Shown here in pieces: positions 1 to 64,000 of a DNA stretch of 64,000 nt. The stretch lies in NCBI GenBank assembly GCA_000697355.1, contig JNEN01001236.1, positions 1 to 64,000 on the forward strand, written 5' to 3'. The notes beneath the pieces were generated by a model. It did not search any database, was not told the DNA's origin, and saw only the letters and a program-made list of their open reading frames with translations. Source of the DNA: Syncephalastrum monosporum B8922. Its lineage: Eukaryota > Mucoromycota > Mucoromycetes > Mucorales > Syncephalastraceae. Both the position numbers and the translations under genes were made by a program. Each line of letters opens with the position of its first letter. Positions within the stretch are counted from its first letter, which is position 1.

Positions 1-301
1 AGCCAGGCCATGGTCCTTTTACCATGTCTCATAATAAACACCAATGTTATTGACGTGTCAGATCATATCGTCATTGCCAAGCCAGTGAGACCTACTAATT
101 CAGGTACTCAGCTCAGGTGCTAATATAATAACAAGTCCCGGCATCACTTAGTGTGGGCACTAGGCTAATAACGGATATCTCAGACATTCTTGTCTCGGCA
201 ATACTTTGTCACTTTGTTCTGGACAACATGTCTCGGTATTATTATTAGGCAGTATAGATGGAGAGTAACCGTTCTAAGACTAAGTGGTGACATTTACCAC
301 A
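1..301 (-). mobile_element. LTR fragment, inverted, truncated by window edge
   Basis: Read on the minus strand from 301 downward, the sequence starts TGTGGTAAATGTCACC and runs in register with the LTRs at 512 and 2079. It shares the start, the CACTTAGTC block, the TATACTGCCTAATAATAAT block and the ACCGAGACAAG block. It is clearly diverged from them (many mismatches), so it is an older copy or a sister family. An LTR of this family is about 511 bp, so the other end would lie outside the window. No coding capacity is visible. Confidence 0.6.
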
Positions 302-312
302 CACATTATCTT

Positions 313-371
313 TATCCACCTGGCCTTGTACTATACAGCCAAAAGGATACCGACACAAGGCCAGGTGGATA
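313..371. repeat. 17-bp perfect inverted repeat (hairpin)
   Basis: Arms 313-329 and 355-371 are exact reverse complements (TATCCACCTGGCCTTGT) separated by 25 nt. The hairpin lies between the inverted LTR fragment and the plus-strand LTR. No gene is seen in 302-511. Confidence 0.7.
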
Positions 372-511
372 TAGGGATCAAAAGAGTAGAGGGTGGATAA
401 GATGCCCTTTATTATTTTTACTTCTCGCCTATTTATATTTTTCTATGTCTTCGCAATTGCCTGGCGAGAAGAGGATAAATATAATTATGAGCAACGTTTA
501 GAAATAGTTAG

Positions 512-1022
512 TGTGGTAGATGTGACCACTTAGTCATTGATACGGGTGCTCTCATTCTATACTGCCTAATAATAATACCGAGATTGAATGCCAAGAAAGA
601 AATAAATATTATTACCGAGACAAGCACGTCTAATACGATAATGATTACCCGCAAAGATGACAAAAAAGAGCCGTATAAGGAATACCGGCATTTCTATTAT
701 AACATTGACATAAATCAAGGTACCTGAAATTAGTATGTTTCACTGCCTTAGCATTGACACATTTATCCGACATGTCAATTGAAATTTATCCGCATCACGC
801 ACCCTATACCGATTGGCTCGTATACAACCGAGTATCCGGATCATGGCATCATAAATGAGATTCAAGAAGAATATATAAAGGGCAGACTCTAGTAGCCAAG
901 TAGAATCAATCAAGAACACAAGTTCACACACACACGACTATCTCTATAAAAACCTACACACATTCTCACTGACTCTTTTGTCCCTTTCTATCTTTCTTTA
1001 TTTTCTGCCCTTCATATATCAT
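512..1022 (+). mobile_element. LTR copy 1 (probable solo LTR)
   Basis: A unit of about 511 bp starts TGTGGTAGATGTGACC and ends CATATATCA, the TG...CA ends expected of a retrotransposon LTR. It is nearly identical to 2079-2588, with about eight mismatches counted by eye. The seven bases TAGTTAG occur directly on both sides, which would fit a target-site duplication of a solo LTR, although seven is longer than the usual 4 to 6. Short open frames inside are not taken as genes. Confidence 0.75.
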
Positions 1023-1094
1023 AGTTAGAAATTCATTTTATTACTAATCTTTATCCTGATTATCTGATTAATAATAGTTTTTGTAAATAATATA

Positions 1095-1310
1095 CAGTGG
1101 GCGTCAAAAGTGGCCAAATGTTTTGCACTTTTGACTATATACTCGGATATCTCAACGAAGACGTACTGTAGAGGCATGAGATAACATTTATAAGAAAGCT
1201 AAAACTATTGGCTACAATAAGACATAAGTTTTGTTACACATATCCAAATAAGGAAGGAGCTGCGGACACAGAAAGTCGGAGGGTGCATTTGGCCACTTTT
1301 GACGCGCATG
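1095..1310. mobile_element. Tc1/mariner-like non-autonomous element
   Basis: Inverted ends share a perfect 20-bp core: GCGTCAAAAGTGGCCAAATG at 1101-1120 and its reverse complement at 1286-1305. The left end reads CAGTGGGCGTC after a TA, typical of Tc1/mariner termini; the right end is similar with one gap and one mismatch and lacks a clear flanking TA. The interior of about 165 bp encodes nothing recognisable, so this is a MITE-sized relic. Confidence 0.6.
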
Positions 1311-1503
1311 CTCAATTTTCCTAAACTTAACTTTATTGAATCACTAATACTCTGTCCAATATCCCTTCGCCTTTATAACAGCTCGGCAACGCTCAGGCAT
1401 GCTTTTTATAACCTTTTGGCAATCAGTTTTGGTTATTTTGTACCACGTTTCATGGATGCGTTCCCAGTGCTCGATCATGCCCGATGGAGGGGTATCATAA
1501 TCT

Positions 1504-1522
1504 AGATGTGTATAAGAGACAG
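1504..1522 (+). other. Tn5 mosaic end (Nextera adapter) embedded in assembly
   Basis: AGATGTGTATAAGAGACAG at 1504-1522 is an exact 19-of-19 match to the hyperactive Tn5 mosaic end used in Nextera libraries. It is preceded by ATCT, as in the mate-pair junction adapter, where two mosaic ends abut. A natural fungal origin is very unlikely. The base order across this point should be treated as unverified. Confidence 0.9.
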
Positions 1523-2065
1523 ACAGCCCATATACATTATTATACCATGATCAACATATGACATGCATACATATTATTATCTCCAGTCGACGTCATGCAC
1601 GCAACCTGGAGGGGGGCTATGTGGTAAACCATCACCCGTCGGGTCATCTCGTTACCGTTGAGAAAGTCTAGATTGGCCTCTATACCCAATCGTAGTATCG
1701 GTTGCTATCATGCACTTATTCAACTCCTCCATCGCCGGTTCAATTAACTGCATATGAAACCGTAAAGAAGTATTCCATACTGCTTCTCTCATCTAATGGC
1801 ACAGTTCCATATGCAAGCTGCATCTGCCATTGTATATTCAATCACAGGTACACCGTACCTGATGAAAATATTTTATTATCTTATTACTGGTTCTTTCTAC
1901 TCAGCTGGATGAAACATATTTAATTCTATATAAGACGATAGTTGGATAGACATAGTTATCATATCATATCTTTTACCTGATACTCGACTTACTCAATATA
2001 AGTTCAGTCTCACTCATTCTCTTGTTACCTTTTATTTTCTCTACTACTCATTTTTCTCGCTATAT

Positions 2066-2078
2066 CTCAAGGGGGTAA
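2066..2078 (+). other. Polypurine tract upstream of LTR copy 2
   Basis: The purine run AAGGGGGTAA lies immediately before the TGTGG start of LTR copy 2. That is where a retrotransposon plus-strand primer lies, so copy 2 looks like a genuine 3' LTR with its internal domain to the left. No reverse transcriptase, integrase or gag can be read in 1523-2065. Confidence 0.5.
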
Positions 2079-2588
2079 TGTGGTAGATGTGACCACTTAG
2101 TCATTGATACGGTTGCTCTCAATCTATACTGCCTAATAATAATACCGAGATTGAATGCCAAGAAAGAAATAAATATTATTACCGAGACAAGCACGTCTAA
2201 TACGATAATGATTACCCGCAAAGATGACAAAGAAGAGCCGTATAAGGAATACCGGCATTTCTATTATAACATTGACATAAATCAAGGTACCTGAAATTAG
2301 TATGTTTCACTGCCTTAGCATTGACACATTTATCCGACATGTCAATTGAAATTTATCCGCATCACGCACTCTATACCGATTGGCTCGTATACAACCGAGT
2401 ATCCGGATCATGGCATCATAAATGAGATTCAAGAAGAATATATAAAGGGCAGACTCCAGTAGCCAAGTAGAATTAATCAAGAACACAAGTTCACACACAC
2501 ACAACTATCTCTATAAAAACCTACACACATTCTCACTGACTCTTTTGTCCCTTTTTATCTTTCTTTATTTTCTGCCCTTCATATATCA
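2079..2588 (+). mobile_element. LTR copy 2 (3' LTR of a truncated element)
   Basis: Second copy of the LTR at 512-1022, same orientation, TGTGG...CATATATCA. A polypurine tract precedes it; CACATGG follows. The distance between the two LTRs (about 1.06 kb) is far too short for an autonomous element and contains the adapter at 1504, so the pair may not belong to one insertion. About 98 percent identity by eye suggests recent activity or gene conversion. Confidence 0.75.
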
Positions 2589-2674
2589 CACATGGTCGTC
2601 TCAAGAGATGTTTGACCATTTTTACCGCATTTCGTCTGCGACGCACACCGACTTCACCAGTTCCACTCTGAATG

Positions 2675-2957
2675 ACCCAATAAGTAAGCAGACCTCGAAG
2701 TGTAATATCATGTGACGTCCTAGCGTAGCGCTGGACTCACTTATTACACGAGAGGTCTGCTACGGTCTTTCACCCACCCGCCCGCCTGCTTTCTGCTCGT
2801 CTGTTCGCTCTCTTCAAAGATGTAGTAATAGATTAGCTGTCAAAATTTTTTTATCTTTGTTCGCAATTAAAACGGAGAACTTAGGAAACCCAATAAGTAA
2901 GCAGACCTCTCGTGTAATAAGTGAGTCCAGCGCTACGCTAGGACGTCACATGATATA
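2675..2957. repeat. Foldback/TIR repeat with 56-bp inverted arms
   Basis: 2705-2760 and 2901-2956 are perfect reverse complements (56 bp), separated by 140 bp. In addition a 22-bp direct copy occurs at 2675-2696 and 2888-2909, so one end motif appears in both orientations at the left side. This suggests nested or rearranged copies of a small DNA transposon. No coding sequence is visible. Confidence 0.65.
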
Positions 2958-5451
2958 TTTCTTTTGGTCTCCCAATCGTATAGCTTATCCGCGCGGCTAC
3001 TGTAATAGCTTCTTTGAAGGAGACATTACTGAGACTAATTATGGAGCAAACAGATCATACCTGTGTTAGAGATGATGTGATATTGAGGATGGAATAACAA
3101 CATCCATGATGAGCAACCATCTCATAACTACACACAGCTTTGAGAGTAGACCGTTTTCATAAAGATGAGTCGACCTGACAGATAAATGGTTTATCAATAT
3201 ACTGACAACAAAGTCAGTCTTTACTAAAAAAAATCGAGAATCCGAAGAAAGCAAATACTACTCTGTTCCGAGCGAGTCCAGACCTTATGGTCATTTGTGC
3301 GGACGGTTTCGTTGAATACCGCAGAGAGTGTCACGGACGCGTTTTACGTCAGAAGGCGCGAGAAGCCTCAGTCGAGAACGATTTACCAGCCGATGGTGAC
3401 ATTGTCATTCATATCGAATTCGCTTGTAGTGGAGATGATGATCCTGGTGGGATGAGTAATGTCGGCAGTGTGTACATTCTTGAATTGTAAGTTTCCTGGA
3501 GAAGCTGTGACGGAGAAACCTAAAAAAAGAAAAGCAAGTGTACAGTACACTGTGCATCTGGAGGTCGGATATCCATACGAAGACGAGCTATAAAGATTAA
3601 CTGGAGGTTTCCAATTGCGCTTTTGTTTCCATAGTAGTGCACGTATGTTGTCACTATATCGTTACAGCTATAGGATCATGTCTTTGATCATGTCGATTAA
3701 TTTTGATGATCTGTACACGGCCAGAACAGGGCGACATCACCATCTCCGTGGCAATGAAGAAATGAAACTGAAAACAGACAGACTGTGGTGCCACGGATCT
3801 GAAGGCAGAAGGGCTCATTCACATCTCGAACGCTGAATGAAGGTTCACGTGTGATGGCAGCGAGCTGTTTACGAAGCTGCTTATATCTATACCAAGCGCC
3901 AAGCTTCTCTTGCAACATCATTTGAAGACGTCACTTGCTATCTGCCGGGTATTTATATAAGCGCATTGTACTCATTACAATAGGCTTTCAAGCGAAGGCT
4001 GAAGGGACATATGAAAGAGAAATAAAATCACCAATTGATCCCTGTATACCGATTGATGAATCTGAGCGTCAGTAGGACGAAGAAAATTCGAAAGAGGCAT
4101 GTTAGCTGTCCTCAGGACCAGATTCGCTCCCGAGAGATGCCATGTTTATACTTTCCAGCAAGCCGTAGCTCGTACTAGTCACTCGATATGCGCTATTGTA
4201 TAATTGTTTAGAAAAGAGTATAATCATTTTCGTTAGAGTCATACTTTTAGATGGACGCGAACGTCACGCGTGGAAAATTCTGGACGTCCGCTTACTGTGG
4301 GTACAAGCTGACGAACAAACCTTTAAACCTGAACTTCTCTTTCTCGGCGTATACAGACATTATAAAACTTTGCCGAGTTTGATTGTCTAGCTGTTTTCTA
4401 TGGCTCGTTCCTTCTTCCTCTTCTCGCTTCTCCGCCGCATGTTTCATTAAGCACTTGGCAGGTTGTCGAGCCTTCAACGTCCCAGTACTGATGTTCCTTA
4501 CTCATGATGTATCTGTTTCCGCTTGCGCATGGTTGGTTAACAGCGCATCGACAGCGTCCGCATCTCCGAGCGAGCAAGGGTCCATGGCCCCCCTTTGCTT
4601 GGCAATTGATACTTACATTGCTCTTTCAAGTACTTTGTCGTCACACTACCCCAAGCTCTATACTGTCTCTCGTCGGGTTATCGTCGGACTACTGTGCTAC
4701 CGTTACTTCTATCTGTGTTGCGAAAGTGCGTGCCTTCCGGCGAGTCACTGCTAATTGCTTTTCTTCTGTCTTACCGTAGCTTTTACTGCAGCCATATAGC
4801 CATTCGATCAGTCTTCGGAAACATGCGGTCGTAGTCTTGCTTGCTTGATGTCGATTTGAGTCCGTCGGGCTCTATCACGAAGGTTTGTGTCGGGCGGGGG
4901 GCAGGGTTTTCCTCGTCCTGGATTGATTGCCACTCAAGCCGCAGAGGGCCATCGACCCTGCACAGCGATTGCCCGTCCCTAAAGATGATAACGTAGGACG
5001 AAAGTGGGAAATGAAAATATCTTACCCAGCTTACAGGAGGTACTGTACTTGGTAGAACCTTTCCGATTCTGGCTGGTCGGATTAATATTTCTTTCCTGGA
5101 TATATCGTTCAAGTCGAGCTGCACATGCACCAAGGTACAATGCTAAGGCAGATTGCAAACCGACTTATGTTTCAAAAGTTAGGAACAGCTTTGATTTAGT
5201 TTCTGGTAAAATAGAAAGTATGAAAACCCTAGCGCTAGGAATCCGAAAAAAAAAAAACGAAATGGACAAATGACATGAAGGTTTCTGGGGCGGTGTTTCA
5301 AACGTTAGAAAAACGGGCTGATTGGCGTATGCGGGTTGGGGCGTCAATCGTCTGCCTGTTTTTCTTGGAGATATCTGCTTTTCATTATAGTTAGTTTTAT
5401 CATTATTCTGTTCTATTTTATTTCATTTGCTCTTTTTTTACGGCGTTGACC
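2958..5451. other. 2.5 kb without a supportable gene
   Basis: Only short open frames on both strands; none shows a recognisable domain or a convincing splice chain. The frame at 3287-3490 (67 codons, plus) is the most protein-like but stands alone. A TATA-like stretch at about 3950-3957 has no gene behind it. The last 100 bp before 5452 are pyrimidine-rich, as expected of the leader of the following gene. Confidence 0.4.
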
Positions 5452-7347
5452 ATGGACTTTTTCGATTTCGGCGGGCCGCATGACGTCTACAGCACAAACG
5501 GCAACATCAATCACGACGCCCATGAGCATGATTTTTTAGCGTTTGCGAATGGGACGACTGAATTTACGCATCCTACGAGCCATGAAGATCTGCAAGCAAG
5601 TCAGTCACAGACGCTTCCCTTCAAACTGGACGGGTCCTTTGCAGAGCCGCAGCTCACACCGGATGGAAAGGACAGCCACGCATATACCAACAGCAGTGTC
5701 CTTACCGGCCATAACCCGGAGTACACCATGTCACCGCTCCAGATATCCACTCGCCCCGGCCAAAACATCCGCCACACACGGAAAGCGGTAGACGAGATCA
5801 CTAGTTTCAATGAAGACGAGGTACTTGTGCTTTCTCAAAGAAAAAAGAACCGAGTTCCTTTTTTTATTCTGGATTTGATTCGGTTCTATCTCTTTTATGC
5901 TGGTGCAAATACGAATACTCATCTCGATGTCTGTTCCTCTAAACAGGAGTTTTTCAGCCCACTGGAGTCTCCAGCAATCGCACCCACGTATGATACACCA
6001 CTTCATCGGCGAAAGGATGGGATGATAAACGCACGGTTTTCGCCGCTCACGTCACCGGCACTGAACGCCCAGCAACAGCATGGCCTCGATCCCCATTTTA
6101 ACCAGACTAGCACCCCCGAGAACATCCTGCAGCAAAAGCTTGCTTTGATTGAGCAACAACAGCAGCAGTTGCGCACTGCCCACCGCCAGATGCAAGAGCA
6201 CCACACCCCGCTCACCACCACAACCACAACCCCCACCATAACGACACCATCGTCATCGAAGGATAACAATACACATCAGCATCAGCACCAGCATCAGCAC
6301 GAACAACAACAACAACAACAACAACAGCACCAGCACCAACACCAGCATCAGCACCAGCAGCCGATTGCGCCCTCCCCGCATCTCCATCCCTATGTTTCCC
6401 CGAGCACGTCTGACGTGAGTGCCCCCTTCTCCCGTCCTTTGGCGCCCGCCACGCCGTCGCTACTCATGAAACTCGGTGGTGGTGGCGGAACCACGCCTGC
6501 TCAGCTGCAGCACCAGCAGCACCAGCAGCTCCAGCACCAGCAACAACACCCGCTGCAACAGCAGCCATACAGTCATGTTGTGGATAACATGCCATCTCTT
6601 CCGGCGGCCATGCTGGAAGATAAACAGCCGCAGCCGGCTGCGGGAAAATCCAAGACGCCGTCCAACAAACGACGAAAGACAACGCGGGCTTCAGCTGCCT
6701 TCACGTCACCAGGACTGGCCCCTACTGCTCACATGTCTCCTCGGCCTCATGCAACGGCCCCGACGATAGCCGCGCTTGTATCCCCTGCCGCTCTTCGCCC
6801 TCAGCCAATAGCATCATCGCCACGTGCCCTCAAACCACTCATCTCGCCTTCGTTGCAGCCGAACGGGAAACGCTTGTCGGCCATGGAAGAGCAGGTCGCA
6901 GCCGCCGAACTGGCCACCAAGAGCAACTACCAAAACATGCGCGAGGGCAAAGCCAAGAGCCTTGGGATTGACTTCTCCAGCTCGTTCCAGTCCGGCGTCG
7001 AGAATCGACGGTCGGCTCACAAGGCGGCGGAGCAGAAGCGGAGGGACACGCTGAAACAAAGTTTCGACTCGCTTCGCCAGGAACTGGCCGACGCGTTGAT
7101 TGATGCGGACATGGAGCAGGGCCCTGCACGCCAAGCCCTGAGAGAAGAAAAGGAGAAAGAGGTCAAGCAGATGAGCAAGGTGCTGCTCATACAGCACTCG
7201 TACGAATACATCCTACGACTCAAGAACCAAAACCGCCACAAAGACGACGAAATGGAGAAATTACGGGACCAGGTGCGTCACTTACAGAAGCAGCTTCAAG
7301 ACGGACCGGCACCTACGTCAGGAAACGGAACACATGCGGGTCACTAG
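5452..7347 (+). CDS. bHLH transcription factor (Pho4/NUC-1-like class)
   Basis: DNA-binding regulator, presumably nuclear. Exons 5452-5820 and 5947-7347 give 589 aa. The start is the ATG in ACCATGG after a pyrimidine-rich leader. The C-terminal bHLH (roughly residues 485-570) begins NRRSAHKAAEQKRRD, with the His, Glu and Arg residues that contact an E-box. It has an unusually long charged loop and is followed by a leucine-bearing coiled coil. Serine-proline modules occur in the middle, including EFFSPLESPAI just after the intron and RFSPLTSPAL, resembling conserved activation motifs of fungal bHLH proteins. A His/Gln repeat tract lies near 6277-6360. The 126-bp intron keeps frame and has no stop, so a 631-residue retained form is possible. 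The family is secure; the exact orthologue is inferred. Confidence 0.85.
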   Translation: MDFFDFGGPHDVYSTNGNINHDAHEHDFLAFANGTTEFTHPTSHEDLQASQSQTLPFKLDGSFAEPQLTPDGKDSHAYTNSSVLTGHNPEYTMSPLQISTRPGQNIRHTRKAVDEITSFNEDEVLVLSQRKKNRVPFFILDLIRFYLFYAGANTNTHLDVCSSKQEFFSPLESPAIAPTYDTPLHRRKDGMINARFSPLTSPALNAQQQHGLDPHFNQTSTPENILQQKLALIEQQQQQLRTAHRQMQEHHTPLTTTTTTPTITTPSSSKDNNTHQHQHQHQHEQQQQQQQQHQHQHQHQHQQPIAPSPHLHPYVSPSTSDVSAPFSRPLAPATPSLLMKLGGGGGTTPAQLQHQQHQQLQHQQQHPLQQQPYSHVVDNMPSLPAAMLEDKQPQPAAGKSKTPSNKRRKTTRASAAFTSPGLAPTAHMSPRPHATAPTIAALVSPAALRPQPIASSPRALKPLISPSLQPNGKRLSAMEEQVAAAELATKSNYQNMREGKAKSLGIDFSSSFQSGVENRRSAHKAAEQKRRDTLKQSFDSLRQELADALIDADMEQGPARQALREEKEKEVKQMSKVLLIQHSYEYILRLKNQNRHKDDEMEKLRDQVRHLQKQLQDGPAPTSGNGTHAGH

Positions 7348-7456
7348 GCTCTGCGTCTTTTTCGTCCTGTTTGTCACTCTTCTTTTTTCTTTTTTCCTTT
7401 TTTTGTTTCCTCTCTTTTATTGTAGTTTCTTATTTTTTTCTTCCTTTTTTTTTTTT

Positions 7457-7488
<32 letters not shown>

Positions 7489-7646
7489 TTTGCCTCTTCT
7501 TCCTTTCCTATCTCACGTACAAGCACACCACATCTACTTACCTTACCTATCTACATACACACACACACAGCCGCTCTCCCCTCACAACAAGCAGATTACA
7601 TACACATTCATCACCAACTAAACAGTCAATAACAATAATATACGAC
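7348..7646. other. Intergenic, poly-T tract and pyrimidine-rich leader
   Basis: Between the bHLH stop and the kinase ATG. It contains an almost pure T run at about 7444-7490, broken by one C, then a CACA-rich stretch. Probably 3' end of the first gene and promoter/leader of the second; no open frame is credible here. Confidence 0.5.
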
Positions 7647-9235
7647 ATGGGCTTCTTTCAGACCCTCCTCAATTCACAATCCAGAGCGGTTGCTAATCCC
7701 AAAGGAGTCAGCGATGTTCCCCAATGTGCAACCGAGAAGCCTCCTTCAATGGACAGAACCCGATCCAGCCATTCGCAACCGCCGTCGGCTCAGGCACCCC
7801 AGCCGAATCACCGACAACAAAAAGAGGTGCCCACTGTCAAGAGTACGTCCGACGCGCGGTTCCAAATCCTTGCAGACGGCAGCCACGTTCACCGCCTGAG
7901 CTGGTCTGCCCACAGCCGATTTGCATCCTCTCTGAATGGCCTTGTGGACGGGCTGTTCAACAGGGACTCGAACCGCCCGTTCAAGTTACCGCTGTGGGGA
8001 GGTGAAAAGCTATCGCCTGACACGCTGCAGGAGGAGCGCGCGGCAGTCGATGCAACGCTCCGTCGCACAACCTCCGACTCTTCCCTCACCCAAAAGTGGG
8101 GTACCTGCCACGAAGTCATCGGCAAGGGCGCGTTTGGCAAGATCAAGATTGCACACAAGACCGACGGCACGCACGAACGCCTGTATGCAGTCAAGGTGGG
8201 GGGGATCTCTTTTCATTTTATTGCATTGTATTGCAGTTCATTGCATTCCCATGATTGCTCTGTTCTATCTTGCTTTTTCTTGTTATTCTGGTATTGTTTT
8301 GAGCTCATGGAGTGTAATATTGGGTCTCCATTTAGGAATTTCGGAAAAGGAGTTCAGAATCGTCCAAGGGTTATGTCAAAAGGCTAACCTCAGAATTCTG
8401 CATCTCCTCCACGCTGTCCCATCCGAACGTCGTGCGCTCGCTCGACCTCCTGCCTCTCAACGAGACCTCGCCTATCTACTGCCAGGTCATGGAGTACTGC
8501 GACGGGGGCGACCTCTTCAACCTCATTTTCGAGACCTCGGACGGCCTGCAGCCCGTGGAAGCCAACTGCTTTTTTAAGCAGCTCATGCGTGGCGTCGATT
8601 ATCTGCACAGCATGGGCATTGCGCATCGTGACCTCAAGCCAGAGAACTTGCTGCTGAACCGCAACGGCTGTTTGAAGATCACCGATTTTGGCTCGGCCGA
8701 CTGTTTCCAAGCCATGTGGAAAGAAGACGCGATGCACTTCTCCAAAGGCCTTGCTGGCTCTGAACCTTATATTGCGCCGGAAGAGTTTGTTCAGCAAGAA
8801 TATGACCCGCGCAAGGTCGACATCTGGAGTTGCGCTGTCATTTACATGGCCATGAAGACCGGTTGCTTGATGTGGCGGGTGGCCGTCTCCGGCGAAGACG
8901 ACGACTATGACAAGTACATTAGGTTCCGCCAGCTCTTGGACGAGGAACGCCAAAAGGCACGCATGCGGGCCAAGCAGCAAGAATCAGGCGGTCAGTTGGA
9001 TCGTGAGCAGGTCCTCCGTGCGCGTGAATCCATCCGGAAGCGGGCCAAGGAGAGCGGCTGTGATGTGCTCGAAGGTCTCGAATTTGGCGCCAAAAAGCTC
9101 ATCTATCGCATGCTGGATCCCAATCCTACCAAGCGCATTCTGACTAACGAAGTCCTCCACAATGAATGGTTCGCCCGCCTCGACTGCTGCCAAGAAGACG
9201 CCCCCGCCTCTTCATCGTCACTATCGTCATCATGA
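7647..9235 (+). CDS. Ser/Thr kinase, Hal4(Sat4)/Hal5 family
   Basis: Exons 7647-8195 and 8336-9235 give 482 aa. Kinase domain: glycine loop GKGAFGKIKIAHK, catalytic Lys in YAVK right at the splice junction, HRDLKPENLL, DFGSAD and GSEPYIAPEEF. The segment after the junction (EFRKRSSESSKGYVKRLTSE) and the phrase GSEPYIAPEE are hallmarks of the fungal Hal4/Hal5/Npr1 kinases, which in yeast stabilise plasma-membrane cation and nutrient transporters. A charged insert of about 50 residues lies between the APE and C-terminal subdomains. The N-terminal 140 residues are disordered. The 140-bp intron splits the lysine from the following family motif. A role in ion homeostasis is inferred from family membership. 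Confidence 0.9.
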
Positions 9236-10856
9236 CCCTTTGGTATTTCTGTCTCCTCATAATTTATCCTTCTAGTATACTATATCCTCCTCTGTACATA
9301 CCCACCCTTTACATAGCTTCATGCAAGTAAATCCCCTCTCGCTGCGGCATATGCTTACTTTTTATTTTATTTTTATTTTTGCTTGTATCACCCCACCCCA
9401 CTTGTTGACACCCACAAAAGCAGGCTTTCGTACCGCGATGACGTCCCCTGCCCAAACAATTGTTCGTGCTAAGATAGCAGGCTGGCGCACATGATGCGTA
9501 TACACACACGTGCCTTTGACCCGTCCTGGCTTCAACCGGCCGTGGGCTGTCTGAGCGGCTCAATAAACAAGAAGACAAGACGCGACTTATGGCGACTATC
9601 ACTGTGAGCAAGTTGCGATACGGACAGGTACCACGCATGCAAATATGTATTTAGACTGCCTGGTCGCATCAATACATGAATGTAGGGGAATGCCGCTTGT
9701 TTCTTTTATTTCCATCCGAACTTCTTGTAGCCGTGACATAATATCACTTGTCATGGCATGCATGATAGAAACGACCTAAAATAAATTCATAGGTGCGGCT
9801 AAATCCATTCGACATCGTTCGTCAGTTTCTTACAGATGTGTCATTATTTCCAGCCCACTCGTTTTGGAAGAAGAGAAGAAGGCAAGCAAAAAAAAAAAAA
9901 AAAAAAAGGCGCGGAGCGCCCAAAAAAAAAAAAAAAAAAAAAAAGCCTTGCAGGCAGCAGTGTCTGAGCCCAGGAGCAGGAGTTGGTTCTACGTGTTACC
10001 TGCCTGCGCACACTTGTGTGCCCATTTTATGAAACAAACCTTTTTTTTTTCTTGTGTCCCTTCATTACAGCACATGTTGACTTCATGCAGCAAGACGAGC
10101 CGTCATCCTTTTTTCTTTGGATGCTGTGCAGGTATCAAACAAAACTGCAGAAAGCATCGCACGACCCGTCGTGTTTCGCGACGCTATAAAGTCATCCAAT
10201 AAATAATGGGGTATGTCTTTTTTCCTGCGATGGCATATTCTCCTTTAGGGGAGATCCAATGAGCGATCAGGAAGAGCACCTGATTTTTGACAGACAAGAA
10301 GCCCTTAACTTGGGGAGCGTCGGAAGCCAAAGGCACCCAGTCCAGTGGGCTGTTGTGTTGCACCGAAATCCCCAATGAGGGCTCTTTGTGTCTGTCATGT
10401 GTGTGTCAAGCGAGATTATCGAGAGACCCAAAGAGGAGTAGTCAAAGCAGAAAAAAAAGCGCAAGAGGAACGGAGAAAGCTCACACACAATCAACGAGCA
10501 GCTAAGAAAGGTACATAGGAGTGGGAACACTACGCCTAGTCGTTGCATATTACACACAGTTGCTTGCAGGATTTTCTTTTCCGCTGCACTAAAAAAGAGC
10601 ATTCATTGTGTATGAGTATGTGCGCATGTATGTATGTGCGTACGCGTGTTCATATATTTACACTTGCCGCGCGCGGCAGCAGACATGACACTCTTAAAGA
10701 GACGGGATGCTGGAGATGGAAAGGGTAAGGTCGCACCATCACCCTTGGATTCGAACCTTTTTTTTTTTTTTTTCCACTTTTCAGTCTCCTTCCCTTTTCC
10801 CTTTTCCCTTTTCCTTTTGCTTTTTATACTCTTTTACTTCTATCACACACGGAAGA
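9236..10856. other. 1.6 kb intergenic
   Basis: 3' flank of the kinase gene and upstream region of the coiled-coil gene. The notable feature is two poly-A runs (about 9888-9907 and 9921-9943) separated by the self-complementary GGCGCGGAGCGCC. The last 130 bp before 10857 are strongly pyrimidine-rich. Small open frames here are not supported. Confidence 0.4.
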
Positions 10857-13800
10857 ATGCCAGAAGCTGCCCCCACCGTTGCGAAGCGTCGAGTCGCACC
10901 AGCAACGACCACTACGGCAGGCGCGAAAATCTCGAGCGCGGGAGCGACCAAACGCCCAGCTGCAGTCGGCACCACGCCTGCGACAGCCCGATCTGTCAAG
11001 CCTACGACAGCACGTACACCCGCCAGCTCGGCCATCAGCTCGACTGCCGCTCGTACTCGGACCACAGCCACAACTGCGAGTAAGACGGCCACCGCCACGC
11101 CCGGCGTGAAACGTGTATCGCCCACTGCTTCGGCCGCGAAACGCACGTCACCTACAACGAGCAAGGCAGCCACGACCCCCTCGGCCACGCGTCGTCCTTC
11201 GACGGTCTCCACCGCACGTCGCACCTCCACCGCCTCATCTGCCTCGGCTACAGCAGCACCGCGAACACCGTCCTCGTCGGCGCAGCTCAGTGATTTGAAA
11301 AAAGAAATCAAGTCGCTCAATGAAAAAGTAATTGATAAAAGGGCAAACAATTCCCATGATCATGCCGCCCGACTGACAAGGATTTAATTTTTCGCTTTTT
11401 TTTTTTTTGTGTGTGTCGCCAGAATGAAGCAATCCAGGCGGAACTGAACGACAAACAAAGCCAACTGGGTACCAAGCAAACCGAGCTGACCGAACTCCAG
11501 AGTCAGCTCGATAAGGTCAAGGCCGAGCTGGAGGAGCGCCAGCAGAGACAGGCTGAGCTTGAGCAGGCTCACGCATCCAAACTCGCCGAGTTGCAGGAAC
11601 AGGCCCGCGTGGCTCAAGCCGCGGCTGAAGCATTCGACCAAGAAAAGCAGACCCTCATACGAGAACACGAGGCTGCCCAAGAGGCGTGGCAGGAAAAGAT
11701 GGACGATGCATGCGATAAACTCGAAGAGGAGAAACAGGCCCTCGATGAACAGATCGTGCAAAAAGAAGCCGAAGTCAGAAAGCTCAAGAAGGACCTGGAT
11801 GAGCTGCGTGACGAAATTCAGGTACAATCCCCCTTTTTCGAGTATAGCAATCCACAGGGTATCTCATATTTCGCCTGTATCAGGAAATGCACAAGTCGCA
11901 TCAGGACCGACTGACAACATTAAGTAATCAACTCAAAGAGAAGCACGCGGCCCAGCTCGAAAGTTTGCGTCAGGAGTATGAAAGTAGGCTGCCCGCCAAC
12001 TTGCCTGATAAGGCTCAGACCGAGCAACTGGAATTGAAAATCAAGGTGAGCGAAAGAATGCAACACAGCGCCAAAGGACCAAAAAAAAAAAAAAAAGATA
12101 GATAGATATCACACACACACACACACACACAGACATGGTATCCTTACCTCTCACTAACGTGCCCTCTTCTTTTTATTTTTCGCGGCTTCAGGAACTCGAG
12201 CGCGCATCCCAAACAGCCAGGGAGGAATACGAAAAGGAGTTGGCTGCTGCAAAGCAATCTTCGAAAACGGAATTTGATGCCTTAAGGACAGCCCATCAGC
12301 AACAGACAGCCGAGCTGGCGGCCGACCACAAGGTAACAAAGAATAAATATATGAAAAATACCCTATAGGCGTTAAAGTTTATGAATGTAACGTTGCTTCT
12401 CCTTTTATTTTTCCAGAACGCGATTGCTGCGTTGCACAAGGAACACAATGAAAAGATCAAGAGCCTGCAAGAGACGTACGACCGCAAATTGGCTGAGACG
12501 CGCTCTCTCCTTGAGAAAAACAACTCGGTTGATATTGAAAAGCTGCGCAGCGATACGGAGGTAAAATAATCATCATAAATGACACATGACAGCGGGGTGT
12601 TGGGCCTAAATCACTTGCTTATGTAAAATGGCATTATTCATAGGCGGGATTGCGCAAGGAGTTTGAAAATGACAAGAAGCGACTGGTGACAACCCATGAA
12701 AAGGAGTCTGAGCGACTCAAGGAGCTGAATCGACGGGTGCTTAGCGAGGTAGCAAAGTTGCGAGCTGAGGCGGGCGAGAAAAAGATCAAGATGGAACAAG
12801 AATACAAGCAGCGCCTGGAAGAGGAACGAGGCAAGGAACAGGTAAGATGTCAAACTCTATCTGTTGGATCTTCGATTAGAATCATTCATGCTTTCTGGAT
12901 CTATCTTCAGCGGAAGCTGGAAGAAACGTTGGCTGCGCAGCTCTCTGAGCTTGAAAACCGACATGCAAAGGCGCTCGAGGAACAAGCACAGGAACATCAG
13001 ACAGCGATGGAGAAGCATGTGACAGAGTTGACACGCCAGCACAACGCCGCCGTGGAATCATTGGAAGCAGCGCATGCACGGGCCCTTCAGGATGCCAAGA
13101 CAAATGGCTGGGACATTGGTCGTGCCGAGGCCGAAGCGGGCTTTTCCAAACAAGTGGAACAGCTCAAGACGGCGCATCAACAAGCCATTCAGCAAATGCA
13201 GGACCATCACGACCGGAGCCTGTCGCATATTGAGGCGCAATTGCAGCAGCAACAGCAAGCAGAGCAGGATGCCAACGACACAAAGAAAGTGGACCCGACA
13301 AGCAACGTGGCCGAGATAAAAAAAGAAGTCGAGGTACGATGAAGATATTGACGTACATATGCGGGGAACACGCGAAAAAATAAGGGGGGCGGGAAGGTCT
13401 TGTTTTCATCTCCCCCATTCCGTGATAAGCTAAATCATAAATGTTATAGGCTGCACTGAAGCAACTCCAAGCCGCGGACATAGCGCGTTTGACAGCCGAG
13501 CATGATTCCAAGTTCAATGAAATGAAACGCCATTACATTCTGCAACGCGATCGCGAAACGGCCGCGCACAAACAGAAAATCGAGGAGGCCGAAAACAGCA
13601 TCAAAGAGTTGCAAGAGGCATTACACAAGGTAAGACATGGCATATCCCTGTCGCCGGAAAAGAAATCTAAAAAGGCAGCAAAAGGCTCGAGCGGATCATG
13701 CCGTTGAGAACGACAGCGCTAAAACGGTAAAAATAATCCTTGTGCGACAGACCGCCATCGACTGACTCACGGTTCTCTTTTGTTTGGATTTCACACACAA

Positions 13801-14618
13801 AAAGGAGGAATTGCGTCAACTCAAGGAAGAAAACGCCGTCCTTCGCAAGCACCTCGATGAACAGCGCCAAGACCCGGTGGCGCATGAGAAGGTTCGTAGC
13901 GATTGCCTGCTATGTAAGGTGAAAAAGTTCGGTAACCAACCAATTTAAACCACGCGAGCAGCACAAACAGCCCGATCAGACTAAACAGGGTGACCCCACA
14001 TCCGAACAACAAGAAAAAGTCTTGGCAGCCACGGTCAAGCCTCATACCACAAACAGCAATGGCAAGACCATCACTGAGCTCGAAAACCTTACACAAACAC
14101 TCAAGGCCTTGATGGCGGGTGATGTCATGCAAGGCAGCAGCTCACCGACGGTAGGTTACACCAGGACAGGGACGGGCTCAATCAATAATAGGGCCAACCA
14201 GAACTAAAAATTTCTGCAGTTTGAAACAGAGTCAGACCCCGTCGCACAGACTCGGAAGGAGTTCGCCGCACAGCTTGCCGCAGTACAGCGCGCATGCCAG
14301 CAGCTGCTCAATCAGCAAGGAGAGGCCCAAGGTTCAGAGAGCGATGATGTGGGCAGCAAAGTGACTGAGTGGGTATGTCGAGATGAAGAAATAATCACAA
14401 TGAATTGAGGAAACGATGTAGCTTACCAAAACGGTGAATTCAATTGTAGACCCGATTGACTCAGGAAGGCGAATCAGAGCAAATCATGAGGTACAAAGAG
14501 AACAGACACATTTGTGAATTACACAAAATGCTGACATATCCATCCATTCTTACCTATGATCAGAGTCGTGGATGATCTGGACGTGAAACGCAAGGATGGA
14601 TCACCCAAGCGACAGTAG
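10857..14618 (+). CDS. Long coiled-coil protein, 14 exons, unrecognised
   Basis: Exons 10857-11327, 11423-11821, 11884-12045, 12192-12332, 12417-12560, 12644-12841, 12911-13333, 13450-13629, 13685-13726, 13805-13891, 13962-14150, 14220-14372, 14450-14490 and 14564-14618 give 894 aa. Residues 1-145 are a basic Ser/Thr/Ala/Pro-rich, disordered region of the sort that often binds microtubules. From residue 150 to about 760 the protein is almost continuous heptad-type coiled coil (Glu/Lys/Gln/Leu-rich), with a short polar tail ending SPKRQ. Twelve of thirteen introns are phase 0. The 42-nt exon at 13685-13726 is the least certain. A structural or cytoskeletal role is a guess from composition; I do not recognise the family. 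Confidence 0.75.
12065..12132. repeat. Microsatellites inside intron 3 of the coiled-coil gene
   Basis: An A-tract, GATA repeats and a CA repeat follow one another within the intron 12046-12191. No function is suggested. Confidence 0.7.
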
Positions 14619-14842
14619 AGTACACTATAAGCTTCCTGACGACGGGAAAAACCCTCTCAAAAAGATAATGATCCTTGCAAAAAGAAAGAAAAAAGAAAAC
14701 ATGTGTGTTAGCTTCTATTTTTAGCAAGGCGAGAAAACAGAGGATTCTCTTTAAAAGGATGTGACCCCCCATCTTTCTTTTACAATTTTTTAACCCACGT
14801 ATGGACCCATTTCCCCCCTTTTTCTTTTTTCTGTTCATGTAA

Positions 14843-17800
14843 ATGAAAGGTTACCACTCTACCGACCCTTCATACTCCAACTTTACGCCTCCAACACCCA
14901 TTCCTTCTCGTTCGAGCCCTGATCAACACACGACACAACCGCTGAAGCGCACCAGGGCAAAACGTAGCTGTGATTTCTGCCGTAAACGAAAATCCCGTTG
15001 CGACGCTGATACTTCGATACCATGTTCCAATTGCAGAGCTGTGCGTTATGTCCTCCAGTCCTTCTTTTGAACGAGTCGAACTCATCTGTCTTATATATTA
15101 GTGGGGCTATACATGCGAATTCCAGACGGTTCGAAAGAAACGCGGACCTCCCAGTGTGTAAGCATGGTTCTTCTATTTATTTATTTATTGTCTTACGCAA
15201 ATGGCCTTCTCATTGCGGTTTTTTTCCTTTTTTCTCTATTATATTCTTGCTGACGCTACCTTAATTTGAAACGATTAGCTACGTTGATAATCTTGAGAAA
15301 CGATGCAAAAAGATGGAAAACCTCTTGACCCTCTTGACGCAGCGTTCAATCAAAGAGCTCGAGAAAGAAGACTTTCGAATCGACGAAAAGATGGCTGTAC
15401 TGGGTTCAGACGACGATGAATGTGACTTCAACGGCAGCAACAACCACAATGGCACAGATAACGATGAAGAGGAAGACCCTGCGTATTCTGAAACAGACGA
15501 GGCCAACCAGGCCAGCGATGGTGCGGACGAAACGGAAGTCAGCCTCGAAGAGCGACTCGCCAAGTTAAACATTGCCAACTACGACGACATCACGTACACG
15601 GGCCGGTCAGCGAGTATTAAGCTCATCGATCCTGAGCTTTTTCGGTCGAAACCTTACGTCCCATGGCCGGGGAGAGACGACGTGGCGCTGCAACTCACGG
15701 CCCAGAACGAATTGGTGGTGGTACGCACTGCAAAGACAGACACGAAACTCGACATTGGCTTGTCGATGCACAGCCTAAGTTTGCACAATCCAACTCCGGT
15801 TCCCACCCACCATCATGGCCGTCCCACATCTGCTTTTATCGACAAAATGATTGACGTGTAGGTGATCAATAAGGCCTTTTGGCATCCACATCTCATTCTT
15901 CCCCCCCCCTCCTCCCTGTAGTTACTTTACCCACCTGCATCCGTTTCTGCCAATCGTCAACAAGACAAGGTTTGCGAACCACCGTCCCAAAGTGCTCCTG
16001 TATGCAATGCTCGCCTTGGCATGTCGATTTTCAGCACAGTACTTTGCGGAGAACAGCGAAAAGAGCTTTGGATATGCCCAGATGTATTTCCAAAAGGTGA
16101 TGAAGCGACTGCGCGATGACACGTTTCGGTCGCGATTATGCCTAGTACAGGCAGCCCTCCTCGTGACACTCTACCTGGACCTGGATGACGGCGCACAAAG
16201 CGAATCAATCCAATGGTACACGCTCGGCACAGCTATTCGAATGGCGCAAGACCTGGGACTCCACCGGTCCTGTGCTCATTGGAAAATGCTCCCAGCCTCT
16301 GAAATCGAGACGCGCCATCGTGTGTTTTATGCCTGCTACTTTCTCGATCGCTGGTTGAGTGCGAGGGCAGGCAAGCCTTTGACCATCCTCGACCGTGACT
16401 TTGATACCACGCTGCCTTCGGTCTACGAAATTACGGATAATGACCCGCAAACGCATGACGGCGTGCCCCGATACCAGTCATTTATGCTGCTGGCCAAACT
16501 GTCAGAGATACTGGGTCGCGTACTCAAGGCATTGTATGCACCCAGCGCCAAACACTGCAACTCCAACGCAGGGTTAGACGATCCCACCATCCTGCAGGTT
16601 TTTGATCGACGTCTCAAGACATGGCGCCAATCGATGGAGGAATGCCACGGCCTGCCACCCTCCGAAAAAGGTATATACAAAAAATCACATGATTCCTCTG
16701 TCTCGTGATCTGGATCTAACATTGGGCTTAATGCTATTCTCAATGCGTAGCCCATCTCGAGATATTCTACTACACCATCCTCCTCCTCTTGCATCGTCCT
16801 TTTATCGAATTCGCCGACGAGCTTGAGCAGATGGCCCTTGACTCACGGCGGGGCTGTACTGAGGCGGCATCGACCATTTGCGAGATTGCGAGACAGCGGC
16901 TCGAGTCGCACGACCCCTATCTGCTCTGTCTGCCGACCTGCTTTGTGTACGCGTTGTTCCAATCAGCACTTGTCCACCTTGCGAATGCGGTGCATGACCG
17001 ACAATCCAAGGACAAGCTCGCAGCCGTGGAGCAGTCGGTCAGTCTTGTGAGACAGCACAGTCAGCTGGTATCCGCACGAAGAGCGCTGGAGATCTTAAAG
17101 ATGCTGGGTGCTCTCCACGGCATAGCGATCGATTGTAGTCCTGCCGCAAACAATGATGCCCTGCCGGCTGTCACGCACTTGCCTGCGGGAACCGCGGTTC
17201 CTGCAACTGTTCCGAATGCAGCCACGCATCATGCACCCATAGATCAGACGCATCCGCCTCACCATGCACCTTCCCACGTGCCACTTCCCCACTTTCCCCA
17301 ACCTCTCTTTCCCATCGTCAAGCAGGAGCCATCTTGGTACGACCAGCACGTCGTGGCACCTGCCGACGTCATGTCCAATCTCTCTATCCCGTCGTCCTAT
17401 GTCACTCCGGAAGCGGCCGCGGCAGCTGCAGTCGCAGGCATGCCTGTCCTTGATACCGGCCTGTGCTACGCAAACAGCCCTGCATGGCAGTCTCATATCG
17501 CGCAGCAACACCAAGACCAACAGCAACGCCATCATCCTCACAACAGCCATCTGCACCAAAATAACCTCATGATGCATGTATCCTCTCCTTCTCCTGCCCA
17601 TCTCGCCTTCTTCCCTTCGCCGCATCCGCCACATCAGCATCAGCATCAGCACCAACACCAACACCAACACCAACACCAGCATCCTCATCCTCATCCTCCT
17701 CCTCCTTCCTCTCAGCCTCCACCTCCACCCCAGACCCAAACCCAAAGCATGCCGCTCACTGCATCTCCTACGTCACTGCCCAACACCCCCGCCTCCGCTA

Positions 17801-17979
17801 TACAGAACCGTCCCCACGATCCTTCCACTTCGTCCGCATCCTCCTCTTCCAACTCGTCCTTTGTATCCACACCACACCCAGCCACTTTACCCCCATCCAA
17901 CCTAGGCTGGGACTTTGATATGTATGTTGATCAAGATCCTTCTCGTCGTCAATATGACTTTCTCCCGCCACATCCCTAG
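14843..17979 (+). CDS. Zn2Cys6 transcription factor with fungal MHR domain
   Basis: Exons 14843-15040, 15102-15157, 15279-15857, 15922-16670 and 16751-17979 give 936 aa. The N-terminal binuclear cluster is CDFCRKRKSRC ... CSNC, completed across the first intron by RAWGYTCEF (spacing C-x2-C-x6-C-x7-C-x2-C-x6-C). A basic linker and a short heptad segment (YVDNLEKRCKKMENLL) for dimerisation follow, then an acidic stretch. The fungal-specific middle homology region begins near YFTHLHPFLPIVNKTRF. The last 300 residues are low-complexity with a His/Gln repeat (17635-17685) and Pro/Ser runs. It is a nuclear DNA-binding regulator. The target genes cannot be told from sequence. Confidence 0.9.
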
Positions 17980-18105
17980 GCTCCTCACCCTCCCTCTCTC
18001 TACCTCTCTCTCCCTCTCGCTCTCTCTCTCTTTTTTTTTCTCTTTCTCTCTTCCTCTCCATCCTACAATTTTGCTTTCCCCATTTTTGTGTACCATAGGT
18101 TGTAA

Positions 18106-18111
18106 AATAAA
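18106..18111 (+). terminator. Possible poly(A) signal of the Zn2Cys6 gene
   Basis: AATAAA, about 127 nt after the stop at 17979. It fits a 3' UTR end, but no transcript evidence is available. Confidence 0.4.
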
Positions 18112-19082
18112 AGATTGCACATACACTGTCTGTCGTCTCTCAATCTTCGAGACATAAAACCCTATGCAATCTCTTATGTTCATCCTACCTATGCTACTGA
18201 ATAAACCTTTATGCACGGTTATCCAATAATTTCAAGTTATTTTATTAAGTCACTCGTTTCTCTATCATGTCGCGTTTGTCTGGATATCTGAAGCGACAAC
18301 CTGCTTGTCCATCTTCACTGATGGCCATGCTATCCGCCCCGACCAGCACTCGGCTGATGCATACATCAGGACGGTGCAATTTGGCCATGATGAGTGGTGC
18401 GATTCACTGGATGACAGTGAATAGAGGGTACTAAGAGTTACAGCCCCCCCCCCAACTCGATGAACGTAAGTGAAGCATATTTTCAGTGTCTGATGTATTC
18501 TAGCTTCTTTACGCGCGCACGAGCAGCCTACATGTGGATAATTATCTTTCTCACTGCTTGATCATAACAGCAGTCGTTCTTTGGTGCGATGACTAATGGT
18601 TGATATGCATCAGCAAGATGGTCGTAGAGGTCTGCGTCGACTTACGCCAGATGACTCTTTGCATGTAGAATTGCGAAGTGGCGCGCACAGTTATTTACGC
18701 GAGTCGCGTGAACTTTGGTATACGGCACTAGGCCTGTGTGATGGCTATGTTGTAGCAAATTCACATGTAGGTCCGGAAAAAAAAAAAGACGTGGCACTCG
18801 TTTTACTATCAGATACACTGGATCAAAGAATTGCACCTTGGCTGAACGTAATTAAAGGAACACAGCGGGCTATGTGCGGACGTAGGGTGGATATGGGAAC
18901 GAGGGAGGGATGGGGAGGAGACAGGAACAAAACAAGAGTGATATATACAATTTCATTTGACTTTTGGCCTGGAGTGACCCCCTATACGTTGAGGTGACAC
19001 GTCAGACCAAAAGAACACGAACGATGGATATGTAACAGGAAAATTTGCTTCTACCGATTTAGGACTTGAGTCTATCCACAGG
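18112..19082. other. Intergenic between convergent genes
   Basis: No gene supported. The 133-codon frame at 18596-18997 (plus) has no recognisable features and lies just beyond the 3' end of the minus-strand E3 ligase. A C-run occurs near 18443. Confidence 0.4.
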
Positions 19083-22014
19083 TTAGCAAGCGGGTAGATA
19101 CGCTCTGCAGACAGGGCACTCGAGCTTGATGCGCATCCACTAAAGAAGTACATGCATAATGAGTCAGTGATACGTCAGTAAAATGAACAAGAAAGAGGCA
19201 CTTGCCTTCTCGAGACACTCGGTATGGAAAAGATGCTGACAGGGTGTCACCATATACTGTGCCCGACCCAACACATGCAGTCCAGGCGGTCCAGCGGCCG
19301 AAGTATCCACCGGCAGCATGCAGATAGCACAGTCCTTAGGATGCTGTGCCGGAGCGTCCTGTGCTGACTCTTCATCCTCAGGTGGTATGATGGGATGGTA
19401 GTTGTATGTTTGCGGCATATACTAATATATATAGAAAAAGAAAGCATTTTAGCGTGCAAATGTGGGGCGGCAAGAAAAAGAAACCTTACCCGCTCAGGCA
19501 CAAAGAACCGCGGGCCAAGCAGATCCTGCAGGAAGAGGATGAAGGCCTGCAGCGCGACGTAGAGGACGAGCACATACACCCAGTCAGAAGGCTCGTGGGC
19601 GATCAAGTTGTGAGGGCAACCGTAGATATCTGTCAGAAAAATAAGAAAAAAGTTAGATTTTCCGTCACTTTTTACGTGCTTCTAAAAACAGAACACGTAC
19701 ACAGAGGCACAAGCAGTCGGCTAGTGCTCATCCCCACCACATAGCGCCAGCTCAGTGGGCGTCGACAACCACGCACGACGTTGCGGACGATCTGGGGCAC
19801 CCAGAATGAAAACAGGCCGAAACCGAGCACGCCGATAATCAGGTTTTGCACAAAGGCAGATCGGGTCGCGGTCTGATAAAACAAGAACAGCCCAAACAGT
19901 AATAGTGCGTCTACGAGGACTCCGAACATTAATCTCACTTTAACCCTAATCAACAGATGACGCACTTACAGAGTCTGTAATAGAGCATGCTGATGTCACG
20001 TCGCGGATCACTGAGGGTAGCGGTTGGTCGCGCAGGCTGCGGCGTGTTGGCCAAAGGTAGCAGGGATCCTGGTGCAGTGGCGCGCTGAGCTGCAGGGACG
20101 GTTTGTGCCTGCTGCTGCTGTTGTGCTGGCTGCTGTTGTGGGACATCTGGACTCGTACGCGCGACTTCTGGGCGTTGGATCCGCCACACGACGAGCAGGT
20201 AGCGCATGCCAAATACCGAGACGGATATAAAGTTGAAGAATGCCACGGCCGCGAATGACATGAACACGGTCTCGATCACGACGCCCGTGGTCAGGTGCAA
20301 CAAGCAAAGGTATCCATCCATCATGGCTTGCATGGCAATGGTCCAGTAGGACACGTTGGAAACGCTCTAAACTCGCATTAAGTCGTCATTGCAACTCAGA
20401 TCGCCTACCACCCTGACAAGTCTTACCGAAGGCGTTGGGGTATACTCCATTTGCTGGATGAGGGAGAAGATCTGGATGACGGCAGCAACAGCGGCCATCG
20501 CGGCATAGGACACCGCTTTGCTATAATATTTTTCGATCTTGGTGCCCTCTGCCTCTTGCACAGACATGCTCAGGCCACAGTTGGGAGAATACATGACGCT
20601 TGACATGGCGAGGCGAGGCGGTTTGATGGTGCTGATGCCCTGAGGGTTCTCCAGCTCTGTGTGTGTGTGATCCCACCCTACCCGTTAGCGTGTGCTTGCT
20701 AAACATGGCAGGGCGTTTCATACCTTTCTCATACTCTCTCAGTTGAGCGGACTTGACGTCATGTGGAGCCGGATGGAGCTGCAAGAACATCTCGAAGGTG
20801 CAACCGAATGCAACGGAAATCGGACGATCTAAGCCAAACAAGCATCAGTCGATCCGTACTTTTTATAGAGCACGCGGGATGTGTGTGTGTGTGTGCGTGT
20901 ATATGCTTTTCTCACCATGATCGTCCACCGTCTGCGCTCCCCAGGCCGCAATCTCCTTGAGTTCCTCGATGCGTTTGTCGATCTGCTCATTGAGCACGGC
21001 CCTGGTCTGAGTCATGGATCGGTTGGATGGCAGCATGTGGAGCAGATCTTCCAAGGAGGTAGGGATACTGTCATGTAGAAGAGATCAGCATAATGATGAG
21101 GATGGTTATTATTTGGATCGGTGCTAAATTAGATTGTTCTTGCTCTTGTTCTTTGTTTTTCTTACCCGTCCGGCACGCCCATCAGGAAGAGTGTACCATT
21201 GCCAAGAAAATGAACGCCTTCCGCCAGCAGCAAGGCGCCGTAGTCGCTTTTCTCGGCGTCCTTGAGGCGCATGTAACCCTAAAAGGAATGAAAAGATGGT
21301 ATCAGAACCACCACTGTGTGAGGATGGTGTCATGTGCTACCTCGATATAGTGCACACCCTCCTCCTTGGTAGCGGTCGATTTCAGGTTGAGCGTAAAAGA
21401 GCCATCGCCATCAAAGTGGAATTCGCCACGGTCTTCTTCCTGCAGCGTGCGGTTGCTGGCAGGGTCGGAAGAAGGCACAGAAACATTCTGACTGGACCAG
21501 TCGCCTTATGTTTTAGATGATGTGGATGAAGGTAGATAGGATAGCAGACAGTTGAAATGAACATGAACATGAACATGAATATGAATATGGATACGAGTAT
21601 GAGTATGAGCGTGAGCATGAGTATGAAACCACTCTATGGATATGGATATGATAGTGGAATGTCCTGTTGTTTTACCTCTGAATACCCCTGTGATGTTGTG
21701 ATAATAGTGAGGGGCAGCTCCCTTGCCAATAGCGTGCAGCTGCTGGACTTGGTGCTCCACGGCAGAGGGAAGAAGCTATTCACGTACACTTAGCGTCGGT
21801 TGCCCATGACAGAATAGGATAGGATAGGTTATGACATTACGTGAGTCTGGTTGTGGCCAAAGGTGACGTTGTTCAGCGCTTCTTTCTCGGTCTGAAACGA
21901 ATCGAGAAGGGCTTCGATGGTCGGACGACCCTTTCGGGCCGCATCGTCTTCAGAAAAGTTGAGGAAGAGGAGGGAGAAGAGGAAAAGGAGCATGTAAAAG
22001 CTGGACCGATTCAT
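19083..22014 (-). CDS. TUL1: Tul1/Dsc1-type transmembrane RING E3 ubiquitin ligase
   Basis: Twelve exons: 22014-21841, 21775-21676, 21504-21341, 21278-21166, 21067-20916, 20828-20724, 20656-20427, 20366-19970, 19937-19701, 19629-19490, 19421-19206 and 19139-19083, giving 694 aa, close to fission-yeast Dsc1. A hydrophobic signal sequence starts at the first Met. A lumenal domain follows with N-glycosylation sequons and the family phrase GVPDG. Then come several membrane spans, a Q-rich loop and the C-terminal RING: CAICMLPVD ... CQHLFHTECLEK, then CPVCRAYLP at the extreme C-terminus. The family is the catalytic subunit of the Golgi/endosomal DSC ligase, which acts in membrane-protein quality control and SREBP processing. 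The last intron (19205-19140) uses a GC donor. The gene converges on the Zn2Cys6 gene. Confidence 0.92.
21557..21650. repeat. Degenerate hexanucleotide minisatellite in intron 2 of the E3 gene
   Basis: Tandem ATGAAC/ATGAAT/GAGTAT-type hexamers with progressive substitutions, wholly inside the intron 21675-21505. Confidence 0.7.
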
Positions 22015-24183
22015 CGCATTTCGTTGTACAGATTGAGCATTTTCGGGTGAGTCCATGAGGTACACCACAAGAGCAGAAAAAAAAAAAGAATGAAACGGCG
22101 CGACCTCTCTTTCTCGCATGGAGCGGCATGGTTCTTTTTGAGCTCATTTTACAGCCAATCGCATTTCAGATGAAATTGTCCGCACTCTTTCTTTTCCCTT
22201 CTTTTTCTTAGCACAATGAGGCTACTGGCACTATTCGAACAAAAAGGGTTGCGGAGAGAGTGATGTGCCTCAAGAGCGTCTTATCGCATCCAGCGCCCGT
22301 CGAAATGGAGTATGTGTATGCACACATGGAACGGCCTGTCTGTGCTGTGGTTCTAGACCTTTCTTATCTTTCACACACATAGATTCGTACAAGGTGAATT
22401 CAACGACGTCTTCTAGTGAATTTTCTCGGACTTGCCCAGTGCTGGTAGAAAAGGAAAAAGACGACGACACCCCTATGAAGGTGTCAGATATAAAATGGGT
22501 CTATGTGTGCGTGTTACCGTGCAGGATAAAACCAGATGGTTCGGTCTGAAGGTTGAAAAATGTGTGTGTGCAGCTACAGCGGCACAGTTGAGCATTCATC
22601 TTCAAACTGCTCAAAATACTAACCCTTCTGTGATATAGCTGAAATAATTAAAAGAGCCCGCTGATCTCAAGGTTTCGCGCCATACTGTCTATCCGGCAAA
22701 GCTCGAGGAGCGGTACATTCGGGTTGTAACTGGAAACATGTAGTAGACATCCTGACGAACATGTGTGTTTCTTGGCGATTCTACTTCTGTAGGTATAAGT
22801 ATGACCGCTCAAGAGTTCAGTCAAAAAATCTCGATTGCTATCACCAAGCCTACTACGAGATAGACACAACATCTAAATGGGATGCCATACGTGCAGCAGG
22901 TTTGGCCACAGTCCGCAACTCTAAGTGTGGGTCGCTGGTATCAACATTGGCGGCGAACATGTGACTGCACGCCCGGTGTTCCGGAATGAAATGGAAGTCG
23001 TTCGCACCTGCTCAAGTGACACACCCGTCCTGGTTCGTTCTGAGAACATATCTTTGTTCCGCGAGTATCGGCTGGTGGATAGCGTGGGAGCTGAAGGCGG
23101 ACAAGAGCTTAACCCAAACGAGCGTTTGAACAAGCAGCTTAACCCGCGAATTTGCATCCATCTACTCCGTTGAAAATGGATCCGGTTTGTGTCGCACTTA
23201 ATGACAAGGCTGGAGAAATGCTGAGCAAGAATGACTGAAGGATCGACGCGACTATTACTCCGCCGATATACACATATCATTCGTGCATTCGTTCAGGCTC
23301 ATACACGTCTCAGCGAGGACTTTCAGTAAGATGACAGCTTGCACGAGCAGCAGCGTGTCAAAAGTGAAGATGGTTGAGCAACGCATCTTTTTGCACGTCA
23401 CAGTGGCAGGTTTGCAAGGGTATTGAGCAGAATAAGTTGCTACTGAAAATATATACAGAGAGAGAGAAATTATCATGCCATTTTATTCCTTCTACTGCAC
23501 CAGATATACGGGTGTCGCCCGCGTGCATCTAATGAAGGGTTTTTGTTTACGGGGTACATGATTTCTCATTTGTCGCGTTGACAATTCTCTGTTTCCCTTA
23601 TTCTGCGTACATATCGCTTTTAGACGCCCCTGTTCCAAAACTCACTTAACTTTTACACATGTTTGTGGAGATATTTGGTTATTTGTTTCCTCAAACTAGC
23701 ATTTTTAGCACCTGGTAGCCCATAATACGAAATGACCATAAAAAAAGGACGTATAAGCACCGTGTAGGAAAGAAAAAACTGATTTACTTATTTACGGAAA
23801 CACTGGATGTACTAAATGACTCTGAAAAACACATAAATGTATTCATTCAGTAATTTTATTAATCAGACAGTATTTTCAAGCAGCATTGAGCAGACCGGAC
23901 AAGCAGCAACTGGGTGCCATCAGGATTCATACCAATCATGCAGTTGTGTCGGTCTAAGAAATTGCTAATCTTTGTCTCGGTTTGAAAAGGTGCCTTTGTG
24001 TGTCAGCCTTGCAGCAAAATTCCCTTTGATTCCCTTATCACCTTCAGTTTCTTTTCTTTTCTTTTCTTATCCTCGTACATGTTAAACACATACCTTGTGA
24101 GTTGACTGGTGCTCATTGCGAGCTTCCCTACAAGCCCACGCTCACGGCGCTTGAGCAGCAATCCAGCCAAAAAAGAAAAGAAT
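22015..24183. other. 2.2 kb with decayed coding fragments only
   Basis: No complete gene can be built. The plus-strand frame 22925-23173 (about 82 codons) and the preceding 22761-22964 frame look protein-like (stretches such as NIGGEHVTARPVFRNEMEVV), yet lack a common start and splice chain, and the minus strand is also open. A TTTTC repeat lies near 24050. The segment 23989-24022 is a diverged copy of the zinc-finger exon that follows. Confidence 0.35.
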
Positions 24184-24781
24184 GGTGGTCTTTCTTTCAG
24201 TCAACCGGAATTGCAGCTCAGTACATTCCAACATGACCGGAATCGGTGCCTTCGTGTGCCAGCCTTGTAATTTCGTGTGCCAGCCTTGTAATAAAACTCT
24301 CTCCACTGCAAATGCTCTCAGGGCACATCGAAGCAAAGAGCATTGCACTGAACTTGTGTTCTGCCTTGGTCACAACAGTATGTTTTATATACATGTTTAG
24401 TAACCACTCGTGACCCTTCTCTTCTTACTAGTGTCCACCATTGTGCACAAAACTGAAGGAAACTTCCAGTGTCCAATCATCGACTGCCGAGGCAATTATT
24501 CAAACGTCGACGCGTTTCGAGTGCAGGCTGCAACCAGGCATCCTGGAACCGAGGCGCTATCGAGAAATAATAACAAAGCGGAAAAGCAGCCAACAAAAAG
24601 ACGGAAGATTACATCATCACCTTTTTCAAAGGAAGAAGGATGCTGGGAAGTCCACAAGCTGGACACGCCCAATCGACCAACACTGACCGCTGCTAGCCTG
24701 TATTGCGAGCCTCTGGCGTTGCACATTGGCCATGAAATCCTCCAGGATCCTATCATCATCTACTGTGAGACCGGTTTTTAA
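24184..24781 (+). CDS. Hypothetical C2H2 zinc-finger protein, possibly decayed
   Basis: Exons 24184-24377 and 24432-24781 join in phase (A|TG at the junction) to about 180 residues. A C2H2 finger is clear: C-x2-C-x12-H-x4-H in CQPCNKTLSTANALRAHRSKEH (seen at 24281-24345). Just before it the seven residues FVCQPCN are tandemly duplicated by an exact 21-bp repeat. A second finger-like segment (FQCPIIDC ... TRH) has lost one expected His. A basic QPTKRRKIT patch could be a nuclear signal. The 3' end is uncertain: a GT donor at 24766 might lead to the open frames at 25082-25730. This may be a functional small gene or a remnant. Confidence 0.4.
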
Positions 24782-25081
24782 GGCCCCATATATCCATATT
24801 TTTGTTTAGTTTTCTTTGTTCTCCTTGTTCCTTTTTATTCTTGCCACTTCCTACCCTTTTTGGATACCCTCTCCCTTTTGGGTATTTTTGACCACCCATT
24901 TTTCAAAAGGATGGATCTTTTTTCCCTCCACCACCTTTTTGGATGGTTGACACCTTTCACTCCACCATTTCCTTGGATGGGTACAAGGTACCCGCAAGAC
25001 ATTCTCGCGTTTGCCAAATGCCTTGTCCATTAAAACCGTACCCCTTGCGATCTCCCTGCAACGTCGTGATAAAGAGCCTAC

Positions 25082-25730
25082 ATGATTCATGCAACGAACT
25101 TTGACCAGGAATTCAAGTCTGATTTGACCATACCGACAACAGTCTTCACTTTGTGTGGCGTTCCAAACAATCAAGGCTACGGTTCCTCTGCACTATCGAC
25201 CGAAAATATCGCATCCAGATTTGTCCAGGCTCTTGCGCTGTCATTCCTGGATGATGCTCAGACGCCACCAAGCTTTGAAAGCGCTCACAGATTAGTTGAC
25301 GCTATCAACGAGGTCCGCGAGGTCAAAGGCAAGGCCAATGCCAAAGACTGGGTTGCTTTAACAAAATTCGCCAACGACCTCCGAAATCCCGCATGGAAAT
25401 CCTTGTCCGGGCAAGCACTTGCGAATACCAAACAGAGATTTGAAATTTGAAGAAGCAAGGATTCAAAATATTGGGTTATGGAAGAGAAGGAGCCGAAGAC
25501 CACGAAACACGGATCAAATTATTGAATCTCATGTGTCGACGGTTAAAAGAACGATCGTTAGTCGACCACGTGTTCGCCTCTTATAATTCTCAGGCTAATG
25601 ATCCGTTGGCTGAACGAGATATGAAGCAGAAAGATGAACTGCTCACACAGTTATCTGCGGAAGGAAATACTCAAGGTAAGCAAATCAGTGTCTCATTGTA
25701 TCCAAATTTGTTGATTGCTTCTTTTTACTA
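25082..25730 (+). pseudogene. Two adjoining open frames of an unrecognised gene, frame broken
   Basis: 25082-25450 (about 122 codons) and 25447-25731 (about 94 codons) are both protein-like in composition but sit in different frames, with stop and restart overlapping at 25447-25450 and no plausible intron between. The second ends at a GT donor-like GGTAAG at 25675. They could be downstream exons of the zinc-finger gene at 24184 or an independent relic. The family is not recognised. Confidence 0.35.
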
Positions 25731-28463
25731 GATATGCTGGCGTACATTACGAATACAGAAAAAATTTGCTTGGTAGCATTGGACTACGCCGGCTTATCAA
25801 CCAACTGCAATGACTTGTACGGACTCTTATTGTGTCCAAAATCTACTCTCTATTAAAAAAACATGCCGTGGGACTCGCTTCGCTTCGTCCATGGCTGACA
25901 CTCCGATTGCGTTCCGGATGTGAGTGAGCCCCTTCGCCTGCGGCTAGGGGCCATCACAGCCTCCACTTAATCTTCGGTCACCCAAGGCCGCTCCCACGTC
26001 TGCTTTTCTTCTTCTTTCTTTGTCCTTCTCAAAGTCTTTTTCTCCGGCAAGTACATTTATACATATAACTATGGGTATAATCTAACAGAGACAACATAGA
26101 CGACACGAGGTCCCCCCAAGTCCCTCTGCCACCGGTTGCTCGTCCATGCACCGGTGTGCACGAAAGCAAGTTGTCGCGTTATAAACACAATACATCGGAC
26201 AGCTTTAACATTATTCCAACGTATACGCAGCTTGTTGTTACGTTTTCTTCTCCTCCCGTCTTCTTTCCCGTTTGCGTCTCTCTCTTCCTTTTGTCCGCTC
26301 GCGCCCCCTCCTCCCAGAGGCTTTTTTTTTCGTGCTTTTTTTTCCCTCTGTCTGTAAGTGAACTGGACTACATAAGAAACTGAAACCTGTCAACATATAC
26401 TCATTTGATGTCGGGTCCGCTCCTTTTCCTTTCCGTTCCTTTCGTCCTCCTTGCTTTGTCCTCCTCCTCCGCCCTAGCCTACGGTAGAAGCCGATAGTAT
26501 TTAAACCCTTACTCATAGGCATACACCCAAATGTCTCTCAGCCCCACCCATCATGGTAAGTTACTCACATCGGATGAAATATCATGAGACATGGGTTTAA
26601 CAAAAGGAATTGGACGCGTGCCCTCCACGGGCGCGTTAGTTAGATGAGGTGGCGGCCTACCGCCTTACGCGCGCAATAACGAACCCGGCTCTGCCGTAGG
26701 TATGTAGAAAGTGCACTTCAGTCGGACGACCAACTGACTTTAGAATGAATCTCGATAGGCTAGTTTAGTTACATCACATCGGTATCAATGAAATTGACAG
26801 CAGTTGCTGTATGCTTCTCGGTCAACACACTTGTATTCTGATTTTTTCAAAGTTCTCAAAACGTACTATATTGCTCATCCCACCTCTGAGCAGTTTGAAT
26901 ATGAATGCCCAACTGTGCCTCTATATCTGCACACACACACATTTTGCAATCTTCAAACCGAACAGTCTGCTTTTATCCTGCACGTTATGACGAGCATAGA
27001 CCCGTTTACATCTGATACCTTCATAGGGGTGTCTTCGACTTCTGGTTTTCTACCAGCACTGGGCAAATCCAAGAGGATTTACTAGAAGGCACAGTTGAAT
27101 TCACTGTATTATGTTTTTCTGTTCCCCTCCGTCTATTCTGCCCGACTCACCCATGCTCTTTATTTTGTTCGCCTGTCGCAGACAGACAGACATACGGCAA
27201 AAAATTATAATAAGGTTTCCGTCGGCAGCACAAAGTCTGCGATGCTACATCTGTATTATACGTGCCCGGCGTCCGCTTCCCTTTCTTTTTCCGCGTTTCG
27301 CATACTCCGTCCAGTTGCATAAATTGAGCGGTCGTTGTCAATATTACAGTCTCGTGACACGCCCTTTATTTGTGGTCAGTGATCCTCGCGCCTGTCAGTG
27401 CCCGCCGCCATATTTGTTTGTTGTGAATTCTTGAGTTAAAGTTTTTTTTAGTTATCGACTGACGCACTTAACTGTGCTACTGAGTCATCTCACTTTTAAA
27501 ATACTACTTTCGAATGTCAAATGTCAAATGGAGAAAGTGAAATCAAGATGATAGTGGCCTACGCGGCAAGCCAAATATCTAGCGATTCTAATATATATAT
27601 ACAGAGAGAGAGAGAGGAAACGAGACCGGTAATGCCTGTAGGTAAGAGAGGTGCAGTATGAATGAAGCCAAATTTTTCGTCGACGAGGAATAAGACATTA
27701 TAATAAAACTTATCTCAGTTTACTTGTGTGAGATGACGTAGCCAAGTTCTATTTCATAGGTGATTCAGGAGAGCAGGATGAAGGGAGAAACGAACGACGA
27801 TCATTCCAGTCAAAGTCCACAGCGGGTATAAAGCAAGAAGGAAAGCGTCGATTTGTGCAACACTCCTTAGGTCAAACGGTGCAAGGTGGAAAGGTGTCAC
27901 GGGTATATATTACAGGGCTCATTTAGCACCCTTTTAGAAGCAGAGGACCCATTTGTAAACAGAGGACAAAGAAACCCGCAGTCCTTGTTATGGATGATTA
28001 GATAGTCATCCATTCGCAAACAGACGAACGAGGGCATTTTGTTTGTACCTGTCACAAGGGGGGGAGGTTAGTGCGGCATTATCCTCCATCGGAATTTGGG
28101 TGCGGCTCAAGCGAACGTTCTGGCCAGCCCTGATAAAAGAAAGAAGGAAAGACGGATGATGGCAAGACAACGCCACTCGTGTTCAGTAATGCGGATAATG
28201 CATAGAACCCAGGGGTAAAAAAGAAACCAGACTTTGAAGGAGCGACGACATCATTGTGTGTGCGTGTATGGATTGATTCACAATAATTAAGGAAACTTTC
28301 ACTACAGCATTTTACACAATCGTCTGTTGAGTTGAAGTTGTGATGCACTCCAAGGTCACACAACTTTTTCATATTTTTTCGTCTCCTTCGCTTGTGTAGC
28401 CTTTGCTCTTTTCCCTTTTACTTGCCTGTTTTTCTATACTTCCTGCTTTCTTCACCGCTTGAG
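25731..28463. other. 2.7 kb without supportable genes
   Basis: Contains GC-rich repeat-like segments at 25860-25990 and 26610-26700, a TA/GA microsatellite at about 27590-27616 and pyrimidine-rich stretches near 26230-26340. ATGTCTCTCAGC... at about 26531 runs into a good GTAAGT donor, but no matching downstream exon was found. The final 150 bp are the leader of the TBC gene. Confidence 0.4.
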
Positions 28464-31160
28464 ATGGAAGAACCGCTGCATCCACCTTCAGGAACGTTGC
28501 ACCGTCCAGTGCATCCAGACACGACCGACGAGTCTACGAACGACGCCTCAGACGACGACAACTTCTCTCTGCATGAATTCGACTTGGACGTGGTGGATGA
28601 AGCATTGCTGAATCCGCACAACAAGGAATTTTCCGACCACTTTGGTTTTCGGATCCACGTTAAAACGGATGACGAACTCGACGACGACACGAGTGACTCG
28701 TCCGATTCCGATTCCGAAGACAAAGGCGCATTTACAAAGAAGAAGCAACCTCAGCAGAAATCGATATCGACCACCACAACGCATTCGAGTGAAGGAGAAG
28801 ATACCGATTTTTCTGTCGATACGGCCATGACCACGCCCACCCATGCCAAGGCACCCATCGACTTTACTGCGACTGCTGCTACCGCTGCTACTGCTGCCGC
28901 GTCGTCTACCGCAGCCACAGCTACGGCTGCGACGCATGGATCTGGGCAAGAATCATTCCAGACGCGACGGGGTCGTTCGGCCACCGTGTCCAAACCGGCC
29001 CCTGCCGTGCAGCCTGAATTGCGCACTGCCCAGCCCGGACGACGTCGACGCGCGACCACCGTCTCAAGACCCAACCTCCCTCCGCCTGCTCCTTCCTCTT
29101 CCTCTGACCAGTCAAAGCCGGATGCGCTTGTCGAAGAACAGGAGGAGCCCATGCCAGGCCCTGGCCCTGTTTCTTCTGGGGTCGCCACGCCACAGCCACG
29201 CCACAGCCACGGCGCCTCCTCTGTTGCAAGTGCGGGTGCAAGCACGGCTGCCTCTCAGCAACCGCCGCCGCTGCCGCCGCTGCCCACGCGTTCGTCGGTG
29301 GCAAGCGATCCTGAGGACGCCTGGTCGGTCCGGTCGTCATCGGAACGCAACTACCCGGAAAGCGTCAGCGGCCGATCGTTTGCCTCGTTCAACCCTTTCA
29401 AGCGCTCCGGCTCGCCGACGCCGTCTGTGCGGTCTGTCCCACGTACGGTCGAACGGCCCTCGCAGGCCTTCCGCGAGCGCCAGAGCAAGCGCATGTCTGA
29501 GTTCTACCGCTACCAGTCCCAGACCCCGTCCTCGCCCTCCCCGTCCTTGCCTGGCGCCCACCGACTGTCCGCAGCGAGTGGATACTATGACATGCTCATG
29601 TCCAAGTTTGGCCGCACGTCGGAGGAGCAGTATCGCGACTCGCCTAAACATGCCGCGCTTAAAGAAGAAACACGCAACGCGCTGGAAGCCCTCCGCGAGA
29701 CCAGCACAGATTATGACTGGGGTAAAGTGTGCAGAAGCAAGACAAGACAAGAAAATGGATAGTGGGGTTATGGGAGTGCTGATCTCTTTTGTTGCTTTAC
29801 TGTACTTGTATATATTATATAGACTTCTGGCTGTCGCTGATCAACGACGCTGATCTCGTGTTACGCACGCAACCCGACGCTGTCAAGCACCACATGACGC
29901 TGGGCATGCCGCCGCCTTTGCGGGGTCAACTGTGGCAAATTGTGGTGCGGTCGCGTAACAGCGGCGACGTCGAGTCCGAGTACCGTGAGCTGCTCAAACG
30001 CGTCAGCCCGGATGAGAAACTGATCCGACGGGATCTGTCGCGCACCTTTCCCACGCACGAATTTTTCAAGGAACAGGATGGCGAGGGCCAAGAGGCGCTC
30101 TTCAACGTCATCAAGGCCTACAGCATCTTTGACCAGCAGGTCGGCTACTGCCAGGGCCTGCCCTTCATCGTCGGGTGTCTCTTGCTTGAGGTAACAATAA
30201 AGAGAAATGAAAAAAAAAGAAAGTTAAAGCAACGGGATTCGAACTGATTTTTTAATTTAGATGCGCGAGGAGCATGCCTTTGCCGTGCTCATCAAGCTCA
30301 TGAGTCAGCATGGCCTGCGATCCCAGTATACCCCGAATATGGAGACCCTCCACGAGCGACTTTACCAATTTGACCATATCCTGCAGCAGAAGATTCCCCA
30401 GGTGCACCGGCATCTGGAGACCCAGGGCGTGCGCCCGAGTATGTACGCCTCCCAGTGGTTCCTCCCCCTGTTTGCGAGCCGGTGTCCGCTGCCGCTGACC
30501 GTGCGCCTCTTCGACCTGATCATGGTCGAAGGCACCCTCGTCGTGCTGCGCGTGGCGCTGGCCCTCTTGTGGCGCAACCAGGACACGCTCCTCACCCTCG
30601 ACATGGAGCACCTCGTCGGTTTCCTTAATTACAGCATCTACGACGCCTACGTCGACGACCCGAACGCGCTCATCCAGGACGCGTATAACATTGACATTCC
30701 GACCCGGCTCCTGAACCGCCTCGCCAAGCAGCGCACCACCGAGGCCGCGCGCGAGGCCAAGACACAGACCCAGGAGGAACACCTGCGGCGGATCAACGCC
30801 GACCTTTCGCAGCACATCCACCGCCTCGAAAAGGCGAACCGGGCCCTCGAGTCAGAGAACCGGGACGTGACGCAGCAGGTGATCGATGCCAAGATGAGCG
30901 TGGCCCGCCTCGACGACGAGAATCAGCAGCTGCGGCATGATCTGGGCCAGGTGCGCACCGAGCTCGAACAGCTCAAGTCGACGCTGCCTGCTCTCGAGGA
31001 GATGACGCGGCAGAATGCATACTATCGGCAGCAGAACCAAGACCTCCACAGTCAGTTGACGGATGTGGAGGAAATTTTGGTGGATCTGAAGCTCAAATAT
31101 GCCGAGAGCGAAGGGCGCTACGAAGAGTTGTACCAGCGCTTAGGAGCCACGAACCATTAA
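28464..31160 (+). CDS. TBC-domain Rab GTPase-activating protein (Gyp5/EVI5-like)
   Basis: Exons 28464-29721, 29823-30190 and 30261-31160 give 841 aa. The first 400 residues are disordered (acidic, then Ser/Thr/Ala/Pro-rich). The TBC domain starts near DFWLSLINDADLVLRT. It carries the arginine finger in LIRRDLSRTFP and the glutamine finger in VGYCQGLPF, so it should be catalytically active on a Rab GTPase. The C-terminal 180 residues form a coiled coil. TBC plus C-terminal coiled coil is the layout of Gyp5/Gyl1 and EVI5, which act in exocytic and endosomal traffic. The substrate Rab cannot be read. It converges on the MHR regulator, 287 bp away. Confidence 0.9.
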
Positions 31161-31376
31161 GGAGTAACCACACAGAGAAAGAAGCGAATGTGTGGGCGAG
31201 AGCGAACATATGTGTGTGTGTGTGTGTTGTATATATACCCGCAGGTTTTTATTATAAAGTTTTTTGATTATGTACAGAACCGTCAAATGATGGAAAGAAG
31301 AAAGTAGAAACATGCTTTGTGATCGAGAGAGTGAGAGAGTGACCGCGAGGGCAGGTAGATCAATATATAAATAGGT

Positions 31377-31431
31377 GGGTGGGTAGATGGGTAGATGGGT
31401 AGGTAGGTAGGTAGGTAGGTAGGTAGGTATA
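31377..31431. repeat. (GGTA)n/GGTAGAT microsatellite
   Basis: Tetranucleotide GGTA array between the 3' ends of two convergent genes. Confidence 0.8.
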
Positions 31432-31447
31432 TAAAGGTTCAAAAGAA

Positions 31448-33511
31448 TCATGAGGTGGGATTTTCGTCAATGAAGAGGAACTTATTGGTGTTGCGCGGAT
31501 TGAAGTAGCGGAAACGCGGGCGTGAAGAGGAAGAAGTAGAAGAGGAAGAGGAGGGAGAGGCGCTGAAGGTGGAGGTGGATGATCGCGGCGGGAGAGTGGA
31601 CTGCATGAGGGAAGCCGGCGAAGGTGAGGTGAAGGCTTTGGTTTGAGGGAAGGAGAGGACGGACAACATGGATCCGGCCGGGTGTGTTTCGCGCGCATGG
31701 TGGTATTTGTCGGCCGCGGTCGGCTTGAGGTTGGCCAGAAAGTAATCGGCGGGCTGCTGATGGAACTGCTCCTTGTGGCGGAGCGGGTGGGCATAGTAGA
31801 GCTGATGACGCCGGATCTCCAGCTCGATCCAGTCCGCGACCTGGATCCAATTTTTGCTGTTCTGCTGGTAGTCGCGGGTGTCTTGAAGGATGGCCAGCGC
31901 CTTGTGCAGGCCCTGCTCGTACTCGTCGCGGTCAATGCCGCGCAGAATGATGGGCGAGGCACAGGCGCGGTAGACGTCCATCGCGGTCGAGATGACCTCG
32001 GCCGCGCGCCAGAGCTCGTCGCGATCAAAGGCGCAGCGGCCAAAGGGGATCTTGTTGCATGTCTTGAGGGTGCGAAGCTGGAGCAGCGCGGTGGAGAGAC
32101 AGACGTTGAGCGAGTGCAGACTCAGCTCCGTCGGGTGTGAGTCGTTGGGCTCAGGGATAAAGAGTTTATGGAGGATGATGCGCGAGGCGTTGTACTCGAG
32201 GTTGACGCGCACGCAGGCCAGGAAGAGGTCCTCACAGCCATACTCGAAGCCCGAGTCGAAGCGCAGGTAGGGTGGCAGCGATTGGTGATAGGCGACGAGG
32301 CGCGCGTCGTAGTCGGCGAGCTGGTCGACCGTCATGGACTCGGTGTCGTGCTCGTACAGTGTCTGAATGATCGAGGCCTGGATGCGCCACAGCTTGAGGC
32401 AGTGGATGTGCGCGAGCACGCCAATCTCGGCCTCGTCGATGTCCTGCTCAAATATGCGCGGCAGATCGACCTCGACGCCCTCGGGGCGGGCCTGCGGCGT
32501 GTTCTTGGGCGCGCCGCCCGAGTAGAGGTAGAAGTCGATGGACCAGACAAACCACCACAGGCGGGTGTCCATCTCCTTGTCGTAGGTGTCGTCGGTGTCG
32601 AGGACGGTGCGCGGGTAAATCTCGAGCTCCTGGAGGGCCGAGACGGCCATGCCGGTGTAGTGGTGGGCGCGGCTGTTCTCGGCGCGGCAGGCCATGAAGA
32701 GCAGGCCGACGATGGCGTAGCGGTCGGGGGTGTCGAAGGACTGGCCGACGAGATCCCGCGCACGGTCAAAGAAAAACTCCTCCTGCTCCTGCAATTGGTC
32801 CTGGTCGGCGCAGAAATGGGCGAGCTCCGGCCGTGGATGATGCGTCACGAGGTGCCGAAACACAAACGAGCACATGGCATTCACAATCAGGGTCTCGGTC
32901 GGATGGTGCTGTCTCTTGTACCAGGCCATGAACTCATCCTTGCGCAGTATGGGCGTGTACCGCACCCAGCATGAGAAGTACGTGTCCACGCAGGCGTCGA
33001 CTATCTGCCGCAGGCTCATGGCTGTGCCATGCTTCGAGTGCGGATGCACAATCTGGCCAAGCCCACACACATGCGAAAAGAAGTTGACCGGCTTTGTGCG
33101 AAAATTGCGGTTGCGGTACAGGACGGCCGAGTTGGTGGTCACCGGCTGGCACTGCTTCTCTTCCTGGTAGTCGTCGCGGCAGAGCTTGCTAAATGCGTCT
33201 ATCAGGGACCGTAAATCAGATACATTCGAGATGCGGGCCTCCATATTGAGCCCCAGGTCGGTATACGACAGCTGGAACTTGGACAGAGCGTCATGCAGGA
33301 TCGCAGAGTCGAGGAAGCTGCCCGGGCTCGTCACCGCGCTGTGCACCGAGCTGTCCGATCGCTCTTCTTCGGTGGTCGAGCTGACACTCGGTGTCGAGCA
33401 CACCGGCGGACTCGCCATGCTGCTGTAGCTGAGGGCGTCAAAGAATCCGGCATCATATTCCTCTGACCGGATGCGCTTATGTCGATGTGTTTCGACCGTT
33501 GCAAATGGCAT
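31448..33511 (-). CDS. Intronless fungal-specific transcription factor (MHR) protein without a visible zinc cluster
   Basis: One exon of 687 aa; start at the ATG of MPFATVETHRHKR. A GTG in the same frame lies 12 nt upstream. The central region (about residues 160-560) matches the architecture of the fungal middle homology domain, with a helical Trp-rich segment WWFVWSIDFYLYSGG. The N-terminus has a short basic patch (RHKRIR) but no Cys6 motif, and none was found upstream on this strand. The C-terminus is Ser/Pro-rich. Either the DNA-binding exon is missing from the model, or it acts as a co-regulator. CACACCAG just before the ATG could be an acceptor of a 5' intron. Confidence 0.75.
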   Translation of the reverse strand: MPFATVETHRHKRIRSEEYDAGFFDALSYSSMASPPVCSTPSVSSTTEEERSDSSVHSAVTSPGSFLDSAILHDALSKFQLSYTDLGLNMEARISNVSDLRSLIDAFSKLCRDDYQEEKQCQPVTTNSAVLYRNRNFRTKPVNFFSHVCGLGQIVHPHSKHGTAMSLRQIVDACVDTYFSCWVRYTPILRKDEFMAWYKRQHHPTETLIVNAMCSFVFRHLVTHHPRPELAHFCADQDQLQEQEEFFFDRARDLVGQSFDTPDRYAIVGLLFMACRAENSRAHHYTGMAVSALQELEIYPRTVLDTDDTYDKEMDTRLWWFVWSIDFYLYSGGAPKNTPQARPEGVEVDLPRIFEQDIDEAEIGVLAHIHCLKLWRIQASIIQTLYEHDTESMTVDQLADYDARLVAYHQSLPPYLRFDSGFEYGCEDLFLACVRVNLEYNASRIILHKLFIPEPNDSHPTELSLHSLNVCLSTALLQLRTLKTCNKIPFGRCAFDRDELWRAAEVISTAMDVYRACASPIILRGIDRDEYEQGLHKALAILQDTRDYQQNSKNWIQVADWIELEIRRHQLYYAHPLRHKEQFHQQPADYFLANLKPTAADKYHHARETHPAGSMLSVLSFPQTKAFTSPSPASLMQSTLPPRSSTSTFSASPSSSSSTSSSSRPRFRYFNPRNTNKFLFIDENPTS

Positions 33512-35942
33512 ACTGGTGTGCACACACGGTTAGATTAAGAAGAAAAGGAAGAAGAAGAAGGAATAGAAGAGGGAAAAAGAAAAAGGGTAGCTTCTTTACA
33601 AGTGGTCGAAAATTGTGGGAAAAAAGCGAGAATAAATAAGGACACCTTGCTTGCGCGCAAAGATATTTGATTTGATATGGGGCAATCATGCTCCCCTCAC
33701 TCAATCTCTCGCTCTTTATGTTTCCCTTTGTCGACGTGACACCAACAGCGGGTGAGATCCAAAACCTAGGACCAATGACGGCGCGGATTGATAACAACAA
33801 AATATGTCCATCTCGCCTCTATTATACCCATTCTGATGAAAACAAATACCTCCCCACTTTTGCTGCTCGTGCCCCTTCCTCTATCCAAGGCCACCTTCAT
33901 CATTCTATACAACTTTACCCATAGTCATGGTGCGTGCGAATCTGACCGGGCGTACAGTAGCGGGATTGCAAAAAAAAAGTTTTTTGTCATGTGGCATCAT
34001 CCCCAATCTTGCCCTGGTGATAAGACGGACTCCGACCACAAGAAGACGGTGCAAAAAGATACGCCTTTTTTTTATTATTATTATTTTGCGGCCCAGGGTC
34101 CCCGCTTTGAAAAAAAAGAAGGCCCGAGTTCTTTTTTTTATCAAAAAAGATCAAGCGTCTGAATTGTACGCTATGTTAATATGCAAACGGGCAATCATTC
34201 ATGGTGAATTATACATTCGTGCGACCTCTATTTTGAAACTAAATGGCAATGTACCTCCTAAACTCGCCACTGACGCACTTCTATTCGCAATTCGCGTGCT
34301 TTGGCACTCGTTTCCCTTATACACATCTTTGCATCCTATCCTTTTCTGTTCCTTCCTCTCTTCCCACCTATCAAGACGTTGTCTGTAGGTTACTGTTGTC
34401 TGGAGCTAGTATACAGGATGGATTACCAAAGAGCTGGATGTTTGCTTGTTCTAGTTTAGTGTCTAGGGAGTGGAAGTGCCATGTGCAACAAGCTTTTCCC
34501 ATTACCAAGGGAAAGCAGAGCAACGAAAAAAAAAAAACACTCTTTGTGTGCTAAGCGAGAGCGTGCGCGCGCGTGCACGAGTGCACCAATCCACTGGCTA
34601 ACCCCCTTTGAGGCAACCTATTATCATATCTATGTTGTTCCCGGGCCGTCATGTCCTCTTATCTTCACGTAAGTATATCGCATTGGGCACGCGCGCCCTT
34701 TGTTCCTTTTCTTTTCTTTTTTTTTTTTATTCTTTGGCACTTTTCCCGATTGAATGACAAGTCCACACGCCTGTCTCTTGCATATATTTTATTTTTATTT
34801 CGTTCTTGTACTAACCATTTTTTGATCCTTGAATGCTTGTATACATGATCTTGTGTTATTCAGAGAAAGAGAGGGTCATGTTAGTACTATAGAATAAAGT
34901 TGCTTTCATGTCCATGGCCGGAAGAAATTACCGTAAACGCTATGGACTGATTACATTGATCCATACTCTTTGTCGCCATGGATAGAGAATGTGTGTTTTC
35001 TTTCACCGACGCATAGTCATAATGATTAGATGTGAGCATAAAAAAGATGAATAATCGTAGCGGAATAGTAAGAGCGGCGCATTTTTTTTTAATCGCCAGA
35101 AGAAAATTATCAAGACAACGGGAAATGGGCACCGTGCGTGAACAATGTGTGTGCGTAAGCGTGCGTGTGCATGTGTACGTTCTCATCAATCCGTCCCACA
35201 TACCTACTGATTGGTACAATACCGCTCCCAATAGAATGGAAACACTTCTAGATTTTCACTCGAAAGGGTGATTTTACCCGCGCAACTTTATGACAACTGT
35301 TTCATCTGCTGTCGATCTGTCTTTGGCACATTTCGAATAGTGAAAAGTATGTCTGGTCGTTGCTTTTTTTTTTTCACTTGCCCAATTCATGGGCTAATTG
35401 ACAGGACGGAAGGTATTCTTTATAAACATGTGTCTTGCTCTATGGGCACAGAGCCCTTATTTCCAAGACCACGGGACAGCAGAAACATGGTCTTTTCGCC
35501 ACATTATCATTGCCTTGCAGATCGCACGTGAGTCTCTCGCTTTAGGAAAAATGAGGAGGCCCGGTCGATTTTTCCCGCGGAGGTCAAGAAGAACACCACT
35601 ATGACACAAGCAGAAAGAGCAATTATTGGTGCTTAATATCTGCCACGCCCTTTGTGTAATCATTTTCCATGATACATGAAACGATCCTTCAGTTTCATAA
35701 AGAATCGGTCTGTCGGTCCGCCTACTGGAACGCTCGACATGTGAGTTTTGACTTTATTTTCTACGCTTCTGTAGAAACACGGACTTGGGCATAACTTTAT
35801 TAGATCAACACGTCAAAATGGGATATGTCCAAGATACCACATAAACAAGACAGCATACTATGCTCTGTCGATACGGTTTTGGTCGTTTTTTTCTCAATTG
35901 GATGCAAATATACATAGCAAAGAACAGTGTCACCGCTTTCAT
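33512..35942. other. 2.4 kb intergenic
   Basis: 5' flank of the MHR gene on the left and 3' flank of the Integrator-like gene on the right. Many A/T homopolymers. ATG-initiated short frames near 33927 and 34651 (the latter running straight into GTAAGT) could be first exons of small genes, but no continuation is convincing. Confidence 0.35.
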
Positions 35943-38900
35943 TTATTGGGTGCTCAAATAGATTTTTTGTTCCTGGCTAATGGGGCACCCGGCGTTGACG
36001 ATACATAGGTCAATCGGACAGGTTTCTACGATGTATAAGGCGTCAGTCACCTATTTTTTTTACCTTCCCTCTTATTGCCATGCACTTACGTGTCCACGGA
36101 GACAATGACATTTCAAAGGAGGTGGCAAGCTTGTAGGAGTAGGCTGTCGTGGGAGTGAAGGCGGCCGACGCTGGCCAAAAGTGATGCTTCTTTTTATCGG
36201 GGCTCGTAATCTAACAACACCACCGTTGGTACACATCACACACACACACACACCAAACATATATAATTCACTGCATGCCATACCTCAATTGCAATTTGGC
36301 TTGTATCGACCACATAGGAGATATCGGCTTCGACGGTAAGGTGAAGCGGGAAAGGCGTACTGACCTTGATGGGCTTATCACTATTGGAGATCGGCGAGAG
36401 GATGACAGCCTTCATGGATTTGACCTGATTGCCGAGATCCAAATCGAGAGGCAAAAATTCACGCGTAAAGGCGGCGATACGGTCGATCGATGCTAGGTCC
36501 AACTTTTGCTTGATTTGGCACAATGCGCTATATAGATTGTCGAGCGTGGGCATCGCTGGGAACTCTTTCTTGGCTTGTTCGACCCGTCGCATGCATCTCA
36601 ACGCGTATTCTGTAAAAGGCATCATACTGGTAAAGCCAAACACACACTCAGTATGAGCAAGAAGGACGCCAGCATTGCTGTGGAGTGCAGCAACTTACCT
36701 CGCCAGTTTCCGCTTATCCAAGAGGATCAGCGTATGGGCCAGTAGCTCAAAATAGATGGCGACTTGGCGGTTGTGCGACGAGATACCAAGCATAGTGCGC
36801 TGCATGGCCATCGCGTGCCGCAGGATACGTCGGCAGATGGCTTCGTTGACAGGAAATCGCACTCGCAACTTTTTTTTTTTTTTTTTTGCACAGATAGTGA
36901 GTAAGACCATGGGCATTAAGAGGCCAGGATGGACAATGCACTTACCAGGAGCATGGCCTCGCAACATGAGAGATAATGAACACACATATCATCCGTCCCA
37001 CTGGTTTCTAATCGGGTCTGGTGTCTCCCCTGCAAACCACTAGTCACGCACATACAACATCAGCCCATGACCCCGCACATGATGTCCTTCTTTTTCTTTT
37101 TTCCACTCACTCTTTGGTGATCCTGACCCTACCGAGCGCGCTAATAAAGCTACGTTGGCGTATGAGCTCCTGGATATCCACCAGGGCCAGGTGTGTCTTG
37201 GATAGCGACTCGGATAGCTGTTGCTGTTTGTCTTTTTCTTGGAGGAAATCTAGAAACACTCCCGATGAGTGACGAAAAAGAAAAAAAAGGTACAATCCGC
37301 TTTTCATCTGTAGCCTTTACCGAGTGATACCAGGGCTCTTGCGGCAGGGATATGGGTAGGCGAGGACGCGTAAAGTTGCTACACTTTGAGATGAGACTCC
37401 CCGTAAAATACACAACGCAGACGGCGGTACCTTCAGGTCGGGCATGCAATCAGGGTATCGGATGGTATAGTGATTGAGGTGTGAAAAGATATAGGTGGGA
37501 AGTCGAGGGAGGATCTTGGCATCTCGCGTGCATGCGTTGATGATGAGGATACAGTTCATGATGTCTGTGACACGTTCGTTAGTGAGAGAGAAAAAGAAGA
37601 AGAAAAGAAAAAGAGCGCGCCATAGAACGTAACCTACGTGAGACATCGTGGATGTTGGCTTCCCGCGGCAGGAAGCGCGGGTCGAAATTGAGCAAGGACA
37701 CCAAGAGTTGGGCTTTTTTTTTTTCAAAACTCTTAGATATGAAGCCAAAAAGACAAGATCACCTTAAGAGACTTACAGATAAATGAGTGGTGTGCTTTAC
37801 CAAGCTCACTAAGACATCCCATGATGGATGCCTCGTCTTCGGGGAAACGGTCAAGGTTGCGACGGAGGGCGGCAAGCAAGTCAACCAGGGACCGTGGCTC
37901 CTGAAACCGGGTTACTCTATAGTGGTGATAAAAAAAAGGTTTGCATTGAATATCTGGGTGGGATAGATTCCCTCATTTTCAGTTTGTTGTTACTTGAGGA
38001 GTTCATGCATGGAGCGACGTGGAATTGGATCGCTTTCTTCAAGCGAACCGAGCGCGTTACCGAGCTGTTCGTGGTTGAATTGGAGGGACGAGTGGGTACC
38101 GATTTTGCGCAAACTCTGGATCGCGTTGATACGCACGCGAGGAATCTCGTCATTAAACATGTCTAAATGGGGTAGTGAGCAATGCTGCATTGAGAAAAGA
38201 AGGACTACGACGAACCGACAAGGTTCTCCACCGCTTTGCCGACGAGTTGCTCGTTTTCTATGCAGAGCTCACAAATGGAATCTAGTAACAGCCCATGAGG
38301 ATGTGTTTGTTTAGAACATGGATCACGTTTTTTCCCTCTTTCTTTTTCCCCCTACCTATCGCTGCATAACGGACTTCCTCATACTCGTCCTCAAGACCAT
38401 GGATAAATGCACCGCAGGCACCCGAGTCCAGCAAACGGTACTCGTCTGGGTCTGCCTCGAAATCACCTTCCGCAATAGGGATCAACTGTTACAATGATGG
38501 TGTAAGCGAATAAAGAAAGAAAGAAAGAAAAAGGTATCCCTTTGAAATAAGGGTCCCAGGTCCTACCCGCTTTTTCCCTGTCGCCTTGTTGGTCACCCTG
38601 CGTTTGAGACGCGACATGATGCGCTTGCTGAACGTTTGAAGCAGAATGTCGAGCTGCACGTTTCGGAAAGAACCCATCAGGACGCATGCCTTGGTCCGCA
38701 CCTCGACCTTGATGTCATTCACCAGATCGCAGACCTTGGCAAACGCGTCGTCGTTCAAGCGAATCGTCTCGGCTGACCCCTCGACGTGCAGATCCATGAC
38801 ATGGTCTGGGTTGGAACAAGTCAGTGCCCTTACAAGAACACATACACACAAACACACACATGAGAAGAAAAAAAAACGGAGATGAGCCGACGGCCGATCG

Positions 38901-40203
38901 GTTATGCTTTTTCGGACCTACCAAATGACGTCGAGCGCACTGGCTCTCACTTCTTCATAGTCGTCCCGCAGCGCCTTGACGGCGACGGGATACAGCGATG
39001 CGTCCAAGCTGGATTGGCGCATGCGCATATCGACCAGCGCCTCGAGCGCGCTCTGGTCACATAGCCATGTGTTAGACAGGGTCAAAACACGAAGGGTCGA
39101 TCGCCCCCGTTTCCTTGTGTGAGACTCACCTTTCTGACACGCGCATCCCAGTCCTCCACAAAAGCGCCGATCGTCTTTTGGGCTTGCAGACGCGTCAGGC
39201 TGCCTTCCATGGCGGGGAGGGGCCCGTCCAGCTTGTGAAAGAGCACGACCATGATGGGCATCAGGTCGAGGCAGGCGGACCGGACGCGGTACGAGGTGTC
39301 GTAGAAGCCCTTGCTCATGTTTTCGAAAAGCGTCGTGAAGAGAGCAATACCGTCCGGGCCCTGCGTCACCCGTTGGATCTAATCACGCCGCGTCAGTCGA
39401 TGTGATAAGGAGTTAAAGAAAGTACGGCTCTGTACCTCAAGGATTTTCCGGATGGCACTCATACTCTCACAGCGTACGTCGGGCGAGGGCGAAGTAAACT
39501 TCGATCGTAGATGGTAAAAAATGAATAGGGAGGGTTGGGCTGGTGTCGAGAGTGCGCGTTGAACTTACAAAGGTGGCGATCACGCTGGCAATGTGTCTGC
39601 CATTGACGTGAAAGAGGCGGCTAAATCTTTCCAGGACATAAATCATGCGGGTCTGATCCATGTTTCATTAGACACACAGGCAGATAAAAAAAAATTAGGT
39701 CAAACCCGGATGGTGTTCTTTCAAAGATAAAGTTACCAGCATGCTCTCTTCTTTCTCAGCCTGGACCGCATCGAGCAGCACGACGAGGGCCTCGCACTGA
39801 TCGTCCTTGCTGAGATCAAAGAGTGAACCGTTGAGGCGCGAAAGAGTCTGTCGAGATCGGGGGTCGTTTGCATTGAGCATGGCCATCGTCAAGTTGTCAG
39901 TAAAAACAAAGGGCGTACCTGGCTACGTTCCACGAGACTCTGTGATTTCAGCTTTTGCACGTCCACCTGTTTTCCCATTGCACATGGTCAGCTTGTCGAA
40001 TGGACGCGCGCTTGGAAAAAAGACATTCTGACCTTGTCAAGGGGAAGACTCGCCACGAAGAAGGTTTCCGTGTCGTTGAACGCGCTCGTATGCCGATCGG
40101 GTATGCCGGTGCTATCCCTGGCATGAGAACGAAGCTTGCCATGGAGAATATAAGAAGGGGGGGGGGGTGGGTACCTGCTAATTAACTCTGCAGAACGCTT
40201 CAT
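35943..40203 (-). CDS. Integrator complex subunit 4 (INTS4)-like HEAT-repeat protein
   Basis: Twenty-one exons: 40203-40033, 39966-39919, 39847-39737, 39652-39569, 39498-39436, 39378-39130, 39052-38922, 38828-38567, 38485-38356, 38281-38216, 38162-37994, 37916-37777, 37712-37638, 37564-37431, 37378-37321, 37249-37111, 37024-36946, 36868-36699, 36626-36284, 36210-36090 and 36025-35943, in phase throughout, 941 aa. This is about the size of animal INTS4. HEAT repeats fill the first two thirds (for example EIPRVRINAIQSLRKIG). The characteristic IRLNDDAFAKVCDLV follows the WAL...P.H segment as in INTS4, and a beta-type domain closes the C-terminus. In animals INTS4 scaffolds the INTS9-INTS11 endonuclease. 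Its function in this fungus is inferred. Confidence 0.8.
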
Positions 40204-40548
40204 GGCCGCTCTTTCCTCTCTCTCTCTTTTTCTCTGCTCTTTACAGTAAGGAACAAGAAAAGAACGGCCGCTCGAGCACGGGCGCCCAAAATTTATTGTG
40301 ATGGGATGAACACCTCTCCCCCCCCCACATAGCGCAGCATGATAAAAAAAAACAGAGAAACCAACATGTATGATAACATAGTAATGTATTAGTATTTGTA
40401 TAGGAAACAACAATGCAGATGAGGAGGGCGTGGGGTGGGGTGTTGGAGAAGTGTAGCATTCGGGTGATGTCCCAGTAAGGAGAGACGATGAAAAATAAAA
40501 AATAAAAAAAAATGGGAAAACGAGCCATGGCATGCAACACACAGCGCA

Positions 40549-42259
40549 CTACCCCCAATGATATCCGCTCGCGGGCGGCCCATGCGTGCGCGGATGCGAG
40601 CTTAAACGACCCGTACTGCGGCTCTGCTTCATCGTGGGGGGCGACGCGTTCGGCATCATCATCATGGGTGCACCGTAGGGCATCATGTACGGCGGCTGCT
40701 GTGGGGCACTATACATGGATGCAGTCGGGGGCGGCATCATGCGCATCTGCGACTGCCGCAGCGTCGCCCTCGCCGAATTCCCGGGCGCGAGCGACGGCGC
40801 ACTCTCGCTGCGAATCATCTCGGAGCGGCGGCGCGCATCCGTTTTGAGGCTCGAGACAGGACGACTCGCAGAAGACGACGGCGACTTGTCCATGCGGCTC
40901 TTGCGATGGCCTGGTTTGGGGTTGCGCGACGAAGAGGAGGATGAGGCGTGCGCGTGGGCGTGAGGTGCGTTGTGATGGTAATGCTGATTGTAGTATTGGG
41001 CCGGAGGATATTGCTGGAGGGGCCGTCCAGTCGACTTGCGTGAGGAAGAGGAGGAAGACTTGTAGGCGTACGAGCTTTGGGAGGTGATGGGCTGGGGCTG
41101 CATGCGGTAGGGCGCTTGTTGCTGATACTGCTGGATCTGCGCAGCCTGTCTGGCTTGCATCATGGCATGGTAGTCCATGGGGTCCATCGAGCCGAGCGTC
41201 GACCGCCGCTGCCGTCTCTGAGGCTGCTGCTGCTGCTGCTGCTCCTCCGCTATTATGCCTTCGTCTTCGTCAATGTTCGTGTCTGCCATGGCCGACACGA
41301 CGTTCCTCCAGCGCTCAATGGCTCCTTCCTTCGTGGCGGGCGCCGGTGCTTGACCAGCGTGCATCATGTCGCTGTGGGACGACCGGCGTTGAAGACTGGG
41401 ACCGCGTTCGAGCTGGCGCAAAGTCGAGAGGCGTCTTGCCTTGAGCTGGTCATCGTCCTCGGACTCGGTATCAACAACACCAAGGAGAGGTGCGTTCGTC
41501 AGGGGCGGCGTGGCGGCTCGCCGAGGGCCGCCAAGCATGCTCGAAGAAGCACTTTTCTTCATGATGGGAGCCACGGGAGCAGGTGTCAGGCCAGAGCCCT
41601 CCGAGCTGTCGTCTGCCTGACTTTTATCATCCTCGTCTTCATCCTCATCTTCGTCGTCGTCGTCATCGTCGTCGTCGTCGTCGTCTTCATCGTCGCTTGC
41701 GGCAGGGAGTTTCGATTCATCTAACAATAATGAAAGCAAAAGAAATAAGGAGACCTGAATTCTATCTTTGTGCACTCAATCAATCGATGAGGGTGTGCTT
41801 ACGCTTGGGACGGGCAGAAGGCACCAGGACGGAGCTGCGTTCACCCGCTGAGCGAGACAAGCTGGCTGAGGATCGACTAGTGACAGTGGGTGAGCTGGCA
41901 GCAGGCGATGGAGGAGTGTAATACTGCTGCTGTTGCTGCTGATGCTGATATTGCTGTTGTTGTGGTGGTGGTTGTTGCATTAATAAATTATTTCTGGACT
42001 GGCGGCGTGCTTGCGGCTGTGACGAAGGAAGCAGACGCGAGGAAGGTCGAGCATGTGGTTGCTGCTGTGATTGTCGTTGGTTAGGAAAAAGCATGCTGTT
42101 ACGCATGGATTGCGACACATGGGATTGGTGAAAGATGACGCTTCTGTCCCATGTCTCTGGCTCGGTCGCATCCTCGTCCGGCGTCTTGATCGCCTTGGCC
42201 AGAGCCAACCGAGACAGGCTCACGGATACGTTATTTGGGTCCAAAGACGAGGAAGTCAT
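40549..42259 (-). CDS. Disordered Ser/Gln-rich protein with poly-Asp tract
   Basis: Exons 42259-41803 and 41720-40549 give 542 aa. No folded domain is recognised. The N-terminal third is Gln/Ser/Pro-rich. Right after the intron comes a run of about 15 Asp followed by Glu-Asp repeats. The rest is Ser/Gln/His/Met-rich with several basic Arg-x-x-Ser sites (KARRLSTLRQLERGPSLQRR) that would suit basophilic kinases or 14-3-3 binding. It lies 346 bp upstream of the INTS4-like start, same strand. Possibly a regulatory scaffold; no family assigned. Confidence 0.75.
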
Positions 42260-43116
42260 AACGGAAAGGAGGGTTGGATGTGTACCAAAAAGAAGCAGAA
42301 AGAAAGCAAGCCTAAAAGTCTATCTGTCTTTGTGCTTCTCTCTCTGTCTCTTTGTGTGCGTGTGTGCGTGTATGAGTGTGTGATCCATACTTTTTTTCTT
42401 ATTTCAACGGTGCAATGTGACACAAAGAACGTGTTTTTGCATTCTTTATTAACAGTTTTTCACGTCACGATGCGACCCACGCTTATTCACCCCACACTTA
42501 TCTGTTTGGATCTGCTATTCTAATAAAGCAACACACAAAACGACGCACGTAATAAAGGTGTAGTGTATGGTATCGAACTGCAAGGGTCAGCACGCCTCTA
42601 TGCGCTTACTGTTATTATTAGTATCAGGGACGCATGTTTTTAATATTTTTTTGCTAGTCCACGTGGGGCTTGAAATTGACGATATTGACGACGGACATAA
42701 CGAAACGATTCGCTTTTTCTTCCGAGCGCAGACGCAGTCGATAGACGCACACCGAGTAAAATATATACCCATGTTATATGAATGTTATTCACGCATCTCT
42801 GGCGGGCGTTGCTAATGGAGCCAGCAAAATCACCCAGCCATATGTATAGAGAGAGAGAAAGAAAAAGGCAGACTGCAGCACTGCAGTATGATGATTATGT
42901 AAAATATGAGCTGATGAGCTTAATAGGTAGCCGATAGCGGCGACAAAACTTTCTGCTAGTCGCGCATTGTTTGGCTGTCCGATCCAACCACCGTGCGTGT
43001 GATCTCTCTCTGTGTATGTAAATGCGTGCGTGTATGTGGATGTGTATGTGTGTGTGCTCTTCCATCATAGGTGCCCAGAAACCAGGATGCTCTCCATCGT
43101 ACGCATGTACGGTGTA
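42260..43116. other. Intergenic, no gene seen
   Basis: Leader of the preceding minus-strand gene and 3' flank of the nuclease gene. TG-rich simple sequence at about 42355-42382 and 43019-43055. Confidence 0.4.
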
Positions 43117-44224
43117 CTATCGGGCAAGTTGCCAAAGGAGCTCCATCGTGTAATGCGCATCGTTGCCTAACATACAAGTGAATACCGTTACGCCGTATCG
43201 CATTCCTCTCTGCCTTTTTTCCGTTTACCTGCGTTATGCAGATGCCATGTTTCGATGCCATAATTGCTGAGGGTCTGCCCTAACGAGGGCGGGTTGTGGA
43301 GGTTTTTGATCGTCGCCGCATAGAGCTCTTCGGTATCGATCTGGTGCAGGACCGCATCGCAGTCTTGCACTTTGGGACACGTCTCGCCCGTCCGGGTCGG
43401 CCACAAAAAGCCGGCCTTCTCCAGAAACTTGATATCGCTCCCCAGACTGTGTCCTAGCAGGACATAGCCTCCGTCGCGCTCGACCGACCAGGCCAGGTCC
43501 TTCCGCAGCTCTTCCAGGGCCTGCTTCTGGGTACACCACACCGAGGTGCCGAAATTGAAGTTCTCCTTGACGTCGCTGACAAACTTGCCATTGACAAGGT
43601 GGCGGTATTCGGACATGATGTAGTGCTGGTCCAGAAACAGTTTGCGCCGGCAGTCGTAGGCGGACCAGCCAATCTCGAGCATGACGTCGTGGTCGTATTC
43701 ATAGGCTTCGATGTCGATACTGTAAATGACATGGCGGCCCTGGTGGAGCAGCCGCCGCGCCGTGTCCAGGTTGCTCAGCGCCGTCGCCATTTTATCGATC
43801 CGCTTGTTGGCCCTGGATGCCTTGTCGCGGAGCTTGGCGAGGTCCCGCTTGGACATGATGCGCGTCGTCTCGCATTGGTCGTACTGACCGGTGGCGGGCA
43901 TCTCCGGTACGGGCAGCGAGGGGTCGACCAGGTGCATGATATCCTTCAGAATCGACTCAAAGGCCGAGGCAGTCGCCTGCGACACAATCACTTCCCACCG
44001 TCCGGATGTCACCGATTGGCCTAGCCAGGATGTAAGCACCGCGCTGCCAAACGATGAAGAAACGCATGCTTACCCTTGGCAAAATGGATGCCTGGCGTCC
44101 CTGGCGCAAACATGTTGTTGCCATCAAAAAAAGCCTGGATGGCTGCCTTGGGTCGTTCGCCCAACCGCGAGTACTGCTGAATCCAGGTATTGCTAATGGC
44201 CCGCCAGGAATAGTATTCTACCAT
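43117..44224 (-). CDS. Gfd2/YDR514C-like DEDDh 3'-5' exonuclease-fold protein
   Basis: Exons 44224-44074, 44020-43229 and 43166-43117 give 330 aa. The C-terminal domain shows the DEDDh signature: SIDIEAYE (Asp and Glu), GHSLGSDIKFL (Asp), and HNAGNDA, the H-x-A-x-x-D-A motif of exonuclease III-type folds, the latter split by the last intron. All catalytic residues appear present, unlike many degenerate relatives. The phrase EIGWSAYD matches the fungal Gfd2/YDR514C family, implicated in mRNA export or RNA metabolism in yeast. The N-terminal 130 residues are family-specific. Substrate unknown. Confidence 0.82.
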
Positions 44225-44300
44225 TGCTTCCTTACAGCAACACTGAAAGCAAACAAAGATGGAAGACGAATAAAAAAAAAAACGCGACTGGGCCCGTTCT

Positions 44301-44342
44301 TATGCCGAATTAACAGCACAGTATGCCGAATTAACAGCACAG
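44301..44342. repeat. Exact 21-bp tandem duplication
   Basis: TATGCCGAATTAACAGCACAG occurs twice head to tail (44301-44321 and 44322-44342), in the 267-bp spacer between the nuclease start and the proteasome gene end. It would fall in the promoter of the nuclease gene. Confidence 0.85.
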
Positions 44343-44491
44343 CAATTCTCCTCCGCCCGCCCCTTCATTTTTTTTTCTGTCTCTCTCCTTCAATGATTGA
44401 CTGGCACAAAGAGAGAAAAAACAAGAATGGTTTGATATCATGTTTGGTTTGGTTGGACGGATAAGCATATGACATATTTCAACACCCTATT

Positions 44492-45632
44492 CTAGGCACC
44501 GTATCCTCGGATCTTCTCAGCAAAGGACCAGTTGGTCTCGACGCTGTAAGGCTCGGTGATCTCGATGCCTTCTTCGGTGATCTTTGCTCTTTGGAACTAC
44601 ACAGCAGAGGCAGGGAAAGAGTCAGTCAGCAAAAAGTCATTTTTTCCGAGTTCAAGCGCCCTACCTTGTTGATTGACCGAGCATCGCGGTAAAAGAGGAC
44701 ACGCATGCAGTCGTTGATGATCTCGATCGCCTCCTGCTCAGTGATATCGTCTTCACGGCCCTCCACCCGTTTTCGCAGCAGCGGCTGGGCCAAGTGTGCG
44801 CCAAAACCAGTGGCAATCGTCGAGGCCTGGTACGTCGTGCCTCGCAAATCAACGTAGCCAAGGAACCTTGACGCAAAGAATAAGGTACGCATCAAAATAC
44901 ACGTTTCTGCCGACTTACTTGTCTCCCTTGTTCAGACCACCGACGATGAGGGCGTTCCAGAGAGGGTTGAACTTGGATCGCCGGGTGTACATGACTCGCC
45001 AGAGGTATTCGTAGATGTGAGGTGTGCCGAGAACATGGCCATCATCGTAACAATGCTCCTTGACCCTGTCATATCATCGTAGCCATATGGGGTGAGCTAT
45101 AGCACATGTAAACTCATGAAAAGTAGACGACATACATGAGGCCCTCGAGGATATGCTGAATGTATTGATAATCCGAGATATCGCCCGAAGCACCCACGAC
45201 CGTGTGTTCTCCCACCGGGTTCAATCGCTGAATGTCACGGAATCGAGCCAAAGAACCATAGGAACCTATTTTTAATATGTAAAGAAAAAAGCGATTAGCT
45301 CTTTTTACATATAATGTATAAAAGCATGTGTCGATCGTACCGAGCATGTCTGCAGCCATCATGATACCATCGCGGTATTTGAGTGCGATAATGGAGGTAC
45401 CAGTGACGAGGGGTTGTCTAATGAAATAGGAAGAAAAAAAAAGAAGAAAAAAAGAAGAATAATGAGAGGTGCGTGTTTAAGGAATGCCGAAAAGGACGCA
45501 CTGTGTATGAGAAATGGGACCATAAGCAGCTTGAGAGATGGAGTCAGGCAGTGACTTGTTGAGAGGCACGGTGTTGTATTCGTCAATGTGCTCGTTACGG
45601 GGTTTGCCCCAGCGTGAAGGGAAGGCGTCCAT
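44492..45632 (-). CDS. PRE4: 20S proteasome subunit beta-7 (Pre4/PSMB4)
   Basis: Exons 45632-45502, 45417-45341, 45265-45136, 45065-44919, 44866-44665 and 44596-44492 give 263 aa. A propeptide of about 42 residues ends before TQQPLVTGTSIIALKYRDG, the mature start typical of beta-7. Other family phrases are SYGSLARF, VVGASGDISDYQ, RRSKFNPLWNALIVGG and ATGFGAHLAQPLLRK; the C-terminal tail, which in yeast inserts between neighbouring beta subunits, ends GYGA. This is a non-catalytic subunit of the core particle. Five short introns. Confidence 0.95.
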
Positions 45633-46394
45633 TTTGACAAAAAAAGGTGGAAAAGTATAAGTGTGTTAAGTGTAAAATAGAAGACACGCGTCGCCCCTCT
45701 TTCTCTTGTCGTGACGTCCAGTCAACCCAGTCAGCCCAGTCAGCCAATGATTGGCGGAGTGTCCTTTTTTGGTCTGTCTCTCATTTCCCTCTCTCTTACG
45801 TGATCCTCCCCACCTAAAAGGCACACTCCCGCCTCCATCCGACGTCTAATCAGCTTGGCTGAGATATTCTTGAGCCGTGTGCTTTTACATCATCCATTGA
45901 GTCTCAATATGCGATCCTAATGGGAGCAGGACAGGACCGCATGACGCGCATAAAAGTGTAAAAGGCGTCGTCATTCTTTACAACGTCATTGATTTGATAA
46001 GAAAAGCTTCGCTTGTTGGTTGAACCGTCCTTTTTTTATTTTTTTTTGCAATGGCAGAGGGTGCTCTCGATAGACGATGTGTCAAATACAAGCAAAAGGT
46101 GGAATGCAAATCAAGGAGGAAAAAAAGGAAATACACACGGCAAGGTACATAATCACAGAGATGGACACTACCCAATGAATGGGAATGACGAACCTGGGAA
46201 GCTCAGTGTTACACACGGCGCACGATCCTTCTTTCTGGGCAAGGTCAAGTGGCCATTATCTTGCTCTGTTCCCTTTCGTCACCTTTTCTGCTCTGTGACA
46301 ACACCTGTCCGTCTCTCTGCAGCCTTCAGTTTTGCCTTTTCTTCCTCTCTTACCCCTCCTTGTCTACCGCATCCCCACTCATCCTTGGCTCATT
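45633..46394. other. Divergent intergenic region
   Basis: Shared upstream region of the proteasome gene (minus) and the following plus-strand gene. Contains CCAGTCA-type repeats near 45718-45745 and a pyrimidine-rich leader before 46395. No gene seen. Confidence 0.4.
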
Positions 46395-48054
46395 ATGCTC
46401 AAACACACCCACACCGCTCACCTGTCACAGCCTTCCGCCGGCGCCATCCGATCGTCGCCGTCGTCTTCTTCGTCCTCGCTGGTGGATGGCAATCCCACCC
46501 AGGTCACCCGTGCCTTCCATCGCATGGCTCTGGACGACATTGACGCCGAAGCAAGCTCCATATTGATTGCCCTGGCAAATCAAACCCCCCGCTCGCTCAA
46601 CGAGGTGAATTTCTCTCTCTAGGCACTTTGTATAAAAAAGAAAAAAGAAAGAGGGGCAGGAAGAAGGAAACAGGATAAAAGAAAGGACAACGGATGCGTC
46701 AGGAGAATAACGCATCCTCTTGCTCTAGAAGTCTTCCCACACTGCTAAGCACATGCCCCATGCCTCGACACCCTTCTACGCCAGAACGAGCGAGGAACAC
46801 CCTGTCACAGCTTCTAGAAAGGAACACACGCACTATCGACCTGTGCTTGGATCTGGTATGGGTTCTCTCTTATTCGCATAACCATTATCATTATCATTAT
46901 ATTATTATTATTATATGCAGTGTTGTAATGATTTTTAATGGTTTACTACCGTAGGTTCACCGTCGTCCGGTTTACTCACGGTAAGACATGTGGCACAACT
47001 TCACCTCTGTCAGCTTTATCTAAATAAGGCATTCTTTGCACATTCCTACCCCATTCTGTCTGATTCTTGTCTATGCTCTCAGCATGATATAGCAGGTAGT
47101 TACAAGATGCTGGAAATTAAAAAAAAGACAGCCGTGATAGTGCGGTGTTGCTGGCTTTGCATTGACAGCTCACTTTGAATAAATTTATTTTCAGGGCATG
47201 AAATGGCGTTCAAGGAAAACGATGAAGCCTTGCGAGACCCCATCATGATGCTCGCGGCCGCGGCAGCCACGATCGAGTGCCATCCAGAGGCTCTCAAGTC
47301 CGCACCACCAGAACGTACCGCAGGTCAGCCGAGAAAAGAAGGGCTTCCTCTTTATCGCGACGCAAAATGTAGTAACCGCACCTTTTTTTTGTTGATTTTC
47401 TATTCATTAGTGTCACGCTCTCCACCACGGCCCCGGCGATCATCCGACAGGGGCCACTACACTTCCACAAAGGAAGCACGCGATTACGCTCGTCAAAAGC
47501 GTAACAGTCTCCATCATCACCATCAGTATCTTTCTCCTCAGGGCCTGAGACCAGCAGTAAGTAGTAGAGGGTCATGGTGATTTCTGGGCTATCCATTCAA
47601 CGCTCGCTTTTGCCTTGGTCTTTAGGCGGAGACGACCGACAACAAGGCGGAATTTCCGGACGACTATTACACATCCATGGTATGTATCTTGCCTTGATAG
47701 TGACCGTTCGTAAACCCACCCTTCTCACCCACGACAACGTAGAAGCGCAACCCTCGGATCAAACGTAATGCAATGCACGCCTACATCACATACTTGATTT
47801 ATACCGACAAAGTACGGCAGGTAAAGAGAGAGAGAAAAAAAAAAAAGGCGTCATGCTTTGCTTCCCCTACACTGCACACATACGTTGACACATCCTCCAA
47901 GTAGAGACAACAACAACAGCCACAGCAGAATGAAGCGCTGCTAGAACAACATCGGCCAAAACTCCAACAGCACGAGTCAGACAAGACACACTATCCAATG
48001 ATGGGCAAACCACTGACTGCTTTCCTCAAGGACCGTACGGGCCATCACTCGTAG
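46395..48054 (+). CDS. Unrecognised conserved-looking protein with possible micro-exons
   Basis: Exons 46395-46604, 46729-46855, [46955-46980, 47093-47105], 47195-47323, 47411-47556, 47626-47679, 47743-47820 and 47905-48054. The two bracketed micro-exons (26 and 13 nt) each have good splice signals and together add 39 nt, so the frame holds with or without both: 310 or 297 aa. The N-terminus has a Ser run and an EASSILIALANQ helix; the middle is low-complexity. Then comes an ordered-looking block DDYYTSM|KRNPRIKRNAMHAYITYLIYTDKVRQ and a Gln-rich end. No domain is recognised. The dense splice signals argue for a real gene. Confidence 0.6.
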
Positions 48055-50867
48055 TCAGAAAGGAAAATACCCCCTGTCAAGATATGGAATATATGTATGC
48101 GGCCGCATCCTCCCGATTAGATACTACGTGTGTGCATATGGGTGCATGGTATGTGCATATGTGGGTAGGGTATGTGCGTTGTATTGTGCTAGATGGAAGC
48201 ATGGGAAAGGGTGTGAACGATTCGTGTATGTGCTCTGTATGTGCTCTGTATGTGCTCTGTATGTGCTCTGTATGAATCTACCACTGGGCCTGAACTTCGC
48301 GCTGTGCTTGTCGCCCTCTCCTACATGAAAGCATACATACTCTTGCATCTACTTACATGATATGTATGTACAAAGATGCAGCTGTGGAGGAGCCCGCGCT
48401 CCTGATGATCCTAAGGTTTATACTAACTTGCGATACATTGCCGAACCCCCGTCGTCTCTCTCTCTTTCTTCAATTCGAGATCTCGCGTGTGAACACAGGA
48501 AAAAGAGATCACAATCACTTGCCTCGCGAATGATGATCCCATATTTTCTCTATGAATGGCACACTATTGTATTTCACCTGCTTGCCAAAGTTCCTCTTTT
48601 CTGCGCTGCTTTATAAGCATGGTTCATGCATTGCGTAGCTCAGGACTTTGCGTGCCGTGCCATGTTCCTGATATCACCAACGATGCATGAGGCAACCCAA
48701 ACTATAGAGAGGATCGAAACACAGATTACGACGCTATGCATAACGTAGAGCAACGACTTTCAATCTGTGCATGTATACAGTATATGCCTCCCTGTCAAGT
48801 ATATTTGCTGAAACGGCTAGATGTATGTAGTTCACGAGTATTAAAAAAAAGGAAAGGAAAAGGTGCATATCAATCCGTTATGAAAAAATATTTATCGTTG
48901 TCTCCGTATCTATGGGCTACATGAACTTATCAGCCAAGGTGTGCTCTTGGTTAGTTGTGCTTCCTTCAATGTGAGTGCAACGTTACAGGCATCAAGGAAC
49001 ATAGGTTTAAGGTTAGGCCGAAGCCAAACTCTAATAAAATGTAAATGCCAGCATCCTTCTACTGCACACAACGGAGCACATCGGTTCTATCGCCTTTGGA
49101 AATTCCTCCTATCTCAGCAGATCTCAGCAGATCCATTATGCAGAGCATCATGCTCATGTATATTGAAAAGCAAGCAAGAGCAAGCAGCTGATCAGCAAGG
49201 AGAAGGATTTGCATCGCCCTAGAGGACTATATTTCTGAAACAAAAAAGAAAAAAAAACTTCGCCCCTGACCTTTTTTCTTATTCCTTTTGAGTCGCCACA
49301 ATTTCTAAATCGATCCCAATTACTTAGCAGAATGTAACAAATAATAAATCACATCGAGAAACACAATGCATCGCGCACTATCCCGGTTTTTGCGCGCGCG
49401 CGCGCATCTGTATGCAACGTGCACCAAAAGAAGAAAAAAATAGGGAAATTTGCGGAGGATGAGATGGCACATCACGCTTTCCCACTAGTGGGTAATCAGA
49501 CCAGCGAACATAGGAGGTGGCGTGATGGCACCGTCATTGGATCTGCTGCTTACCACTATTGCTCATGAGGAGGGTCAAAATAGAGGCCAAAAGAAAAAAA
49601 AAGAAGAGGATGCGCAGAATAGAAAAAGAAAATATCGAGAAAAGTAGCAAAGGGCTCAAGCAAGTATAAATAGATCGGGGTGCACAGACAGATAAAAAAA
49701 AAACCAGCGCCCAAAGCGTCTTGACAGTGAGAGACCGATTGTATACAGATGTACGTCCGCCTTCCCAGTGAGAAAGATCTACAATTCAGGGCACGACGAC
49801 CTTTTGTCTATCGAATATCATGTGGCGATAGTTTTGTTGTTGTTGTCCTGGTGCCAACACTGGCTGCCATCATCGGACTGAGAAATAGTTTTTTTTTCTC
49901 TATTCTAGCACTATCGATTCGGCAGTTATGCAAGGAAGAATAAATCTATATTATAAAAAAGAAGGAAAACAGATGATCGGGCCAGCTGTAAGCAAACGAA
50001 ATGGGGGGAGGGAGGAAGGTCCCCAGCGAAGGTGAGCAAACTTTAATTTTACGGACTTGAGATAAAAGAAAAGCAGAACCAACCAAGAGAAAAGCAAGTG
50101 TATGGGTGGAAATGTGAGTATAGCGTGTGTGTATGTGTGTGTGTGTGTATGTATGTGTTTATTGTTTTGATATGACTAAATGGAGGATAGCTTTCTTCGT
50201 TATTTTTTCTCATTGGATCATCCTTGGGATCGAAAACCAACAAGCTGTCATGTAAAGGAAGCGAGAACAGACCATTCGTATCGTCTGTACGCTATGAAGG
50301 GAACGGAAGTGAGGCCGATGAAACTTTTTTTTCTTGATTTCGGAGAACCTCAGAAAACGAGTAAAATGGAGCGGGAAGGTTACACTATCTAAAGCAGGAC
50401 CCGACAGCGAATCAACCAAAAAAAAAAGCACGAATGGGCAATGTCATGCGTGTGAAATCAAGACACTGGTAGAGCAAAAAGGAAAGGAATAGAAAAGAAT
50501 AGGTTGACGGCAAGAAGAGAACCAAAAAGATACAGATAGGGTGTGTTTGATACTACAATCAGTGAGTGAGTGAGTGAGTGAGTGAGTGAACGAGTGCGTG
50601 TCTGGTGACTTTGAAAGAGAGAGGATACCTTATGAGAGTGTGCGACACTTTGTGCAAGGATGGGGGGGAAAAAGGTTGGATTATATAGTAAGAGGCGGGC
50701 GAGGATCAATTTGTTCCCCCCACACAGCACTACTACTATCACCCCTTCTTTCTTTCTCTCTCTCTCTCTCTTTCTCACTTCTTTCCACTTTCCCTTCTGT
50801 GTGTGAAAGTGCAACACATTGTTGTGTCTGCACGACGCCCTTGATTTTTATATCCCTGATACGCGCG
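48055..50867. other. 2.8 kb without a supportable gene
   Basis: Simple repeats only: the 11-bp array at 48225-48272, an alternating CG run near 49394-49407, TG repeats near 50119-50155, GAGT repeats at about 50561-50588 and a CT-rich run at 50745-50775. Open frames are short and unrecognised. Confidence 0.45.
48225..48272. repeat. 11-bp minisatellite (TGTATGTGCTC)n
   Basis: Four head-to-tail copies plus a partial one. Confidence 0.85.
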
Positions 50868-50877
50868 ATATATAAGC
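50868..50877 (+). promoter_or_regulatory. TATA box of the STE20-like kinase gene
   Basis: ATATATAAG about 50 bp upstream of the ATG at 50924, in an otherwise ordinary leader. The position implies a very short 5' UTR. Inferred from sequence only. Confidence 0.45.
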
Positions 50878-50923
50878 CAAGAGCTCAACGACGAAGGGTC
50901 ATCTCTTTTACTCATCACTTGGA

Positions 50924-52830
50924 ATGGGCCGACTCGTGAGAAGCCCCAGCCTACTGACGTCGGACACTCCCACCACTTCGTCTTCGAGCACGCTGTCCGT
51001 CTCTACCCCGGCCTCTTTGAACGCAAAGTCGGAAAACACCAAAGAGAGGGCTCCCACCCAGCCTACCCACCCTCCTCCACTTCGGCAAGACACCGCTCGC
51101 AAGCATGCGACGAGTTTTAACGAGAAAAAGGTAAAAGAAGAAAGCAGAATTAGTCAACTTTATCGAAAATCTTTCTTGTTTCTCTCCGTTTTATTAACGA
51201 AAATGGATCATCCTATCTTTCGTAACCAGGCACCGTGGCGTGCGCCCGGCAAGTGGCAAATGCCCGACATTATTGCCGAAGAGTGGAAGCGCAAGCAGGA
51301 ACTTCAACTCCAGAACGCAAAGCACAAAGTGAAGCAACGTGCGCTTCCCCCTTCGCCACCTCCGTCTCCGCCACGGGTAAATACTACTGCTAATATTAAG
51401 AATAGCAATCACAATAATGAAGACCACGAGTTACTTAATGATGATGATGATTGTTTACTTTTTTTTTTTATGTTCATTCTATTTTGATGCTCTGCCCTAT
51501 TATGCAGCGTCCGTGGGTCCCCGTAGGAAAGACGCCCGACATCTTGCCGTTACCACCGCGGCCCTCGCGGCCCTCCGCCGCCGCTGCCGCACCCGCGCCG
51601 CCCGCCACCACCACCGCTGCTCCAAGCATATCCCGTAAAAAGCCCTCACCGCCACCAGCCCATGCGGAGTTTGATGCCAAAGTCCGCAAAGTCCTGCCCA
51701 CCGCCAAAATCATGAGCGAGAACCCCCAGACCACGTACATTGGTCTGTGCAAGATCGGAAGCGGGTAACTTTTTATTTCATATACCCCATGTCCCGTCCT
51801 CTCGAATTCTGATGATTGAATGCTTTTTTTCTACTCTATTCTCTTTTCTATAGTGCGAATGGTGCGGTTGTGAGTGCAAAGAAGCGCACGGGCACCAAGG
51901 GCCAGGTCGCGATCAAACGTTGTCTGATCGAAGACCACGATGTGCGTCACCATGCCTACGTTTTGCGCGAACTGCGTATCATGGGCCGCATTGCTCATCC
52001 GAATCTCGTCGCCATTAAGGAAGCCGGTCTCTGGGGTGACTATCTCTGGATGGCCATGGAGCTCATGACGTGCTCCGTCTTTAACCTTCTCTACAACACC
52101 TCGTCCGGTCTGTCGGAGGGTATGGCCGTGCGCGTCGCCATGGAGGTATGAATGATGCATTTTTTTTTTCCACAATCTCGTTGGGCTGACTCGGAGGACT
52201 TTCAGGTTCTGCAAGGTCTTATTTTCCTTCACTCACGCGGCTACATGCACCGGGATGTCAAGTGCGAGAACATCCTGCTCGGTCGGGATGGCCAAGTAAA
52301 GCTGGGTAAGTGGAGCGACTGATTATTTCAGACGAGACCAAATATCAGCAAGAGACAAGCATGACCAATGGACACCTGACTGAACATACCACCGTTGTTA
52401 TGTAGCCGACTTTGGTCTTGCCACGCCGCTGAAGCGCGAAAACAAGGATCGGCTGGGAACCGCGAAATGGATGGCGCCCGAGGTGATCTCGGAGCAGCGC
52501 TACACCGAGAACGTTGACGTGTGGTCGCTGGCGATTACCATGATTGAGATGATGGACCGCGTGCCACCGCTCTATCACCTTGACGACACCGAAATGATCT
52601 TTGAGTTGATTCTTTACGGCGAGCGGCCACCGACGTTCACTTTCACCAAGCCATCCGCGGCCATGACCCACTTGACAGAATGGATGCTCACCCGCGACGG
52701 TAGCCAGCGTCCTCAACCTGTCGATGTTCTGAAGCGGATCGAGCAGTTTATCCAATACAACGTGCTGAAATGTGCGGCTCAATCTGAAGTGGCGAGCCTT
52801 GTACGCGACGTCTTCCCGGACGCTGCTTAA
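50924..52830 (+). CDS. STE20/PAK-like protein kinase
   Basis: Exons 50924-51130, 51230-51376, 51508-51764, 51854-52145, 52206-52305 and 52406-52830 give 475 aa. The N-terminal 170 residues are disordered (Ser/Thr, then Pro/Ala) with no CRIB domain that I can see, but carry two conserved-looking segments, [19 protein letters not shown] and [13 protein letters not shown]. The kinase domain has [21 protein letters not shown], the [11 protein letters not shown] catalytic loop, DFGLATP and [11 protein letters not shown], all intact. The HRDVK...N and GT-x-x-WMAPEV patterns place it in the STE20/PAK group, which in fungi signals to polarity and MAPK modules. Lack of CRIB suggests a non-Cdc42-binding branch. 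Substrates unknown. Confidence 0.85.
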
Positions 52831-53237
52831 TTATTCCCCCCACCCCCCGTTTCCCCCCACCTTAACTTCCTCTTATTCAAAAGTTACCTTGTTGTACATA
52901 CCACCACCTTTTTCTGCTTCTTGCTTTCCACGCGCACTCACTCACTCACTGACACCACCATCACATCGCACCCATCCGCACACGTCTTCTCCTCCTCCTA
53001 CTCTCCGTATCCCATTTTATCTTATTCTTCTTTCCACATCACCATTCACACACACACACACAGAGATACAGATACAAGCGACAGTGCTGTGTCCTTGCTT
53101 TTCCGATGTAAATATATCGTGTACACTAAACGAGGATGGACCCACAACTCTTTCACATTTGCTTGATGGACAGATGACACACATTTGAGGCTGAGAGTGC
53201 AGACAAGAAATAACAGAATTCTTTAATGATGGAAGAT
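52831..53237. other. Convergent 3' intergenic
   Basis: C-rich and CACA-rich simple sequence between the kinase stop and the eS19 stop; no gene seen. Confidence 0.5.
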
Positions 53238-53979
53238 TTACTCGTCCTGCTCGACCAGAGTCATGGCGATACGGTCCAAATCACGCTGGCCGTCCTGGGT
53301 GATCTTGCGGCCACTACAATGGATAGGATAGAAAAAAAGAGAGAGAGAGAGGAAGCGTCAGTACGGAGAAGCGATGACAACAACACAGAGTGAAATATTT
53401 TTTTCTTCTTTTATGTTCTTACCCCTTCTTGCAGGGAGCGAGGACACCAATCTTCTCGAGCGACTGGAGGACCTTGCGGTTGACGGAGGACGAGGCATCA
53501 ACGTGGTGGGAGGGGCGGGTGCCACGGTTGACGCGGCCACCGTAGACCTTGCCAAGAGCACCGACACCAACAGCCTTGCGGATGTAGATGTGGCGAGCGA
53601 CCGAGGCTATTTGGAACAAATCAAATAATTCCAATGAGTAAGTGATGCCGTGCCAATCATGCCAGGCCATGCAATGCAGCGGCCTTGCGATCCAGAGTAG
53701 GTCGCAGTCGAAACACAGAGAGAGAGAGAGAAAAGAGGACAACATACCGGCACGGATGAAGTACCAGTCCTGATCATAGGGAGCAAGCTCCTTGAAGGTA
53801 CCGGTCTTGACAAGGTCGACCCACTTGGGGACCTCGAGCTTGCCGGTGCGCTTCAGGTAAGCGGCGTAAGCCTTGATGAACTCTAATAGAATTGAAATCT
53901 GTCAAGCGAGCTCTGAAATCGTCAGAAAACTAGTCAATGTACCGTGGGCGTTGACGTCCTTGACGGTGATTCCGGCCAT
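53238..53979 (-). CDS. RPS19: 40S ribosomal protein S19 (eS19)
   Basis: Exons 53979-53943, 53882-53748, 53606-53423 and 53313-53238 give 143 aa, the normal length. Begins [19 protein letters not shown]; contains [47 protein letters not shown] and ends with [16 protein letters not shown]. It is a component of the small ribosomal subunit needed for 18S rRNA maturation. The start is set by the ATG, and the first intron comes 37 nt after it, as often in ribosomal protein genes. Confidence 0.97.
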
Positions 53980-54238
53980 TTTGTAAAAGAGGAAGAACAA
54001 ACCGTTATTTTTTTTCCAACCTTCTTTGGTCCACCGCTCGTCGGTGGCTGAGCACCCACAAAAATTTGTTCGTTTTTCACTGCTGTAATGAAAGCATCCC
54101 GTCGGAACGAAAAGTTATTGCGGCGGCTGAACAGCTCATGACTGTCCATTGCAATACCAAAGAAAGGTCTTCCATAAAGCATGCCTAAGCAAAATATATA
54201 CGCAGATGATACAACTTAGATCAATGCTTATCAGACAT
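53980..54238. other. Upstream region of the eS19 gene
   Basis: No gene seen. Ends at the left copy of the inverted repeat described next. Confidence 0.4.
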
Positions 54239-54430
54239 GTTAGGTGTTTGTATGGAATACTAAAACCCGTTCTAGAAAGGCTTTAATACCTCCAGCACGA
54301 ACTGCCCAAACTGAACAGTGCGCGTTATGCGGCAAGCTACGAAATTGGCTATATAGTATATCAGAGTCGAACAGAGGCCATTGCCCCACCCCATGCTTAA
54401 TAGATTCGTTACTTTTCCAGATATTTTAGT
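54239..54430 (+). repeat. Left copy of a diverged inverted repeat flanking 54.2-59.1 kb
   Basis: Reads GTGTTTGTATGGAATA, then continues in register with the reverse complement of 58900-59112 (GTGTTAGTATGGAATA...). The clearest similarity covers the outer 70 bp, roughly 70 percent by eye. Both copies are open and translate to related peptides starting VWN.K.R..K (left MFVWNTKTRSRK, right MLVWNKKIRFLK), with a shared Cys-Gly further in. Confidence 0.55.
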
Positions 54431-54568
54431 GCTTGGAGACTGATATTGTCTGCTACTCCTATCAAAGCGATGTTGTATGCCGCCGCGACTTGCCGGTTGG
54501 TCACCACTTATCCTGGATTCAGGGTACGATTATTCGTTTTTGATGATACCAAGAATTCCGTTGCTAGG

Positions 54569-57500
54569 TTACCGAGTTGGGTTCTTGCGGCCAGAGCATC
54601 TAATGTTGTAGCACGCCATAGCACTGTTCGCCGAGACCACCTTGCCGTGGCAGGATCTGTTGCTATTATACTGCAGGATGGTCACAATCATAGTCCTCTG
54701 TGTAGTGTTGAGGTTCTGCTTGGGCTCGGTCTGTCCTCCACGAAGGGCAATCCTTGATGGGAGAATTCCAAGCGCTCCACGACCCGAAAAAGAAAATGCC
54801 CATGTCCTTTCTGTCCAGGAGACGCCTGAAATGAGACGCGAGTCGTTGGCCAAAGAGAGCGCCCAAGACTTGGCGGCTTTTTGCTTCCTTTGCGCGTCAG
54901 CATTGTTCCTTGACGGGGTCTGCCTGGGGGCATACTTCCCGCCAAAGTTGATATTTCCGTCACAGGTGGCCAGGTGCTTCTGTCCTGCTTGCTTTATAAT
55001 GGCGTATGCCGAAATGGTTGACAGAGGGCGTGTCCGTGGCCAGGTCTGCTGGGCTTGGTTCTCGGTCTCGTCTGACTCTTCTTCTGGATCCTCTTCGGCA
55101 GACGACGGAATGACCTTTCTCTTTCCTGGCCAAGACGACTCTTCCGCGATTAGTGCTCTTTTTTGTCCAGCCACCTCAGTTATGATCCTCTTACTGCCAA
55201 GGACTCTCACACTTCACTTGTTGACAAATGTGAGGCGGTATTCTTGCTCGAGGCCACTGGTCCTTAAATACGGTCGATATACTGGAGATCAAAGAAGGCC
55301 GCAAGCACGTCCCGACGGCGGTGAAGAGCGGCGTTCGCTGGTGCGCCTTGATGGCCCGGGTTCCGGCTTTGGTTTTGGTAGTAGCAGCATACTGGATATG
55401 GCGTCGAACGCGTCCTGGACAAAGATTGAGGCGTAGGGCTGCTATAATCAAGGCGCGCAGACGTTTCATGTGTCTCTTCCAAGTCCACAGCTTCAGGCAC
55501 GCCCCATGAACTTTTTAGAGTACAGCCTAACTTTTGATGTTGAAAGCAAGATCAGAATTGTCGATCGTGTGAATTTGATTCCTGTTCTGTTCTACTGACA
55601 CTTGCTCCACAGCCAACAGAACGGTGGACTCGTCGGCTTCCTTGTCACGACTAGATAGAAGATATTTTTCTTTGTCGAAAATTTTCAGCATTGCTTTGAC
55701 TAAAGGATGGCGCCACAAAAAAGATGGTTTTCTTCGCCAACGTGTGTCAACTTGGCTGCCTCGTTCTCGATGGTTTGCCAGACGACTGGAGGAACGTTGC
55801 ACTTGTAGATAACTTCAATTTGTGTATCGATCAGGTTGTATATTCTTGATATTGAAAGTCTATCATCGATAGAAATCAGGCAGATGAATAATGTATAGAC
55901 GGGTGCAATAAGATGACGAGAAGTATCACTATTTGATATTGGCACCGTTGATCAGTGTCTTTCATTTGCTTTAGCATGTGCTTCGCACCAAGTTTGATCA
56001 ACGTTAATTGCTGCACTCCATGTTCATAATGGCCTACAGCTCTTTCTGCACCGCTTTGGTGATAAATGTGACAAAGAACTTTATTTACATCCGTTATAAT
56101 CGTTAGCAGCATGTTAACGACGCACATTTTCTTCTCTTTTTGCTTCGTACGTAATCATATACAGTATTTGGTATCTAGACCTTTATTGTTGTCATTAGGA
56201 CGAGAGAACCACCCAGACACCAGCACAGCAAGAGCGGCAAACAAAGAGCAGGTCTCCCGTTCCATCCGGGCAAGACCTAAACGCCGAGAGTAGTCACTTG
56301 CAAACATGGCGGCTTCCGACTGCTTCTGCCACCAAGAAGCGAGCGCCTCAGACCGGATCCACACCACATTCATAATGTCCTCAATGGCGTAACCCCTTAT
56401 ATACAAATAATTAGCACCACTTGTAAAAATAAAGAATACTAAAGTTCACTCTTACCTGATAATATCAGAGATTACGACATGATGTTGGAGCATCATGGGG
56501 AGCCTCAACCGAACTTCAAACCGTACACCATAGGTATCATTGGCAATCCCTTGACAGGCCATGGTGATAAAATTCTTCAAGATAACAAAAAACCCAAGTC
56601 AATACCAGACACCCGACAACAAATCAGCAATGACTTACATGAAATCGACCATAGGCACTGTCAAAAAAGTGCATCGGCGTTACCTGCAGGCCGTTCCGGT
56701 CCTTCTTGTTGGAGTAGCTGTAGAATGGGACCTTGACCTTGTTGTAGGCCTGCATGTACGTGACCCCGAAAGGTGAAATGGGCGAGGGCGTGGTGCTGTA
56801 GGTGGCAAACCCTGCCAAGGAACCAGTGTTGTCAAACTCGTCAAGTCTACACAGTAATATAAAACCAATTCGATCAATAAACGTAACTATAACATAAAGA
56901 ATACAAATTTACCGGTACACCGACGTGTTGCTATTATACGCTGGTCCAAAAATGGCTTGCGCCAACCCCAAATGCCCTTGCTTGCATAGGACACCGACTA
57001 CTTGCTGCCCATCATCAGGGTAGACTTCCATGCCAAAGTCTATAATGACATCGTTGGGGTCCACCAAGTCCCAAGCAATGTCACCAAGTAGCTCCTGATA
57101 GGCCTCGACTGGACCATGGCCCTTGATGCCCATGGCACGGCTGTCAAAAAAGAAGTCCCGGTACCGGCTAAGCTTGCGGTCGTCGGCAATGACTTGTCAC
57201 ATGGCCTCTACCAAAGGACCAAAGTAACTAGGCCCTAAGGCTACAGCCTTGCCCCGCACCTGGCCTAGTTCGTTGCGGCAGCGTTTAAAGTCGGCAGCAC
57301 TGCTCGAAGCAAAGTTGTTGCAGACGTAGACGGGAGCAACACGCCGCAAGGCCACCAAGAACACCTTGTCCAAGAAAACTTGAGCCTCGGTAATGGTCAT
57401 TCGGTACCCATGCTTGCCGTTACTCGTATGCAAATGCGGGAAAAAGATGTTCACCTAATGATAGCAAAGAGGTCAATGATACCAATTACAAGGAAACAAC

Positions 57501-57864
57501 AAACGTTTAAACATACCTTGAAGCGATTGCCGAAACCAAAGTCGCCAAACCGAAAGTTAGGGACAAAGCTGAAGTCAACTAATTCCCCATTGACGGTAAC
57601 GGTAAAGTGATTGGACTCGCGGACAGTCCAACCAAAGTCCGGCACCAAGTAAAGGCCCAGCGGCAACCGAGTAGGGATCAAACCCGAAACAACGTGAACG
57701 GAATCAATGTCCGTCTGCATGGCTAGTACCGGAAGGGAGGGTCGATGTGGATGCCCCCTCCATTGGTTGCCTTTAGGAACCACACCAGCAAAGACAGGAA
57801 GAACCTGGATGGCCTCGACATGGTCCTCAAAGGTTAACTGAGGAGGGAACGGTGATAGAGGCAT
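54569..57864 (-). pseudogene. Decayed multi-exon gene of unrecognised family
   Basis: A start at 57864 opens a frame that splices cleanly: 57864-57517, 57454-56913, 56846-56639, about 56580-56459, and about 56400 onward. An in-frame TGA interrupts it at 57199-57197 (exon 2), with coding-like sequence on both sides. A frame break occurs near the T-run around 55722-55728, where one frame ends in TAG and the protein-like sequence resumes in another. Further fragments run to 55527, and an acidic low-complexity frame at 55210-54569 may be the tail. Features include a mixed alpha/beta N-terminal part (DIDSVHVVSGL, DIAWDLVDPNDVIIDFG) and a Trp/Arg-rich later part. No known domain is recognised. It sits between inverted repeats and may be cargo or the main gene of a mobile element. 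Confidence 0.5.
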
Positions 57865-58899
57865 TATAAGTTGATCGGCTTTTTCAAGTACAGAGTCTTC
57901 CAGTTCTATTTAGCTGAAGGTAAGAAAGCAGTTATATAGTTGACTGTTTGATTGTGCACTCTCGTCAACATTACCAGCTTCGCCATCAAAGTTTCAATTC
58001 AATATTTCTTGTAAGTAAGGAAAGAACGCGTAAGGGACCCTGGCCAATATATGAAGTCGCGGGGATTGAACTGATTTCGCGATTGCATCCATCTCTCTTC
58101 ATTTCATTTTAACAAATAAAGGGGTCCATGGGTCGGCGATGTTTTCCCGCGGAGGCATGGTATGCCTGTGTTCTAAAATGCGCGGCTGACGCCCCAAGTG
58201 AAATGGCAGTTTTGCTCAAGGCTTTCTAGTCTTGTACTGTCGCCCTTGTAGCGCTCGGTATGTCATGATCAAATTCTTGCTTAGTGCTGTTTATTAGAGA
58301 TAGTGTTTACTGGTTTCTTCTTCCCAATATAAGTCTTTTGAGGAACAACGAAAGACTTTTCACTCAGACCAACCTTAATTACTTCCGTTTCTCTGTAGAA
58401 ACCAGTTGTATCATTTCAGATACGCGATTTCTCGTCGTTGCTCTTATTGACGTGCGTGCATTTGATCGTATGCGTCAAAAGCCCGTCGATAAGGACGGTT
58501 GACGCACAATTTGTATATAAAGGTGTCATCATTCCCATAGCTACGTATCCCTCATTTCTACTCATCATATACAAGGCCAAAAATCCGCAAATATATTGAT
58601 ATCTAACGGCTACTGCTAGAAGTGTCAGCTAATATGGGTAGCACGGATCTTATTGTAGTCAACTTGAAGTACCTCTACCGCCAATTGTCTCTCCCCCTGC
58701 ATTAAAGTGAAGTTTTGTCAAGAAAAGTCATATAGATCACTCATTTTCATGCAACGTATAGCTTCTTGTATGCCGTTTCGTCCCTACTTGCTCTCTTGTT
58801 CTTCCCTGCTTCAGAGTTTGTGCCTGCTTTTTCTCTGGCAGTGAGCCAAGCGAGCAGACGTCAGGTGGAAAAGACATTATCAGCATGTATTTATTATAG
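57865..58899. other. Upstream region of the decayed gene
   Basis: No supportable gene. The 72-codon frame at 58284-58502 (plus) is isolated. Likely part of the same inverted-repeat-bounded unit. Confidence 0.35.
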
Positions 58900-59112
58900 C
58901 TTCACCCGTTGTCTTCTTTTGCTTCGCTGATCGCAATTCTCCACCAGTCTAACTCTCCTTTCGGGGGCAATTTACAAATTTCCTTTTGACCGCAGGTCCT
59001 TATATATACGTGCTTATGTATAGTTTCATTGTTGCTCGCTGTTCGGATAGTTCGTATGGAAGCAATGAATCCTTTCAAGAACCTGATTTTTTTATTCCAT
59101 ACTAACACTTGG
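58900..59112 (-). repeat. Right copy of the inverted repeat flanking 54.2-59.1 kb
   Basis: Inverted relative to 54239-54430. Its minus-strand open frame (59108-58902) resembles the left copy at the peptide level. The outer edge is at about 59112. Confidence 0.55.
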
Positions 59113-59937
59113 TATGTATGATAACTTTAATTTGACCTGTATCATCTGCGTAACATATGTACGCACGCGTGTTTCATGGATATCTTTTTATATTACGACA
59201 GACAGTTATGAGCTGTTTAACTAGGTTCGGGGGGACATGCTTGCAATATGGCGGTAAAAGAAATAAACTGGAGCACCAACATGCAAAAAGAGTCTTTAGG
59301 CGGCGCCGCCTAGTAACGCCTTTCATTTTGGCGGTAACGCTCTTTTATACAGACAAGCGCATACAGTCCGCGTCATTGTGCTTTATAGCGCCCACTTCAT
59401 AATTATAATGGATGTATCGAAAGGCTGGTCGGCTGCCCTAATCAACCTTATTCTAATGCTTTTTGACACAGAGCGTCTTCTCTAGAAGAGACGACCAAAA
59501 ATGCTAGACATGTATAGCGCTGTAGATGTCATAATTGCGTCCACAAGAAGCACTGTTACACATGAATGAGTGCTCCTGGAAGCCTGTGGGCTGTATATAT
59601 GTGTCAGTCATAAAGAAAAAAGTGTAGCTGAAGTACTCTGCTTTTGTTGCAACCCCTTCACACACGCGCTAGATAAGCTACTTGCTCCCAGATTCATCGT
59701 CTAAAACTTCCAATCAAAGTGCTTGCACTTACTGGCACAGCTGCAAGCTGTATGGGGAATGAATCAAGAAAGTCTCACACTTCAAACGAATCCCTTTAGC
59801 AGATCACCTTCTATCAAAAAATGCCCTTTTTCTTGTGATTAATTAAAATCGAGTATATCTCAATGCTCTCGTATTAAAAAAAAGGTCAATATATAATGCT
59901 GATTTTCATGACGCCTCTTTTTTTTTCTTTTGCTCTA
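59113..59937. other. Intergenic, no gene seen
   Basis: AT-rich; contains GGCGGCGCCGCC near 59299 and short open frames only. Confidence 0.4.
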
Positions 59938-60789
59938 TCATGGAAATCCATCATTAAAGTCAAAAGGGGACGTCATCAAACGACTTGTGTCTGGTCGGAA
60001 ATCCTCTACCGGCTCCTCTGTCTTCTTTTTGGTCGAGCCGCATGGCCGTCCACGTTTCTTGCGCTCCGCATCGACGCAGGCATCCTCCTTGTTGAGCCGC
60101 CGACATCGTGTGCACGGTCGCTGTACATCGCACGCCACATGAGAGGCTTTGCAGAGCACACATGCTTTCCGCACATAAATATGTGTTGATTCGCTGCGCA
60201 TCTCGCGTGCGCGCTGGGTCCGTGGTCGGGCCGGACCCGCCCCCGACGAAGGAGGGGTCGGCACCGCGTTCTGCTGATAAAACTGGAAAGGGTCCTGGAG
60301 CATGTCCATAAATGCCTTGGACTCGTAACCTTGGTAATCCTGGACAGGGTAATAGAGAGGCTGGTGGTAGTCAAACATGGGCGGGTGGTGCTCATCCAGC
60401 ATGGGTTGCTCGGCCAGAGTGGGCGCGGGTATCTGGGATGTCGACCATGGCTCCATCATGGCCTCATCCATGTTCGGTGCTAAGGCGCCCGAATAAGAAG
60501 GCATGGGATGGGTCTGTTGCTGTTGTTGTTGTTGCTGCTGTTGCGGAGGCGGTGTAAAAGCGAAATGCTCGGTGTGGTGAGGATCAAAGGCGGCCGAGAG
60601 GTGCTCGAGAGAATAGTCACCGTGGCTATCCTGCATGTCGAGCGAAAGGCTTTCTAGGCTGTCTGTTGCATAACTCGGTTGACTAGGATTAGGGTCCTCT
60701 GAATAATTGACGGTCAAATCGGACTTGAAAGCCGCTTCCAAATCTTTCAGTCGGTTGCTGTCAAACTCAAAGGGCAATGCCTGATGCAT
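59938..60789 (-). CDS. Zn2Cys6 regulator with C-terminal zinc cluster and AT-hook-like motif
   Basis: Single exon, 283 aa, ATG at 60789. The N-terminal 190 residues are acidic/Gln/Pro-rich (with a poly-Gln run), probably for activation. The zinc cluster lies near the C-terminus: ACVLCKASHVACDVQRPCTR followed by C-x8-C (spacing C-x2-C-x6-C-x5-C-x2-C-x8-C). KKRGRPCG, an AT-hook-like RGRP core, comes next. The RKAC...C..SH..CD..RPC.RC pattern is that of the AcuK/ERT1 group controlling gluconeogenesis and non-fermentable carbon use. However, those proteins carry the cluster near the N-terminus plus a PAS-like region, which is absent here. The orthologue assignment is therefore open. Confidence 0.85.
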   Translation of the reverse strand: MHQALPFEFDSNRLKDLEAAFKSDLTVNYSEDPNPSQPSYATDSLESLSLDMQDSHGDYSLEHLSAAFDPHHTEHFAFTPPPQQQQQQQQQQTHPMPSYSGALAPNMDEAMMEPWSTSQIPAPTLAEQPMLDEHHPPMFDYHQPLYYPVQDYQGYESKAFMDMLQDPFQFYQQNAVPTPPSSGAGPARPRTQRAREMRSESTHIYVRKACVLCKASHVACDVQRPCTRCRRLNKEDACVDAERKKRGRPCGSTKKKTEEPVEDFRPDTSRLMTSPFDFNDGFP

Positions 60790-61928
60790 GGCGTCTGTGG
60801 TAAGAAACGGAAAAGATCATCCACAGACCCCACGCGGGTAGTCTTTATACGCCAAAGCTTGTTCAAGCAAATCGGAGATCAATCGTCACGTTGACCTGGC
60901 GTCAGATTTCGGAAAAAACCAAGTTAGACTTGCAGCACGTTCACTTGTGAACCGTACTGCGAAACGCGTCATTGTATCAACAAACTTTTACATAGAGAAG
61001 TTATCTGACACCAATCTGTGTCTGATAATTCTGTTGTATGATGCCTTTAACAGATTATCAAATAAGAGTATATCTTGCTGTGTCTATGGTGTGTCGTTGC
61101 GACTTGGTTCTTCTACTCTCTTTGACCAGCTTCCAGACACAGACGAATGATACATCTGTAAGCTGCTTCGTTCTTACTCGATACAAATTTATAAGCAAAC
61201 AAAATGAAGACTTTTTATTTGTAAAACGGATGTCAAATGAAGCAGAGCAGGTCTTGGATCAACAAACACATCCAAAGGACTATTACTATGACTGTATCTA
61301 TGCTTCATCAATGAGACCCCCAAGTCTCCTCCAAAATCCATGTAAGATAGGCTATCTTCTCTTCCCTATCGATGACAGGTAGAATGGTTTATACACATTG
61401 TTTCTGTGGTCACCTCGTCCGAGCCGGGGTTGATACAACGCAGAGAGTGACCGGTGGCGTGCTAAAGTACACAAATATAGTTGAATCTGTTGGCTTCCAT
61501 GATACATCCAAAAGTGTCTTTATACTGTACTTGCGAGTCAGTATGTATCTTTATTCAACATCATCCTCTCTCCCACCAACCGACTCAAAGTAGAGAACAT
61601 GCAGGACTGAGGATAACGACATCTTTTACGCTAGTGACTGATATGCTGACGACTCTATAAAAGAAAAAAAAGACACAAGGATAGGCATAAACAATGGGGC
61701 AATCTTTGAGTGAAGGGCTTCGATGGATAATACCTGTTAGATGAGGTTCATGCGGGCGGGATGTTGGGTTCTGCGGGGTTTTCCTCCGAGCGATCCTCCT
61801 CCAGCTTCGCTGGTTCCACATCTCTACAACTACACTTGTACTTATAATATATCTCTCCTAGCTTCCTTTTTTTTTTATAATATTTTCTTGGGGTCGTACC
61901 TGTGTCGGTTGGGCGTCCCCTTTTCCTT
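60790..61928. other. Divergent intergenic, 1.1 kb
   Basis: Promoters of the Zn2Cys6 gene (minus) and the lipase gene (plus). Several short open frames without support. A T-run at 61869-61878 precedes the lipase start. Confidence 0.4.
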
Positions 61929-63613
61929 ATGAACCTAGCTCTGTACCTCGTGTGCATTCTACTCGCGTGGCATGCTGTCGACGCATTCACTCCATTTCGC
62001 TACCAGCAGCCCCAGTCCCAGTCATTCCTGCCGCGCGCAGAAGAGCACAGCCTACAGCTGAAGATCATATACCAGCATGGAGCGCAATCCCGGCGTATGC
62101 GGTATCGCAACGTGACGGGCCCAGAAGTAGCCGCGAACAGCGCGGTCTCGGTGCAAAGCAAGCCGAGCTGGATCCACCGGCCGCAAGATACGCAGCGGCT
62201 CAAAAAGCAGCAAGAAGAAGGGTTCCTGATGCGCTGGCCGTGGACCCCTGTTTCGTTCGAGTCTGTTTGGGGCCTCGTTCCGGACGTGACACATCGGCCG
62301 TCAGTGCTGGCACTGGCCATGATGACCAACAATGCTTATACACCCGAAGAACAGAAGGATGGCCCGGACTGGTACGACCTCGGTCCCTCTTGGAATGTCG
62401 TAAGCACTACAGAATCTCTCATAGAAGACAGCCGCAAGCTAACCTGACCCCTTCCCCCCCCCCTCCGGCCGCCCTTCATCTCATCTTTCTGCCTGGTTTC
62501 ATGAACTCCAGAACTCGACCTTTGGATGGGATGGCGATGGCATCCGGGGCCATATCTTTGCCAACGCTGATAACTCGCTTCTTGTTGTCAGCATCAAGGG
62601 GACCAGCGCCGGTCTCTGGACCGGAGGGCCCACGGGGGAGAAAGATAAAACCAATGTGAGTGACATGCACAGAATATTGTAGAAAGAGGACCCAGCTTGA
62701 ACTTAATATTGATTTAGGACAATATGCTGTTCTCATGCTGTTGTGCACGGGTGAGCCGGGCTTGGCGGCCTGTCTGCGACTGCTACGTGGGTAACTCGTA
62801 CGAATGCAACGCACAGTGCCTCGAGGAGAACTTGCTCCACAGCGAGCTCTACTACGACCATGCATTGGTAACGTGACACGACATCGTTTTTTTTTCTTTC
62901 TTTCTGTATCCCCTCTCACAGACATTTCATTTCCAGGAGATTTACAAGGACGTGAGCGATCGGTATCCCAAAGCTCAGATCTGGATGACAGGCCATTCGC
63001 TCGGCGGCGCACTGGCCAGCCTCGTCGGCCTCACTTTTGGCGTCCCTACCGTCACCTTTGAGGCCCCGGGAGAACAACTCGCGGCACGCCGATTGCACCT
63101 GCCTGCGAAAGACTGGATGCCGGTCTGGCACTTTGGCCATACGGGCGATCCCATCTTCGTCGGCGTCTGTACAGTTAGGTGCCACGTTGCCTCACCTCTT
63201 GCGCTCCCCATGACTCATTCTTCATCTCTCACCTTTAGGGCCCCTTCAGCAGCTGCTGGTATGGTGGATTTGCCATGGAAACGCGTTGCCATACTGGCAA
63301 GGTAACGAAAAAACACAAAAAGATTGGCAGTTTTTCATGTTTGTTTGTCTCACACTTGTCACTGTTTGCTCTATGACCATGTCAATAGGTTTGTGTTTGG
63401 GACACCGTGAATGACAAGGGTTGGCGCGTCGACATACGCTCGCATCGCGTTCAAGACGTGATTGAGAACATTCTGAAAAAGGAACAGGATTTTGACCTTC
63501 CCAAATGCGTACCGGAAGACAAAACGTGTGCTGACTGCGGTCTTTGGGAGTACACTGATCCACGCGACGGACCTAAAGAGCAGGGCTTGACGTCTCTCTA
63601 TGGATCCTGTTGA
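61929..63613 (+). CDS. ATG15: Atg15-like vacuolar lipase (class 3 lipase)
   Basis: Exons 61929-62399, 62512-62655, 62718-62867, 62937-63173, 63239-63301 and 63389-63613 give 429 aa. The N-terminal hydrophobic segment ([20 protein letters not shown]) is a signal anchor. The lipase nucleophile motif is [13 protein letters not shown]. The Asp lies in HTGDPIF, followed by the family's cysteine-rich segment ([18 protein letters not shown]), and a His-bearing segment [13 protein letters not shown] is likely to supply the third triad residue. [10 protein letters not shown] and [12 protein letters not shown] match Atg15 cysteine positions. The enzyme degrades autophagic-body membranes in the vacuole. 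Exon 4 uses a weaker donor, GTTAGG. The C-terminus lacks the long Ser/Thr tail seen in some Atg15 proteins. Confidence 0.92.
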
Positions 63614-64000
63614 ACACGCATGTGTATGTATAGTGTAGAGTATTCCTCATGTTAGAGCATAAATTATGTATGTACTGTATTGTTATTCTCAAGAGAGCAA
63701 TGTTTTGACAGACAGAACCGACGCCCATTTGTGTGGACTGGGTTTCTCTACAAAGTTGTAAACTGGGTGAGATCTGAATACATGGTGCGCCACAGATGTA
63801 CGTACAATTTTTTGTATTATGTAAGACTTGCGCGCGCGCGCCCGCGCGTGCCGAGGACGGCCATGGCATGCACGTGCACCAGAGACAGGACCGGAAAATA
63901 ATCCTACAATACCCCACAGTCGATCGAACGACAGCCCTCGAGGGCCTCCCAGGAGAGTCTGCGGACCAAACACCCTAACCCACCCGGAAAACATCTATCC
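63614..64000. other. 3' flank of the lipase gene to window end
   Basis: No gene seen. An alternating CG run lies at about 63829-63848. Confidence 0.45.

Follow-up and report, generated by a model that had tools for sequence, protein, structure and literature searches.

An exact Tn5 mosaic end inside a Syncephalastrum monosporum contig as the very probable mark of a false or gapped join

The stretch of DNA analyzed here (the window; 64,000 nucleotides) starts at the first base of contig C161 (75,958 bp), and on its forward strand at positions 1504 to 1522 it carries the 19-mer AGATGTGTATAAGAGACAG. This 19-mer is very probably a residue of a Nextera-type adapter lying at a false or gapped join in the assembly, rather than a biological insertion. 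All 19 bases are the same as those of the Illumina Nextera, or hyperactive Tn5, mosaic-end adapter, as identified from an excerpt of PMC6172800. Whereas the Nextera adapter is met at the ends of reads, the window 19-mer sits inside a contig. The sequence-only reading had named these bases as the Nextera mosaic end and had warned that the sequences to their left and right may not be contiguous. The identity was exact, and in line with the warning, five of the six sites at which the 19-mer occurs in the assembly, namely, C178, C148, C152, C175, and the window itself, show an interruption of either sequence similarity or a gene at that point. With five independent breaks behind it, the feature would be an ordinary artefact.

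The same reading had proposed screening the whole assembly for the 19-mer. In the assembly searched (27,528,251 bases, or 27.5 Mb, in 198 contigs), six exact copies were found, one each on C142, C148, C152, C161, C175, and C178, and no copy with one mismatch, these counts being lower bounds; a reversed-pattern control gave no match. By our own arithmetic, about 0.0002 exact matches would be expected by chance in 55 Mb, counting both strands. The six copies lie in unrelated contexts and are unaccompanied by diverged copies, and six perfect copies of this kind present the pattern of an added adapter, not that of an old repeat. Partial adapter copies elsewhere were ruled out by exact searches with the 5' and 3' 15-mers (the latter searched in exact form only), both of which returned the same six sites. 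Within the window, a search allowing up to three mismatches gave one further match, at 34310 to 34328 on the reverse strand with three mismatches, and 100 shuffles of the window gave none at that tolerance. We take this second match to be due to chance, since its 15-base part is one of six additional one-mismatch matches of the 5' 15-mer in the assembly (at about 34.3 kb), against eight for the reversed control. Index-side adapter tails were absent by exact search from 342,787 bases around the loci, including all six sites; such tails are not required of a trimmed adapter residue.

The break in the window itself was seen most clearly on its right arm. Positions 1523 to 2078 (forward strand) are a repeat that appears to come from the 3' end of the internal region of an element resembling an LTR retrotransposon, truncated by the adapter. 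Elsewhere in the genome, 45 places match this repeat; for 36, the match starts at query base 79 or later and is uninformative on the breakpoint, and seven of the nine with an earlier start were compared. Six of these seven have sequence upstream of the breakpoint (33 to 300 bases compared), and each of the six upstream sequences is like at least three of the others, while the seventh copy begins at the end of its contig. The shared upstream sequence has no match longer than 18 bases anywhere in the window. On the left arm (1022 to 1503), only positions 1022 to 1094 recur, in five places, and the genome yielded no second copy of the arm that reaches 1503.

Two LTR-like copies on the forward strand, at 512 to 1021 and 2079 to 2588, lie on opposite sides of the adapter and are 98% identical over a 300-nt stretch. 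The first is flanked by TAGTTAG at 505 to 511 and 1022 to 1028, giving a target duplication of 5 to 7 bases, depending on the LTR end chosen. Its right flank occurs in five places; four of them (L038, L039, L040, and L041) join both flanks without an LTR, and in the fifth (L042) the flank is preceded by different sequence. These flanks identify the first copy as a solo LTR, the target duplication belonging to it alone. The second copy is preceded by CTCAAGGGGGTAA, which resembles a polypurine tract, and it resembles a 3' LTR, the body of its element being truncated at the adapter. A single LTR retrotransposon spanning 512 to 2588 does not agree with the TAGTTAG duplication, which surrounds the first LTR alone and does not lie outside both. 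The spacing of 1567 bp between the LTRs is meaningless as the length of an element, and the suspicion that had been cast on the pair was justified.

The mariner-like relic, which had also been called suspect, lies on the reverse strand at 1347 to 1502 and consists of the last 52 codons of a frame assigned by eye to the Tc1/mariner-like transposases; it ends at the adapter on its upstream side. The 52-residue piece gave no Pfam match at an E value of 0.01, and seven other places in the genome encode relatives. In the one relative compared, on C111, the frame goes well upstream of the residue at which the window meets the adapter. This comparison is suggestive of an artefactual break in the frame, which natural decay could also explain. 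The relic itself is present in the sequence, and the suspicion held for its extent, the frame stopping at the adapter while its homologue continues. Adjoining the transposase frame and outside it are 23-nt inverted repeats at 1098 to 1120 and 1286 to 1308, with 165 nt between them, which resemble transposon ends and together look like a small nonautonomous element. A perfect 57-nt inverted repeat (2705 to 2761 and 2900 to 2956, 138 nt apart) probably belongs to a mobile element, because related copies occur in L018, L029, and L035. Farther along the window are two open frames that by eye resemble a glutamine/histidine-rich bHLH protein (5446 to 7347) and a protein kinase (8432 to 9235).

On C178, the large-subunit (LSU) rRNA agrees with its model over roughly the first 400 positions, after which the adapter follows and the sequence departs from the model. 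A search of the genome with this locus gave 36 matches besides itself, and bases 691 to 709 are crossed by none of them: three end exactly at base 690, four begin exactly at base 710, and the remaining 29 are confined to one side. Both the left-hand repeat and the LSU sequence continue elsewhere, each with different sequence. Three other LSU stretches (at the far end of C178, on C47, and on C114) run as single matches through the breakpoint, each being cut by a contig end. At the C178 locus (L006, L076, and L077), the sequence next to the 5.8S gene is also repeated many times in tandem-like fashion.

On C175, the sequence to the left of the adapter has a GC content of 17%, and that to the right has a GC content of 45%. 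The left side is matched as far as base 1432 by part of C52, and the right side from base 1452 onward by part of C129; beyond the breakpoint, each of these departs to other sequence. None of the 42 matches besides the locus itself crosses the adapter (40 of 86 candidates scored). The 17% GC part (L005, bases 1 to 1432) has relatives on C52, C111, and C158.

On C152, the 743 bases that directly follow the adapter (1520 to 2262 of locus L003) recur with 100% identity as the opening 743 bases of C20, a contig of 239,620 bp that runs into other sequence after the shared part. Because of this perfect duplication at the end of C20, the right arm of C152 (about 8.3 kb) most likely belongs with C20, and the join would be false rather than merely gapped. 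Just past the breakpoint, C20 encodes part of an LtrA domain (profile positions 109 to 206 of 356), and the protein of the C152 right arm gave no Pfam match at an E value of 0.1; that the LtrA gene of C20 extends into the C152 right arm is only our own reading.

On C148, the adapter falls within a kinase gene and keeps the frame open through it (VLALEE-DVYKRQ-LLEHGG) without the kinase N-lobe, the Pfam kinase match of the frame starting at profile position 95 of 263. In a paralogue on C188, about 702 nt lie between the matching codons. This extra stretch gives a kinase match to profile positions 2 to 72, which includes the start of the Pfam kinase domain, and it probably holds an intron, since two frames are involved. 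A protein database search with the C148 frame gave 211 sequences above threshold, the best 120 of which were listed and examined. Among these 120, 106 match on both sides of the adapter, and all 106 have 201 to 235 residues in between (median, 206); a Rhizopus microsporus protein is among the relatives, at 58% identity, and this relative and the eukaryotic rRNA point to a fungal source, perhaps within the Mucoromycota. One sequence, P0001 (source tag lgn), agrees with the C148 frame at 216 of the 217 residues that precede the adapter, then differs, heading into the kinase N-lobe, and stops short of the far side of the kinase. From the C188 paralogue, the 106 relatives, and P0001, it is concluded that about 200 residues present in relatives are absent at the C148 join, as judged by these alignments. 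Solved structures gave 132 sequences, and only a short kinase stretch was matched among the 60 of 132 shown. At the sixth site, on C142, no second copy was found in the 1.2 kb searched.

The proposed origin of these sites is as follows. The 19-mer would be the Tn5 transposase mosaic end of a Nextera-type library, remaining after incomplete trimming. A library fragment would start with the mosaic end followed by real DNA, which in the window would be the right arm, from 1523 on. The assembly would have retained the adapter as genome and abutted it to another contig end (positions 1 to 1503), leaving two arms that are not established neighbors, with the sequence between them missing or wrong. 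The join itself may have arisen by overlap, by gap closing, or from a chimeric library molecule. At each site, one arm follows the 3' end of the mosaic end and the other lies against its outer end, an orientation that resembles a tagmented fragment on the 3' side, and the sites would fit either a join made at a contig end that carried adapter or a chimeric molecule in the library. Several points count against this explanation. If incomplete trimming were the whole story, a second adapter would be expected where the other arm meets the outer end. For the left arm of the window, the evidence of a break is the shortened relic frame, and decay could give the same result. The loci searched contained no index-side adapter tails. 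P0001 stops before the far side of the kinase and so does not by itself bridge the gap at C148.

A special case of the adapter-residue explanation is that the arms are in their true order with the middle missing, a gap having been closed on an adapter-bearing contig end. The C148 site favors this: a single kinase gene supplies both arms, correctly ordered and oriented, and the missing part is represented by the roughly 702 nt of the C188 paralogue. C152, where the right arm overlaps the end of C20, does not fit, and nothing indicates that the two arms of the window are adjacent; as an account of the window, this case is possible but somewhat unlikely. Both kinds of join seem to occur, with true neighbors and a missing middle at C148 and a false join at C152.

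A Nextera mate-pair junction, in which the arms would be the two ends of one circularized fragment joined through the junction adapter, is improbable. The Nextera mate-pair junction adapter contains the 19-mer, and the sequence-only reading had held that the ATCT preceding the window 19-mer fits such an adapter. These bases are present and equal the last four bases of a mirrored mosaic end. However, the double, 38-bp form of the adapter occurs at none of the six sites, and its mirrored sequence is absent from the 342,787 bases of loci searched. The four-base match is confined to one site in six, the other five having 2, 0, 2, 0, and 0 bases matching the mirrored end. A junction trimmed by a nuclease should, moreover, lose the outer ATCT first and not keep it. 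The claim was not supported by this comparison.

The mosaic end is derived from the ends of Tn5/IS50, and the 19-mer is exact and clean, as might also be expected of a genuine insertion of Tn5 type or of a 19-base match native to the organism, yet this account has almost no probability given that just 19 bases are present at each of six places, that a 9-bp target duplication is found at none of the six, that five sites are broken, and that no exact wild-type IS50 outer or inner end lies in the 342,787 bases of loci (overlapping loci counted more than once).

If, as we consider very probable, the 19-mer is adapter residue, inferences drawn across 1504 to 1522 are void; this applies to the LTR pair and an element age based on it, and to how far the transposase relic extends. 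The same sequence breaks four further contigs of the assembly and makes a fifth suspect; a kinase gene model and an rRNA locus are among those affected. We give roughly even chances to a more general proposition, that an exact internal mosaic end in draft assemblies precisely marks a false or gapped join, that chimeric or truncated proteins can look real through its translation (DVYKRQ and those of the other frames), and that such joins might be listed across public databases by screening for the 19-mer and its translated forms. Counting against a wide spread of such translations, none of eight mosaic-end words was found in the best 120 of the 211 C148 kinase relatives. A literature search at title level returned no title on internal mosaic ends as misjoin markers, a result that concerns titles and makes no claim about what is in print. 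For S. monosporum, the finding is a warning about data quality and not about biology, and the artefact is usable as a flag for the assembly.
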